Shown here: positions 1-42,126 of the stretch, piece after piece
Position numbering within the stretch: position 1 is the first letter of the stretch
Layout of the letters: every line of letters begins with the position of its first letter
From: an uncultured Clostridia bacterium
GTDB taxonomy: Bacteria > Bacillota > Clostridia > Oscillospirales > Ruminococcaceae
DNA: 42,126 nt
Reading direction: 5' to 3'
NCBI GenBank assembly: GCA_947624575.1
Contig: CANQKY010000006.1
Span: forward strand, 1-42,126
Position numbers and translations under genes: made by a program
Notes under the pieces: model-generated
Seen by the model: the letters and a program-made list of their open reading frames with translations, nothing else
Database searches by the model: none
What the model was told of the DNA's origin: nothing

Positions 1-43
1 CCCCTTTCAGGGGCTAAGCCTGTATGAGCCCCTTTTAGGGGCT
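1..43. repeat. Two copies of a short palindromic repeat at the window edge
   Basis: Bases 1-15 (CCCCTTTCAGGGGCT) and 29-43 (CCCCTTTTAGGGGCT) differ at one position and are spaced 28 bases apart. The second copy lies inside the inverted repeat AGCCCC/GGGGCT at 27-43. With only two copies and the window edge at base 1, I cannot tell whether a longer tandem array continues upstream. Confidence 0.6.
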
Positions 44-50
44 GTGCAAG

Positions 51-69
51 CCACCGGTTCCACCGGTGG
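51..69. repeat. Perfect 7-bp inverted repeat
   Basis: CCACCGG (51-57) pairs with CCGGTGG (63-69) around a five-base loop. No T-run follows, so it is not an obvious terminator. It belongs to the palindrome-rich non-coding stretch at the left end. Confidence 0.55.
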
Positions 70-495
70 TCTTGACTTACCTGCGGTTTCAAAAAGCGTC
101 ATACGCCCGCTTCCTTGCTCCTCCTTTTTCCGCAAAAAGCCACGCTCGGCTCGCCGGCTCGGTTGTAAACGCCCTCGCGGCGGCTCGCAGTCGCTACCAC
201 CTTTTTGCGGTTTCGTGCGGCTCATAATTTTTGGAAAAAAGGATTTGAACCCGAGCGACGGGAACCGGCGGGGGCTACGCCTGCTCCCTTGCCTGCCCTC
301 TTACGGTTGCCCGAAAAATGTTAACCGCACAGGTTGTGCGGACATTTTTCGACCGTGGTGCCAACGTTGCCTCGCTGTTTCGCCCACTGGGCGCGCTCGG
401 CGGCGTTGCCTTTTTCCAAAAAATTATTTTCGCGCCTTTCGTGCATCTTATCCTTATCGGTTGCAATTTTTCGCTCAAAATGGTATCATAAGAAA
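70..495. other. Non-coding stretch without a supportable gene
   Basis: Open frames cross this stretch on both strands, but none has a ribosome binding site, a family resemblance or normal protein composition; they are rich in Arg, Pro, Ser and Cys. What can be seen is short palindromes, described separately, and repeated homopolymer-like TTTTTGCGG and TTTTTCCGC words. A bacterial interspersed repeat or degraded element is possible but not shown. Confidence 0.5.
312..351. repeat. Long two-part hairpin
   Basis: CGAAAAATGT (312-321) pairs perfectly with ACATTTTTCG (342-351). Inside it CCGCACA (325-331) pairs with TGTGCGG (335-341) over a three-base loop, with TAA (322-324) bulged on one side. 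The total is about 17 base pairs. No coding gene lies directly upstream on either strand, so it may be a terminator-like relic or part of an interspersed repeat. Confidence 0.6.
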
Positions 496-521
496 AAGAG
501 GCAGGCGAATGCCTGCCTCTT
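496..521 (-). terminator. Rho-independent terminator of the DUF1540 gene
   Basis: An 11-bp perfect stem, AAGAGGCAGGC (496-506) with GCCTGCCTCTT (511-521) and loop GAAT, is followed on the minus strand by TTTTTCTTA. It lies about 20 bases past the stop codon of the minus-strand DUF1540 gene. The 16-base core GCAGGCGAATGCCTGC is identical to that of the terminator at 4637-4673. Confidence 0.8.
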
Positions 522-540
522 GTCCGGATATCCCGATGTG

Positions 541-720
541 TTACGAGATGCTCTGTTCCTCAAAGGTGTTGCAAACGGTATCGCTCGAGTTAGTGGCAAA
601 ATGCGGTCCGATCTCAATAGCCTGTGCTGTGCAGCCGTTTTTGTGGTTGTTGTGAATACAGCTTTCCACATCACATTTCACATCACAGATACATTGCTTG
701 TTTTCGCCTGCTTTGGACAA
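541..720 (-). CDS. DUF1540 small cysteine protein
   Basis: A 59-residue protein with a conserved Cys pattern: CICDVKCDVESCIHNN, then GCTAQAIEIG, then VCNTF. This spacing matches the DUF1540 domain, a short presumed metal-binding module of unknown function common in spore-forming Firmicutes. The frame is open further upstream, but the only good start is TTG at 720, eight bases after the ribosome binding site AAAGGAGG. The upstream extension overlaps the divergent phosphoesterase gene and has no conserved content. A strong terminator follows the stop. The Cys pattern makes the family call fairly firm; the function is unknown. Confidence 0.75.
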   Translation of the reverse strand: MSKAGENKQCICDVKCDVESCIHNNHKNGCTAQAIEIGPHFATNSSDTVCNTFEEQSIS

Positions 721-753
721 GGAAAACGCCTCCTTTCCGAAAAACTGAAAGGC

Positions 754-778
754 GGAGCCTGTCGCAAGGGCAGGCTCC
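754..778. repeat. Hairpin in the divergent leader region
   Basis: GGAGCCTG (754-761) pairs with CAGGCTCC (771-778). It sits just upstream of the DUF1540 ribosome binding site on the minus strand, between that gene and the divergent phosphoesterase. There is no T-run on either side. It could be a leader structure of the DUF1540 mRNA. Confidence 0.45.
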
Positions 779-876
779 GGTAAACCGAATGCGTGCCGTT
801 TGCTGCGGCTCCGCAAATAGTATGTCCGGACGCCGGCAAAAAATATCAGGAAATCATTTCCGTTTGGAGGTGCTTT

Positions 877-1563
877 ATGGGATTGCACGCCATAGCCGAT
901 CTGCATCTGTCTCTTACGGGGGATAAGCCGATGGACGTGTTTGACGGCTGGGAGCATTATATGGAGCGGCTGGAGGAAAACTGGCGTCGGGTGGTCGCGC
1001 CGGAGGACACGGTGGTGATCGCCGGCGACATCTCATGGGGCATTTCCCTTGCCGATGCCGAGGAGGATTTCCGCTGGCTGAACGCTCTGCCGGGGCAGAA
1101 GATTCTGATGAAAGGGAATCACGATTATTGGTTTTCCACAAAGACCAAGGTGGAGCAATTTTTTGCCGAACGGGGCTTTACGTCTCTTTCGGTTTTGTTC
1201 AATAATGCCTTTCGCTATCAAGACTATGCGATTTGCGGTACCCGCGGCTGGATCAATGAGCCGGGTGCGGCGGCGGATAAAAAGGTGCTGGATCGGGAAG
1301 CGGGACGGCTGCGGCTGTCGCTGGAAGCAGCACGGCGTCTGGGCGGGAAACCGCTGGTGTTTCTCCACTATCCGCCGGTTTTTCAACAGGAGAGCTGCGC
1401 GGAGATTTTAAGCGTCCTGCGGGAGTTTTCAATCACCGAGGTCTATTACGGGCATCTGCACGGGCAATCCTGCCGGTATGCCGAAAACGGGGAAAAGGAC
1501 GGGATCACCTATCACCTGATATCGGGCGATCATCTGCAATTCTGCCCTGTCACGATTGCCTGA
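877..1563 (+). CDS. Calcineurin-like metallophosphoesterase
   Basis: A 228-residue protein carrying the full metallophosphoesterase motif set in order: DLHL near residue 8 (D-x-H), GDISW near residue 49 (GD), KGNHDYW near residue 76 (GNHD), LHYPP (metal His) and GHLHG (GHxH) near the C-terminus. This points to a two-metal hydrolase of the cytosolic COG1768 type, whose natural substrate is unknown. The start at 877 follows the ribosome binding site TTGGAGG; the frame is open upstream from 793 but without a ribosome site or conserved residues. There is no signal peptide. The gene appears monocistronic. Confidence 0.85.
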   Translation: MGLHAIADLHLSLTGDKPMDVFDGWEHYMERLEENWRRVVAPEDTVVIAGDISWGISLADAEEDFRWLNALPGQKILMKGNHDYWFSTKTKVEQFFAERGFTSLSVLFNNAFRYQDYAICGTRGWINEPGAAADKKVLDREAGRLRLSLEAARRLGGKPLVFLHYPPVFQQESCAEILSVLREFSITEVYYGHLHGQSCRYAENGEKDGITYHLISGDHLQFCPVTIA

Positions 1564-1580
1564 TTTTCCCGACACGAAAA

Positions 1581-1592
1581 GCCTTGCAAGGC
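1581..1592. repeat. 12-base perfect palindrome GCCTTGCAAGGC
   Basis: It lies between the phosphoesterase stop and the dockerin gene start. The same GCCTTGC/GCAAGGC arms form the strong terminator at 35607-35637, but here there is no loop or T-run. It could be a degenerate terminator or an operator site. I cannot decide between them. Confidence 0.3.
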
Positions 1593-1655
1593 CCTATGCG
1601 ATATGTTGAAATGAAACCGGATAGACCAAATCACCATGATAAAGGGGTTGTTCTT

Positions 1656-4628
1656 TTGAAAAGTGTAAAGAAAAAATGCGGCGCATTGCTGCTGGCGGCG
1701 GTGTGGCTGCTTTGGCTGCTGCCGACCGTTTCATTTGCGGCGGACATGGAAAGTGTCTATATAGACGGTAAGACCTGGGACGGAAATGCCGAAAACGGTG
1801 TCAGATGGGATCCTTTGACGGCGACCCTGACACTGACCGACGCACAGCTTTCCTGGAACCAGATCCTTTTCACGGACGCAAACGAAACGCTGACCGTGCG
1901 GGTGAATGGGGAAAACACCATCACATCGCCCTACTGCGGGATCGACACCAATGGGAATATGGTGGTCGAAATGGCGGAGGGCGCTTCGCTGACGATCGTT
2001 TCCGAATCAACGGATTACCATTCTTTGAGCGCGACAAACGACCTGACGATCAAAGGCGGCAAATATAATTTACAGGCAGGCGGCAGTGCTCTTTATGCGG
2101 GGCAAAACCTCACCGTAGAAGGGGGAGCGGAGATCACCGCGGAGTCCGCCGCCGCAGTAGCGATTTATGCTGTAGCGGGTGATGTCGTTTTGCATGACGG
2201 CTCTGCCGTGACTGTAACATCGACTCCCTATGCCGCCATTTTCGCGGAAAGCGGAACCGTCACGGTCAGCGGACAGGGTACTCATGTAAACCTCACCTCG
2301 GCTCTTTGCGTGTTGAACGGTGTCGCCGGTGTGACGGTCGATGACGGCGCCGAGGTGATCGGGTCAACGACCGGCAATTCGGTGGCGGTCTATACGGTGA
2401 ACGGAGATATCGCCATCGAAAGCGGCGCAAGTGTGACCATTCTGGAAACCCCTGATGCGGCGCTTTACGCGGCAAACGGAAGCATTACCATCAGCGGACA
2501 GAATACCCGTGCGGAGCTTACCCCCACTTATAATGCGGCGAACGCCAAGAACAATATAACGATTGATGATGGCGCCGAGGTGGCTGTGTCGATCTCCGGT
2601 GACGCGGCGGCGTTCTATACAGGAAACGGCGATATTTCCGTTCTGGGCGGCGCGCATCTGACCGTTCGGGAAGCGGCGGCAACCGGACTTTATGCGGAAG
2701 CCGGAGCAATCACGGTCAGCGGGCAGAATACCCGCGCTCAGATCACCTCTACCTATAATGCGTTGGTCGGTTCTGCCGGTATTACGGTCAGCAACGGTGC
2801 TGAGGTGATCGCATCGGTGTCCGGCGATGCGGCGGCATTCTATACAGGAAACGGCGACATTTCCGTGCTGGGCGGCGCAGATGTGACCGTTTTAGAAGCG
2901 GCAACCGGACTTTATGCCGAAACCGGAAGCGTCACGGTCAGCGGACAGGGTACTCATGCCGAGATCACTTCTATCTATAACGCATTGTTCAGTTCTGCCG
3001 ATGTTACAGTCGGCGACGGCGCCGAGGTGACCGCATCGGTGTCCGATAATGCGGCGGCGATCTATTCCTCAGTGGGAAGCCTGACCGTGACCGGTCAGGG
3101 AACCACGGTGCATGTCACCTCCCAATATTGTGCGCTGCGCGGCAATCAAGGCGTGACCTTCAGCGATGGCGCTGTGGTGGTCGCCGAAACAGAGAGGAAT
3201 ACAGTGGTTTATGCCGATAACGGTCCCATTGCGCTCGATTATGCAGACGCCACACTCAACTGCGCCGATAACGGCGGTGCGGCATTGATGGCAGGTATTG
3301 ACAGCAATATACAGCCGATCACCATCAAAAACAGTACGCTGAATGCCGATACACCCGGCTCCTCGGTCTACTCCTATGACGATATCGAGATCGCCGATTC
3401 GGTGCTTACGCTCCATTCGGCAAACGGCAATGCGATCAACAGCCAAAAGGATCTGACCGTTACCGGAAAAGAGACTGTGATCACTGCCACCACTTGTTCT
3501 CCCATCATCGGCAATACCGTCACGATTCGGGAAGCCAATGTGGTTTGTGAGGGAGAGTCTACCGCGATCTCCGCGCGTGCCGATCTTATCATTGCGGACG
3601 GAGCAGATGTGACCGCGAAGTCCACGGACGCGAAGGCGGGTCTTTATGCCGCAAACGGCATGATTGACTTGGAGGGAGCTGATACCAGGGTGGAGGCTGT
3701 TTCCGGGAAGAACATCGCGATCATTGCCAATCACGGCAAGGTTATTTTGAATGCGGGTTATGTCAAGGCAGCCTCAGCCGAGGGAAAGGCTGCGATCATG
3801 GCACGGCAGACTGCCGAGGAGAGTCCGGCAGAGCAGCCGGAGCCGCAGATCGAGATCGGTGAGGACTACACGGCGGGCGACAATATTGTGGCGACAACCG
3901 TTTGGCTGACAGACGAGAACGGCCAATATTATGCCGATACGGTGCTGGTTTCGGAGGATACCCAGCTCAACGATCAGGGCTTGTTGGACGAGGGGTATCT
4001 CCCGACGAATATCGTGGAGATCACACCGAAACAGCCTCCGGTCGATAAAACGGGGCTCGATGAAGCGATCAAGAACGCAAATGAAAAGCTGTCGGAGGAA
4101 GAAAATTATACCGATGAGACCGTGACGGCTCTTACGGACGCCGTTGCCAAAGCGCAGGCGGTCGCCGAACAGGAGGACGCGACGCAGGACGAAGTGAACG
4201 CCGCCGCCAAAGCGATCGAGGACGCGATCACCGGACTGCAATATAAAGCCGCCGATTATACGGCGGTGGACGCGGCACTCCAAAAGGTGCCGGAGGACCT
4301 CTCCGGTTATACCGCAGAAACGGCACAAGCGGTAAAGGACGCGGTGAAAGCGGTAGAACGCGGTCTGCCGATCACCGAGCAGGCGAAGGTCGACGCCATG
4401 GCGAAAGCCATCGAGGACGCGGTCGCGGCATTGGAGAAAGCCGAAAGCCCCGCTGTGCTCGGCGACATCGACGGGGACGGGCATGTAGATGTGACCGATG
4501 CACTGGCGATCCTCCGTATGGCGGTGGGACTGGAGGAAGCAGTACCCAACGCCGATATGGACGGTATGAACGGCGTGACGGTGACCGATGCATTGGCAGC
4601 TCTCCGCATCGCGGTCGGGCTGGCATAA
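1656..4628 (+). CDS. Secreted beta-repeat protein with FIVAR and type I dockerin modules
   Basis: A 990-residue protein. The signal peptide covers about residues 1-28 (KSVKKK, a hydrophobic core, then VSFA-AD). Residues about 30-750 are imperfect repeats built on phrases such as ITVSGQNTRAEIT and GNGDISVLGGA, with a 75-residue (225-base) near-identical repeat at 2601-2653 and 2826-2879; this looks like a right-handed beta-helix. Two FIVAR-like helical units follow (about 815-930), then a dockerin (about 932-990). Its first calcium loop is canonical (DIDGDGHVDVTD); the second (DMDGMNGVTVTD) has Met at ligand position 5. The start is TTG at 1656, eight bases after AAAGGGG; upstream ATGs lack a ribosome site. 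It is likely a structural or adhesive cell-surface or cellulosome-like component. No catalytic domain was recognised. Confidence 0.8.
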   Translation: MKSVKKKCGALLLAAVWLLWLLPTVSFAADMESVYIDGKTWDGNAENGVRWDPLTATLTLTDAQLSWNQILFTDANETLTVRVNGENTITSPYCGIDTNGNMVVEMAEGASLTIVSESTDYHSLSATNDLTIKGGKYNLQAGGSALYAGQNLTVEGGAEITAESAAAVAIYAVAGDVVLHDGSAVTVTSTPYAAIFAESGTVTVSGQGTHVNLTSALCVLNGVAGVTVDDGAEVIGSTTGNSVAVYTVNGDIAIESGASVTILETPDAALYAANGSITISGQNTRAELTPTYNAANAKNNITIDDGAEVAVSISGDAAAFYTGNGDISVLGGAHLTVREAAATGLYAEAGAITVSGQNTRAQITSTYNALVGSAGITVSNGAEVIASVSGDAAAFYTGNGDISVLGGADVTVLEAATGLYAETGSVTVSGQGTHAEITSIYNALFSSADVTVGDGAEVTASVSDNAAAIYSSVGSLTVTGQGTTVHVTSQYCALRGNQGVTFSDGAVVVAETERNTVVYADNGPIALDYADATLNCADNGGAALMAGIDSNIQPITIKNSTLNADTPGSSVYSYDDIEIADSVLTLHSANGNAINSQKDLTVTGKETVITATTCSPIIGNTVTIREANVVCEGESTAISARADLIIADGADVTAKSTDAKAGLYAANGMIDLEGADTRVEAVSGKNIAIIANHGKVILNAGYVKAASAEGKAAIMARQTAEESPAEQPEPQIEIGEDYTAGDNIVATTVWLTDENGQYYADTVLVSEDTQLNDQGLLDEGYLPTNIVEITPKQPPVDKTGLDEAIKNANEKLSEEENYTDETVTALTDAVAKAQAVAEQEDATQDEVNAAAKAIEDAITGLQYKAADYTAVDAALQKVPEDLSGYTAETAQAVKDAVKAVERGLPITEQAKVDAMAKAIEDAVAALEKAESPAVLGDIDGDGHVDVTDALAILRMAVGLEEAVPNADMDGMNGVTVTDALAALRIAVGLA

Positions 4629-4636
4629 CACAGATC

Positions 4637-4673
4637 AGACAAAAGAGCAGGCGAATGCCTGCTCTTTTTGTCT
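4637..4673. terminator. Strong terminator after the dockerin gene
   Basis: AGACAAAAGAGCAGGC (4637-4652) pairs with the arm at 4657-4673 around loop GAAT, with one extra T, and contains a T-run. It follows the dockerin stop codon by eight bases. The stem is nearly symmetrical and could also stop transcription arriving on the minus strand. Confidence 0.85.
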
Positions 4674-4748
4674 GCAACTTAAATTGACGAAGAAAAGAAA
4701 AATTCGGTATCAGCTATCGGATTCAAATGACTTTCTCACTGTTTTTAG

Positions 4749-4868
4749 TGTCCACTCTATTTAACAAGTTCCTATTGCATATGTATCTTGATTAAGCGCA
4801 TCAGAAAATCACTTGTTTTAATTATTGAAGAAAAACGAGTGGTAGAGATACTTCGAACCGTACACTGA
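4749..4868 (+). pseudogene. Possible C-terminal fragment of a RelE/ParE-type toxin
   Basis: An open stretch with no start codon ends in EEKRVVEILRTVH before a TGA at 4866. The phrase resembles the last beta strand of RelE/ParE toxins, which often read like VEILRVLHG. It lies in the AT-rich island next to the deacetylase gene. There is no ribosome site and no antitoxin gene. The match is very short and may be chance. Confidence 0.2.
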
Positions 4869-4884
4869 TTTATGGGATTACATA

Positions 4885-5625
4885 TTACCATTCAGTTCCT
4901 CTTATTTTCTTGCGTATATTTCTAATCATCTTGATAGAGGGGTATATTGCTTTTTCTATCCATATGCGATTTCTTTTTAACTTTATTTCCTTCATCACTG
5001 TAGAAATAGGCATAAAAAATTTGCGGTGTTTAGCAATAAATACCTCTGTCTTTTTAAGAGAATGATCCGTTTCAAAGTTAGGATGAAAAACAAATGTATA
5101 AACGCCAAAAGGAAGTATTTTATGGGGAGTATCAAATATACTTGGGAAAAAAAGCATTCCTTGTTCCTGAAAAGGATAGAGAGCATATCCATCCGAGATG
5201 AAATCAAAATGCCCACTCTCTCGAATGACATCTACTGTAATTTTGTCAAATGAATGACCCGGTGCAAAAAAGCTTGTAGGTCTGCAATCGTGTGCGCACA
5301 TTGCTTCATAGCCTTTTTCAATCAGCTTTTTTTGAGCAGCATGATCAAGTCCAATAAATTCTGACTTTCCACCCTCATTTGTTGGGTGATAAACATGGTG
5401 ATACCCATGCTGCGCGATGGTCCATCCTTTTTCTTGCCATCGACGAACTGTTTTTGTCCAGAATTCAGGATCTTCTTCCCAAGTAAACAAAGTATCCTGA
5501 TTATCCGGGATAATGCCCACAAGCGGCTTTATATTATACTTGTCCAATAAATTCTCGATTAGCAACCATTGATCCTTATTCATCCTAGGGCAAGCATCAT
5601 CCAACCGAATGATATATCTAAGCAT
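4885..5625 (-). CDS. DUF2334-type polysaccharide deacetylase-like protein
   Basis: A 246-residue protein with no signal peptide. It begins with RYIIRLDDACPRM, carrying the paired Asp of the deacetylase/DUF2334 fold, followed by GIIPDNQD, the metal-site-like phrase AQHGYHHVYHP near residue 93, and FFAPGHSFD near residue 140. These fit a NodB-like (beta/alpha) hydrolase that removes acyl groups from sugars; the actual substrate is unknown. The start is ATG at 5625 after AGGAG, with a very good promoter upstream. The gene and its flanks are clearly more AT-rich than every neighbour, with codon use to match, which suggests horizontal transfer. The C-terminal 40 residues are very basic. Confidence 0.7.
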   Translation of the reverse strand: MLRYIIRLDDACPRMNKDQWLLIENLLDKYNIKPLVGIIPDNQDTLFTWEEDPEFWTKTVRRWQEKGWTIAQHGYHHVYHPTNEGGKSEFIGLDHAAQKKLIEKGYEAMCAHDCRPTSFFAPGHSFDKITVDVIRESGHFDFISDGYALYPFQEQGMLFFPSIFDTPHKILPFGVYTFVFHPNFETDHSLKKTEVFIAKHRKFFMPISTVMKEIKLKRNRIWIEKAIYPSIKMIRNIRKKIRGTEW

Positions 5626-5683
5626 CTTCTTATCGCTCCTGTCAAAATCAATAAATCAAAATAATGCAGACGAAATTATCACT

Positions 5684-5712
5684 ACTATATCATGTCTCTT
5701 CTTATTTGTCAA
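5684..5712 (-). promoter_or_regulatory. Sigma-A promoter of the deacetylase gene
   Basis: On the minus strand TTGACA (5712-5707) is followed after 17 bases by TATAGT (5689-5684), about 60 bases upstream of the ATG. The -35 is a perfect consensus and the -10 is one base off. Confidence 0.8.
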
Positions 5713-5804
5713 CAACTCGCTTTTGGTAAACTTCTGTTATGCTGCAATATTTAAATGAAGCATTGACAAACCCAGCATTGCTCTGATTTTTTGAAGAAAA
5801 GCAG

Positions 5805-5833
5805 TTGTCATTGCAGTAAAAATGTGGTATACT
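5805..5833 (+). promoter_or_regulatory. Sigma-A promoter of tig-clpP-clpX
   Basis: TTGTCA (5805-5810), 17 bases, TATACT (5828-5833), with TGG immediately before the -10 (extended -10). It lies 55 bases upstream of the tig start. Confidence 0.8.
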
Positions 5834-5888
5834 GTTTTGAGGTGCGTAGGTGCCGAGAGAATGAACTTAATTTCAGGAGGACATAAAG

Positions 5889-7172
5889 ATGTTAGTTTCC
5901 AACCAGAAAACCGATACCAACCGGCATGAGCTGGAGATCAAGGTAGATGCCGACCGCTTTGAAGCGGCGGTGGAGCAGGCATATCGGAAGAACGGGAAAA
6001 AGATGAATGTGCCGGGCTTCCGAAAGGGGAAAGCGCCTCGCAAGATGATCGAAAAGCTGTACGGCGAGGGCGTGTTTTATGAGGACGCGATCAACGCCTT
6101 GTATAACGATGCGCTGTTCGAGGCGGTGGACGAGGCAGGGCTGGAGCTTGTCACCCGTCCCGAGGTGGAGATCACCGCGGTCAGCCATGACGACGGATTC
6201 ACCATGAAAGCGGTCTGCACGGTTCGCCCCGAGGTCACTGTGAAAAAATATAAAGGTATAGAAGCGACCAAAACCGTCAAAGCTGTCACTGACGAGGATA
6301 TCGAAAACGAGCTGCACCGTCTGCAGGAGCGGGGCGCCCGCACCATCACGGTGGAGGGTCGCGCCGCCGAGACGGGCGATCAGGCGAAGATCGACTTTGA
6401 GGGCTTTGTGGACGGCGAGGCTTTTGAGGGCGGCAAGGGCGAGGGCTTTGACCTCACCTTGGGAAGCAACACCTTTATTCCCGGCTTTGAGGATCAGGTG
6501 GTCGGGCATTCGGTGGGTGATACCTTTGATGTGAATGTCACCTTCCCGGAGGACTACCATGCCGAGGAGCTGAAAGGGAAAGAAGCGGTGTTCCATGTCA
6601 CTCTGCATGAGCTGAAAGCGCGTGAGCTGCCCGAGCTGGACGACGAGTTTGCCAAGGACGTCAGCGAGTTTGACACGCTGGAGGAATTAAAGGCAGACCT
6701 GCAAAAGAAAATGGCGGAGGAAAACGAAAAGAGCGCCGAGACCGAGGTGGAGAACCGGCTGATCGACGTCATCATCGAGAATATGGAAGCGGAGATTCCC
6801 GACGTGATGTACGAGAATCGGGTGGACGAGGAAGTGCGGAACTTCGATATGCGCCTGCAGCAGCAGGGCATGAGCCTTGACCTGTATCTCCAGTACACCG
6901 GCATGGAGATGGACTCCTTCCAAAAGCAGTTCCGCGAGCCGGCGGAAAAGCAGGTGAAGATTCGTCTGGCGCTGGAGGAGATCGTCAAGCTGGAGAAGAT
7001 CGAGGTGTCCGAGGAGGAGCTGAACGCCGAGTATGCAAAGCTCGCCGAGCAGTATAAGATGGACGAAAAGCAGGTTCGCTCGCTGATTCCTGAGGATTCG
7101 TTCAAAATGGATTTGGCGGTCAATAAGGCGATCGACCTGGTGAAGGCGGAAGCCAAAATCAAAAATGCCTAG
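5889..7172 (+). CDS. tig: Trigger factor (ribosome-associated chaperone and prolyl isomerase)
   Basis: The 427-residue length matches the family. The ribosome-binding signature GFRKGKAP lies near residue 43 in the N-terminal domain. The FKBP-type prolyl isomerase domain covers about residues 150-245 ([21 protein letters not shown], then [10 protein letters not shown]), followed by the helical SurA-like C-terminal domain. It catches nascent chains at the ribosome exit. The start at 5889 follows TCAGGAGG. It is first in a tig-clpP-clpX operon, 17 bases before clpP, the usual arrangement in many bacteria, which pairs folding with protein quality control. Confidence 0.97.
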
Positions 7173-7189
7173 AAAGGGGCTGTATGAAA

Positions 7190-7780
7190 ATGAGCTTGAT
7201 ACCTTATGTTGTGGAGCAGACCAGCCGCGGAGAGCGTTCGTATGACATCTATTCCCGACTGTTAAACGACCGGATCATCATGCTGTCCGAGCCGATTGAC
7301 GACAATACTGCCAGCGTGGTGGTCGCCGAGCTGATCTATCTGGAAGGGCAGGACCCCGATAAGGATATCCACCTTTATATCAACAGTCCGGGCGGCTCGA
7401 TCACGGCGGGCATGGCGATCTTCGATACCATGAATTATATTAAATGTGATGTGTCCACCATCTGTATCGGATTGGCAGCATCGATGGGGTCGCTGCTTTT
7501 GACCGCGGGTGCTAAGGGCAAGCGGTTTGCCCTGCCCAACAGCGAGATCATGATCCATCAGCCGCTGATTTCGGGCGGGCTTTCGGGTCAGTGTACCGAC
7601 ATCAAGATTCATTCCGACCATTTGGTTCGCACCAGAGAGAAGCTGAATCAGATTTTGTCGGAGAGAACCGGTCAGCCGCTGGAGGTCATCGCGCGGGATA
7701 CCGAGCGGGATAACTTCATGACGGCAGCCGAGGCGCTGGAGTACGGCTTGATCGACAAGGTGATCGATAAACAGCAGTAA
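7190..7780 (+). CDS. clpP: ATP-dependent Clp protease proteolytic subunit
   Basis: A serine peptidase that forms the degradation chamber used by ClpX. The catalytic Ser98 is in GLAASMGS, His123 in MIHQPL, and Asp near 174 in TERDNFM. I chose ATG 7190 because [20 protein letters not shown] starts where ClpP proteins normally start, ten bases after AAAGGGG. The in-frame ATG at 7184 is only four bases from that site and would add two residues. It sits between tig and clpX, ten bases before clpX. Confidence 0.97.
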
Positions 7781-7790
7781 AGGAGAAGGT

Positions 7791-9068
7791 ATGCCGAATT
7801 TCGAGGATAGCGGCATCTGCCGTTGCAGCTTTTGCGGAAAAAGCGAGCAGCAGGTACAGCGTATGCTGTACGGATTGAATTCGTTTATCTGTGACGAGTG
7901 CGTGGCGCTGTGCCATCATATGCTGGTGGAGGACGGCGTGCTGGAGCCTGCGCCCAAAAAGAAAAAGAGCGCGCCGGCGGAGCTTGTCATTCCGAAGCCT
8001 GCCGAGATCAAGAAGTTTCTGGACGATTATGTCATCGGGCAGGACGAGGCAAAAAAGGTGCTGGCGGTAGCGGTGTATAACCACTATAAGCGGATCACCC
8101 AAAAGACAAAACAGGACGATGTGGAGCTGCAAAAAAGCAATGTACTGCTGCTGGGACCCACCGGCGTGGGTAAAACCGAGCTGGCGCGCACCCTTGCCAG
8201 ACAGCTTCATGTTCCCTTTGCGATTGCGGACGCCACGACCCTGACCGAAGCGGGCTATGTGGGCGAGGACGTGGAGAATGTGCTGGTGCGCCTGCTTCAG
8301 GCAGCCGACTTTGATGTGGAAGCGGCACAGCGCGGCATCATCTATATTGACGAGATCGACAAAATCAGCCGCCGGAGCGAGAACCCCTCGATCACCCGCG
8401 ATGTCAGCGGGGAGGGGGTGCAGCAGGCGCTGCTGAAGATCATTGAGGGAACGGTGTCGAATGTGCCGCCGCAGGGCGGCAGGAAGCACCCGAATCAGGA
8501 GTTTATTCCGGTGGACACCTCCAATATACTCTTTATCTGCGGCGGCGCGTTTGACGGGATCGATAAGATCATCGAACAGCGGCTTCAAAGCAGCTCGCTC
8601 GGCTTCGGCGCCGAGATCAAAAGCCGTGCCGATCGGGAAAAGGAGAATATCTTAAAGGAAACCACCCCCCACGATCTGGTGAAGTACGGGCTGATCCCTG
8701 AACTGGTCGGGCGGCTGCCGATCATCACCTCGCTGGAGCAGCTGGACGAAAAGGCGTTGGTGCAGATCGCACTGGAACCGAAGAACGCGCTTGTCAAGCA
8801 GTATCAGTCTCTGTTCAGTATGGACGGCGTGCGGCTGGAGATACAGGAACCGGCGCTTTACGCAATGGCGCATCAGGCGCTGGAGCGGAAAACGGGGGCG
8901 CGCGGATTGCGCGGCATCATCGAGGGCGTGCTGTCCGAGCTGATGTTCACCGTCCCGTCCGATTCCACCATCTCCTCGGTTATCATCACCGAGGGCGTGG
9001 TAAACGGCACCGAGGAACCAAAGCTGATTCACGGCAAACGCAAGCGGAAAGAACCGGAAGCGTCTTAA
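7791..9068 (+). CDS. clpX: ATP-dependent Clp protease ATP-binding subunit ClpX
   Basis: A 425-residue AAA+ unfoldase that feeds substrates to ClpP. The N-terminal C4 zinc finger is CSFCGKSEQ...CDEC (residues about 12-40). Walker A is GPTGVGKTE near residue 124 and Walker B is IIYIDEIDK near residue 186; the sensor and C-terminal D2-small domain are complete. AAAGGAGAAGGT precedes the ATG. Its end converges on the minus-strand SGNH/dockerin gene across a palindromic element and a bidirectional terminator. Confidence 0.97.
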
Positions 9069-9126
9069 TAGTCATACACGTTTCGAGGGACAAACTGGTT
9101 TTATGCAAAAGCAACGGTCCTTTGCC

Positions 9127-9182
9127 AAAGCCTCCCTTGTCAAAGGGAGGGGGACCGCGCTAAAGCGCGGTGGAGGGATTCA
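9127..9182. repeat. REP-like double-hairpin intergenic element
   Basis: Two adjacent hairpins: CCTCCCTT (9131-9138) with AAGGGAGG (9143-9150), then ACCGCGCT (9154-9161) with AGCGCGGT (9164-9171), followed by GGAGGGATT. The composition and the trailing GGAGGGATT resemble the interspersed palindromic repeats seen in many gut Firmicutes. Only one copy lies in this window. Confidence 0.6.
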
Positions 9183-9217
9183 AAACCGTAAACGAGACTT
9201 TTCCTTCTGCAAAAGCG

Positions 9218-9255
9218 CAAAAAGGAAGCGGGCAAATTGCCCGCTTCCTTTTTTG
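9218..9255. terminator. Bidirectional terminator between clpX and the SGNH/dockerin gene
   Basis: A 16-bp perfect stem (9218-9233 with 9239-9255, allowing for the T-run end), core GGAAGCGGGC/GCCCGCTTCC, with five A's on one side and six T's on the other, so it can act for both convergent genes. It is nine bases past the minus-strand stop. Confidence 0.9.
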
Positions 9256-9263
9256 TACTGATG

Positions 9264-12110
9264 TTATGCCAGACCTACCGCCATGCGGAGAATCTGCAGC
9301 GCATCGGTCACTTCGATGACGCCGGAACGGTTCATGTCGGCAGCCTTGAATGCGTTGCCGGTCAGGGTTTCCAGACCTACCGCCGCACGGAGTGCTGTCA
9401 GTGCATCGGTGACTTCCACTTCTTTGTCGCCGTCCACATCGCCCGTTAGGAACGAATCGGGAACCGTAACGGTCACAGGCGCGAAGGTCACGCGGGTCGC
9501 AGTTGCCTTGGCGACCGCCGATACCGTCACCTCATACTCACCGCCCGGCAGATCGGACAGAACCGGATCGGTGTCGGTGCCGTTTGCATAGGTGTTGGCG
9601 GAAACGGTGTATACCTCGCCGGAGGTCTTGCTCTTGGCGGCAAGTGTGACCTCGCCCAGATCGGTATTGCTGTAAAGGGCTTCCAGCGCCGTTACCGACA
9701 CGGTCAGATCGCTGTCGTTTGTGAGGGAAACGGTAGGCGCAGCTGTACTTTCCTTTTGCTCCAACAGACGGTAATAGAGATTGGTAATCGGGCTGTCCTC
9801 GGTCCAGATGCCGATATCCGTCACAAAATCACGCAGCATGGCAAGCTGACCGACCGGACCGGGGTGAATGTTGTTGTCGCCGAAGATGTAACCGGCGGGA
9901 GTTGTTCTCCCCTTGATCCAACTGTAAGTGGTCATCGCCTGATTCATCGCGGTGTACTGATCCGAGTAGATGATGTGCGCGGGATCAGCATCCGCAATTT
10001 CCTTTAACTTGGAACCATAGAACCTGTCTTTGCCCACATAGGTTTGACTGGCACCTGTTACCGCTGTAGGGGTACGCAGCACAATGATCGCATTGGGGTT
10101 CACCTTGCGGATTGCCTCGATGATCTGTTCGATATATTTTTTATATTCAGTATTGCTCTCGTTGTCATTGGTGCCGAGCATGATCGAGACCACATCGGGA
10201 GCGGCGTCGGCGTATTGTTTGAGCCGTTCGTCCAGATGCTGAATGGTGCCGCGGAATGTAGTACCTGCCATATAAGCCTGCGAGCCGGAAACGGCGGTAT
10301 TGATAATCACATCTCCGTGCCTGCCGATGGAATCAAGGTATTTGTCCAGCAGCTGCGAGATCGAATCATAGCCGTGGGTGTGTGCCGCACCGTGGGTGAT
10401 CGAATCGCCCATAAAGAGCCATGTCATCGGCTTATTATCGGCAATCTTCGCGGCAATTGCTTTTTGTGCGTCGGTCAAAAGCTCCGGCGTGTTCTTTACC
10501 GCCTTGTCATCTTGTTTCACGGTGCCTTTCACGGTGGTGAGCTGGGTGCTGCCGTCAGCCGAGCGGATCACCAGAACATATGCCTGACCGGTCGGCAGAC
10601 CGCTGATGGTAAAGCTGTTATCGGTGGCTTCGCCGCTTACCACCGTGCCGTTTGCAAGATGGAGGGTATACTGCCAGCCGCCGCTGCCCTCGCTGATCGA
10701 AACGCTGAGTTTGTCATTGGCGGCAGTCACGGTCGGGGTGACCTTAGAATACTCGGTCGGCGCTTCGAGGGTGAGCAGGTTTTTCCAAAGCGCCTCATTC
10801 GTCGTCATCGGGAAAACAGTGCTGGTGCCGAATTTCCGGTTGGCAGTTGCATCTGCCAGCTGTGCGCCGAGGGTCAGGTGTCCCGCTTCGGTGAGGGTCA
10901 CATTGTCCTCCTGCAAGCCGTTATTCAGAAAATCATTGTCCGATTTTGTCAGGGTATAGTGATCCACCACCACAATGCGGCTTTTCTGCGTTTCAAAGCC
11001 AGCCAGCACCGTATCCACCGCTTCGATCAGGGCTTCGATCTTTTGATTGGTGTCCTTGTCCTTTGTCGCATAGGGAAGCTGGAGGACGAAATAGCCGTCG
11101 GTGTTATCCCGCACTTTGAGCACTTTTTCAATCAAGCCCTTTAAGTTGGTCGTGAAATCAGTGTTGCTCAGCGCCAGATCCTCTTTGCCAAGCAGATAGG
11201 CGACCGCACGGGGGTGGAAGTTATTTACCAGAGTCGTAAACTGCTCATTATAGTCCTTGACCGTCAGACCAGGCTGTGCGGTATTGATAACATACCGCTG
11301 TAAGCCGCTGGTCTTATTCTCCGCTTTTGACCAGCGGATATATTCCTCAAAATGTCCGCCGTAATTCCGTGCGCCGCCGGTCTGGGCAAAGCCGCCCTCG
11401 GCAGCCTCGCCGCCCGCGATCACCCAGGTGTCCTTGAGATTGTCGGTGTCGGAGGAATTGAACATATTGACAATGTCGGCGCCGTAGTCGTCATAGTTGG
11501 TAGTGACCTTTTCCGGCTCTTCACCGACGGTGATATAAAACTGCTTGTTGCCCGCCGCCGTGATCGCAAACCGATCCTGTGTGCCGTTGACCGGAAGCTC
11601 CGCATAGCCAGAATAACTGCTGTGATCGCCGCTGTGATTGAGGTAGTTGCCTTTCACAGCAGCACTTTCCAGCGTATAGCCTTCGGTTTCGCTTCCGGTG
11701 ATCGTCCAGATGCAGTTTGCGGCATTTTGGTCAATCGTACAGTTGTCGCCGGTAATGGTGGCATAAAGCTGCGCTGTTGCGTCTTGTCCGGTTGTATAGA
11801 ATAACGCACGCGGCTTGTCCTGCACCGAGGGCGCTACCACAAAATAGTTGCTCCCGCTTGTCACCGTATCTACAAGGGTACCGGTCGTATCCGAGGTGGA
11901 TTCCACCTTGTAAAGCTGGAGGGCATAGGTGGCACTCCCCATATACCAACCGGCTGTCAGGCTGGTACCCGCCGGTGTACCGAACGAGAGATAGGTTTTT
12001 GCTTCCGCCGCCGCAGCCGGCAAGCCCGATAGACCGCCCACGGTGGTGCTGCCGATCACACAGATGCCCGTGATGACCGCCAGAATTTGTTTCCACAGTT
12101 TTCGCTTCAT
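9264..12110 (-). CDS. Secreted tandem SGNH hydrolase with C-terminal dockerin
   Basis: A 948-residue protein. The signal peptide covers about residues 1-35 (KRKLWK, hydrophobic core, PAAAAEA). After an N-terminal beta domain (40-200) comes a first SGNH-like fold (about 205-430) in which the catalytic phrases are degraded: IAGGEA in place of GDS and LGKED in place of LGTND. A beta/fibronectin-like linker (455-535) follows, then a second SGNH domain with GDSITHG (Ser570), LGTND (646-650) and NNIHPG (His749). An Ig-like region (about 790-880) and a dockerin (about 890-948) end it. It is likely a carbohydrate esterase acting on plant or mucin glycans; the substrate is unknown. AAAGGAG precedes the ATG at 12110. 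Residue -3 from His749 is Asn, not the usual Asp. Confidence 0.8.
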   Translation of the reverse strand: MKRKLWKQILAVITGICVIGSTTVGGLSGLPAAAAEAKTYLSFGTPAGTSLTAGWYMGSATYALQLYKVESTSDTTGTLVDTVTSGSNYFVVAPSVQDKPRALFYTTGQDATAQLYATITGDNCTIDQNAANCIWTITGSETEGYTLESAAVKGNYLNHSGDHSSYSGYAELPVNGTQDRFAITAAGNKQFYITVGEEPEKVTTNYDDYGADIVNMFNSSDTDNLKDTWVIAGGEAAEGGFAQTGGARNYGGHFEEYIRWSKAENKTSGLQRYVINTAQPGLTVKDYNEQFTTLVNNFHPRAVAYLLGKEDLALSNTDFTTNLKGLIEKVLKVRDNTDGYFVLQLPYATKDKDTNQKIEALIEAVDTVLAGFETQKSRIVVVDHYTLTKSDNDFLNNGLQEDNVTLTEAGHLTLGAQLADATANRKFGTSTVFPMTTNEALWKNLLTLEAPTEYSKVTPTVTAANDKLSVSISEGSGGWQYTLHLANGTVVSGEATDNSFTISGLPTGQAYVLVIRSADGSTQLTTVKGTVKQDDKAVKNTPELLTDAQKAIAAKIADNKPMTWLFMGDSITHGAAHTHGYDSISQLLDKYLDSIGRHGDVIINTAVSGSQAYMAGTTFRGTIQHLDERLKQYADAAPDVVSIMLGTNDNESNTEYKKYIEQIIEAIRKVNPNAIIVLRTPTAVTGASQTYVGKDRFYGSKLKEIADADPAHIIYSDQYTAMNQAMTTYSWIKGRTTPAGYIFGDNNIHPGPVGQLAMLRDFVTDIGIWTEDSPITNLYYRLLEQKESTAAPTVSLTNDSDLTVSVTALEALYSNTDLGEVTLAAKSKTSGEVYTVSANTYANGTDTDPVLSDLPGGEYEVTVSAVAKATATRVTFAPVTVTVPDSFLTGDVDGDKEVEVTDALTALRAAVGLETLTGNAFKAADMNRSGVIEVTDALQILRMAVGLA

Positions 12111-12138
12111 TTTTTGCTCCTTTTGTCCGCTGTCTTAT

Positions 12139-12159
12139 GAGCCGGATTCGCACCGGCTC
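12139..12159 (-). other. Hairpin in the SGNH/dockerin leader
   Basis: GAGCCGG (12139-12145) and CCGGCTC (12153-12159) form a 7-bp stem between the promoter and the ribosome binding site of the minus-strand gene. It may stabilise the 5' end of the mRNA. No known riboswitch is recognised. Confidence 0.4.
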
Positions 12160-12171
12160 GCTCTTATTCAC

Positions 12172-12200
12172 AGTGTAACACAATTATTATCATTTGTAAA
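12172..12200 (-). promoter_or_regulatory. Promoter of the SGNH/dockerin gene
   Basis: On the minus strand TTTACA (12200-12195), 17 bases, TACACT (12177-12172). It lies about 60 bases upstream of the ATG and directly downstream of the secA terminator. Confidence 0.7.
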
Positions 12201-12207
12201 CAAAAAT

Positions 12208-12247
12208 AAAAGGTCGGAAGCCAAATTTTTGTAGCTTCCGACCTTTT
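12208..12247 (-). terminator. secA terminator
   Basis: A 14-bp perfect stem: AAAAGGTCGGAAGC (12208-12221) with GCTTCCGACCTTTT (12234-12247). On the minus strand it runs into TTTTATTTTTG, and it starts ten bases past the secA stop. Confidence 0.9.
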
Positions 12248-12257
12248 GCTTCTGGAT

Positions 12258-15008
12258 TTAGTTTGCGTCGTCGTTTGCGCCGCAGCACTTTTTGTACTTT
12301 TTGCCGCTGCCGCAGGGACAGGGATCGTTTCGCCCGATCTTCTTTTTCCGGATCGGCTGCTTCTTAACCGTCTTGTCGCCGCCGCCGACCGAAGCGGTCG
12401 TCGGCTTTGCCACCTGCTCCCGCTTGGGGCTTTCCTCATGCTTTTGCAGCCGAATGGTAAAGAGCATCTTCACCGTGTCCTCGCGGATCGATTCGACCAT
12501 CTCATCGAACATATCAAAGCCTTCCAGCCGGTATTCCACCACCGGATCACGCTGCGCGTAGGAACGCAGGTGCATACCCCGCCGCAGTTCGTCCATGGCA
12601 TCGATGTGGTCCATCCATTTGGTGTCCACCACCCGCAGCAAAACGACCCGTTCCAGCTCCCGCATACGCTCCTCGCCGAACTCCTTCTCCCGCTGCTCGT
12701 AGATCGAAACAGCACGCTCGGTCAGTTGCTCCACGATGTCCTTTTTCTCCAGATCGGCAAGCTCCTGCACCGAGTATTGCAAATCGTTTTCATTGGTGAT
12801 GAAGCCGAGGAAGTAATCCCGCAGACCGTTCATGTTCCAGTTGTCATGCACCGCGTCGTCCGACAGGTAGTTGTTCACCACGCCGGTCACCATATCTCGG
12901 ATCATACCCATGATATAGTCCCGCAGGTTCTCGCCGTCGAGCACCTTGCCGCGCTGCGAGTAGATCAGCTCACGCTGGCGGTTCATCACATCGTCAAACT
13001 GCAGCACATTCTTACGGATACTGAAGTTTCTGCCCTCCACCTTCTTCTGGGCGCTTTCAATCGAGTTGGATACCATCTTGTTCTCAATCGGCTGATCGTC
13101 CGGCACCTTGAGCGCGTTCATCATATTCTGGAGCCGCTCGCCGCCGAACAGCCGCATCAGATCGTCCTCCAGCGAGAGGTAGAACCGGCTGGCGCCCGGG
13201 TCGCCCTGACGGCCCGAACGTCCGCGCAGCTGGTTGTCGATCCGGCGGGACTCGTGCCGCTCGGTACCGAGAATGAACAGACCGCCTGCCTCCCGTACCT
13301 CGCGGGCTTCGTCTGCGATCTCGTCCTTATATTTTTGCTCCAGTGCGCGGAAGGTCTCCCTTGCGTGGAGGACCGCTTCGTTGTCGGTTTCGCTGAAGCC
13401 GGTCGCCTCCGCAATATCCTCCTCCGTAAAGCCCTGCTTCCGCATATCCGCCTTGGCAAGAAATTCGGGATTACCGCCAAGCTGAATATCGGTACCACGT
13501 CCCGCCATATTGGTGGCGATGGTGACGGCGCCCTTTTTGCCCGCCTGCGCGATGATCTGCGCTTCCTTTTCGTGGTACTTGGCGTTTAACACCTCATGCT
13601 TGATACCTCTCCGTCGCAGCATGGAGGAGAGAAGCTCCGATTTCTCAATCGAAATGGTGCCGACCAGCACCGGCTGACCCTTTTCGTGACAGTGCACGAT
13701 CTGGTCGATCACCGCCTCGAACTTTGCCTTTTCGGTTTTGTAGATCATATCGGGGTGATCAATTCGGATCACCGGCTTGTTGGTCGGGACCTCGATGACG
13801 TCAAGCTGGTAAATCTCGCGGAACTCCGCTTCCTCGGTCAGCGCCGTACCGGTCATGCCGGACAGCTTCTGATAAAGCCGGAAGTAATTCTGGAAGGTGA
13901 TGGTGGCAAGCGTTTTACTCTCCCGCTCGACCTGCACGCCCTCCTTCGCCTCGATTGCCTGGTGCAGTCCCTCGTTGTACCGCCGTCCCAGCATCAGGCG
14001 TCCGGTGAACTCGTCCACGATGATGACCTCGCCGTCCTTGACGACATAGTCGATATCCCGCTTCATGATGCCGTGCGCCTTCAACGCCTGATTGATGTGA
14101 TGCTGGATCGTCATATTATCGGCGTCCATCAGGTTTTCCAGATTGAAATAGCTCTCCGCCTTTTTCACGCCGGAGGGAGTGAGGGTGGCGGTCTTTGCCT
14201 TTTCGTCAACGATGTAGTCCCCGTCCACATCGTCGTTGATCTCCTTGTTGTCCAGCTCGACCACCTTATACATCTTCAGCGTCCGCACAAAGCGATCCGC
14301 CATGCCGTACAGCTCGGTGGACTTGTCGCCCTGCCCCGAAATAATCAGCGGCGTACGCGCCTCGTCGATCAAAATGGAGTCCACCTCGTCCACGATGGCA
14401 TAGTGATGCGACCGCTGCACCTTCTGCTCCTTGTAGATCACCATGTTGTCCCGCAGATAGTCAAAGCCCATCTCGTTGTTGGTGCCGTAGGTGATGTCAC
14501 AGTTGTAGGCGGCGCGCCGCTCATCGTTATCCAGTCCGTGAATGACATAGCCGACGGTCAGCCCCAGATACCGGTACACCTTTCCCATCCACTCCGCGTC
14601 ACGCTTGACCAGATACTCGTTCACCGTGACGATATGCACACCCTTGCCCGCCAATGCGTTGAGGTAGGCGGCAAGGGTCGCCATCAGGGTTTTGCCTTCA
14701 CCGGTCTTTAACTCGGCGATCCGCCCCTGATGGAGTATGATACCACCGAGAATCTGAACCGGAAAATGCCGCATACCAAGCACACGATCCGCCGCCTCAC
14801 GGCAGGTCGCGAACGCTTCGGGCAGAATATCGTCCAGCGTTTCTCCGGCGGCAAGCCGTCCCCGCAGAATTTCGGTTTGCCCCTTTAACTCCTGCTCGCT
14901 CATCTTGCGGTAGGTATCTTCGAGATCCAGCACCTTCTGCTTGAGCGGCTCGATCCGCTTTAACTCCTTCTGGCTGTAGGAGCCGAACAGTTTATCCATC
15001 AGTCCCAT
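12258..15008 (-). CDS. secA: Protein translocase ATPase SecA
   Basis: A 916-residue ATPase that drives preproteins through SecYEG. Visible are the Walker A phrase [15 protein letters not shown] near residue 100, the DEAD-like [17 protein letters not shown] near residue 208, the helicase C-terminal motif [26 protein letters not shown] near residue 615, and a C-terminal SEC-C zinc site [15 protein letters not shown]. The start at 15008 follows GAGGTG, ten bases upstream. It appears monocistronic, with its own consensus promoter and terminator. Confidence 0.97.
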
Positions 15009-15038
15009 ATATAGAACACACCTCGTCTTGATTTTTCC

Positions 15039-15054
15039 ACCCGAATCGTCGGGT
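15039..15054. other. Small hairpin in the secA leader
   Basis: ACCCGA (15039-15044) pairs with TCGGGT (15049-15054) around ATCG. It lies between the secA promoter and the ribosome site. It is short and its role is unknown. Confidence 0.3.
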
Positions 15055-15065
15055 CATACATTGTA

Positions 15066-15094
15066 ATTATACAATAACTCGTTCGGTCTGTAAA
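15066..15094 (-). promoter_or_regulatory. secA promoter
   Basis: On the minus strand TTTACA (15094-15089), 17 bases, TATAAT (15071-15066). The -10 is a perfect consensus. It lies about 58 bases upstream of the secA ATG. Confidence 0.85.
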
Positions 15095-15145
15095 GTGTTT
15101 GCCGATTTTTTCTCCGCATTTTGCCATGGGACGGTACAAGCTGTA

Positions 15146-15174
15146 TTGACAAAATGAGGATATTTGTTTACAAT
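15146..15174 (+). promoter_or_regulatory. Promoter of the DUF4838 gene
   Basis: TTGACA (15146-15151), 17 bases, TACAAT (15169-15174), 36 bases upstream of the ATG. It is divergent from the secA promoter 50 bases away. Confidence 0.8.
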
Positions 15175-15210
15175 AAAAGAGTATGTAAAATCCAATGTGG
15201 AGGCAACCTT

Positions 15211-17088
15211 ATGAAGATGCAACTATTGACAGACGAGCGCCCGATCCGGTTTGCGGCGGACGAATTGCAAGGCTATCTGAGCCGCATGGGGACCGAGGAG
15301 ATATTGCCGCAGAGCTGGACGCTTGGCGTGCGCGATTTGACGGCTTACGGACTGGCGGCGCCGCGCGATCCGAAGCTGGACGACTCCTATGCGTTCTGCG
15401 TGGACGGACAGCAGGCGTATGTGTACGGCAGCAACGCCCGCAGTGTGCTGCTTGGCGTTTACCACTATCTCAGAACGATCGGCTGCCGCTTTTTAAGACC
15501 GGGCGGCGCATACGAGGTGGTGCCGGTCAGGGAGAATGCCGCCGACTTTTATGCAAAGTCCGCCCATGCTGCCAGTATGCGGCATCGCGGCGCCTGTATC
15601 GAGGGCGCGGATTCGATCGAGAATGTGTTGGACTTTATCGACTGGCTGCCGAAGCTCGGGTATAACAGCTTTTTCCTGCAATTCAAATATCCGCACACCT
15701 TCCTGCAAAAGTGGTATGAGCATACCAATAATCCTCAGGTCGCGCCCCAGCGGTGGACGATGGAGCAGACGATCGCGGCGGACGCCGTGATGAACGAAGC
15801 GATGGAAATGCGCGGACTGCTGCAGCATCGGGTGGGACACGGCTGGACGGGCGAGGCGCTCGGCTATACCGCGACCGGCTGGGAGAAGGATCATGCCGAA
15901 ATGTCGCCCCAGATCACCGAGCTGCTGGCGGAGATCAAGGGGGAGCGGAAGCTGTTCGGCGGCGTTCCGACCAATACGAACCTCTGCTATTCCAACGAAA
16001 AAGCGGTGCGGCTGTATGCCGATTGCGTGATCGCCTATGCGAAGGAGCACCCCGAGGCGGATTTCCTGCATCTCTGGCTTGCCGATCTGTTCAACAATGT
16101 CTGTGAATGTGAAAACTGCCGCAAGAAGATCGTGACCGATCACTACATTCATATGCTGAATGTGATCGACGAGATGCTCACCAAAGAGGGGCTGGACACC
16201 AAGCTGGTATTCCTGCTTTATCAGGAGCTTTTGTGGCCGCCGCAAACCGAAAAGCTCAATCACCCGGACCGCTTTATGCTGATGTTTGCGCCGATCAGCC
16301 GCACCTTCTTAAAGTCCTATTCTCACGCGGGCGCGCTTCCGCCGATCCCGCCGTATGAGCTCAACCATATCCAGATGCCGACCACCATGGAGGCAAACCT
16401 CGCCTATCTCAAGGCATGGCAGGAAAAGGTGAGCTGCGACAGCTTTATCTATGACTATCATCTGGGGAAGGCGCATTACGGCGATCCGGGCTATGTGTCC
16501 ATCTCGAAGATCATCTGCGAAGATGTCAAGACCAACCGCAGCCTCGGTATGGACGGCATCAACAGCTGTCAGGAGCTGCGCGCCGCTTTCCCGAACGCAC
16601 TGCCGAACTATGTGATGGGTATGGTGTCGCTCGATGTCGGGCTGACCTTCGATCAGGTGGCAAAGGAGTATTACCAAAGTGCTTACGGCGCACGCTGGTC
16701 GGAGGTGCTTTCCTACCTCACCCGTATCTCGGAGCTTTACGACGCCGATTATGTCATGGGTGCGGGCGGACCGCTCAATCAGGATATGGCGAATCGGTTT
16801 GAGCGGGTGTTAAGCCTTGTGGACGAGTTTGCGCCGACCATCGAGGAAGCCCTTTCGGGCGAGCTTTCGGCGGTCAAGCGCCGCTTCTGGGAGGAGCTTT
16901 CTTATCATAAGGATTACATGATCACGCTGACCCGTGCGCTTCTCAAACGGGCAAAAGGGGAGGACTCCGTTGCCGAGTACCGCGCCTTTGCCGATCTGGT
17001 GCGCCGCATGGAGCCGCGCTTCCAGCAGTCGCTGGACGTCTACCGCGTATTGCAGGTCACCAGAAACTTTACCAAATTGCACGAGTAA
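15211..17088 (+). CDS. DUF4838 protein, alpha-glucuronidase-like glycosidase candidate
   Basis: A 625-residue protein without a signal peptide, so probably cytosolic. The N-terminal part (DELQGYLSRMG...YAFCVDGQQAYVYG, then SVLLGVYHYLRTIGCRFLRPG) resembles the small alpha/beta domain found in front of many GH20/GH67-type barrels. The central part (from about 135) matches the DUF4838 pattern, including LWLADLFNNVCECENCR near residue 285. DUF4838 proteins are thought to act on glycans, but I know of no proven reaction for this one. ATG 15211 follows TGTGGAGG; the open frame upstream of it overlaps the promoter and is rejected. It is monocistronic and ends at a hairpin. Confidence 0.7.
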   Translation: MKMQLLTDERPIRFAADELQGYLSRMGTEEILPQSWTLGVRDLTAYGLAAPRDPKLDDSYAFCVDGQQAYVYGSNARSVLLGVYHYLRTIGCRFLRPGGAYEVVPVRENAADFYAKSAHAASMRHRGACIEGADSIENVLDFIDWLPKLGYNSFFLQFKYPHTFLQKWYEHTNNPQVAPQRWTMEQTIAADAVMNEAMEMRGLLQHRVGHGWTGEALGYTATGWEKDHAEMSPQITELLAEIKGERKLFGGVPTNTNLCYSNEKAVRLYADCVIAYAKEHPEADFLHLWLADLFNNVCECENCRKKIVTDHYIHMLNVIDEMLTKEGLDTKLVFLLYQELLWPPQTEKLNHPDRFMLMFAPISRTFLKSYSHAGALPPIPPYELNHIQMPTTMEANLAYLKAWQEKVSCDSFIYDYHLGKAHYGDPGYVSISKIICEDVKTNRSLGMDGINSCQELRAAFPNALPNYVMGMVSLDVGLTFDQVAKEYYQSAYGARWSEVLSYLTRISELYDADYVMGAGGPLNQDMANRFERVLSLVDEFAPTIEEALSGELSAVKRRFWEELSYHKDYMITLTRALLKRAKGEDSVAEYRAFADLVRRMEPRFQQSLDVYRVLQVTRNFTKLHE

Positions 17089-17094
17089 ACATAT

Positions 17095-17132
17095 TTTTGG
17101 GGAAGCCCCTGTCGAGAGGGACTTCCCCAAAA
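17095..17132. terminator. Terminator after the DUF4838 gene
   Basis: TTTTGGGGAAG (17095-17105) pairs with CTTCCCCAAAA (17122-17132), and CCCT (17107-17110) with AGGG (17117-17120) inside. TTTTCGG follows. It starts seven bases past the stop codon. Confidence 0.7.
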
Positions 17133-17205
17133 TTTTCGGTGCGCCGTCACCGGCTCACGGATCGCCGCAATTTGCCGCGCAAAATAAATTTTTTCCAAAA
17201 AGGTC

Positions 17206-17234
17206 TTTACAAAACGGGGAATGCAGGGTATAAT
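17206..17234 (+). promoter_or_regulatory. tRNA-Ala promoter
   Basis: TTTACA (17206-17211), 17 bases, TATAAT (17229-17234), 15 bases upstream of the tRNA 5' end. It is a consensus -10 of a strong promoter. Confidence 0.85.
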
Positions 17235-17249
17235 AAATACTGTTGTTTT

Positions 17250-17325
17250 GGGGGCGTAGCTCAGTTGGGAGAGTACCACACTGGCAGTGTGGGTGTCGTG
17301 GGTTCGAATCCCATCGTCTCCACCA
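17250..17325 (+). tRNA. tRNA-Ala (anticodon GGC), CCA encoded
   Basis: A 76-base gene that folds as a full cloverleaf. The acceptor arm GGGGGCG pairs with CGTCTCC and includes the G3-U70 wobble that identifies alanine tRNAs. The D-arm is GCTC/GAGT, the anticodon stem CCACA/TGTGG has loop CTGGCAG (anticodon GGC, reading GCC), and the T-arm carries TTCGAAT. Discriminator A and CCA are encoded. A consensus promoter lies upstream and a terminator directly downstream, so it is transcribed alone. Confidence 0.95.
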
Positions 17326-17358
17326 AAAATCGGCAAGGCATCTGCCTTGCCGATTTTT
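17325..17358. terminator. Terminator shared by tRNA-Ala and the convergent aldolase operon
   Basis: A perfect 16-bp stem: AAAAATCGGCAAGGCA (17325-17340) with TGCCTTGCCGATTTTT (17343-17358) and loop TC. A's on one side and T's on the other make it work in both directions. The aldolase stop lies about 45 bases away. Confidence 0.9.
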
Positions 17359-17401
17359 ACTTTTTCACTCTTCACTAAGTATTTTTTCTGCTTTGCAACC
17401 T

Positions 17402-18085
17402 TTATTTCGCTCCGCCGAGCTTGACGCAGCCGGGGTGCCGTCCGGGGAAGTTCATGGCAACCCGAAGGTCCATCAGCTTTTTAAGATCGCTTTCACTAAG
17501 CTCCTGCATACCGCCGATCTGCCGTGCCATCAGGCAGATTTTTGCGTAGTATTCCACCTCGTCCATGATGAAAAACGCTTTCGTCAGATTGAAGCCGACC
17601 GAAAGTGCGCCGTGGTTTTGCAGCAGGAATGCGTCATGATCCTGAATATAGGGCATCAGCGAGTCCGGCACCTCCGGCGTAGAGGGCGTGCCGTATTTGC
17701 ACACGGGAACGGTGCCGACCGTGAGGATCGCTTCCGGCAGGATAAAGTCGTCCAGCGGGATATTGCAAACGGCAAACGCGGTGGCTGTCGGGGGGTGCGC
17801 GTGTACCCCGGCATTGACATCGGGGCGCTCCCGATATACCCGCATGTGCATCTTGATCTCGGAAGAGGGATTCAAATCGCCCTCCAGCTTGTTGCCCTGA
17901 GCGTCCACCTTGATGATCATGTCGGGGGTCATATAGCCCTTGGAAACACCGGTGGGCGTGCAGTAAAACTCGTTGTCATTCACCTTGACCGAGATATTGC
18001 CGTCATTGGCTGCCACATAGCCCTTTTGGTAGATTCGGCTTCCGATTTCGCAGATTTCCTGTTTGATTTCCATTGCTGTTTGCAT
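17402..18085 (-). CDS. Class II aldolase (fuculose/rhamnulose phosphate aldolase type)
   Basis: A 227-residue zinc aldolase. The catalytic Glu76 is in SSEIKMH and the zinc ligands are His95 and His97 in VHAHPP and His158 in QNHGA; NDGNIS and TPTG are the phosphate-site phrases. Family members split a deoxy-ketose 1-phosphate into DHAP and lactaldehyde. The rhamnulokinase gene 16 bases upstream makes L-rhamnulose or L-fuculose 1-phosphate the likely substrate; this is inference from context. The start ATG 18085 follows AAAGGAG. It is last in the six-gene minus-strand run. Ribulose-5-phosphate epimerase is the main alternative family member. Confidence 0.8.
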   Translation of the reverse strand: MQTAMEIKQEICEIGSRIYQKGYVAANDGNISVKVNDNEFYCTPTGVSKGYMTPDMIIKVDAQGNKLEGDLNPSSEIKMHMRVYRERPDVNAGVHAHPPTATAFAVCNIPLDDFILPEAILTVGTVPVCKYGTPSTPEVPDSLMPYIQDHDAFLLQNHGALSVGFNLTKAFFIMDEVEYYAKICLMARQIGGMQELSESDLKKLMDLRVAMNFPGRHPGCVKLGGAK

Positions 18086-18101
18086 GTTTGCTTCTCCTTT
18101 A

Positions 18102-19574
18102 TCAGTTGATATAAGACTGAAAGACCTCGTAGCCTTTCGCATAAAGCTCCGCCTGTTCGGGCAGGAACTCCTTGCACGGTTCGGACGCCGTGACCATCGC
18201 ACGGGCTGCTTTTAAGTCGGGCAGCTCACCCAGCGCAATCAGCTGCGCCGCAATATTTCCGGTCGCGGTCGCCTCGATCGGTCCCGCGATCACCTTGCAG
18301 TCGCAGGCGTCGGCGGTCATCTGGCAGAGCAGGCGATCCTTTGTGCCGCCGCCGATCATGTGGATAGCGTCATAATGCCGCCCCGTCACCCGACCGATCG
18401 CGTCAAAGGCATAGCGGTATTTGAGCGCGATGCTCTGGTAGATACACCGCATGATCTCGCCGACCGTTTCGGGGACGGGCTGTCCGGTTTTCCTGCAGAA
18501 ATCCTGTACCCGCTTGGGCAGATTGCCCGGCGCTTCAAATACGGGATCGTCGGGGTCGATAAAGGACACAAGCGGCTTTGCCTCCAGCGCGAGCTTTTCC
18601 AGCTCGGCATAGGAAAGCTCGTTCCCCTCACGAATCCACTGGCGGCGGGATTCCTGGATCAGCCAAAGCCCGATGATGTTTTTCAAAAAGCAGGTTTTTC
18701 CGCCGAAGCCGGTCTCGTTGGTCAGATTTTCCCTTGCGCTTGCCCCATTGATGATCGGTTCGGCAAGCTCGGTGCCGAACAGCGACCAGGTGCCGCAGCT
18801 GATGTAGATAAAATCCTTGGCGTCGGTGGGGATCGCCATGATGGCGGACGCGGTATCGTGGGTCGCAACCGCCACGACCGGAACCGGCGGACAGCCGAGC
18901 TCCTCGCAGATTTCATTGGACAGCATACCGTACACCTCGCCCGACCTGATAACAGGCGGGAAAATATCGGTGGGAAGCCCAAGCTTACTAAGCAGTTTCG
19001 TGTTCCAGTCATGGGTGAGAGGATCAAGGCATTGGGTGGTGGAGGCTTCGGTCAGCTCCGCCCGCTTTTCACCGGTCAGCCAGTAGGCAAACAGATCGGG
19101 GATCATCAAAAGGCAGTCGGCGCGCGCCAGCAGCTCCGGCTGCTTTTCTTTGAGCGCCATCAGCTGAAACAGGGTGTTGATCCGCATGATCTCGGTGCCG
19201 GTGGCACGGTAGAGAGCTTCTTTTGGGATCAGCTCAAACACCTTTTCCATCATACCCTCGGTGCGGCTGTCTCGGTAATGCACAGGATTCGAAAGCAGCG
19301 CGCCGTCTTGGTCGAGCAGGGCAAAGTCCACGCCCCATGTGTCGATGCCGATCGAGTCGAAGCCGCCTGCGTGGAGCGCCTTGGTGATCCCCTGCTTGAT
19401 CTCAAAAAAGAGCCGCAGCGCGTCCCAGTGCAGCGTACCCCGCACCGATACCGGATCGTTTGTAAACCGGTGAATCTCCCGCATGGTGATCCTACCGTCC
19501 TGGTACGCGGCGAGGATCGCGCGCCCGCTTGAGGCGCCGAAGTCAAATGCCAAAATTCGTTTTGTCTGCAACAT
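18102..19574 (-). CDS. rhaB: Rhamnulokinase
   Basis: A 490-residue FGGY-family sugar kinase. N-terminal FDFGASSGRAIL and IGIDTWGVDFALLD are typical of rhamnulokinases; THDTASA, SCGTWSLFGTE and GGGTKDRLLCQMTADA mark the ATP and sugar sites. It phosphorylates L-rhamnulose at O1 (or a close ketose). ATG 19574 lies five bases after GAGGGG; an ATG one codon earlier (19577) is too close. It overlaps the end of the spoIID-like gene by context only (10 bases apart) and precedes the aldolase. No rhamnose isomerase, transporter or regulator is in the window. Confidence 0.88.
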   Translation of the reverse strand: MLQTKRILAFDFGASSGRAILAAYQDGRITMREIHRFTNDPVSVRGTLHWDALRLFFEIKQGITKALHAGGFDSIGIDTWGVDFALLDQDGALLSNPVHYRDSRTEGMMEKVFELIPKEALYRATGTEIMRINTLFQLMALKEKQPELLARADCLLMIPDLFAYWLTGEKRAELTEASTTQCLDPLTHDWNTKLLSKLGLPTDIFPPVIRSGEVYGMLSNEICEELGCPPVPVVAVATHDTASAIMAIPTDAKDFIYISCGTWSLFGTELAEPIINGASARENLTNETGFGGKTCFLKNIIGLWLIQESRRQWIREGNELSYAELEKLALEAKPLVSFIDPDDPVFEAPGNLPKRVQDFCRKTGQPVPETVGEIMRCIYQSIALKYRYAFDAIGRVTGRHYDAIHMIGGGTKDRLLCQMTADACDCKVIAGPIEATATGNIAAQLIALGELPDLKAARAMVTASEPCKEFLPEQAELYAKGYEVFQSYIN

Positions 19575-19584
19575 CATCGCCCCC

Positions 19585-20550
19585 TCAGTGTATAGTGATA
19601 CCGGTAAAGTAGTGGGTGAGAATATCGGTATAGCTCAAATTCTCCCGCAGGGCATAGAGATTGGCACCCTGACGGCTTAACCCCACGCCGTTGCCCTTTC
19701 CCCGCGTGGTAAAGACGAAGGCGTCGCCGTCCAGCGATACGGTAAAGCAGGTGCTCGGAAGTGGCGTCGGCAGGAGGGAGGAGAAAATACTGCCGGTCAG
19801 CGTTTCCTCTTTCCCGTCCACAGTAAGGGAGGTCTGCCCGCAGACCGCCAGATTTTTGGCGTATCCGCCGTCGGTCAAAGAGAGGATCGAGATCCAGGAT
19901 TCCGGCGGCTGCTCGGACGAGATCACAAAGCCCGCTTCGGTGAGGATACGGTAGAGGTCGGTAATCGGAACGCGGGTCTCGATATCCCAGTCGCTTCCCT
20001 CACTGTCATATTTGCTTTCCACGCTCACCAGATGAGGCTGGATCGAATCGATCATTTCCCGCGCCGCGTTGGTCCTGCCGGCGGTCGAGGGGCAGGAGGG
20101 TGCATAGACCACGCTGTCCCCCTCGTAGATCATCTGCCCCGATACCGCCGCAACGGCGGCGGTGTGCGCTTCATCGGGATCGCGCAGCTTCACAGCGGGC
20201 GCGATTTTTTGGGCGTTGTAATAGGCAAGGGTGCTGCGGTCAGCGACCGCCTGCGCCTTTAACGCCTCCGGCGCGTAATCGGCGTCCATTTCGGCTGCCA
20301 GCATTTTGGCGAGGATCACATCTGCGCTGTCGGTGATGACCGCGCCGCCCACCACCACGGCAAACACATCGTCCGAAAGGGTGAGGGAGTCGGGTATCGC
20401 ATACAGCTGCCCGAGCTGCGTTTCGGTTTCCAAAACGGCGGAGGCAGTGTCAATCACCGCGGTTTTTCGCATCGCGTGCCCCACAAGACCGCCTAATAAA
20501 CCGAGCAGCAGAAAGAATACGGCAAGCTGTGTCAAAAATCGTCTGCACAT
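19585..20550 (-). CDS. SpoIID/LytB-like lytic transglycosylase candidate
   Basis: A 321-residue protein with an N-terminal membrane anchor (residues 5-26). The SpoIID/LytB domain shows LAAEMDADYAPEALKAQAVADRST, with the probable catalytic Glu, and the C-terminal signature RGKGNGVGLSRQGAN...YTDILTHYFTG. SpoIID cleaves peptidoglycan glycan strands during forespore engulfment. The length and C-terminal signature fit SpoIID, but spoIIQ or spoIIID are not adjacent, so a paralogous role is possible. The usual AVAARTY reads AVADRST here. It sits between cinA-srtB and rhaB with 12- and 10-base gaps. Confidence 0.8.
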   Translation of the reverse strand: MCRRFLTQLAVFFLLLGLLGGLVGHAMRKTAVIDTASAVLETETQLGQLYAIPDSLTLSDDVFAVVVGGAVITDSADVILAKMLAAEMDADYAPEALKAQAVADRSTLAYYNAQKIAPAVKLRDPDEAHTAAVAAVSGQMIYEGDSVVYAPSCPSTAGRTNAAREMIDSIQPHLVSVESKYDSEGSDWDIETRVPITDLYRILTEAGFVISSEQPPESWISILSLTDGGYAKNLAVCGQTSLTVDGKEETLTGSIFSSLLPTPLPSTCFTVSLDGDAFVFTTRGKGNGVGLSRQGANLYALRENLSYTDILTHYFTGITIH

Positions 20551-20562
20551 ACTACTTCTCCT

Positions 20563-22800
20563 TTAGTTACCGTTCAAAAACGGATTGGTCTGCCGATGCT
20601 GGGTGTAATAGGTGTCGGGATAGCGGACATTCCCGTTGACGGTCGCGGCGTTTACATCTACCACGGCGGATTCGCCTGTCCGCACTTTCCGCGCTAAGAT
20701 CACACACCGTCCGTCCTTCAGCGTGGAATCGGAGGTACAGGTCGACAGGGTGATGATCTTATCGCTGCTGTTGACGTCCACACCGGTGTGGTACAGCGTA
20801 CGGCGGTTCACTTCGTCCATATAAATTTCAAAGTCCAGCTCATCGGTAAACCGGAGAAAATCGTGATAGTAAAACGGATCGGAATCGCTCATACTGCCGT
20901 CAATAATCATGCAGGCGAACACCTTCCACTGTCCCTTTTCATAGACGGTGTTGTAATTGATCAGCGGGTGCTCCTTAAAATAAGACAGGGAGGTGTACTC
21001 TTTCAAAGGCGAGAACATCAGCCCGCCGATGATGTTGTGCCCGTAGATGACGGTGTTGAAGTCGGCGCTGTCGGGGGAGATGTTGTTGCGGTAATCGGCA
21101 AAGGGGGTGCCGTTCCGGTTAAAGGAGCCGTCAAAGCTGGTATTGAGGTACTTGTCGTTGTCGGTCGACTGCACGACCGGCAGGGCAATATCGGTCCCGT
21201 CGATCGAAAGGTAGCCCTTGATCTCGGGATTGATCTGATACAGCTTTGCAAATTCGGGGAGATAGCCCTCCGGTAAGCCGCTTAATTCCTGCGCGGTGGG
21301 CGGAGCGTCTATCATAGTCTGAAGCCTGCCGAGCAGCCGTTGCTGCGCGACATTGTCATACACATACTGCCCGATATACACGGCGCTTACAATGAATACC
21401 GACAGCGCGACGAGCAAAATGAGCTTTCTGACCACTTCGCCCGCGCTGTCCCCTTTCCAGGGGATAAACCGTTTGAATATCATACGGTGGTGAGCCTTCC
21501 TTTCCTGCTTTTCCTGTGCAAAATAATCCTTGACCGCACGGTCCGCCTCCTCTGTTTTCATCAGAACGCGGCGCACCATATCCAGTGCGTGCATACAGGA
21601 AACGGTGCGGATATAGTCCCGCTCGTTCGCCTGCCCGTGACCCAGCTGCAGGTGCTTGACCAGTGTGGTTTCCTTGGTGTTGACGGCGACATACACGGTG
21701 CCGACCGGCTTTTCGGGCGTGCCGCCGTCCGGTCCGGCAATGCCGGTGATCCCCACGCCGATTGAGGCGTGCCCCTTTCTGCGCGCGCCGTATGCCATCT
21801 GTATGGCAACCTGTTCGCTGACGGCGCCGTACTGCTTCAGCGTTTTTTCCGAAACAAACAGCTCTGTCGCCTTGACCTCATTGCTGTAAGAGACAATGCC
21901 GCAGTCGAAAATCTCGGACGCGCCGGGGATCGAGGTGATCTTCGACGCCAGCATACCGCCGGTACAGCTTTCGGCAAGTGCGATCCGCTGCCGCTTTGCG
22001 CGGAGCATGCCGACCACGACCTCCTCCAGCGAGTCCACATCTTGCCCGTAGACCGCGTCACCGAGGATTCGGCGAATATCGTCCAGCACCGGCTTGATAC
22101 ACAGGTCTGCCATGCTTTGGTTGGGAGCGGCTGCCGTCACCCGAATCTGCACCTCGCCGTCCTTGGCATAGAGGGCGGTGGTGGGATTTTCCTGATCCAG
22201 CAGATGCTTGAGCGCCTGCTGGATTGCCGACTCGCCGATCCCGAACACCCGCAGCGTGTGGGAGCAGATCTCGCCCTCCGCGTAGCGGGAAAGATAGGGG
22301 AGCGCCTGTTCCGCAAACATCGGGTGCAGTTCTCTCGGCGGTCCGGGCAGCAGGATTACGCAGTGGACGCCGTCGTCGATAATCAGCCCAGGCGCCGTTC
22401 CGTAGGGGTTTGGCATCACCACCGCATCGGGCGGCACCATCGCCTGCTTGCGGTTGCTTTCGGGCATCTCTCTGCCGGTGCGGCGGAAGTAGGCTTCGAT
22501 ATCGTCCAGTATCTGCCGGTTTTCCAAAAGCGGTACGCCGAGCACATCGCAGACCACTTCCTTGGTCAGATCGTCGTCGGTCGGTCCGAGGCCGCCGGTG
22601 AAGATGAGAATATCGCTGCGGGAGAGCGCCAGCTCGGTCTGGCGGCGCAGCCGCTCGTAGTTGTCGCCCACAGCGGAATGATACAGCACATTGATGCCGA
22701 GCGCGGCAAGCTGGCGGGATAAAAACTGCGCGTGGGTATTTTGAATATCGCCCAGCAAAAGCTCGGTGCCGACTGCGATCAGTTCAGCATTTTTCCGCAT
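20563..22800 (-). CDS. CinA fused in frame to a class B sortase
   Basis: A 745-residue protein. Residues 1-415 are a whole CinA: GTELLLGDIQ and FTGGLGPTDDDLT of the MoCF-type domain, then the C-terminal nicotinamide-nucleotide amidase domain with LAESCTGG near 276 and ITGIAGPDGG near 351. A charged linker (416-458) leads to one membrane segment (about 460-478) and then a class B sortase domain with catalytic His588 (YGHNI), Cys688 (LSTCTSD) and Arg699 (DGRCV). CinA would sit in the cytosol and the sortase outside. The reading frame is continuous. Met440 (21483), behind AAAGGAAGG with a long 13-base gap, could start a free sortase of 306 residues. Confidence 0.8.
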   Translation of the reverse strand: MRKNAELIAVGTELLLGDIQNTHAQFLSRQLAALGINVLYHSAVGDNYERLRRQTELALSRSDILIFTGGLGPTDDDLTKEVVCDVLGVPLLENRQILDDIEAYFRRTGREMPESNRKQAMVPPDAVVMPNPYGTAPGLIIDDGVHCVILLPGPPRELHPMFAEQALPYLSRYAEGEICSHTLRVFGIGESAIQQALKHLLDQENPTTALYAKDGEVQIRVTAAAPNQSMADLCIKPVLDDIRRILGDAVYGQDVDSLEEVVVGMLRAKRQRIALAESCTGGMLASKITSIPGASEIFDCGIVSYSNEVKATELFVSEKTLKQYGAVSEQVAIQMAYGARRKGHASIGVGITGIAGPDGGTPEKPVGTVYVAVNTKETTLVKHLQLGHGQANERDYIRTVSCMHALDMVRRVLMKTEEADRAVKDYFAQEKQERKAHHRMIFKRFIPWKGDSAGEVVRKLILLVALSVFIVSAVYIGQYVYDNVAQQRLLGRLQTMIDAPPTAQELSGLPEGYLPEFAKLYQINPEIKGYLSIDGTDIALPVVQSTDNDKYLNTSFDGSFNRNGTPFADYRNNISPDSADFNTVIYGHNIIGGLMFSPLKEYTSLSYFKEHPLINYNTVYEKGQWKVFACMIIDGSMSDSDPFYYHDFLRFTDELDFEIYMDEVNRRTLYHTGVDVNSSDKIITLSTCTSDSTLKDGRCVILARKVRTGESAVVDVNAATVNGNVRYPDTYYTQHRQTNPFLNGN

Positions 22801-22821
22801 AACGACCTCCTTGTGATTTGT

Positions 22822-23997
22822 TTATTCTGAGACAAGCAGCTTCCAAGCCGTGTCCTCGACCGCCCTTTGGATAAGCGGCGCAAAGTCAAACGCCGCCTCG
22901 GCGGCTTCCACCGCCGCAAGCTGAGGACGGGTCTTGGGGTGGCGCGGCGTAAACACGGTACAGCAATCCTCGTAGGGGAGAATGGAAGTTTCATAGGTGT
23001 CGATCCGCCGCGCAATCGAAACGATCTCGCTTTTGTCCATGCCGATCACGGGGCGGAATACCGGCAGATCGCAGACGGCGTCGGTGCAGCAAAGCGCCTG
23101 CAGGGTCTGGCTGGCGACCTGCCCCACGCTTTCGCCGGTCACCAGAGCGCCAAACCGGTCACGCGCGGCAATCTGTGATGCGATCCGCATCATCATACGC
23201 CGCATGATGATGGTGAAATATTCTTCCGGACAGTGATCTCTGATCGCCTCCTGCAATTTGGTGAAGGGGACGCAGAAAAAGGGAATCCGCCCGCAGTATT
23301 CGCTCATTTTTTCGCCGAGCGTCTCCACCTTTTGGAGCGCGCGGTCGCTGGTATAGGGCGGAGCGGCAAAATGGATTCCGCCGACCTCCAGCCCCCGCTT
23401 TGCCATCATATAGCCCGCCACCGGACTGTCGATCCCGCCCGAAAGGAGCAGCAGCACCTTTCCGCTTCCGCCGACCGGCATACCGCCCGCGCCCGTAATA
23501 CTGCCGGCGTGGAGATATGCCGCACGCTCCCGCACCTCAACGGTGACGGTCACCTCCGGCTGATGGACGTCGACCCGCAGATGAGGATAGCGGGCGAGCA
23601 ACGCGCCGCCCAGCTCACGGCAGATAGCGGGGGAGTCCATCGGAAACCGCTTGTCCGCCCGCTTGGCTTCCACCTTGAAGGAGGAAGCGTCCTCCAATAT
23701 GTCGGAAAAGCATTCCTGCGCGGCGGCTTCGATCGCCGCATAGTCCTTTTCCACCGCCCATGCGCGGTGGAAGGCGGCGATCCCGAATATCTTTTTGATC
23801 CGGTTTACCGCTTCCTCCATGTCGAAGCCGTCGGATAAGGGTTCCACATAAATGGTGGACTGCGCCCGCTCAATTTTGAAATCCCCCAACGGCTTTAAGC
23901 GGCGGCGGATATTTTTGATTAAGATGGATTCAAAGGTGGTGCGGTTGAGACCCTTTAAGGCGATCTCGCCGTTTTTGATGAGAAGAATTTGTTTCAT
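22822..23997 (-). CDS. thiI: tRNA 4-thiouridine sulfurtransferase ThiI
   Basis: A 391-residue protein. The N-terminal ferredoxin-like/THUMP region (about 1-165) binds tRNA, and the PP-loop LLLSGGIDSPVAGYMMAKRG near residue 178 adenylates U8. There is no C-terminal rhodanese domain, the usual Gram-positive form, which depends on a dedicated cysteine desulfurase; one is encoded eight bases upstream. The start ATG 23997 has AGGAG five bases before it; the longer frame up to 24258 lies over the desulfurase C-terminus and is rejected. It makes s4U in tRNA and may supply sulfur for thiamine. Confidence 0.93.
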   Translation of the reverse strand: MKQILLIKNGEIALKGLNRTTFESILIKNIRRRLKPLGDFKIERAQSTIYVEPLSDGFDMEEAVNRIKKIFGIAAFHRAWAVEKDYAAIEAAAQECFSDILEDASSFKVEAKRADKRFPMDSPAICRELGGALLARYPHLRVDVHQPEVTVTVEVRERAAYLHAGSITGAGGMPVGGSGKVLLLLSGGIDSPVAGYMMAKRGLEVGGIHFAAPPYTSDRALQKVETLGEKMSEYCGRIPFFCVPFTKLQEAIRDHCPEEYFTIIMRRMMMRIASQIAARDRFGALVTGESVGQVASQTLQALCCTDAVCDLPVFRPVIGMDKSEIVSIARRIDTYETSILPYEDCCTVFTPRHPKTRPQLAAVEAAEAAFDFAPLIQRAVEDTAWKLLVSE

Positions 23998-24005
23998 AAC
24001 TGCTC

Positions 24006-25139
24006 CTAGCTGTGTGCCACTGTGTCCAGCGCGTTTTTGAGCGCCGCGGCAAAGGTGTTCAAATCGGATTCGGTCGTGTCCTTCCCGAAGCTCACCCGCA
24101 GGGTGCCGTCCCGATCGGCGGGTGAAAGCCCCAGTGCCTTGAGCACATGGCTCGGCTTTCCGCCCGCGCAGGCGGAGCCGCTGGAGAGGTAGATGTTCTG
24201 CTGCTCCAATGCGTGAAGCAGTATTTCCGAGCGGTAGCCCGCCGCCGATATGCTGCATATATAAGGTATCGCGTCCAGATAACGGTGAAGCACGATCCGC
24301 GGATCGCCCTCCAAAGCCTGTTCCAGTACGCTTTTCAGGCTTTCATAATGGCGGTAAAGCTCTGCCTGACAGCCACAGAGCATTTCGACCGCCGCGCCGA
24401 AGCCCGCAATCGCGGGGACATTCTCGGTGCCGGAGCGCAGCCCCTTTTCCTGCCCGCCTCCGGTCAGTTGGGGCAGCACCCGTCTGCCCTTTTTGAGATA
24501 GAGCGCGCCGACTCCCTTCGGCGCATAGACCTTGTGACCGCTGACGGTCAAAAGGTCCAGATCCCACCGCTCGGCGAAAACGGGGATACGGCAAAAGCCC
24601 TGCACCGCGTCGCAGTGAAACAGCACCTCCGGTCGAACGCGGCGGGCAGCCTTGACCAGCCGGTCGATCGGGAAGCGAAGTCCCACTTCGTTGTTGATGA
24701 GCATCACCGAAATCAGAATCGTGTCCTCCCGCATCGCTTCGGTCAGCTGCTGTGGTGTGATCCTGCCGTTTTGATCGGGGATCAGTCGGGTCACGGCGAA
24801 CCCGTTTTGCTCCAAACGGTTTGCGGTTTCCAGCACAGAGGGGTGCTCCACCGCCGAGACGATGATATGATCGCCGCGCCGCCGCATGGCTTCGGCGCCG
24901 CCGATCAGCGCGAGGTTGTTTGCCTCGGTCGCACCCGAGGTGAAATACACCTGCTCCGGCGCGGCGCCCATGGCTTTGGCGATCTGCCGCCTCGCCTGCC
25001 GGACAGCCTGTTCCGCCTGAAGCCCCTTTCGGTGGAGGGAGGAGGGATTGCCGTAGCATTCGGTCATCGTCCGGACTGCCGCATCGACCGCCTGCGCGCA
25101 GACGCGGGTGGTCGCACTGTTGTCCAGATAGATCTCCAT
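24006..25139 (-). CDS. Cysteine desulfurase (NifS/IscS family, ThiI partner)
   Basis: A 377-residue PLP enzyme that takes sulfur from cysteine as a persulfide. YLDNSATTRV at the N-terminus, TSGATEANNLAL, the PLP lysine in SGHKVYAPKGVGALY near residue 205, and the active-site Cys in SSGSACAGGKPSHVLKALG near residue 325 are all present. Its place directly before thiI matches the known nifZ-thiI pair of Bacillus, so it is probably the ThiI sulfur donor. The start ATG 25139 follows AAAGGAAG. It is first in the six-gene minus-strand run. Confidence 0.93.
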   Translation of the reverse strand: MEIYLDNSATTRVCAQAVDAAVRTMTECYGNPSSLHRKGLQAEQAVRQARRQIAKAMGAAPEQVYFTSGATEANNLALIGGAEAMRRRGDHIIVSAVEHPSVLETANRLEQNGFAVTRLIPDQNGRITPQQLTEAMREDTILISVMLINNEVGLRFPIDRLVKAARRVRPEVLFHCDAVQGFCRIPVFAERWDLDLLTVSGHKVYAPKGVGALYLKKGRRVLPQLTGGGQEKGLRSGTENVPAIAGFGAAVEMLCGCQAELYRHYESLKSVLEQALEGDPRIVLHRYLDAIPYICSISAAGYRSEILLHALEQQNIYLSSGSACAGGKPSHVLKALGLSPADRDGTLRVSFGKDTTESDLNTFAAALKNALDTVAHS

Positions 25140-25172
25140 AGCAAGCAGCTTCCTTTCCTCTTTATCCTATTT

Positions 25173-25201
25173 ATTATACATGATTTCACACCGGATTTCC
25201 A
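25173..25201 (-). promoter_or_regulatory. Probable promoter of the six-gene minus-strand operon
   Basis: On the minus strand TATAAT (25178-25173) is preceded at 17 bases by TGGAAA, four of six -35 matches. It lies about 35 bases upstream of the desulfurase ATG. No better promoter is seen in the operon gaps, which are 8-21 bases. Confidence 0.55.
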
Positions 25202-25411
25202 CCCTTTTTTGCGGTCGCGGGAAAATATCGTCCGGAGCGGACAAACAGGGCGGTTTTCAAAATGAAAAGGCGGCTGTTTCATTCTTGCAAAAAAGGCTTT
25301 TGTTTCCACCCATTTCCGCTCATTTTGCAAGTTTTTGAAATTCAATCGTCATATTTTATCGGCAAAATCAAGATTTTTCTGAAATTTTTGATATTTTTTT
25401 GCAAGAAAGTA
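25202..25411. other. AT-rich divergent intergenic region
   Basis: The gap between the desulfurase and glnN (25140-25505) holds the two divergent promoters. The rest, rich in A and T runs (for example TTTTTTTGCAAG), shows no gene, no RNA fold I recognise and no convincing operator. It is a reasonable place for nitrogen control of glnN, but no site was identified. Confidence 0.5.
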
Positions 25412-25440
25412 TTGACAAGGTTTCATTTTTGAGGTAGAAT
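25412..25440 (+). promoter_or_regulatory. glnN promoter
   Basis: TTGACA (25412-25417), 17 bases, TAGAAT (25435-25440), 65 bases upstream of the ATG. The -35 is perfect and the -10 is one base off. Confidence 0.85.
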
Positions 25441-25505
25441 AGCAGATGTGAGCGCGGAGTGTATCCGCTTTCCGCTGTGAAAGCATGAATTAGGAGGAAT
25501 GTGCG

Positions 25506-27593
25506 ATGAGCAGTGTACCGGAAATTTTCGGCAGTATGGTATTCAACGAGACCGTGATGCGGGATCGTTTGCCGAAGGACACCTACAAGAAGCTGAAAGA
25601 GACGATCCAGAAGGGCAAAACGCTCGACGTCTCGGTTGCGAATGTGGTGGCGCACGCCATGAAGGAGTGGGCGATCGAAAAGGGCGCTACCCATTACACC
25701 CACTGGTTCCAGCCGATGACCGGCATCACCGCCGAGAAGCATGACAGCTTCATTTCCGCCGTGGAGGACGGGAATGTAATCATGAGCTTTTCGGGGAAGG
25801 AGCTGGTCAAGGGCGAGCCGGACGCGTCCAGCTTCCCGTCGGGCGGTCTGCGCGCGACCTTTGAAGCGCGGGGCTATACCGCATGGGATCCCACCTCTTA
25901 TGCCTTTATCAAACAGAATGTGCTTTGTATCCCCACGGTGTTCTGCTCCTATACCGGTGCGGTACTGGATAAGAAAACGCCGTTGCTCCGTTCGATGGAG
26001 GAGCTGAGCAAGCAGGCGCTTCGGCTGCTCAAGTTGTTCGGCATTCGTGCCAATCGGGTGATCACCACGGTCGGACCGGAGCAGGAATATTTCCTGGTGG
26101 ATAAAAAATTGTACGATCAGAGAAAGGATTTGATCTTCACCGGTCGTACCCTGTTCGGCAGTATGCCGCCAAAAGGGCAGGAGCTGGAAAATCACTATTT
26201 CGGCACCATCAAGGAGCGGGTCGCCGCTTATATGGAAGAACTGGACGAGGAGCTGTGGAAGCTGGGCGTTCTGGCGAAAACCAAGCATAACGAGGTGGCG
26301 CCCTCCCAGCATGAGCTGGCGCCGATCTTCTCGAACAGCAATCTGGCGACCGACCACAATCAGCTCACCATGGAGCTGATGCAGCGGATCGCAAAGCGGC
26401 ACGGACTGGTCTGCCTGCTGCATGAAAAGCCGTTTGACGGGATCAACGGAAGCGGCAAGCACAACAACTGGTCGATCTCCACCGATAAGGGGCTCAACCT
26501 CTTTGAACCGGGCAAGACCCCCGAAAAGAACGCGCAGTTCCTGCTCTTTATCGCAGGGGTCATCAAGGCGGTAGATGAGCATCAGGATTTGCTGCGGCTT
26601 TCGGCGGCGACCGCCGGCAACGATCACCGTCTGGGCGCGAACGAGGCGCCGCCCGCCATTCTTTCGATGTTCCTCGGCGAGGAATTGACCGACATTCTCA
26701 AAGCGATCGAGGCGGAGAACGAGTATCAGCCGCACGCCACCGCACTGATGGGCACCGGCGTGAATGTCCTGCCGGATATCCCGAAGGACACCACCGACCG
26801 GAACCGCACCTCACCGTTTGCCTTTACCGGCAATAAGTTTGAGTTCCGTATGCCCGGCTCCAACCAGTCGATCGCCGGTATCAACATCGTGCTGAACACC
26901 ATTTACGCCGATGTGCTGATGCAGTTTGCGGATCGTCTGGAAAAGGCGGAGGACTTCGACGCCGAATTGCACAGCCTGATCAAAGAGACGGTGAAGGCGC
27001 ATAAGCGGATCGTCTTTAACGGGGACGGCTATTCCGACGAGTGGGTCGAGGAAGCGGAACGGCGCGGGCTTTTGAACCTCAAAACCTCTGCCGACGCGCT
27101 GCCCCACTTTGCCGATCAGAAGAATATCGAGCTGTTTGTCCGGCACGGCGTGTTCACCGAGGACGAGATCGTTTCCCGCTGCGACATCATGCTGGAGGAG
27201 TACTGCAAGCTGGTACATATCGAAGCGCTCACCATGCTGGACATGGCGAAGAAGGATATCCTGCCCGCAGTCGCCTCCTATATGGACGATCTTTCCAATA
27301 CCGCGCTGCATAAAAAGGCGCTGAACGGCAAGATCAACTGCGATGCGGAGACCGATCTTGTCACCAGATTGTCCGACCTCTTTGCCGAAACCTATCATAA
27401 TATTGCGGTGCTGGAGCAGGCAGTCGCCGCGGTGAATACCGCAGACGGACCCAAGACCGAGTCGGCGGATTACCGTGACAAGGTGCTTCCCGCCATGGCG
27501 GCGCTCCGTGCCGGTGTAGATGCAATGGAGGAGCTGACTTCCGCTGAAAAATGGCCTCTGCCGTCCTATGGCGAGCTGTTGTTCGGCGTGTAA
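25506..27593 (+). CDS. glnN: Glutamine synthetase type III
   Basis: A 695-residue enzyme, the size of the GSIII class (about 700-730). FGSMVFNETVMRDRLPK and HWFQPMTGITAEKHDSF are GSIII N-terminal signatures; GPEQEYFLVD, KHNEVAPSQHELAP and NGSGKHNNWS carry metal, glutamate and ATP contacts. It joins ammonia to glutamate with ATP. The start follows TTAGGAGG. It heads a nitrogen-assimilation run that continues with the glutamate synthase subunits. The C-terminal helical extension (about 570-695) is present. Confidence 0.96.
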   Translation: MSSVPEIFGSMVFNETVMRDRLPKDTYKKLKETIQKGKTLDVSVANVVAHAMKEWAIEKGATHYTHWFQPMTGITAEKHDSFISAVEDGNVIMSFSGKELVKGEPDASSFPSGGLRATFEARGYTAWDPTSYAFIKQNVLCIPTVFCSYTGAVLDKKTPLLRSMEELSKQALRLLKLFGIRANRVITTVGPEQEYFLVDKKLYDQRKDLIFTGRTLFGSMPPKGQELENHYFGTIKERVAAYMEELDEELWKLGVLAKTKHNEVAPSQHELAPIFSNSNLATDHNQLTMELMQRIAKRHGLVCLLHEKPFDGINGSGKHNNWSISTDKGLNLFEPGKTPEKNAQFLLFIAGVIKAVDEHQDLLRLSAATAGNDHRLGANEAPPAILSMFLGEELTDILKAIEAENEYQPHATALMGTGVNVLPDIPKDTTDRNRTSPFAFTGNKFEFRMPGSNQSIAGINIVLNTIYADVLMQFADRLEKAEDFDAELHSLIKETVKAHKRIVFNGDGYSDEWVEEAERRGLLNLKTSADALPHFADQKNIELFVRHGVFTEDEIVSRCDIMLEEYCKLVHIEALTMLDMAKKDILPAVASYMDDLSNTALHKKALNGKINCDAETDLVTRLSDLFAETYHNIAVLEQAVAAVNTADGPKTESADYRDKVLPAMAALRAGVDAMEELTSAEKWPLPSYGELLFGV

Positions 27594-27604
27594 CACCACT
27601 GGAT

Positions 27605-27634
27605 TGAGCCACCTGTTGTAGTTCGGGTGGCTCA
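27605..27634 (+). terminator. Weak terminator or attenuator between glnN and the glutamate synthase genes
   Basis: TGAGCCACC (27605-27613) pairs with GGTGGCTCA (27626-27634), followed by TTTTATCCC. The stem is good but the T-run is short. It starts 12 bases past the glnN stop and no new promoter follows, so it probably lets part of the transcripts through and lowers downstream expression. Confidence 0.55.
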
Positions 27635-27668
27635 TTTTATCCCGATTTTGGCTGAAAGGGTGATGAAT

Positions 27669-28763
27669 ATGCTCAAAGAAGGACAGGTGCGGATTCCGTC
27701 CGGCTGCGCGATCGCCGCGGTCATCGATACGACCGGCGAGCGTTTCTCCGGCGAGACGATTATCCGCTCCATCGCGCTGATGCACGACCGCTCGAACGGA
27801 CTGGGCGGCGGCTTTGCGGCATACGGAATTTATCCCGAACACGCGGATTCCTATGCGTTTCATGTATTTTTCGATTCCGAGGAAGCCCGTCAGCAGTGCG
27901 AGGCTTTCCTGTTTGACCATTTCAATGTCGACGTAAGCGAGCCGATCCCCACCAAAAAGGTGCCGTCTATCACCGACGCGCCCGATATCCGCCGGTACTT
28001 TGCAAAGCCGAATAAGGTGCGTATGCGGGAAGCGGGTCTGGACGAAGCGGAGTACACCGCCCGCTGCGTCATTCGGATCAACGCCGAATTTGAGGGCGCG
28101 TTCGTCTTTTCCAGCGGAAAGAATATGGGCGCGTTCAAGGCGGTCGGCTATCCCGAAGATGTGGGCGAGTTTTATATGCTCGACCGGTATAAGGCATACC
28201 TCTGGACGGCGCACGGCCGTTTTCCGACCAATACGCCGGGCTGGTGGGGCGGCGCGCACCCGTTCACACTGCTTGACTGGTCGATCGTCCATAACGGCGA
28301 GATCTCCAGCTATGACGCCAACCGGCGGTATATCGAGCAGTTCGGCTACAAATGCAATCTGCAAACCGATACCGAGGTCATCACCTATCTGTTCGATCAT
28401 CTCTGTCGGCATCACGGGCTGGATCTCGATGTGGCGGCGGATATTCTTGCCGCGCCCGAATGGGACGAGATCGATGAGATGTCGCCCGATCAGCGGGCGT
28501 ATTTTACCGCGCTTCGGACGGTGTACGGCAGTGCGCTGGTCAACGGACCGTTTTCGGTCATTCTCGGCTCAAATCGGGGACTGCTTGCCATCAACGACCG
28601 GCTGAAGCTCCGTTCCCTCACCGCGGCGACCAAGGGCAATCGCGCCTATTTTGCCAGCGAGGAATCCGCCATTCGGGTGGTCTGCCCCGATCCCGAACGG
28701 GTCTGGGCGGTATCGGGAAGCGATCCGGTCTTTATCCCGCTGCATCTTTCCAAGGAGGATTGA
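27669..28763 (+). CDS. Glutamate synthase glutaminase (class II amidotransferase) subunit
   Basis: A 364-residue class II glutamine amidotransferase of the stand-alone GltB N-domain type. The nucleophile is probably Cys13 in RIPSGCAIAAVID, which must become N-terminal by removal of a 12-residue propeptide. AHGRFPTN, GGAHPFTLLDWSIVHNGEISSY and QTDTEVITY supply the glutamine site. It releases ammonia from glutamine for the FMN subunit encoded next. I chose ATG 27669, eight bases after AAAGGG; ATG 27663 is only two bases away from that site. The next gene starts three bases after its stop codon. Confidence 0.88.
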   Translation: MLKEGQVRIPSGCAIAAVIDTTGERFSGETIIRSIALMHDRSNGLGGGFAAYGIYPEHADSYAFHVFFDSEEARQQCEAFLFDHFNVDVSEPIPTKKVPSITDAPDIRRYFAKPNKVRMREAGLDEAEYTARCVIRINAEFEGAFVFSSGKNMGAFKAVGYPEDVGEFYMLDRYKAYLWTAHGRFPTNTPGWWGGAHPFTLLDWSIVHNGEISSYDANRRYIEQFGYKCNLQTDTEVITYLFDHLCRHHGLDLDVAADILAAPEWDEIDEMSPDQRAYFTALRTVYGSALVNGPFSVILGSNRGLLAINDRLKLRSLTAATKGNRAYFASEESAIRVVCPDPERVWAVSGSDPVFIPLHLSKED

Positions 28764-28766
28764 GGT

Positions 28767-30269
28767 ATGATGCGCTATTTTCAACCCGAATTTCATATCG
28801 TGCGGGACCCTGCACGCTGTATTCACTGCGGCTGCTGCGTGCGGCAATGCGCCAACGAATGCCATTATTTTGACGAGGACGGCAAAACGGTACTCTGTCG
28901 GGACGAATCCTGCGTAAGCTGTCAGCGGTGCGTCTGCCTTTGTCCGACCGGCGCGCTGCGGATCGAAAAATTCAAAAGCGATTATCGGGAGAGCGCCGTC
29001 TGGACGCAGCAGGTGCAAAAGGAAATTTGCCGTCAGGCTTCCACCGGCGGCACCCTGCTTTCCGCCATGGGGAATCCGAAGCCCTATCCCATTTACTGGG
29101 ACCATATGCTGCTCAACGCCAGTCAGGTCACCAATCCCTCTATCGACCCGCTTCGTGAGCCGATGGAGATTCGCACCTTTTTGGGACGGAAGCCGGATCG
29201 GCTTTCCTTCACCAAGGATAAAAAGCTGTTGACCGAGATGCCGCCTCAGATCAAGCTGGAAACGCCGATTCTCTTTTCGGCGATGTCCTTCGGCTCCATC
29301 TCGCTCAACGCCCACCGCGCATTGAGCGCGGCGGCAAAGGAGCTGGGTACTCTCTTTAACACCGGCGAGGGCGGACTGCACCCCGATCTGCACGATATGG
29401 GACAGTATGCGGTGGTACAGGTCGCGTCGGGACGGTTCGGGGTACATAAGGATTATCTCAATAACTCCGCCTTTATCGAGATCAAGATCGGGCAGGGTGC
29501 AAAGCCGGGCATCGGCGGACACCTGCCGGGTGAAAAGGTGAATGTCGAGGTCAGCAATGCCCGTATGATACCGGTCGGCTCCGATGCAATCTCGCCCGCG
29601 CCGCACCATGACATCTACTCGATTGAGGATTTGCGCCAGCTTATCTGGTCGCTCAAAGAGGTGACCGAGGGGAAAAAGCCGGTCTGCGTCAAGATCGCGG
29701 CGGTGCATAACTGCGCGGCGATCGTGTCCGGCGTGGCGCGTGCGGGCGCGGACATCATTGCGATTGACGGATTTCGGGGCGGCACCGGCGCGGCGCCGAC
29801 CCGAATCAGGGACAATGTGGGGATTCCGATCGAGCTGGCACTCGCAAGCGCCGATCAACGGCTGCGGGACGAGGGGATCCGCTCCCGCGTATCCCTGCTG
29901 GCGGCAGGACCGACCCGCAACGCCGCCGATGTTGTCAAAGCCATTGCGCTGGGCGCCGACGCGGTCTATATCGCTTCGGCGGCACTGATTGCCATCGGCT
30001 GCCATATGTGCCAGACCTGCAATACCGGTCGCTGCAACTGGGGGATCGCGACCCAGCGGGAGGACCTGACCCGTCGGCTGAATCCTGAGATTGCAAAAGA
30101 ACGGCTTGTCAATCTGGTCACGGCATGGAACCATGAGATCAAGGAAATGCTGGGCGGCATGGGGATCAACTCGCTGGATTCCCTGCGCGGCAACCGGCTG
30201 ATGCTCCGCGGGATCGGGCTGACCGAAAAGGAGCTGTCGGTGCTGGGTATCCGTCACGCGGGCGAATAA
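28767..30269 (+). CDS. Glutamate synthase FMN/Fe-S synthase subunit with ferredoxin domain
   Basis: A 500-residue protein. The N-terminus has two [4Fe-4S] sites, CIHCGCCVRQC and CVSCQRCVCLC (residues about 18-60). The central FMN-binding synthase barrel shows SAMSFGSIS, NTGEGG, GGHLPG, IDGFRGGTGAAPT and AAGPTRNAADVVKAIALGADAVY. A Cys cluster CHMCQTCNTGRC near residue 412 fits the 3Fe-4S site of glutamate synthases. It converts 2-oxoglutarate and channelled ammonia to glutamate using electrons from the Fe-S centres. AAGGAGG precedes the first ATG. The stand-alone form is typical of archaea and some anaerobes. Confidence 0.9.
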   Translation: MMRYFQPEFHIVRDPARCIHCGCCVRQCANECHYFDEDGKTVLCRDESCVSCQRCVCLCPTGALRIEKFKSDYRESAVWTQQVQKEICRQASTGGTLLSAMGNPKPYPIYWDHMLLNASQVTNPSIDPLREPMEIRTFLGRKPDRLSFTKDKKLLTEMPPQIKLETPILFSAMSFGSISLNAHRALSAAAKELGTLFNTGEGGLHPDLHDMGQYAVVQVASGRFGVHKDYLNNSAFIEIKIGQGAKPGIGGHLPGEKVNVEVSNARMIPVGSDAISPAPHHDIYSIEDLRQLIWSLKEVTEGKKPVCVKIAAVHNCAAIVSGVARAGADIIAIDGFRGGTGAAPTRIRDNVGIPIELALASADQRLRDEGIRSRVSLLAAGPTRNAADVVKAIALGADAVYIASAALIAIGCHMCQTCNTGRCNWGIATQREDLTRRLNPEIAKERLVNLVTAWNHEIKEMLGGMGINSLDSLRGNRLMLRGIGLTEKELSVLGIRHAGE

Positions 30270-30282
30270 GGAGGCGCAGCAG

Positions 30283-30726
30283 ATGAAAAAGGTAATTGCC
30301 AAAGAAAATCTTTGCTTAAACTGCCGCCTTTGCGAGGTGTACTGCAAAACGGCGCATTCCAAATCGAAGGACCCGCTGAGAGCCTATCTCAACGAGCCGG
30401 AGCTGCAATCCCGCATCACGGTCTGCGGCGACAATCAAAAAAGCGTGGCGGTGCAGTGCCGTCACTGCGATAACCCGAAATGCGTGGAAGCGTGTATCAC
30501 CGGCGCGATGCAGAAGGACCCCGTGACCGGCGTAGTCACCTGTGATGCGGAAAAATGTATCGGCTGTATGACCTGCCTTGCGGTATGTCCGTTCGGCTGT
30601 ATCAAGATCGGTGAAACGGCGGTCAAGTGCGATCTCTGCCAGGGCGAGGAAGAACCCGCCTGCGTGAAGAACTGCCCGAACCGCGCGCTTGTATATCTGG
30701 AGATGGGAGGAAAAGCAGATGCGTAG
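30283..30726 (+). CDS. Four-cluster ferredoxin-like electron carrier
   Basis: A 147-residue protein with sixteen or more Cys in four groups: CLNCRLCEVYC, CRHCDNPKCVEAC, CIGCMTCLAVC and CDLCQ...CVKNC. This is the HycB/DmsB-type layout that binds four [4Fe-4S] clusters. It most likely carries electrons between the FAD reductase encoded next (overlapping it by eight bases) and the FMN synthase subunit. GGAGG precedes the ATG. No signal peptide or membrane segment, so cytosolic. Confidence 0.88.
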   Translation: MKKVIAKENLCLNCRLCEVYCKTAHSKSKDPLRAYLNEPELQSRITVCGDNQKSVAVQCRHCDNPKCVEACITGAMQKDPVTGVVTCDAEKCIGCMTCLAVCPFGCIKIGETAVKCDLCQGEEEPACVKNCPNRALVYLEMGGKADA

Positions 30727-31987
30727 CTATCTGATTATCGGCGCTTCTGCGGCGGGGCTTTCGGCTGCACAGGAGCTTCGTGCGGCAGACCCGCAGGGGA
30801 AGATCACCGTTTTGACGGCGGAGGAATATCTTCCTTATTCCCGTCCGTCGATTTCTTACTATCTCAAATCCAAGGTCTCGGAGGAGGATATCTATCTCCG
30901 TCCGGCGGAGTTTTATTCGGAAAAGAAGATTGACGTCTTCACCGGTGCGCGGGTCACAGGGCTTGATCCTGCCGCCAAAACGGTGACGACCGCCGACGGC
31001 AGGCAGTTTTCCTACGATAAGCTCTGCCTTGCCACCGGTTCGCACCCCTTTGTCCCGCCGACAGAGGGGGTGGAGGGGAAGGAAAACGTCGTCACCTTTC
31101 TCGATTTTGCTTCGGCAAAACGGCTCAAGGAAATGGCTTCCCCCGAAAAGCACGCCGTTGTGATCGGCGCGGGGCTGATCGGCATGAAGGCGGCGGAGGG
31201 GCTTGTGAAGCTCTGCAAGAGCGTCACGGTGGTCGAATTGGCAGAAAGCGTGCTGCCCTCGATCCTCGACGCCAATTCGGCGGTCATGGTAAAGGAGCAT
31301 CTGGAGGAAAACGGCATCTCAATCCTGCTCGGGAACACCGTCACACGCGCCGATTCGCAGGGGGATACGATCACCTCGGTGGAGCTGAAAAACGGCGAAA
31401 AGCTCCCCTGTGATCTGCTGGTCATGGCGGTCGGCGTTCGCCCCGAAACCGCGTTGGCAGAAAAGGCGGGGCTTCGGGTCGAGCGCGGGATCACGGTCGA
31501 TCCTGAAACAATGCAGACTTCCGACCCCGATATTTACGCCGCAGGCGACTGCGTGACAAGCGTGGATATGTTAGACGGCAGTAAAAAGATCATTGCCCTT
31601 TGGCCCAATGCGGTGCAGCAGGGGAAGATTGCCGCGCGGCAGATGGCGGGAAAAGCCGACCGGCTGACCGAGAACTTTTCGGTCAATGCCATCGATTTTT
31701 TCGGGCTTCGCATCTGCACCTGCGGGCTGATCCATGCCGCGGGCGACCCTTATCGGGAGCTGGTACGGCGGGAAGGAAGCGTTTATAAACGGTTGATCGT
31801 AAAGGAAAATAAGCTCGTCGGCTTTGTGCTGATCAACTGTATCGAAAACGCGGGGATTTACACCGCGCTGATTCGCAGCGGCACCGATCTTTCCACCTTG
31901 CAGGGCGACCTTATGGATATGCCCACTATGCTGCTCTATTCGGAAGCGGAGCGGACGTCACTGTTATTGGGAGGTGAACCGGCATGA
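30719..31987 (+). CDS. FAD-dependent NAD(P)H oxidoreductase
   Basis: A 422-residue flavoprotein. The N-terminal FAD site is LIIGASAAGLSAAQELR and the central NAD(P) site is VVIGAGLIGMKAAEGL near residue 145; YAAGDCV near residue 277 closes the FAD site. Sequence type is the rubredoxin/nitrite reductase-like pyridine nucleotide oxidoreductases. In this cluster it probably supplies reducing power through the ferredoxin to the synthase subunit. The start ATG 30719, after GGGAGG, overlaps the ferredoxin stop; the frame from 30689 has no ribosome site. The 3' end overlaps the next ATG by four bases. Confidence 0.88.
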   Translation: MRSYLIIGASAAGLSAAQELRAADPQGKITVLTAEEYLPYSRPSISYYLKSKVSEEDIYLRPAEFYSEKKIDVFTGARVTGLDPAAKTVTTADGRQFSYDKLCLATGSHPFVPPTEGVEGKENVVTFLDFASAKRLKEMASPEKHAVVIGAGLIGMKAAEGLVKLCKSVTVVELAESVLPSILDANSAVMVKEHLEENGISILLGNTVTRADSQGDTITSVELKNGEKLPCDLLVMAVGVRPETALAEKAGLRVERGITVDPETMQTSDPDIYAAGDCVTSVDMLDGSKKIIALWPNAVQQGKIAARQMAGKADRLTENFSVNAIDFFGLRICTCGLIHAAGDPYRELVRREGSVYKRLIVKENKLVGFVLINCIENAGIYTALIRSGTDLSTLQGDLMDMPTMLLYSEAERTSLLLGGEPA

Positions 31988-32718
31988 AGATCACGGCAGG
32001 GCTGACCCCTTACGGAGAACTGAACAGGCAGGTGCGGGAAGCACTGGAGACGACCGACACGGTCACGCTGGAGAATGTCAATGGGCAGCGGTATATCGGC
32101 TGCGGGCTGGACGCCGGTAAAACGGTCACCATCTACGGTACGCCGGGCAACGATATGGCGTGCTATCTCAACGGCGGACGGGTCGAGGTGTTCGGCAACG
32201 GGCAGGACGCGGTCGGCAACACCATGAGCGGCGGCGAGATCGTGATCCACGGTCATGTCGGCGATGCGCTGGGCTATGCCATGCGGGACGGTGAAATTTA
32301 TATCGAGCAGGGCGTATCCTGTCGCGGCGGAATCCATATGAAGGAATTTGGCAAGATGAAGCCTGCGGTCGTGATCGGCGGCGTGGCGGGCGCGTTTATG
32401 GGTGAGTATATGGCAGGCGGCGTGATCGTGATCTTGGGGCTCGGAAAGAAGCCGGAGGACGATCTGTTCGGCAGCCATTGTGCCACCGGTATGCACGGCG
32501 GAAAAATCTATCTGCGCGGCGCCTACCCCGAGCATCATGTGAGCCGGAATATCGCCGTTTCCGCACTGAATGAGGAAGACCAAAAGGAATTGGACGGCTA
32601 TCTGCAAAAATACTGTGCCTATTTCGGCGCAGATATGGAGGAAATCAAAAGCGTTCCGTTTGTGAAATTCACACCGGAAAGCAGCCGCCCTTACGGGAAT
32701 ATGTATACCGCCAACTGA
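31984..32718 (+). CDS. Glutamate synthase GXGXG structural subunit
   Basis: A 244-residue protein made of the GXGXG right-handed beta-helix found at the C-terminus of large GltB: GRVEVFGNGQDAVGN, GGEIVIHGHVGDALGY, DGEIYIEQG and GGVIVILGLG. It links the amidotransferase and synthase sites structurally and is not catalytic itself. The start overlaps the FAD reductase stop (ATGA), suggesting translational coupling. With the other subunits here it completes a split glutamate synthase. Confidence 0.9.
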   Translation: MKITAGLTPYGELNRQVREALETTDTVTLENVNGQRYIGCGLDAGKTVTIYGTPGNDMACYLNGGRVEVFGNGQDAVGNTMSGGEIVIHGHVGDALGYAMRDGEIYIEQGVSCRGGIHMKEFGKMKPAVVIGGVAGAFMGEYMAGGVIVILGLGKKPEDDLFGSHCATGMHGGKIYLRGAYPEHHVSRNIAVSALNEEDQKELDGYLQKYCAYFGADMEEIKSVPFVKFTPESSRPYGNMYTAN

Positions 32719-32733
32719 TCGGGAGGGATCATC

Positions 32734-34167
32734 ATGCTTCACGGTCTGCATGAGGAATGCGGTGTGTTCGGCATCTTCGAGCCGAACACATCTTATGTCG
32801 CGCACACGACCTATCTGGCGCTCTATGCGCTTCAGCATCGGGGACAGGAGGCGTGCGGGATCGCGGTCAATGACGATGGCGTGTTCACCCATGAGCGAGA
32901 TGTCGGGCTGGTGCCGGAGGTGTTTACCCCCGAGCGGCTGGCGCATCTCGGCAAGGGGAACATGGCAATCGGTCATGTCCGGTATTCCACGACCGGCAGC
33001 ATCTCCCGCAATAACGCGCAGCCGCTGGTGATCCGCCATATCAAGGGAAATATGTCGCTGGCGCATAATGGCAATCTGGTCAATTCCGCCGAGCTACGCC
33101 GCGCCTTTGAACTGAAAGGCGCCATCTTCCACGCCACCACCGATACCGAGGTGATCGCCTATGCCATCACCTCTGCCCGTTTGACCTCGACGACCACCGA
33201 GGAAGCGATCGAGAAGGTGATGTATGAGCTCAAAGGCGCCTATTCGGTGGTGGTGATGACGGCAACCAAGCTGATCGCATTTCGCGATCCGCAGGGCTTC
33301 CGTCCGCTCTGCCTCGGGAAAACAAAGGACGGCGCGGTGGTCGTGGCGTCCGAAAGCTGTGCGCTCGACAGCATCGGCGCCGCATTCTGGCGAGATGTCC
33401 GACCCGGTGAGATTGTGGTGATCGACCGTGAGGGCGTGTCCTCCATCACCACCCATTGCGGGCAAAAGACCGCCATGTGCGTCTTTGAGTATATCTATTT
33501 TGCCCGTCCCGACAGCTTTCTGGAGGGGGTCAGCGTGCATACCGCACGCCGCCGTGCCGGACGGTTTCTGGCGCAGGAGTATCCGGTGGAAGCGGATATC
33601 GTGATCGGCGTACCCGATTCGGGGATCGACGCGGCAATGGGATATGCCGAGGAATCGGGGATTCCCTACGGGGTCGGGTTTATCAAGAACCGGTATGTCG
33701 GGCGGAGCTTTATCCAGCCGACGCAGGGACAGCGTGAAAGCGCGGTGCGAATCAAGCTGAACACGCTCCGCGCCAATTTAGAGGGAAAGCGGGTGGTGAT
33801 GATTGACGATTCGATCGTCCGCGGCACCACCAGCAAGCGGATCGCGTCGCTGCTCTGGGAGGCAGGCGTCAAAGAGGTGCATATGCGCGTTTCCTCTCCG
33901 CCCTTTATTGCTCCCTGCTATTTCGGCACCGATATCGACAGCAAGGATAAGCTGATCGCCTGCCGTTTGGGGAGTGCCGAGGAGATCGGCAGGGAGCTTG
34001 GCGTGACCTCGCTCGGCTATCTCAGCGTGGAGAATACCCACCGTCTGGCGGCGGAAGCGGGACTTCAGTTTTGTGACGGCTGCTTTACCGACCGCTATCC
34101 GGTCGAGGTGCCAAAGACGCCCGAAAAGAATAAGTTTGAACAAAAAATGGGGCAGATGGGTTTATAA
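32734..34167 (+). CDS. purF: Amidophosphoribosyltransferase
   Basis: A 477-residue first enzyme of purine synthesis: PRPP plus glutamine to phosphoribosylamine. The class II amidotransferase nucleophile is Cys9 (HEECGVFGIF) after a short propeptide; the PRPP site is VVMIDDSIVRGTTS near residue 350. Four Cys at positions expected for the Bacillus-type [4Fe-4S] cluster are present (AMCVFEY, APCYFG, FCDGC). GGGAGGG precedes the ATG. It follows the GXGXG subunit by 15 bases and is probably cotranscribed, an unusual place for purF, away from other pur genes. Confidence 0.95.
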   Translation: MLHGLHEECGVFGIFEPNTSYVAHTTYLALYALQHRGQEACGIAVNDDGVFTHERDVGLVPEVFTPERLAHLGKGNMAIGHVRYSTTGSISRNNAQPLVIRHIKGNMSLAHNGNLVNSAELRRAFELKGAIFHATTDTEVIAYAITSARLTSTTTEEAIEKVMYELKGAYSVVVMTATKLIAFRDPQGFRPLCLGKTKDGAVVVASESCALDSIGAAFWRDVRPGEIVVIDREGVSSITTHCGQKTAMCVFEYIYFARPDSFLEGVSVHTARRRAGRFLAQEYPVEADIVIGVPDSGIDAAMGYAEESGIPYGVGFIKNRYVGRSFIQPTQGQRESAVRIKLNTLRANLEGKRVVMIDDSIVRGTTSKRIASLLWEAGVKEVHMRVSSPPFIAPCYFGTDIDSKDKLIACRLGSAEEIGRELGVTSLGYLSVENTHRLAAEAGLQFCDGCFTDRYPVEVPKTPEKNKFEQKMGQMGL

Positions 34168-34213
34168 CACCCATTGCCGTTTGCTATCGTTTTTATAGAT
34201 GAAAGGAGGCTTT

Positions 34214-35599
34214 ATGCCGAATCGTTTTATCAATAAGTCAGGACTGTTGGAGTTTGGGTACAAGTTTGTCGATGTAGAAAAGCCCAATCTCTTTCGGGAT
34301 ATGTATACCTATGATGAGATACCGAAGCTGGTTTTCAACCGAAGAATGGTTCCCATGGACCTGCAGGAGGACATTTTCATTACCGATACGACCTTCCGTG
34401 ACGGTCAGCAGGCGCGTTCTCCTTACACGGTGCAGCAGGTAACGGATTTGTTCACCCTTTTGCATAAGCTTGATAACGGCAGCGGTATCATTCGCCAGAC
34501 CGAATTTTTTCTCTACTCCGAGAAAAACAGGGAGGCGGTTCGCAAATGTCAGGAATTGGGGTATGAGTTTCCAGAGATCACGGCATGGATCAGGGCGAGG
34601 AAAGAGGACTTTCAGCTTGTCAAGGAAATGGGACTGAAAGAAACCGGTATACTGGTTTCCTGCTCGGATTATCATATCTTTAAGAAGTTCAAGTGGACCA
34701 GAAAGGAAGCACTTAAGAATTACCTTGCCATTGTCATCGACGCACTGGAAGCGGGGATCAGACCGAGATGCCATTTTGAGGACTTGACCAGAGCGGATTT
34801 CTTCGGATTTGTGCTTCCCTTTGCGGAGGAACTGATGAAGCTGATGGAGCAGTACAAAATCCCGATCAAGATTCGCGCCTGCGATACGCTTGGCTTGGGA
34901 TCGCCCTTTTCGGGGGTGGTACTGCCCCGAAGTGTGCCGCAGATCATGTATAATTTGAAAAATCTTGCGGGCGTTCCCAGTCATCTTCTGGAGTGGCACG
35001 GTCACAACGATTTTTATAACACCGTTCCGAATGCGGTTGCGGCGTGGCTCTATGGAGCGGCGGCAGTCAATACATCGCTGCTGGGGATCGGAGAGCGGAC
35101 AGGAAATACGCCTTTGGAGGCGATGTGCATCGAGTATTGCCAGCTGAAGGGGAATACCGGCGGCATGGATCTGAAGGTCATCACACAGATCGCGGAATAC
35201 TTTGAGAAAGAGCTCAATTATCAGATACCGCCCAGAACGCCTTTCGTGGGGCGCGCGTTTAACTCCACCCGCGCCGGTATCCATGCCGATGGTCTGATGA
35301 AGGACGAGGAAATTTATAATATCTTCAATACGACCGAGATTTTAGGCAGACCGCCCATCGTGGTGGTCGATTCCACATCGGGCGCGGCAGGAATCGCCGC
35401 ATGGATCAACACCTATTTTTCTTTGGAGAATGAGCAGAAAATCGATAAGCACCACGAGTGTGTGTTGAAGATCAAGAGCTGGGTGGATCAGCAGTATGAG
35501 AACGGCCGCGATACGGCGATCGGCGATCTGGAGCTGGAGAATGAGGTACATAAGTATTATCCCGAGCTGTTAAAAAGACACGAAAGCCGCATCGAGTAA
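34214..35599 (+). CDS. Re-citrate synthase / isopropylmalate synthase-like enzyme
   Basis: A 461-residue DRE-TIM barrel (HMGL-like). TDTTFRDGQQARSPYTV is the metal/acid loop, GIRPRCHFEDLTRADFFGF and LEWHGHNDFYNTVPNAVAAWLYGAAAVNTSLLGIGERTGNTPLEA are the later barrel motifs (split here across phrases). The opening NLFRDMYTYDEIPKLVFN and the GSGIIRQTEFFLYS phrase recall, from memory, Re-citrate synthases of anaerobic clostridia. It would make citrate from oxaloacetate and acetyl-CoA and so feed 2-oxoglutarate for glutamate. Isopropylmalate or homocitrate synthase is the alternative. ATG 34214 follows AAAGGAGG; an upstream ATG (34199) has no ribosome site. Confidence 0.8.
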   Translation: MPNRFINKSGLLEFGYKFVDVEKPNLFRDMYTYDEIPKLVFNRRMVPMDLQEDIFITDTTFRDGQQARSPYTVQQVTDLFTLLHKLDNGSGIIRQTEFFLYSEKNREAVRKCQELGYEFPEITAWIRARKEDFQLVKEMGLKETGILVSCSDYHIFKKFKWTRKEALKNYLAIVIDALEAGIRPRCHFEDLTRADFFGFVLPFAEELMKLMEQYKIPIKIRACDTLGLGSPFSGVVLPRSVPQIMYNLKNLAGVPSHLLEWHGHNDFYNTVPNAVAAWLYGAAAVNTSLLGIGERTGNTPLEAMCIEYCQLKGNTGGMDLKVITQIAEYFEKELNYQIPPRTPFVGRAFNSTRAGIHADGLMKDEEIYNIFNTTEILGRPPIVVVDSTSGAAGIAAWINTYFSLENEQKIDKHHECVLKIKSWVDQQYENGRDTAIGDLELENEVHKYYPELLKRHESRIE

Positions 35600-35604
35600 A
35601 ACCG

Positions 35605-35637
35605 AACGAAGCCTTGCTTTTGCAAGGCTTCGTTTTT
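35605..35637 (+). terminator. Strong terminator after the citrate synthase-like gene
   Basis: CGAAGCCTTGC (35607-35617) pairs perfectly with GCAAGGCTTCG (35622-35632) over loop TTTT, followed by TTTTT. Two more A-T pairs extend it. It starts five bases after the stop codon. Confidence 0.9.
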
Positions 35638-35639
35638 GC

Positions 35640-35844
35640 TGTAAGAAGAACTATGCAAGTAATGGGAATATTGAAATATCGTACTGTATCTGCTTTAGCA
35701 GCACAAGGGACAAGTCATTGACAAAGAAGTATATATTTGGTAGCTTAACTTCTCCGGTGCACCTTTTGTTTGGTACTCCTTGTTGACATAAAAATACACC
35801 CCTTTTTAGACATTATACCACTTTGTCTAAAGAGGGGTGCATTT
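35640..35844 (-). mobile_element. Probable insertion-sequence relic with an end-to-end junction
   Basis: On the minus strand a 21-bp inverted repeat (35792-35812 with 35824-35844, two mismatches) surrounds a TATAAT-containing centre. Both inner ends read TGTCTAAA, i.e. they begin TG and end CA like IS3-type ends. Downstream on the minus strand the codons PNKRCTGEVKL follow AGGAG, close to the start of IS3-family OrfA proteins (typically PNKRYTGEFKL); the match stops there. The stretch is AT-rich and lies between a terminator and an independent gene. The family call rests on very short matches. Confidence 0.4.
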
Positions 35845-35887
35845 CATATGCGGGCGGATTTTTATTTTGAAAATTTTTCAAAAAATG

Positions 35888-35916
35888 CTTGACAAATCGG
35901 GGAAAAGGGGATAAAA
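35888..35916 (+). promoter_or_regulatory. Promoter of the 84-residue membrane protein gene
   Basis: TTGACA (35888-35893), 17 bases, TAAAAT (35911-35916), 53 bases upstream of the ATG. The -35 is a perfect consensus. Confidence 0.8.
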
Positions 35917-35968
35917 TAAAGAAAAGAACAAATGTTCTTCTTTCAAATTTATGATAGGAGTGACTGAT

Positions 35969-36223
35969 ATGAAGCGCATTTTCCTGCTGTTCGGGCTGAT
36001 GGGATTCTTCCTGCTGTTTAGTGCTGCCGCGGCGTCGGAGGCGGCTTCGCTTGCCACCGTGGTGCTGTTGATCGTTTTGGGAGCTTTGCTGATCCTCCTT
36101 TCGGTTTGCGGCGTCCGGCTTAGCTATGCGGCGAAAAGGCGGCGGTATCTGGAACGTCTCCGGCGGCAACAGGAACGGATCGTGTTCCGCACCCGCATTT
36201 CCTATCGACCGGTAGAGCTTTAA
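35969..36223 (+). CDS. Small two-segment membrane protein, unknown function
   Basis: An 84-residue protein I do not recognise. It has a short hydrophobic N-terminal segment (about 4-24), a second one (about 29-48), then a strongly basic tail (KRRRYLERLRRQQERIVFR). The start ATG 35969 follows ATAGGAG; an in-frame ATG at 35951 has no ribosome site. It has its own consensus promoter and a perfect terminator, so it is a real, monocistronic gene. The basic tail is probably cytosolic. Confidence 0.75.
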   Translation: MKRIFLLFGLMGFFLLFSAAAASEAASLATVVLLIVLGALLILLSVCGVRLSYAAKRRRYLERLRRQQERIVFRTRISYRPVEL

Positions 36224-36229
36224 GAAAAA

Positions 36230-36269
36230 CAAAACGGGGTTCTGTATCATGATACAGAACCCCGTTTTG
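36230..36269. terminator. Bidirectional terminator
   Basis: A near-continuous perfect palindrome centred on CATG (36230-36269), arms containing AAAACGGGGTTCTGTATC, followed by TTTTTT on the plus strand and preceded by A's. It serves the 84-residue protein gene and the convergent 40-residue protein gene. Confidence 0.9.
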
Positions 36270-36279
36270 TTTTTTCCTG

Positions 36280-36402
36280 CTAGTTATTGCAGCCGCAGCC
36301 ATTATTATTGTTGTTGCAGCCGCAGTTGCCGAAGCCGAAGCAGCACAGAAGCAGGATCGCGATGATCAGCCAACCGCCGTTGTTGTTGAATGAGAACCCC
36401 AT
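36280..36402 (-). CDS. 40-residue Cys/Asn/Gly-rich membrane protein
   Basis: A complete small gene with AAAGGAGG six bases before its ATG (36402) and a terminator after its stop. The protein has FNNNGG near its start, one hydrophobic segment (WLIIAILLLCC, about residues 11-21) and a tail of GNCGCNNNNNGCGCNN type: six Cys and many Asn. This resembles the short hydrophobic Asn- or Cys-rich proteins of spore formers such as the YjcZ type. A sigma-K-like promoter lies upstream. The function is unknown; a spore coat or inner-membrane role is inference. Confidence 0.75.
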   Translation of the reverse strand: MGFSFNNNGGWLIIAILLLCCFGFGNCGCNNNNNGCGCNN

Positions 36403-36430
36403 GAAAAAGCCTCCTTTGTAATCGTTACCT

Positions 36431-36458
36431 CATACTATGCAGGGAGGGCAAAATGGGT
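36431..36458 (-). promoter_or_regulatory. Sigma-K-like promoter candidate
   Basis: On the minus strand AC (36458-36457), 17 bases, then CATAGTATG (36439-36431). Mother-cell sigma-K promoters read AC-N16/17-CATANNNTA; only the last base differs. It lies 28 bases upstream of the 40-residue protein gene. The site is short, so it can arise by chance. Confidence 0.3.
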
Positions 36459-36459
36459 G

Positions 36460-37038
36460 CTACCGGCGGCGGGATTTTTTCTTTTTTCGCACTGAAAAGC
36501 CGAATCTTCCAAGCCGCCTGCCAAGGGCGAAATAACTGCCGTGCGCATAGGCAAGCAGCCCCGCCCGCTCCAGGTGAAACGCGCCCTTCTCGTCGATGAG
36601 GGTTTCATCTACACAAACTGCTGTGATCTCGGACAGGAACATCACATGGCTGCCAAGCTCCTTTTCCTCGACGACCTTGCAGCAGAGGTTGACGGGGCTT
36701 TCCTCGATCAGCGGAGCGGAAAGCCCTTTGGCGGGCGCGGCGGTCAGGTTCATCGCACGGAATTTATCGGTTTTCCGTCCCGATACCACACCGCAGTAGT
36801 CGCAGGCGAAAAGCAGCCGTTCGGTCGGCAGATTGATGACAAATTCTCCGGTCTGCCGGATCACCGGAAAGGAATTGCGCTCCGGTCGTACCGAAATGTA
36901 GGTCATTGGCGGCTCGGAGTTCAAAATGCCGGTCCAGGCAATGGTCAGAACAAGCGGCTGCTCCACACTTCCGCAGGAGACCAGCACCGGCGGAACCGGA
37001 GAGAGCAGGGTGGCGGGCTTCCAGATTTGTTTTTTCAT
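36460..37038 (-). CDS. Flavin reductase domain protein
   Basis: A 192-residue FMN-binding split-barrel protein of the flavin reductase/DIM6 type: MKKQIWKPATLLSPVPPVLVSC at the N-terminus, NSEPPMTYISVRP, EFVINLP and CDYCGVVSGRKTDKF. Such proteins reduce or bind free FMN; the partner here is unknown. The start ATG 37038 overlaps the stop of the ylbJ-like gene by four bases (ATGA) and has AAGGAG upstream. A 15-residue basic tail (KKKKSRRR) ends it. The open frame further upstream lies inside the neighbouring gene and is not used. Confidence 0.82.
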   Translation of the reverse strand: MKKQIWKPATLLSPVPPVLVSCGSVEQPLVLTIAWTGILNSEPPMTYISVRPERNSFPVIRQTGEFVINLPTERLLFACDYCGVVSGRKTDKFRAMNLTAAPAKGLSAPLIEESPVNLCCKVVEEKELGSHVMFLSEITAVCVDETLIDEKGAFHLERAGLLAYAHGSYFALGRRLGRFGFSVRKKKKSRRR

Positions 37039-38111
37039 GTTTGATGCTCCTTTTTCTTTTCGATCAGATAAATTAGCAAAAAGCATAACAGCACCAGCGA
37101 CAGATCCGCCAAACGGCTGGGCGCACTTTGCTGTAAAGGGATATTGCTTTGCAGAGATGTTGCCTCGCTCAGCCGAAAGACAGGCAGGCGGGAGAGGAGG
37201 ATACAAAAGGCGGTGGAGAGCAGAACATAGGGGAGCCGCAGCAAAAGCGTCCGCCGAAGGGAGATACCGCTTCCCTGCAACACGGCGGCGATCTGCAGCC
37301 AGATGCAGCAGCCTCCCCATGCGGTGATCCCGCAGGCGGCAATCAAAGCGGCGTGGGGCGGCAGCAGGGAGCAGGCGGAAACTCCCTCGGTGACCTCCAG
37401 AAAACCGCAGAGAGCGGTGTAAAGTGTAGGAGCTTCACCCCTCCAACCGGTCGGCAGGAAGGTGAGCGCCGCGTGAAACAGCAGGATAAATCCGCAGATC
37501 GAAGCCATGGTGCGCGCCGCTTTGGCGACCGAAAGGGTCAGCGCGGCGGAAACGCTTTCGCGCTTCGGCGGCGCTTTGATCTGTGGTATCGGCGGTCCGA
37601 GCCGCAGGAACAAAAAAGCCATCACAAGGGTGGCAAGCAGTTGTGATAGAATCAGTATAACACCAAATCCGCTTTGATGAAAGAGGGGAATCCCCACACC
37701 GCCCAAAAGATAGGAGGGACCCGCAAAGACAAAAAAGGGCAAAAGCCGGTCTGCGTCCCCTGCGGAGAGTCCGTTTTCCCGCACCGTGTCCGAAAGCAGT
37801 CGGCTTCCGGCGGGATAGCCGCCGATCAGCGCAAAGAAAAAGAGGGTAGTACTCCCCTCGGGCAGCTTTAAGATTCGGTGCAATATCCGGTCGAGCGGAC
37901 GGAGCAGGGGCGTTAAAACGCCTGTTTGCCGCGCAAACTCCGACAGGATCAAAAAGCAAAACAGCGACGGGATCATCACCCGCAGGCAGACGTCAATTCC
38001 GCTTCTCACTCGGTCGCCGACCGGTCCGGTGTAGCGCAGCAGCAAAAAAGCACCGACGCTAAGCAAAACCGCAAGCCCTGTTCTGCCCAATTTTCTCATG
38101 ATCCGTTCCAT
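37035..38111 (-). CDS. YlbJ-like sporulation integral membrane protein
   Basis: A 358-residue protein with about eight membrane segments and a nucleoside-transporter gate-like fold. MIPSLFCFLILSEF, FFFALIGGYPAGSRLLSD, FAGPSYLLG and the later ACGITAWGGCCIWLQ match the YlbJ pattern of spore-forming Firmicutes, where the protein acts in spore cortex or coat maturation. The start ATG 38111 follows AAGGGG; an internal ATG at 38099 is a weaker choice. A sigma-E-like promoter overlaps its upstream region. It is coupled to the flavin reductase gene by a 4-base overlap. Confidence 0.78.
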   Translation of the reverse strand: MERIMRKLGRTGLAVLLSVGAFLLLRYTGPVGDRVRSGIDVCLRVMIPSLFCFLILSEFARQTGVLTPLLRPLDRILHRILKLPEGSTTLFFFALIGGYPAGSRLLSDTVRENGLSAGDADRLLPFFVFAGPSYLLGGVGIPLFHQSGFGVILILSQLLATLVMAFLFLRLGPPIPQIKAPPKRESVSAALTLSVAKAARTMASICGFILLFHAALTFLPTGWRGEAPTLYTALCGFLEVTEGVSACSLLPPHAALIAACGITAWGGCCIWLQIAAVLQGSGISLRRTLLLRLPYVLLSTAFCILLSRLPVFRLSEATSLQSNIPLQQSAPSRLADLSLVLLCFLLIYLIEKKKEHQT

Positions 38112-38130
38112 GCGATCACCCCTTGACAGA

Positions 38131-38160
38131 TGTATATGCTGCCTTTTTCCGTAATATATT
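38131..38160 (-). promoter_or_regulatory. Sigma-E-like promoter candidate for the ylbJ-like gene
   Basis: On the minus strand AATATATT (38160-38153), 14 bases, CATATACA (38138-38131). Sigma-E sites read about GNATATT-N14-CATACANT. The gene's predicted sporulation role fits, but the transcription start would be very near the ribosome site, so the call is weak. Confidence 0.3.
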
Positions 38161-38182
38161 GCAAAAGAAAGCGGGTGACAGC

Positions 38183-38446
38183 ATGATGAAGGAAAAGCTG
38201 CACGGGATCGTCTCCCAAATGCGGGACACCTCCGGCTATGGCGGCGCGATCGTCACCATGACCGGCAACAGCGAGGTTTTGGTCGAGGGGAACCGCGGTA
38301 TCATCGCCTATGACGACTGCTGCGTGCTGCTGCGCGCCGGTCAGGGACAGCTTCAGATCGAGGGCAGCGAACTGCTTTTACGGTCAATGGAGGGGGAAAA
38401 CCTCTGCGTGACCGGAAAAATTACCGGTGTTTCGTGGATCTGTTGA
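38183..38446 (+). CDS. yqfC: Sporulation protein YqfC
   Basis: An 87-residue YabP/YqfC-type protein: short beta-rich body with the phrases VTMTGNSEVLVEGNRGIIAYDD and LQIEGSELLLRSMEGENLCVTGKI. In Bacillus the yqfC-yqfD pair is made in the mother cell under sigma-E. Its identity is supported by yqfD starting 12 bases downstream and by the conserved phoH-ybeY-dgkA-era order after it. The start is ATG 38183 (or 38186), with only a weak site GCGGGTGA upstream. Confidence 0.85.
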   Translation: MMKEKLHGIVSQMRDTSGYGGAIVTMTGNSEVLVEGNRGIIAYDDCCVLLRAGQGQLQIEGSELLLRSMEGENLCVTGKITGVSWIC

Positions 38447-38458
38447 GGGGGCGTGGCT

Positions 38459-39631
38459 ATGTTTTGGCGTTTTTATCGCTGGTGCCGCGGCAATCTGCGC
38501 GTTTCGGTGATCGGCGGAGAGCCGGAGGCGCTGCTCAATCAGGCGGCGGAGGAGGACATCGGGCTTTGGGACCCTGTTCCGATCCCCGGCGGCTTTGAGG
38601 TGAGTTTGTACCCCGACGACTATCGGGCGTTTGCCCGTATGGCGCGGCGGCGTGCACTTCGCACCGAGCTTTTGAGAAAGCGGGGACTGCCCTTTTATCT
38701 TCACCGGCACAGGAAGCGGATCGGCATACCGGTCGGGCTTTTGCTGGGGCTTTGCTGCGTGATGGCGCTGCAAAACTTTGTTTGGCGGATCGAGGTGGTG
38801 GGAAACGAGCGGATTCCCACGCAGGCGCTTTATGCCGCCGCCGCAAAGGAGGGCGTCCATATCGGCGCCTTTCTCCCGACCATGGATCTCAAAACCATCT
38901 CATTGCGGTTGGAGAACGCGTTTCCCGATGCCGCATGGCTTTCGGTCAACCGCAACGGCAGCCTGCTGAGCATCGAGCTGCACGAGACGACGCCCAAAAT
39001 TCCGCCGGAGGACGATCAGACCGTGCGAAATATCGTGGCGGCAAAGGACGGTCAGATCGTGGCGATCGAGGCATATCGGGGCAGCGCGGAGGCGGCAGTC
39101 GGCGATGTGGTGACAAAAGGACAGCTGCTCATATCGGGGATCGTGACCGGAAAGCTCGAAAAAAGCGGCTTTCGCAGTGCGCTCGGCAAGGTGGAGGCGC
39201 AAACGGTAGAGCAGAAAACCTTTACTCTGCCGGTCGCGTGGGAAAAGCGGGTCTACCAGAAGGAGAAGGTCTACCGCTATCTGGTGTTCGGGAGCAAAAA
39301 AATCCCGCTTTTTCTCTCGGCGGGACTGCCGGAGCACGCCGAGGCATACGGCACCGAACGACCGGTGGTGCTGTTTGGGGTCAAGCTGCCGTTTTCTCTG
39401 ATGACGGCGGAGTATCACCCCTATACGGTCGAGCCGGTCACACTCACACCGGACGCGGCAAGGCTCGAGCTGGAAAAGCAGTGCGCGGAATATGAGCGAA
39501 AACTGCCTGCCGGTGTCGGCATTGTCTCAAAAAACATCGAGTTTTCACAAAACGGTGAGCAATTTTCACTAAACGCCACCTATGTTTTTCTGGAGGATAT
39601 TGCACAATATGCGGAAATTTTGTTAGAATAA
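38459..39631 (+). CDS. yqfD: Sporulation protein YqfD
   Basis: A 390-residue protein with an N-terminal domain, one membrane segment (about 84-102, IGIPVGLLLGLCCVMAL) and a long extracellular part that includes FVWRIEVVGNERIP, a POTRA-like strand, and GDVVTKGQLLISGI, a biotinyl-lipoyl-like hairpin. This is the YqfD layout. The start ATG 38459 lies eight bases after GAGGGG; the in-frame GTG at 38453 is too close to that site. It belongs to the sporulation-linked start of the conserved yqfC-era run. Confidence 0.85.
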   Translation: MFWRFYRWCRGNLRVSVIGGEPEALLNQAAEEDIGLWDPVPIPGGFEVSLYPDDYRAFARMARRRALRTELLRKRGLPFYLHRHRKRIGIPVGLLLGLCCVMALQNFVWRIEVVGNERIPTQALYAAAAKEGVHIGAFLPTMDLKTISLRLENAFPDAAWLSVNRNGSLLSIELHETTPKIPPEDDQTVRNIVAAKDGQIVAIEAYRGSAEAAVGDVVTKGQLLISGIVTGKLEKSGFRSALGKVEAQTVEQKTFTLPVAWEKRVYQKEKVYRYLVFGSKKIPLFLSAGLPEHAEAYGTERPVVLFGVKLPFSLMTAEYHPYTVEPVTLTPDAARLELEKQCAEYERKLPAGVGIVSKNIEFSQNGEQFSLNATYVFLEDIAQYAEILLE

Positions 39632-39661
39632 AAATTTTTCCGCCGCAGAGCTTATATTTTG

Positions 39662-39670
39662 TGGTATACT
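39662..39670 (+). promoter_or_regulatory. Extended -10 promoter candidate before phoH
   Basis: TGG followed by TATACT (39665-39670) forms an extended -10 identical to that of the tig promoter (5825-5833). No good -35 is seen 17 bases upstream. It may let phoH-ybeY-dgkA-era be expressed in growing cells apart from the sporulation genes. Confidence 0.45.
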
Positions 39671-39707
39671 GATAACCGTGGAAGTGAAACGAAAAAGAGG
39701 TGATACT

Positions 39708-40670
39708 TTGGCAGAGCAGATCGTCAATATCGACCGAATGGAGCAGACACCGGCACTGTTCGGGAGCTTTGATGAAAATATAAAGGAGGTCGAGCGGCGT
39801 TACCGCGTTCGGGTGATCAGCCGCGGAAGCGACATCAAGATCGCAGGCGATCCCGCAGATACTGCACAGGCTGCCAAGGTACTCACCGGTATGCTGGAAT
39901 TGCTCAATAAGGGCGAAACGCTCAACGAGCAGAATATCGGATATGTCATGACATTGGTGGACGAGGGAAACGAGGACCGGATCGGCACGCTGTTTAACGA
40001 CTGTATCTGCATTTCCTCCAAGGGGAAACCGATCAAGGCGAAAACGCTGGGGCAGAAAAAGTATACCGACGCGATTGCGGAGAATACGGTCGTGCTGGGG
40101 GTTGGTCCCGCCGGCACCGGAAAGACCTATCTTGCGGTGGCGATGGCGGTCAAGGCGTTTCGCGCAAACGAGGTCAACCGGATCATTCTGACCCGTCCTG
40201 CCGTGGAAGCGGGAGAGCGGCTCGGCTTTCTGCCGGGCGATCTGCAAAATAAGGTCGACCCCTATCTTCGCCCGCTCTATGACGCGCTGTTTGAAATGCT
40301 CGGCGCCGAGACCTTCCAGAAGTATCTGGAGCGTGGGAATATCGAGGTGGCGCCTTTGGCGTATATGAGAGGGCGCACGCTGGACGATTCCTTTATCATT
40401 CTGGACGAGGCGCAGAACACCACGCCGGAGCAGATGAAGATGTTTTTGACCCGATTGGGCTTCGGCTCCAAGGCGGTCATCACCGGCGATGTGACCCAGA
40501 TCGACCTGCCGGACAGCCGTCGTTCCGGCTTGCTCGACGCCATGCGGGTGCTGCGCGGCATTGAGGATATCGCGATTTTGCGGTTCAGCGAAAAAGATGT
40601 GGTGCGGCATAAGCTGGTGCAGGCGATTATCCGCGCCTATGAAACAAGAAGCGAAAAGAAACACCGTTAG
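39708..40670 (+). CDS. phoH: PhoH-family ATPase
   Basis: A 320-residue P-loop protein: an N-terminal KH-like domain (RYRVRVISRGSDIKIAG), the Walker A motif GPAGTGKTY near residue 130, and the Walker B motif FIILDEAQNTT near residue 222, with the PhoH signature RPAVEAGERLGFLPGDL. Its role is probably in RNA metabolism, as its ybeY neighbour suggests. The start is TTG at 39708, six bases after AAAGAGGTG; the earlier in-frame GTG 39678 has no site. It sits between yqfD and ybeY. Confidence 0.92.
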   Translation: MAEQIVNIDRMEQTPALFGSFDENIKEVERRYRVRVISRGSDIKIAGDPADTAQAAKVLTGMLELLNKGETLNEQNIGYVMTLVDEGNEDRIGTLFNDCICISSKGKPIKAKTLGQKKYTDAIAENTVVLGVGPAGTGKTYLAVAMAVKAFRANEVNRIILTRPAVEAGERLGFLPGDLQNKVDPYLRPLYDALFEMLGAETFQKYLERGNIEVAPLAYMRGRTLDDSFIILDEAQNTTPEQMKMFLTRLGFGSKAVITGDVTQIDLPDSRRSGLLDAMRVLRGIEDIAILRFSEKDVVRHKLVQAIIRAYETRSEKKHR

Positions 40671-40681
40671 GAGTGAGAAAG

Positions 40682-41164
40682 ATGAATAAAGTCAGAGTTT
40701 TGATCGCCAACAATCAGACGGCGGTGAAGATTCCGTCCGGTATACGGCTGCTGATCCGCCGTTGCTGTCATGCGGTACTTATCTACGAAAATTTTTCGCA
40801 GGACGCGGAGATCAGCGTGTCCTTTGTCGATAATGAGGAGATTCGTTCTCTCAACGCGCAGTATCGGGAGCGGGATATGGTCACCGATGTGCTGTCGTTC
40901 CCGCTGGGCGAGAACGGCAAGTACGATGTCAATCAGGAGACCGGCGCCTGTATGCTGGGCGACGTGGTGATCTCGATGGAGCGCGCCGTGGAGCAGGCGG
41001 AGGAGTTCGGCCATTCGCTCCAGCGGGAGATCGGCTTTCTCACGGTACATTCGGTGTTCCATCTGCTTGGATACGATCATGAGCTCAGCGGACTTGCGGC
41101 GCTCCAGATGCGGGAGCGGGAGGAGCAGGTGCTTTCCGAGCTGGGTCTGTCCCGAACTGCCTGA
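40682..41164 (+). CDS. ybeY: Endoribonuclease YbeY
   Basis: A 160-residue zinc ribonuclease that acts in rRNA maturation and ribosome quality control. The zinc motif HSVFHLLGYDH near residue 121 supplies three His; VTDVLSFPL and LGDVVISMERA are family signatures. The start ATG 40682 follows TTAGGAG. It follows phoH by 11 bases and precedes dgkA by one base, the conserved order. Confidence 0.95.
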   Translation: MNKVRVLIANNQTAVKIPSGIRLLIRRCCHAVLIYENFSQDAEISVSFVDNEEIRSLNAQYRERDMVTDVLSFPLGENGKYDVNQETGACMLGDVVISMERAVEQAEEFGHSLQREIGFLTVHSVFHLLGYDHELSGLAALQMREREEQVLSELGLSRTA

Positions 41165-41165
41165 G

Positions 41166-41645
41166 ATGAAGCTGCCGCATGAGTTTCGCAGCCTGCGAAA
41201 GAGCTTTCTGTTCGCCGGACGGGGGATCTGGTCCTGTGTCCGGAACGAACGCAATATGCGGATTCACCTCACCGCAACGGTGCTGGTGCTTTGCTTTTCT
41301 GCGGTTTACGGCGTCAGTCGAACGGAGATGATCGCTCTTTGCTTTGCGTTCGGCTTTGTGATCTCTGCCGAGATGTTCAATACGGCGCTTGAGGTGCTGG
41401 TAAACCTCGAATCCCCGTCCTATCACATGATGGCGCGGGTCGCAAAGGACGTGGCGGCGGGCGCCGTGCTGGTCGCCGCGCTGACCTCGGTGGCAATCGG
41501 TGCGCTGGTGTTTTTCCATGCCGACCGGCTGTCCGCCGCGTTTTCGTATCTGACAGCGCACCCGCTTTGCTTTGCGGGTATGCTGCTGCTGGCGGCGGCG
41601 GGACTTTGGTTCATCTTCCGGTTTCCGCATAAAAAACAGGATTAG
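41166..41645 (+). CDS. dgkA: Diacylglycerol/undecaprenol kinase DgkA
   Basis: A 159-residue membrane kinase with three membrane segments (about 40-58, 60-80 and 135-155). NERNMRIHLTATV, SAEMFNTALEVLVNLESP and VAKDVAAGAVLVA are the family signatures. Gram-positive members phosphorylate undecaprenol for cell-wall lipid recycling. The ATG directly follows the ybeY stop (TGA-G-ATG) and has no clear ribosome site, so translational coupling is likely. The usual VDL after NTALEV reads VNL here. Confidence 0.88.
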   Translation: MKLPHEFRSLRKSFLFAGRGIWSCVRNERNMRIHLTATVLVLCFSAVYGVSRTEMIALCFAFGFVISAEMFNTALEVLVNLESPSYHMMARVAKDVAAGAVLVAALTSVAIGALVFFHADRLSAAFSYLTAHPLCFAGMLLLAAAGLWFIFRFPHKKQD

Positions 41646-41655
41646 GAGTTATGAT

Positions 41656-42126
41656 ATGTCTGACGAATCCCGCAGTGCGTTTATCACGATTGTCGGTAAA
41701 GCCAATGTCGGAAAATCCTCGCTGCTCAATCGGCTGATCGGGGAGAAGATTGCCATTGTCACCGATAAGCCGCAGACCACCCGCACCCGCATCACCGGTG
41801 TGCTGACCAAGGGTGAAACACAGTATGTGTTTCTGGATACGCCGGGCTGGCATCGTTCCCGCAACCGCCTGTCCGAGCATATGGTGCAGTCGGTGCAGGA
41901 GTCGATGGCAGATGTGGACGCAATCGTGATGGTGGTCGAGCCGTTTGGTCCGATCAAGGCGGCGGAGCAGGAGCTCATTGACCGGTTCGACCGCTCGCTG
42001 CCGGTGGTGCTGGCGATCAATAAAATCGACCTGCTGCGGGATCGTTCCGCTCTCCTTGCCCAAATCGCCCAGTACGACCGCGCTTATCCCTTTGCGGCAG
42101 TGGTTCCGCTTTCCGCCGAAACCGGC
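41656..42126 (+). CDS. era: GTPase Era (cut by the window edge)
   Basis: The first 157 residues of Era; the gene continues past the window. G1 is VGKANVGKSSL, G3 is DTPGW and G4 is NKIDL, with QTTRTRITG as the switch I region. Era binds 16S rRNA in 30S assembly; the KH domain is beyond the edge. The start ATG 41656 lies seven bases after TTAGGAG; the out-of-frame ATG 41651 is not used. The family P-loop usually begins GRPNVGKS; here it reads GKANVGKS. Confidence 0.95.
   Translation, partial: MSDESRSAFITIVGKANVGKSSLLNRLIGEKIAIVTDKPQTTRTRITGVLTKGETQYVFLDTPGWHRSRNRLSEHMVQSVQESMADVDAIVMVVEPFGPIKAAEQELIDRFDRSLPVVLAINKIDLLRDRSALLAQIAQYDRAYPFAAVVPLSAETG

Follow-up and report, generated by a model that had tools for sequence, protein, structure and literature searches.

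The uncultured Clostridia bacterium (Ruminococcaceae) studied here, a gut bacterium, encodes a complete CinA, a membrane segment, and a class B sortase (SrtB) in one uninterrupted frame. The gene lies in a stretch of 42,126 nucleotides (contig CANQKY010000006.1), which is called the window. The interpretation that we regard as probable from these sequences is that of a single bitopic protein, born of repeated fusion within a conserved gene block, with the activity of the cell's sole CinA inside and a wall-anchoring sortase outside, and with its CinA part probably also acting as a scaffold. Residues 1 to 415 would form a complete cytosolic CinA with ADP-ribose pyrophosphatase and NMN amidohydrolase functions, one helix would cross the membrane, and the extracytoplasmic sortase, with its full catalytic set, would anchor proteins to the wall. 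The fused CinA should carry out the cell's NMN and ADP-ribose recycling at the inner membrane face, because it is the only CinA found in the window genome (98.7% complete) and has kept all mapped residues. Such a fusion would connect the recycling of NAD in the cytosol with the sorting of proteins and lysis of the wall on the outer side, a connection that none of the literature searched describes.

The fused frame, its domains, and its neighbors

The frame runs on the minus strand from an ATG at 22800 to a stop that ends at 20563, with no internal stops (Table 1). The full-length CinA equivalog NF001813 (NCBIfam) matches residues 4 to 415 with 514.6 bits (cut-off, 379), and the class B sortase equivalog TIGR03064 (NCBIfam) matches residues 456 to 701 with 171.1 bits (cut-off, 153.75); the Pfam domains MoCF_biosynth, CinA_KH, CinA, and Sortase each score above their cut-offs. 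One strong hydrophobic segment, preceded by basic residues, begins at residue 456, as in an N-terminal sortase anchor, and the juxtamembrane motif PWKGDxxxEVVRK is common to the window fusion and unfused SrtB relatives. By the positive-inside rule, the N terminus would lie inside the cell and the C terminus outside. The motifs YGHN, TLSTC, and GR provide the catalytic His/Cys/Arg set of the sortase. Across both CinA domains, 10 of 10 catalytic or binding positions are kept, as transferred by motif from the structure paper on Thermus thermophilus CinA (PMC4246079), the phosphate-binding Arg being either of two neighboring conserved Args. An AF2 model is confident for CinA only; its sortase half (pLDDT below 50) is unreliable because the alignment was limited to ten sequences.

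Only one further genome represents the genus (G001), and it carries the same uninterrupted fusion frame (L003) at 93% identity. Between the two, the linker at residues 415 to 455 has a dN/dS of 0.094 with a dS of 0.84, and the junction is therefore translated in this frame. At the sequence level, this comparison confirms 20563 to 22800 (−) as a genuine single intact protein-coding frame of 745 aa and not a sequencing error, from which we infer one translated chain. An earlier note on this DNA had described, without naming a strand, one uninterrupted 745-residue frame with CinA, a membrane segment, and a class B sortase, had named His588, Cys688, and Arg699, and had proposed the topology and the position of the junction, all of which agree with the present results. 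It had not picked up that the gene belongs to a conserved block, that fusions recur and extend to triple proteins, or that catalytic residues decay reciprocally.

Table 1. Coordinates of the fusion gene, its parts, and the adjoining genes in the window
Feature	Position	Strand	Evidence
CinA::SrtB fusion gene, 745 aa, about 82.7 kDa	20563..22800	−	Open frame; Pfam and NCBIfam above cut-offs; G001/L003 frame
Predicted COG1058/MoCF domain, ADP-ribose pyrophosphatase type (residues 1-175); E13, D46, D77, E157	22276..22800	−	PF00994; residue mapping to T. thermophilus CinA
CinA KH domain (176-252) with GIGES loop	22045..22275	−	PF18146
Predicted PncC/NMN amidohydrolase domain (253-414); AESCTGG, Y305, K310, GITG Thr, Arg394/398	21559..22044	−	PF02464; residue mapping
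Linker (415-455), basic juxtamembrane motif PWKGDxxxEVVRK	21436..21558	−	dN/dS 0.094; juxtamembrane comparison
Single transmembrane helix (about 456-477)	21370..21435	−	Hydropathy peak 2.41 at residue 456; helix in AF2 model
Class B sortase catalytic domain (531-705): His588, Cys688, Arg699	20686..21210	−	TIGR03064; solved SrtB 1rz2 E 1e-33
Cysteine desulfurase, nifS/iscS type, upstream gene	24006..25139	−	PF00266; conserved order
thiI, upstream gene	22822..24258	−	TIGR00342 371 bits
SpoIID/LytB-like downstream gene, 321 aa, N-terminal hydrophobic segment	19585..20550	−	PF08486; TIGR02669 88 bits; solved SpoIID 4rwr E 8e-15

Each half of the protein resembles known systems. The window protein shares three domains and the mapped catalytic residues with two-domain CinAs (COG1058-PncC) such as those of T. 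thermophilus and Streptococcus pneumoniae (6mr3), the latter being the nearest solved structure for its CinA (E value, 1e-77). Known two-domain CinAs are soluble and end at about 415 aa, whereas in the window protein a membrane helix and then a sortase follow. With the class B sortases of Bacillus anthracis (1rz2, the nearest solved structure; E value, 1e-33) and Clostridioides difficile, it shares TIGR03064, the His/Cys/Arg set, and the N-in/C-out anchor. The short N terminus of the usual SrtB is a membrane anchor only, whereas 440 CinA residues precede the window sortase. According to a survey of the CinA domain (PMC3855486), CinA is occasionally fused to other domains; such proteins were set aside there, and the available passages make no mention of a fusion to a sortase or SpoIID. 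Searches of open-licence papers gave none that describes a CinA-sortase or sortase-SpoIID fusion. The single domains are known and the joint architecture did not turn up in the open literature searched, for which the earlier statement that no link between CinA and protein sorting is described also holds.

The gene order on the minus strand of the window is nifS-thiI-cinA::srtB-spoIID/lytB. A gap of 12 nucleotides, which contains AGGAGA, separates the fusion gene from the downstream gene. The latter encodes a SpoIID/LytB domain (TIGR02669, 88 bits; cut-off, 83.3) and belongs to a family that is fused to SrtB in many relatives; its score of 94 bits against the SpoIID sporulation equivalog TIGR02870 is below the cut-off of 234.75. 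The first-block Glu of the SpoIID domain is kept in 48 of 49 copies, and the window copy reads GNGVGLSR versus GHGxGxSQ in most. This gene is the sole SpoIID-domain gene found in the window genome (G000) and in G001, where Spo0A is present; in most relatives, the genome encodes another SpoIID at a different place, with a better score. A sporulation-specific role was rejected, given the score under the equivalog cut-off and given that Spo0A does not discriminate because it is present in 51 of the 55 genomes searched.

Recurrence of the fusion in the order

The block was surveyed with home-made profiles in 120 regions from the family of the window (397 genomes searched) and 20 from its order (295 searched); the regions were picked from the best-scoring matches, so their counts are not frequencies. 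The block nifS-thiI-cinA-srtB-spoIID/lytB is conserved across these regions, and its members occur as separate genes, as CinA::SrtB (the window), as SrtB::SpoIID (L153), and as CinA::SrtB::SpoIID proteins of 1000 to 1500 aa. At one locus (L155; G169:C8), the frame of CinA::SrtB runs on through a Ser-rich linker into a glucosaminidase domain. In a tandem form, an intact cinA precedes a second gene that joins a truncated CinA (the PncC half) to SpoIID and a dead sortase between them. Loci with this PncC half are L066, L114, L115, L120, L124, L133, L137, L139, and L143; the CinA/SrtB part of their second genes looks fully non-catalytic, and the SpoIID part appears active.

Within the window's family, the CinA::SrtB fusion occurs in many genera, and further families of the order have it too. 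Unbroken frames were confirmed in families f1, f4, f9, f15, and f24, and the PncC-only form was seen in f23. A class-wide search gave no full-length fusion outside the order among the matches listed. On the CinA tree, block-linked copies show 9 changes between the fused and unfused states; on well-supported branches alone, the double form requires at least 7 changes and the triple form at least 6, in a parsimony that cannot separate gain of the fusion from its loss. In five unfused loci, a single in-frame stop separates cinA from srtB. The fusion was probably born from this block as stop codons between neighbors were lost several times, and the same route would have led elsewhere to CinA::SrtB::SpoIID. 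When the same neighbors fuse repeatedly, this is a classic indication that they are functionally linked.

A serious rival, which we rate as quite possible though below an even chance, is neutral read-through: operon neighbors lost a stop codon, and the joined form persists since it is hard to undo, with no coupling between the domains. Adjacent unfused genes are common, sometimes one in-frame stop apart, the CinA tree switches back and forth between fused and unfused forms, and the linkers of fused relatives differ in length and sequence, all of which would fit such an origin. Unfused relatives keep the same genes, and the covalent link is therefore dispensable. However, linkage and fusion of this trio recur, including with SpoIID in the same order, and the pattern of catalytic decay also argues against neutrality.

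Reciprocal decay of the catalytic residues

All mapped positions are present in unfused full-length CinAs (n = 98), save single differences at two cells of the comparison. Among 45 full-length fusions, 15, including that of the window, have both catalytic sets; in 13, CinA is broken and the SrtB His/Cys/Arg set is intact; in the other 17, SrtB residues are lost and CinA is intact (4 of the 17 differ at one Arg). Both sets are broken in none of the 45 (Fisher test, 5.8e-4, uncorrected for ancestry). The exception is the truncated tandem copies, in which the CinA half and the sortase are both defective and an intact cinA adjoins.

A second, stand-alone CinA was found in 12 of the 13 genomes with a broken CinA versus 0 of 32 with an intact one (Fisher test, 4.5e-10; 1.4e-4 by genus, a rough collapse that is the sole correction for ancestry). 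Another SrtB is present in all 13 of the broken-SrtB genomes tested, an association that is weak alone (Fisher test, 0.07).

The broken CinA domain has a dN/dS of 0.06 in the close pair L064/L067, and the broken SrtB domain has one of 0.09 in the close pair L057/L061; in more distant pairs, dS is saturated or dN/dS is higher, up to 0.56 (SrtB, L050/L054). Purifying selection thus acts on the broken domains of both close pairs; in the other pairs, the constraint is looser. Both this constraint and the lack of any full-length fusion without either activity (0/45) count against neutral read-through. Retention of the broken domains suggests a non-catalytic role, most simply as an anchor or dimerization scaffold of the sortase/SpoIID module. 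In the bitopic protein that we favor, the CinA module would probably have this second role, holding the sortase and the SpoIID/LytB-like lytic enzyme from the cytosolic side as an anchor or a dimer-forming scaffold. Reciprocal loss, together with constraint on the broken domain in the testable close pairs, amounts to a natural experiment on a non-catalytic role.

Possible internal start, possible metabolite gating, and candidate substrates

Met440 is preceded 11 nucleotides upstream by AAAGGAAGG, and both the Met and this stretch are kept in both congeners. The earlier note had suggested an internal start here; this feature holds within the genus and is not general in the fused family, most other fused members of which are without a Met at the matching position. 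An internal start, or proteolysis, that yields a free sortase alongside the fusion is an unlikely alternative: the 11-nucleotide spacing is long, the bases of the AAAGGAAGG stretch also encode conserved residues, and selection on the linker shows that the frame is translated through. In the genus of the window, a start at Met440 may give an additional free sortase.

NMN is a product of DNA ligase. In a further reading, which we consider doubtful, CinA would bind NMN or ADP-ribose and signal across the membrane to the sortase and SpoIID as a wall module gated by NAD metabolites. The fusion does join a cytosolic enzyme to outer enzymes. Retention of the broken CinA domains fits as well, as does the asymmetric dimer that T. 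thermophilus CinA forms, in which domains move (PMC4246079). However, the broken group has also lost metal- and phosphate-contact residues, so that a conserved ligand sensor is less likely in that group. It appears improbable that CinA reads NMN, for example from DNA ligase, or ADP-ribose and thereby controls how active the attached sortase and SpoIID/LytB-type enzyme are; if true, wall assembly would be tied by a transmembrane signaling module to NAD turnover or to DNA replication. Cytosolic NAD chemistry might conceivably be coupled to work on the wall.

A missed stop or frameshift from sequencing or assembly, conceivable for a draft genome (160 contigs) and named in the earlier note as one way for the fusion to fail, is rejected as having a negligible chance, since the independent congeneric assembly has the same frame, the junction is under selection, and unbroken fusions also occur in relatives, including few-contig genomes (e.g., G052, 2 contigs; G078, 7 contigs). 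The note's other doubt, that relatives might always have two separate genes, falls with these fused relatives.

A second SrtB is encoded elsewhere in the window genome (G000:C19), so substrates cannot be assigned to the fused sortase. A candidate substrate in this genome is a surface protein (L188, 1-1602, +) that ends in SPKTGD, a hydrophobic segment, and KKRKVR; an SPKTG-type sorting signal lies at G000:C9:36710. The sorting-signal survey used one short HMM, and most of its matches fall below the cut-off; with it, no SrtB-type signals were found in the broken-SrtB genomes G015 and G101, and 32 and 14 matches, respectively, were found in G014 and G131, both of which have an intact SrtB at the locus. 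Elsewhere in the window, a 948-aa protein (9264 to 12110, −) combines a GDSL lipase/esterase domain with a type I dockerin, which hints at a cellulosome-like system.
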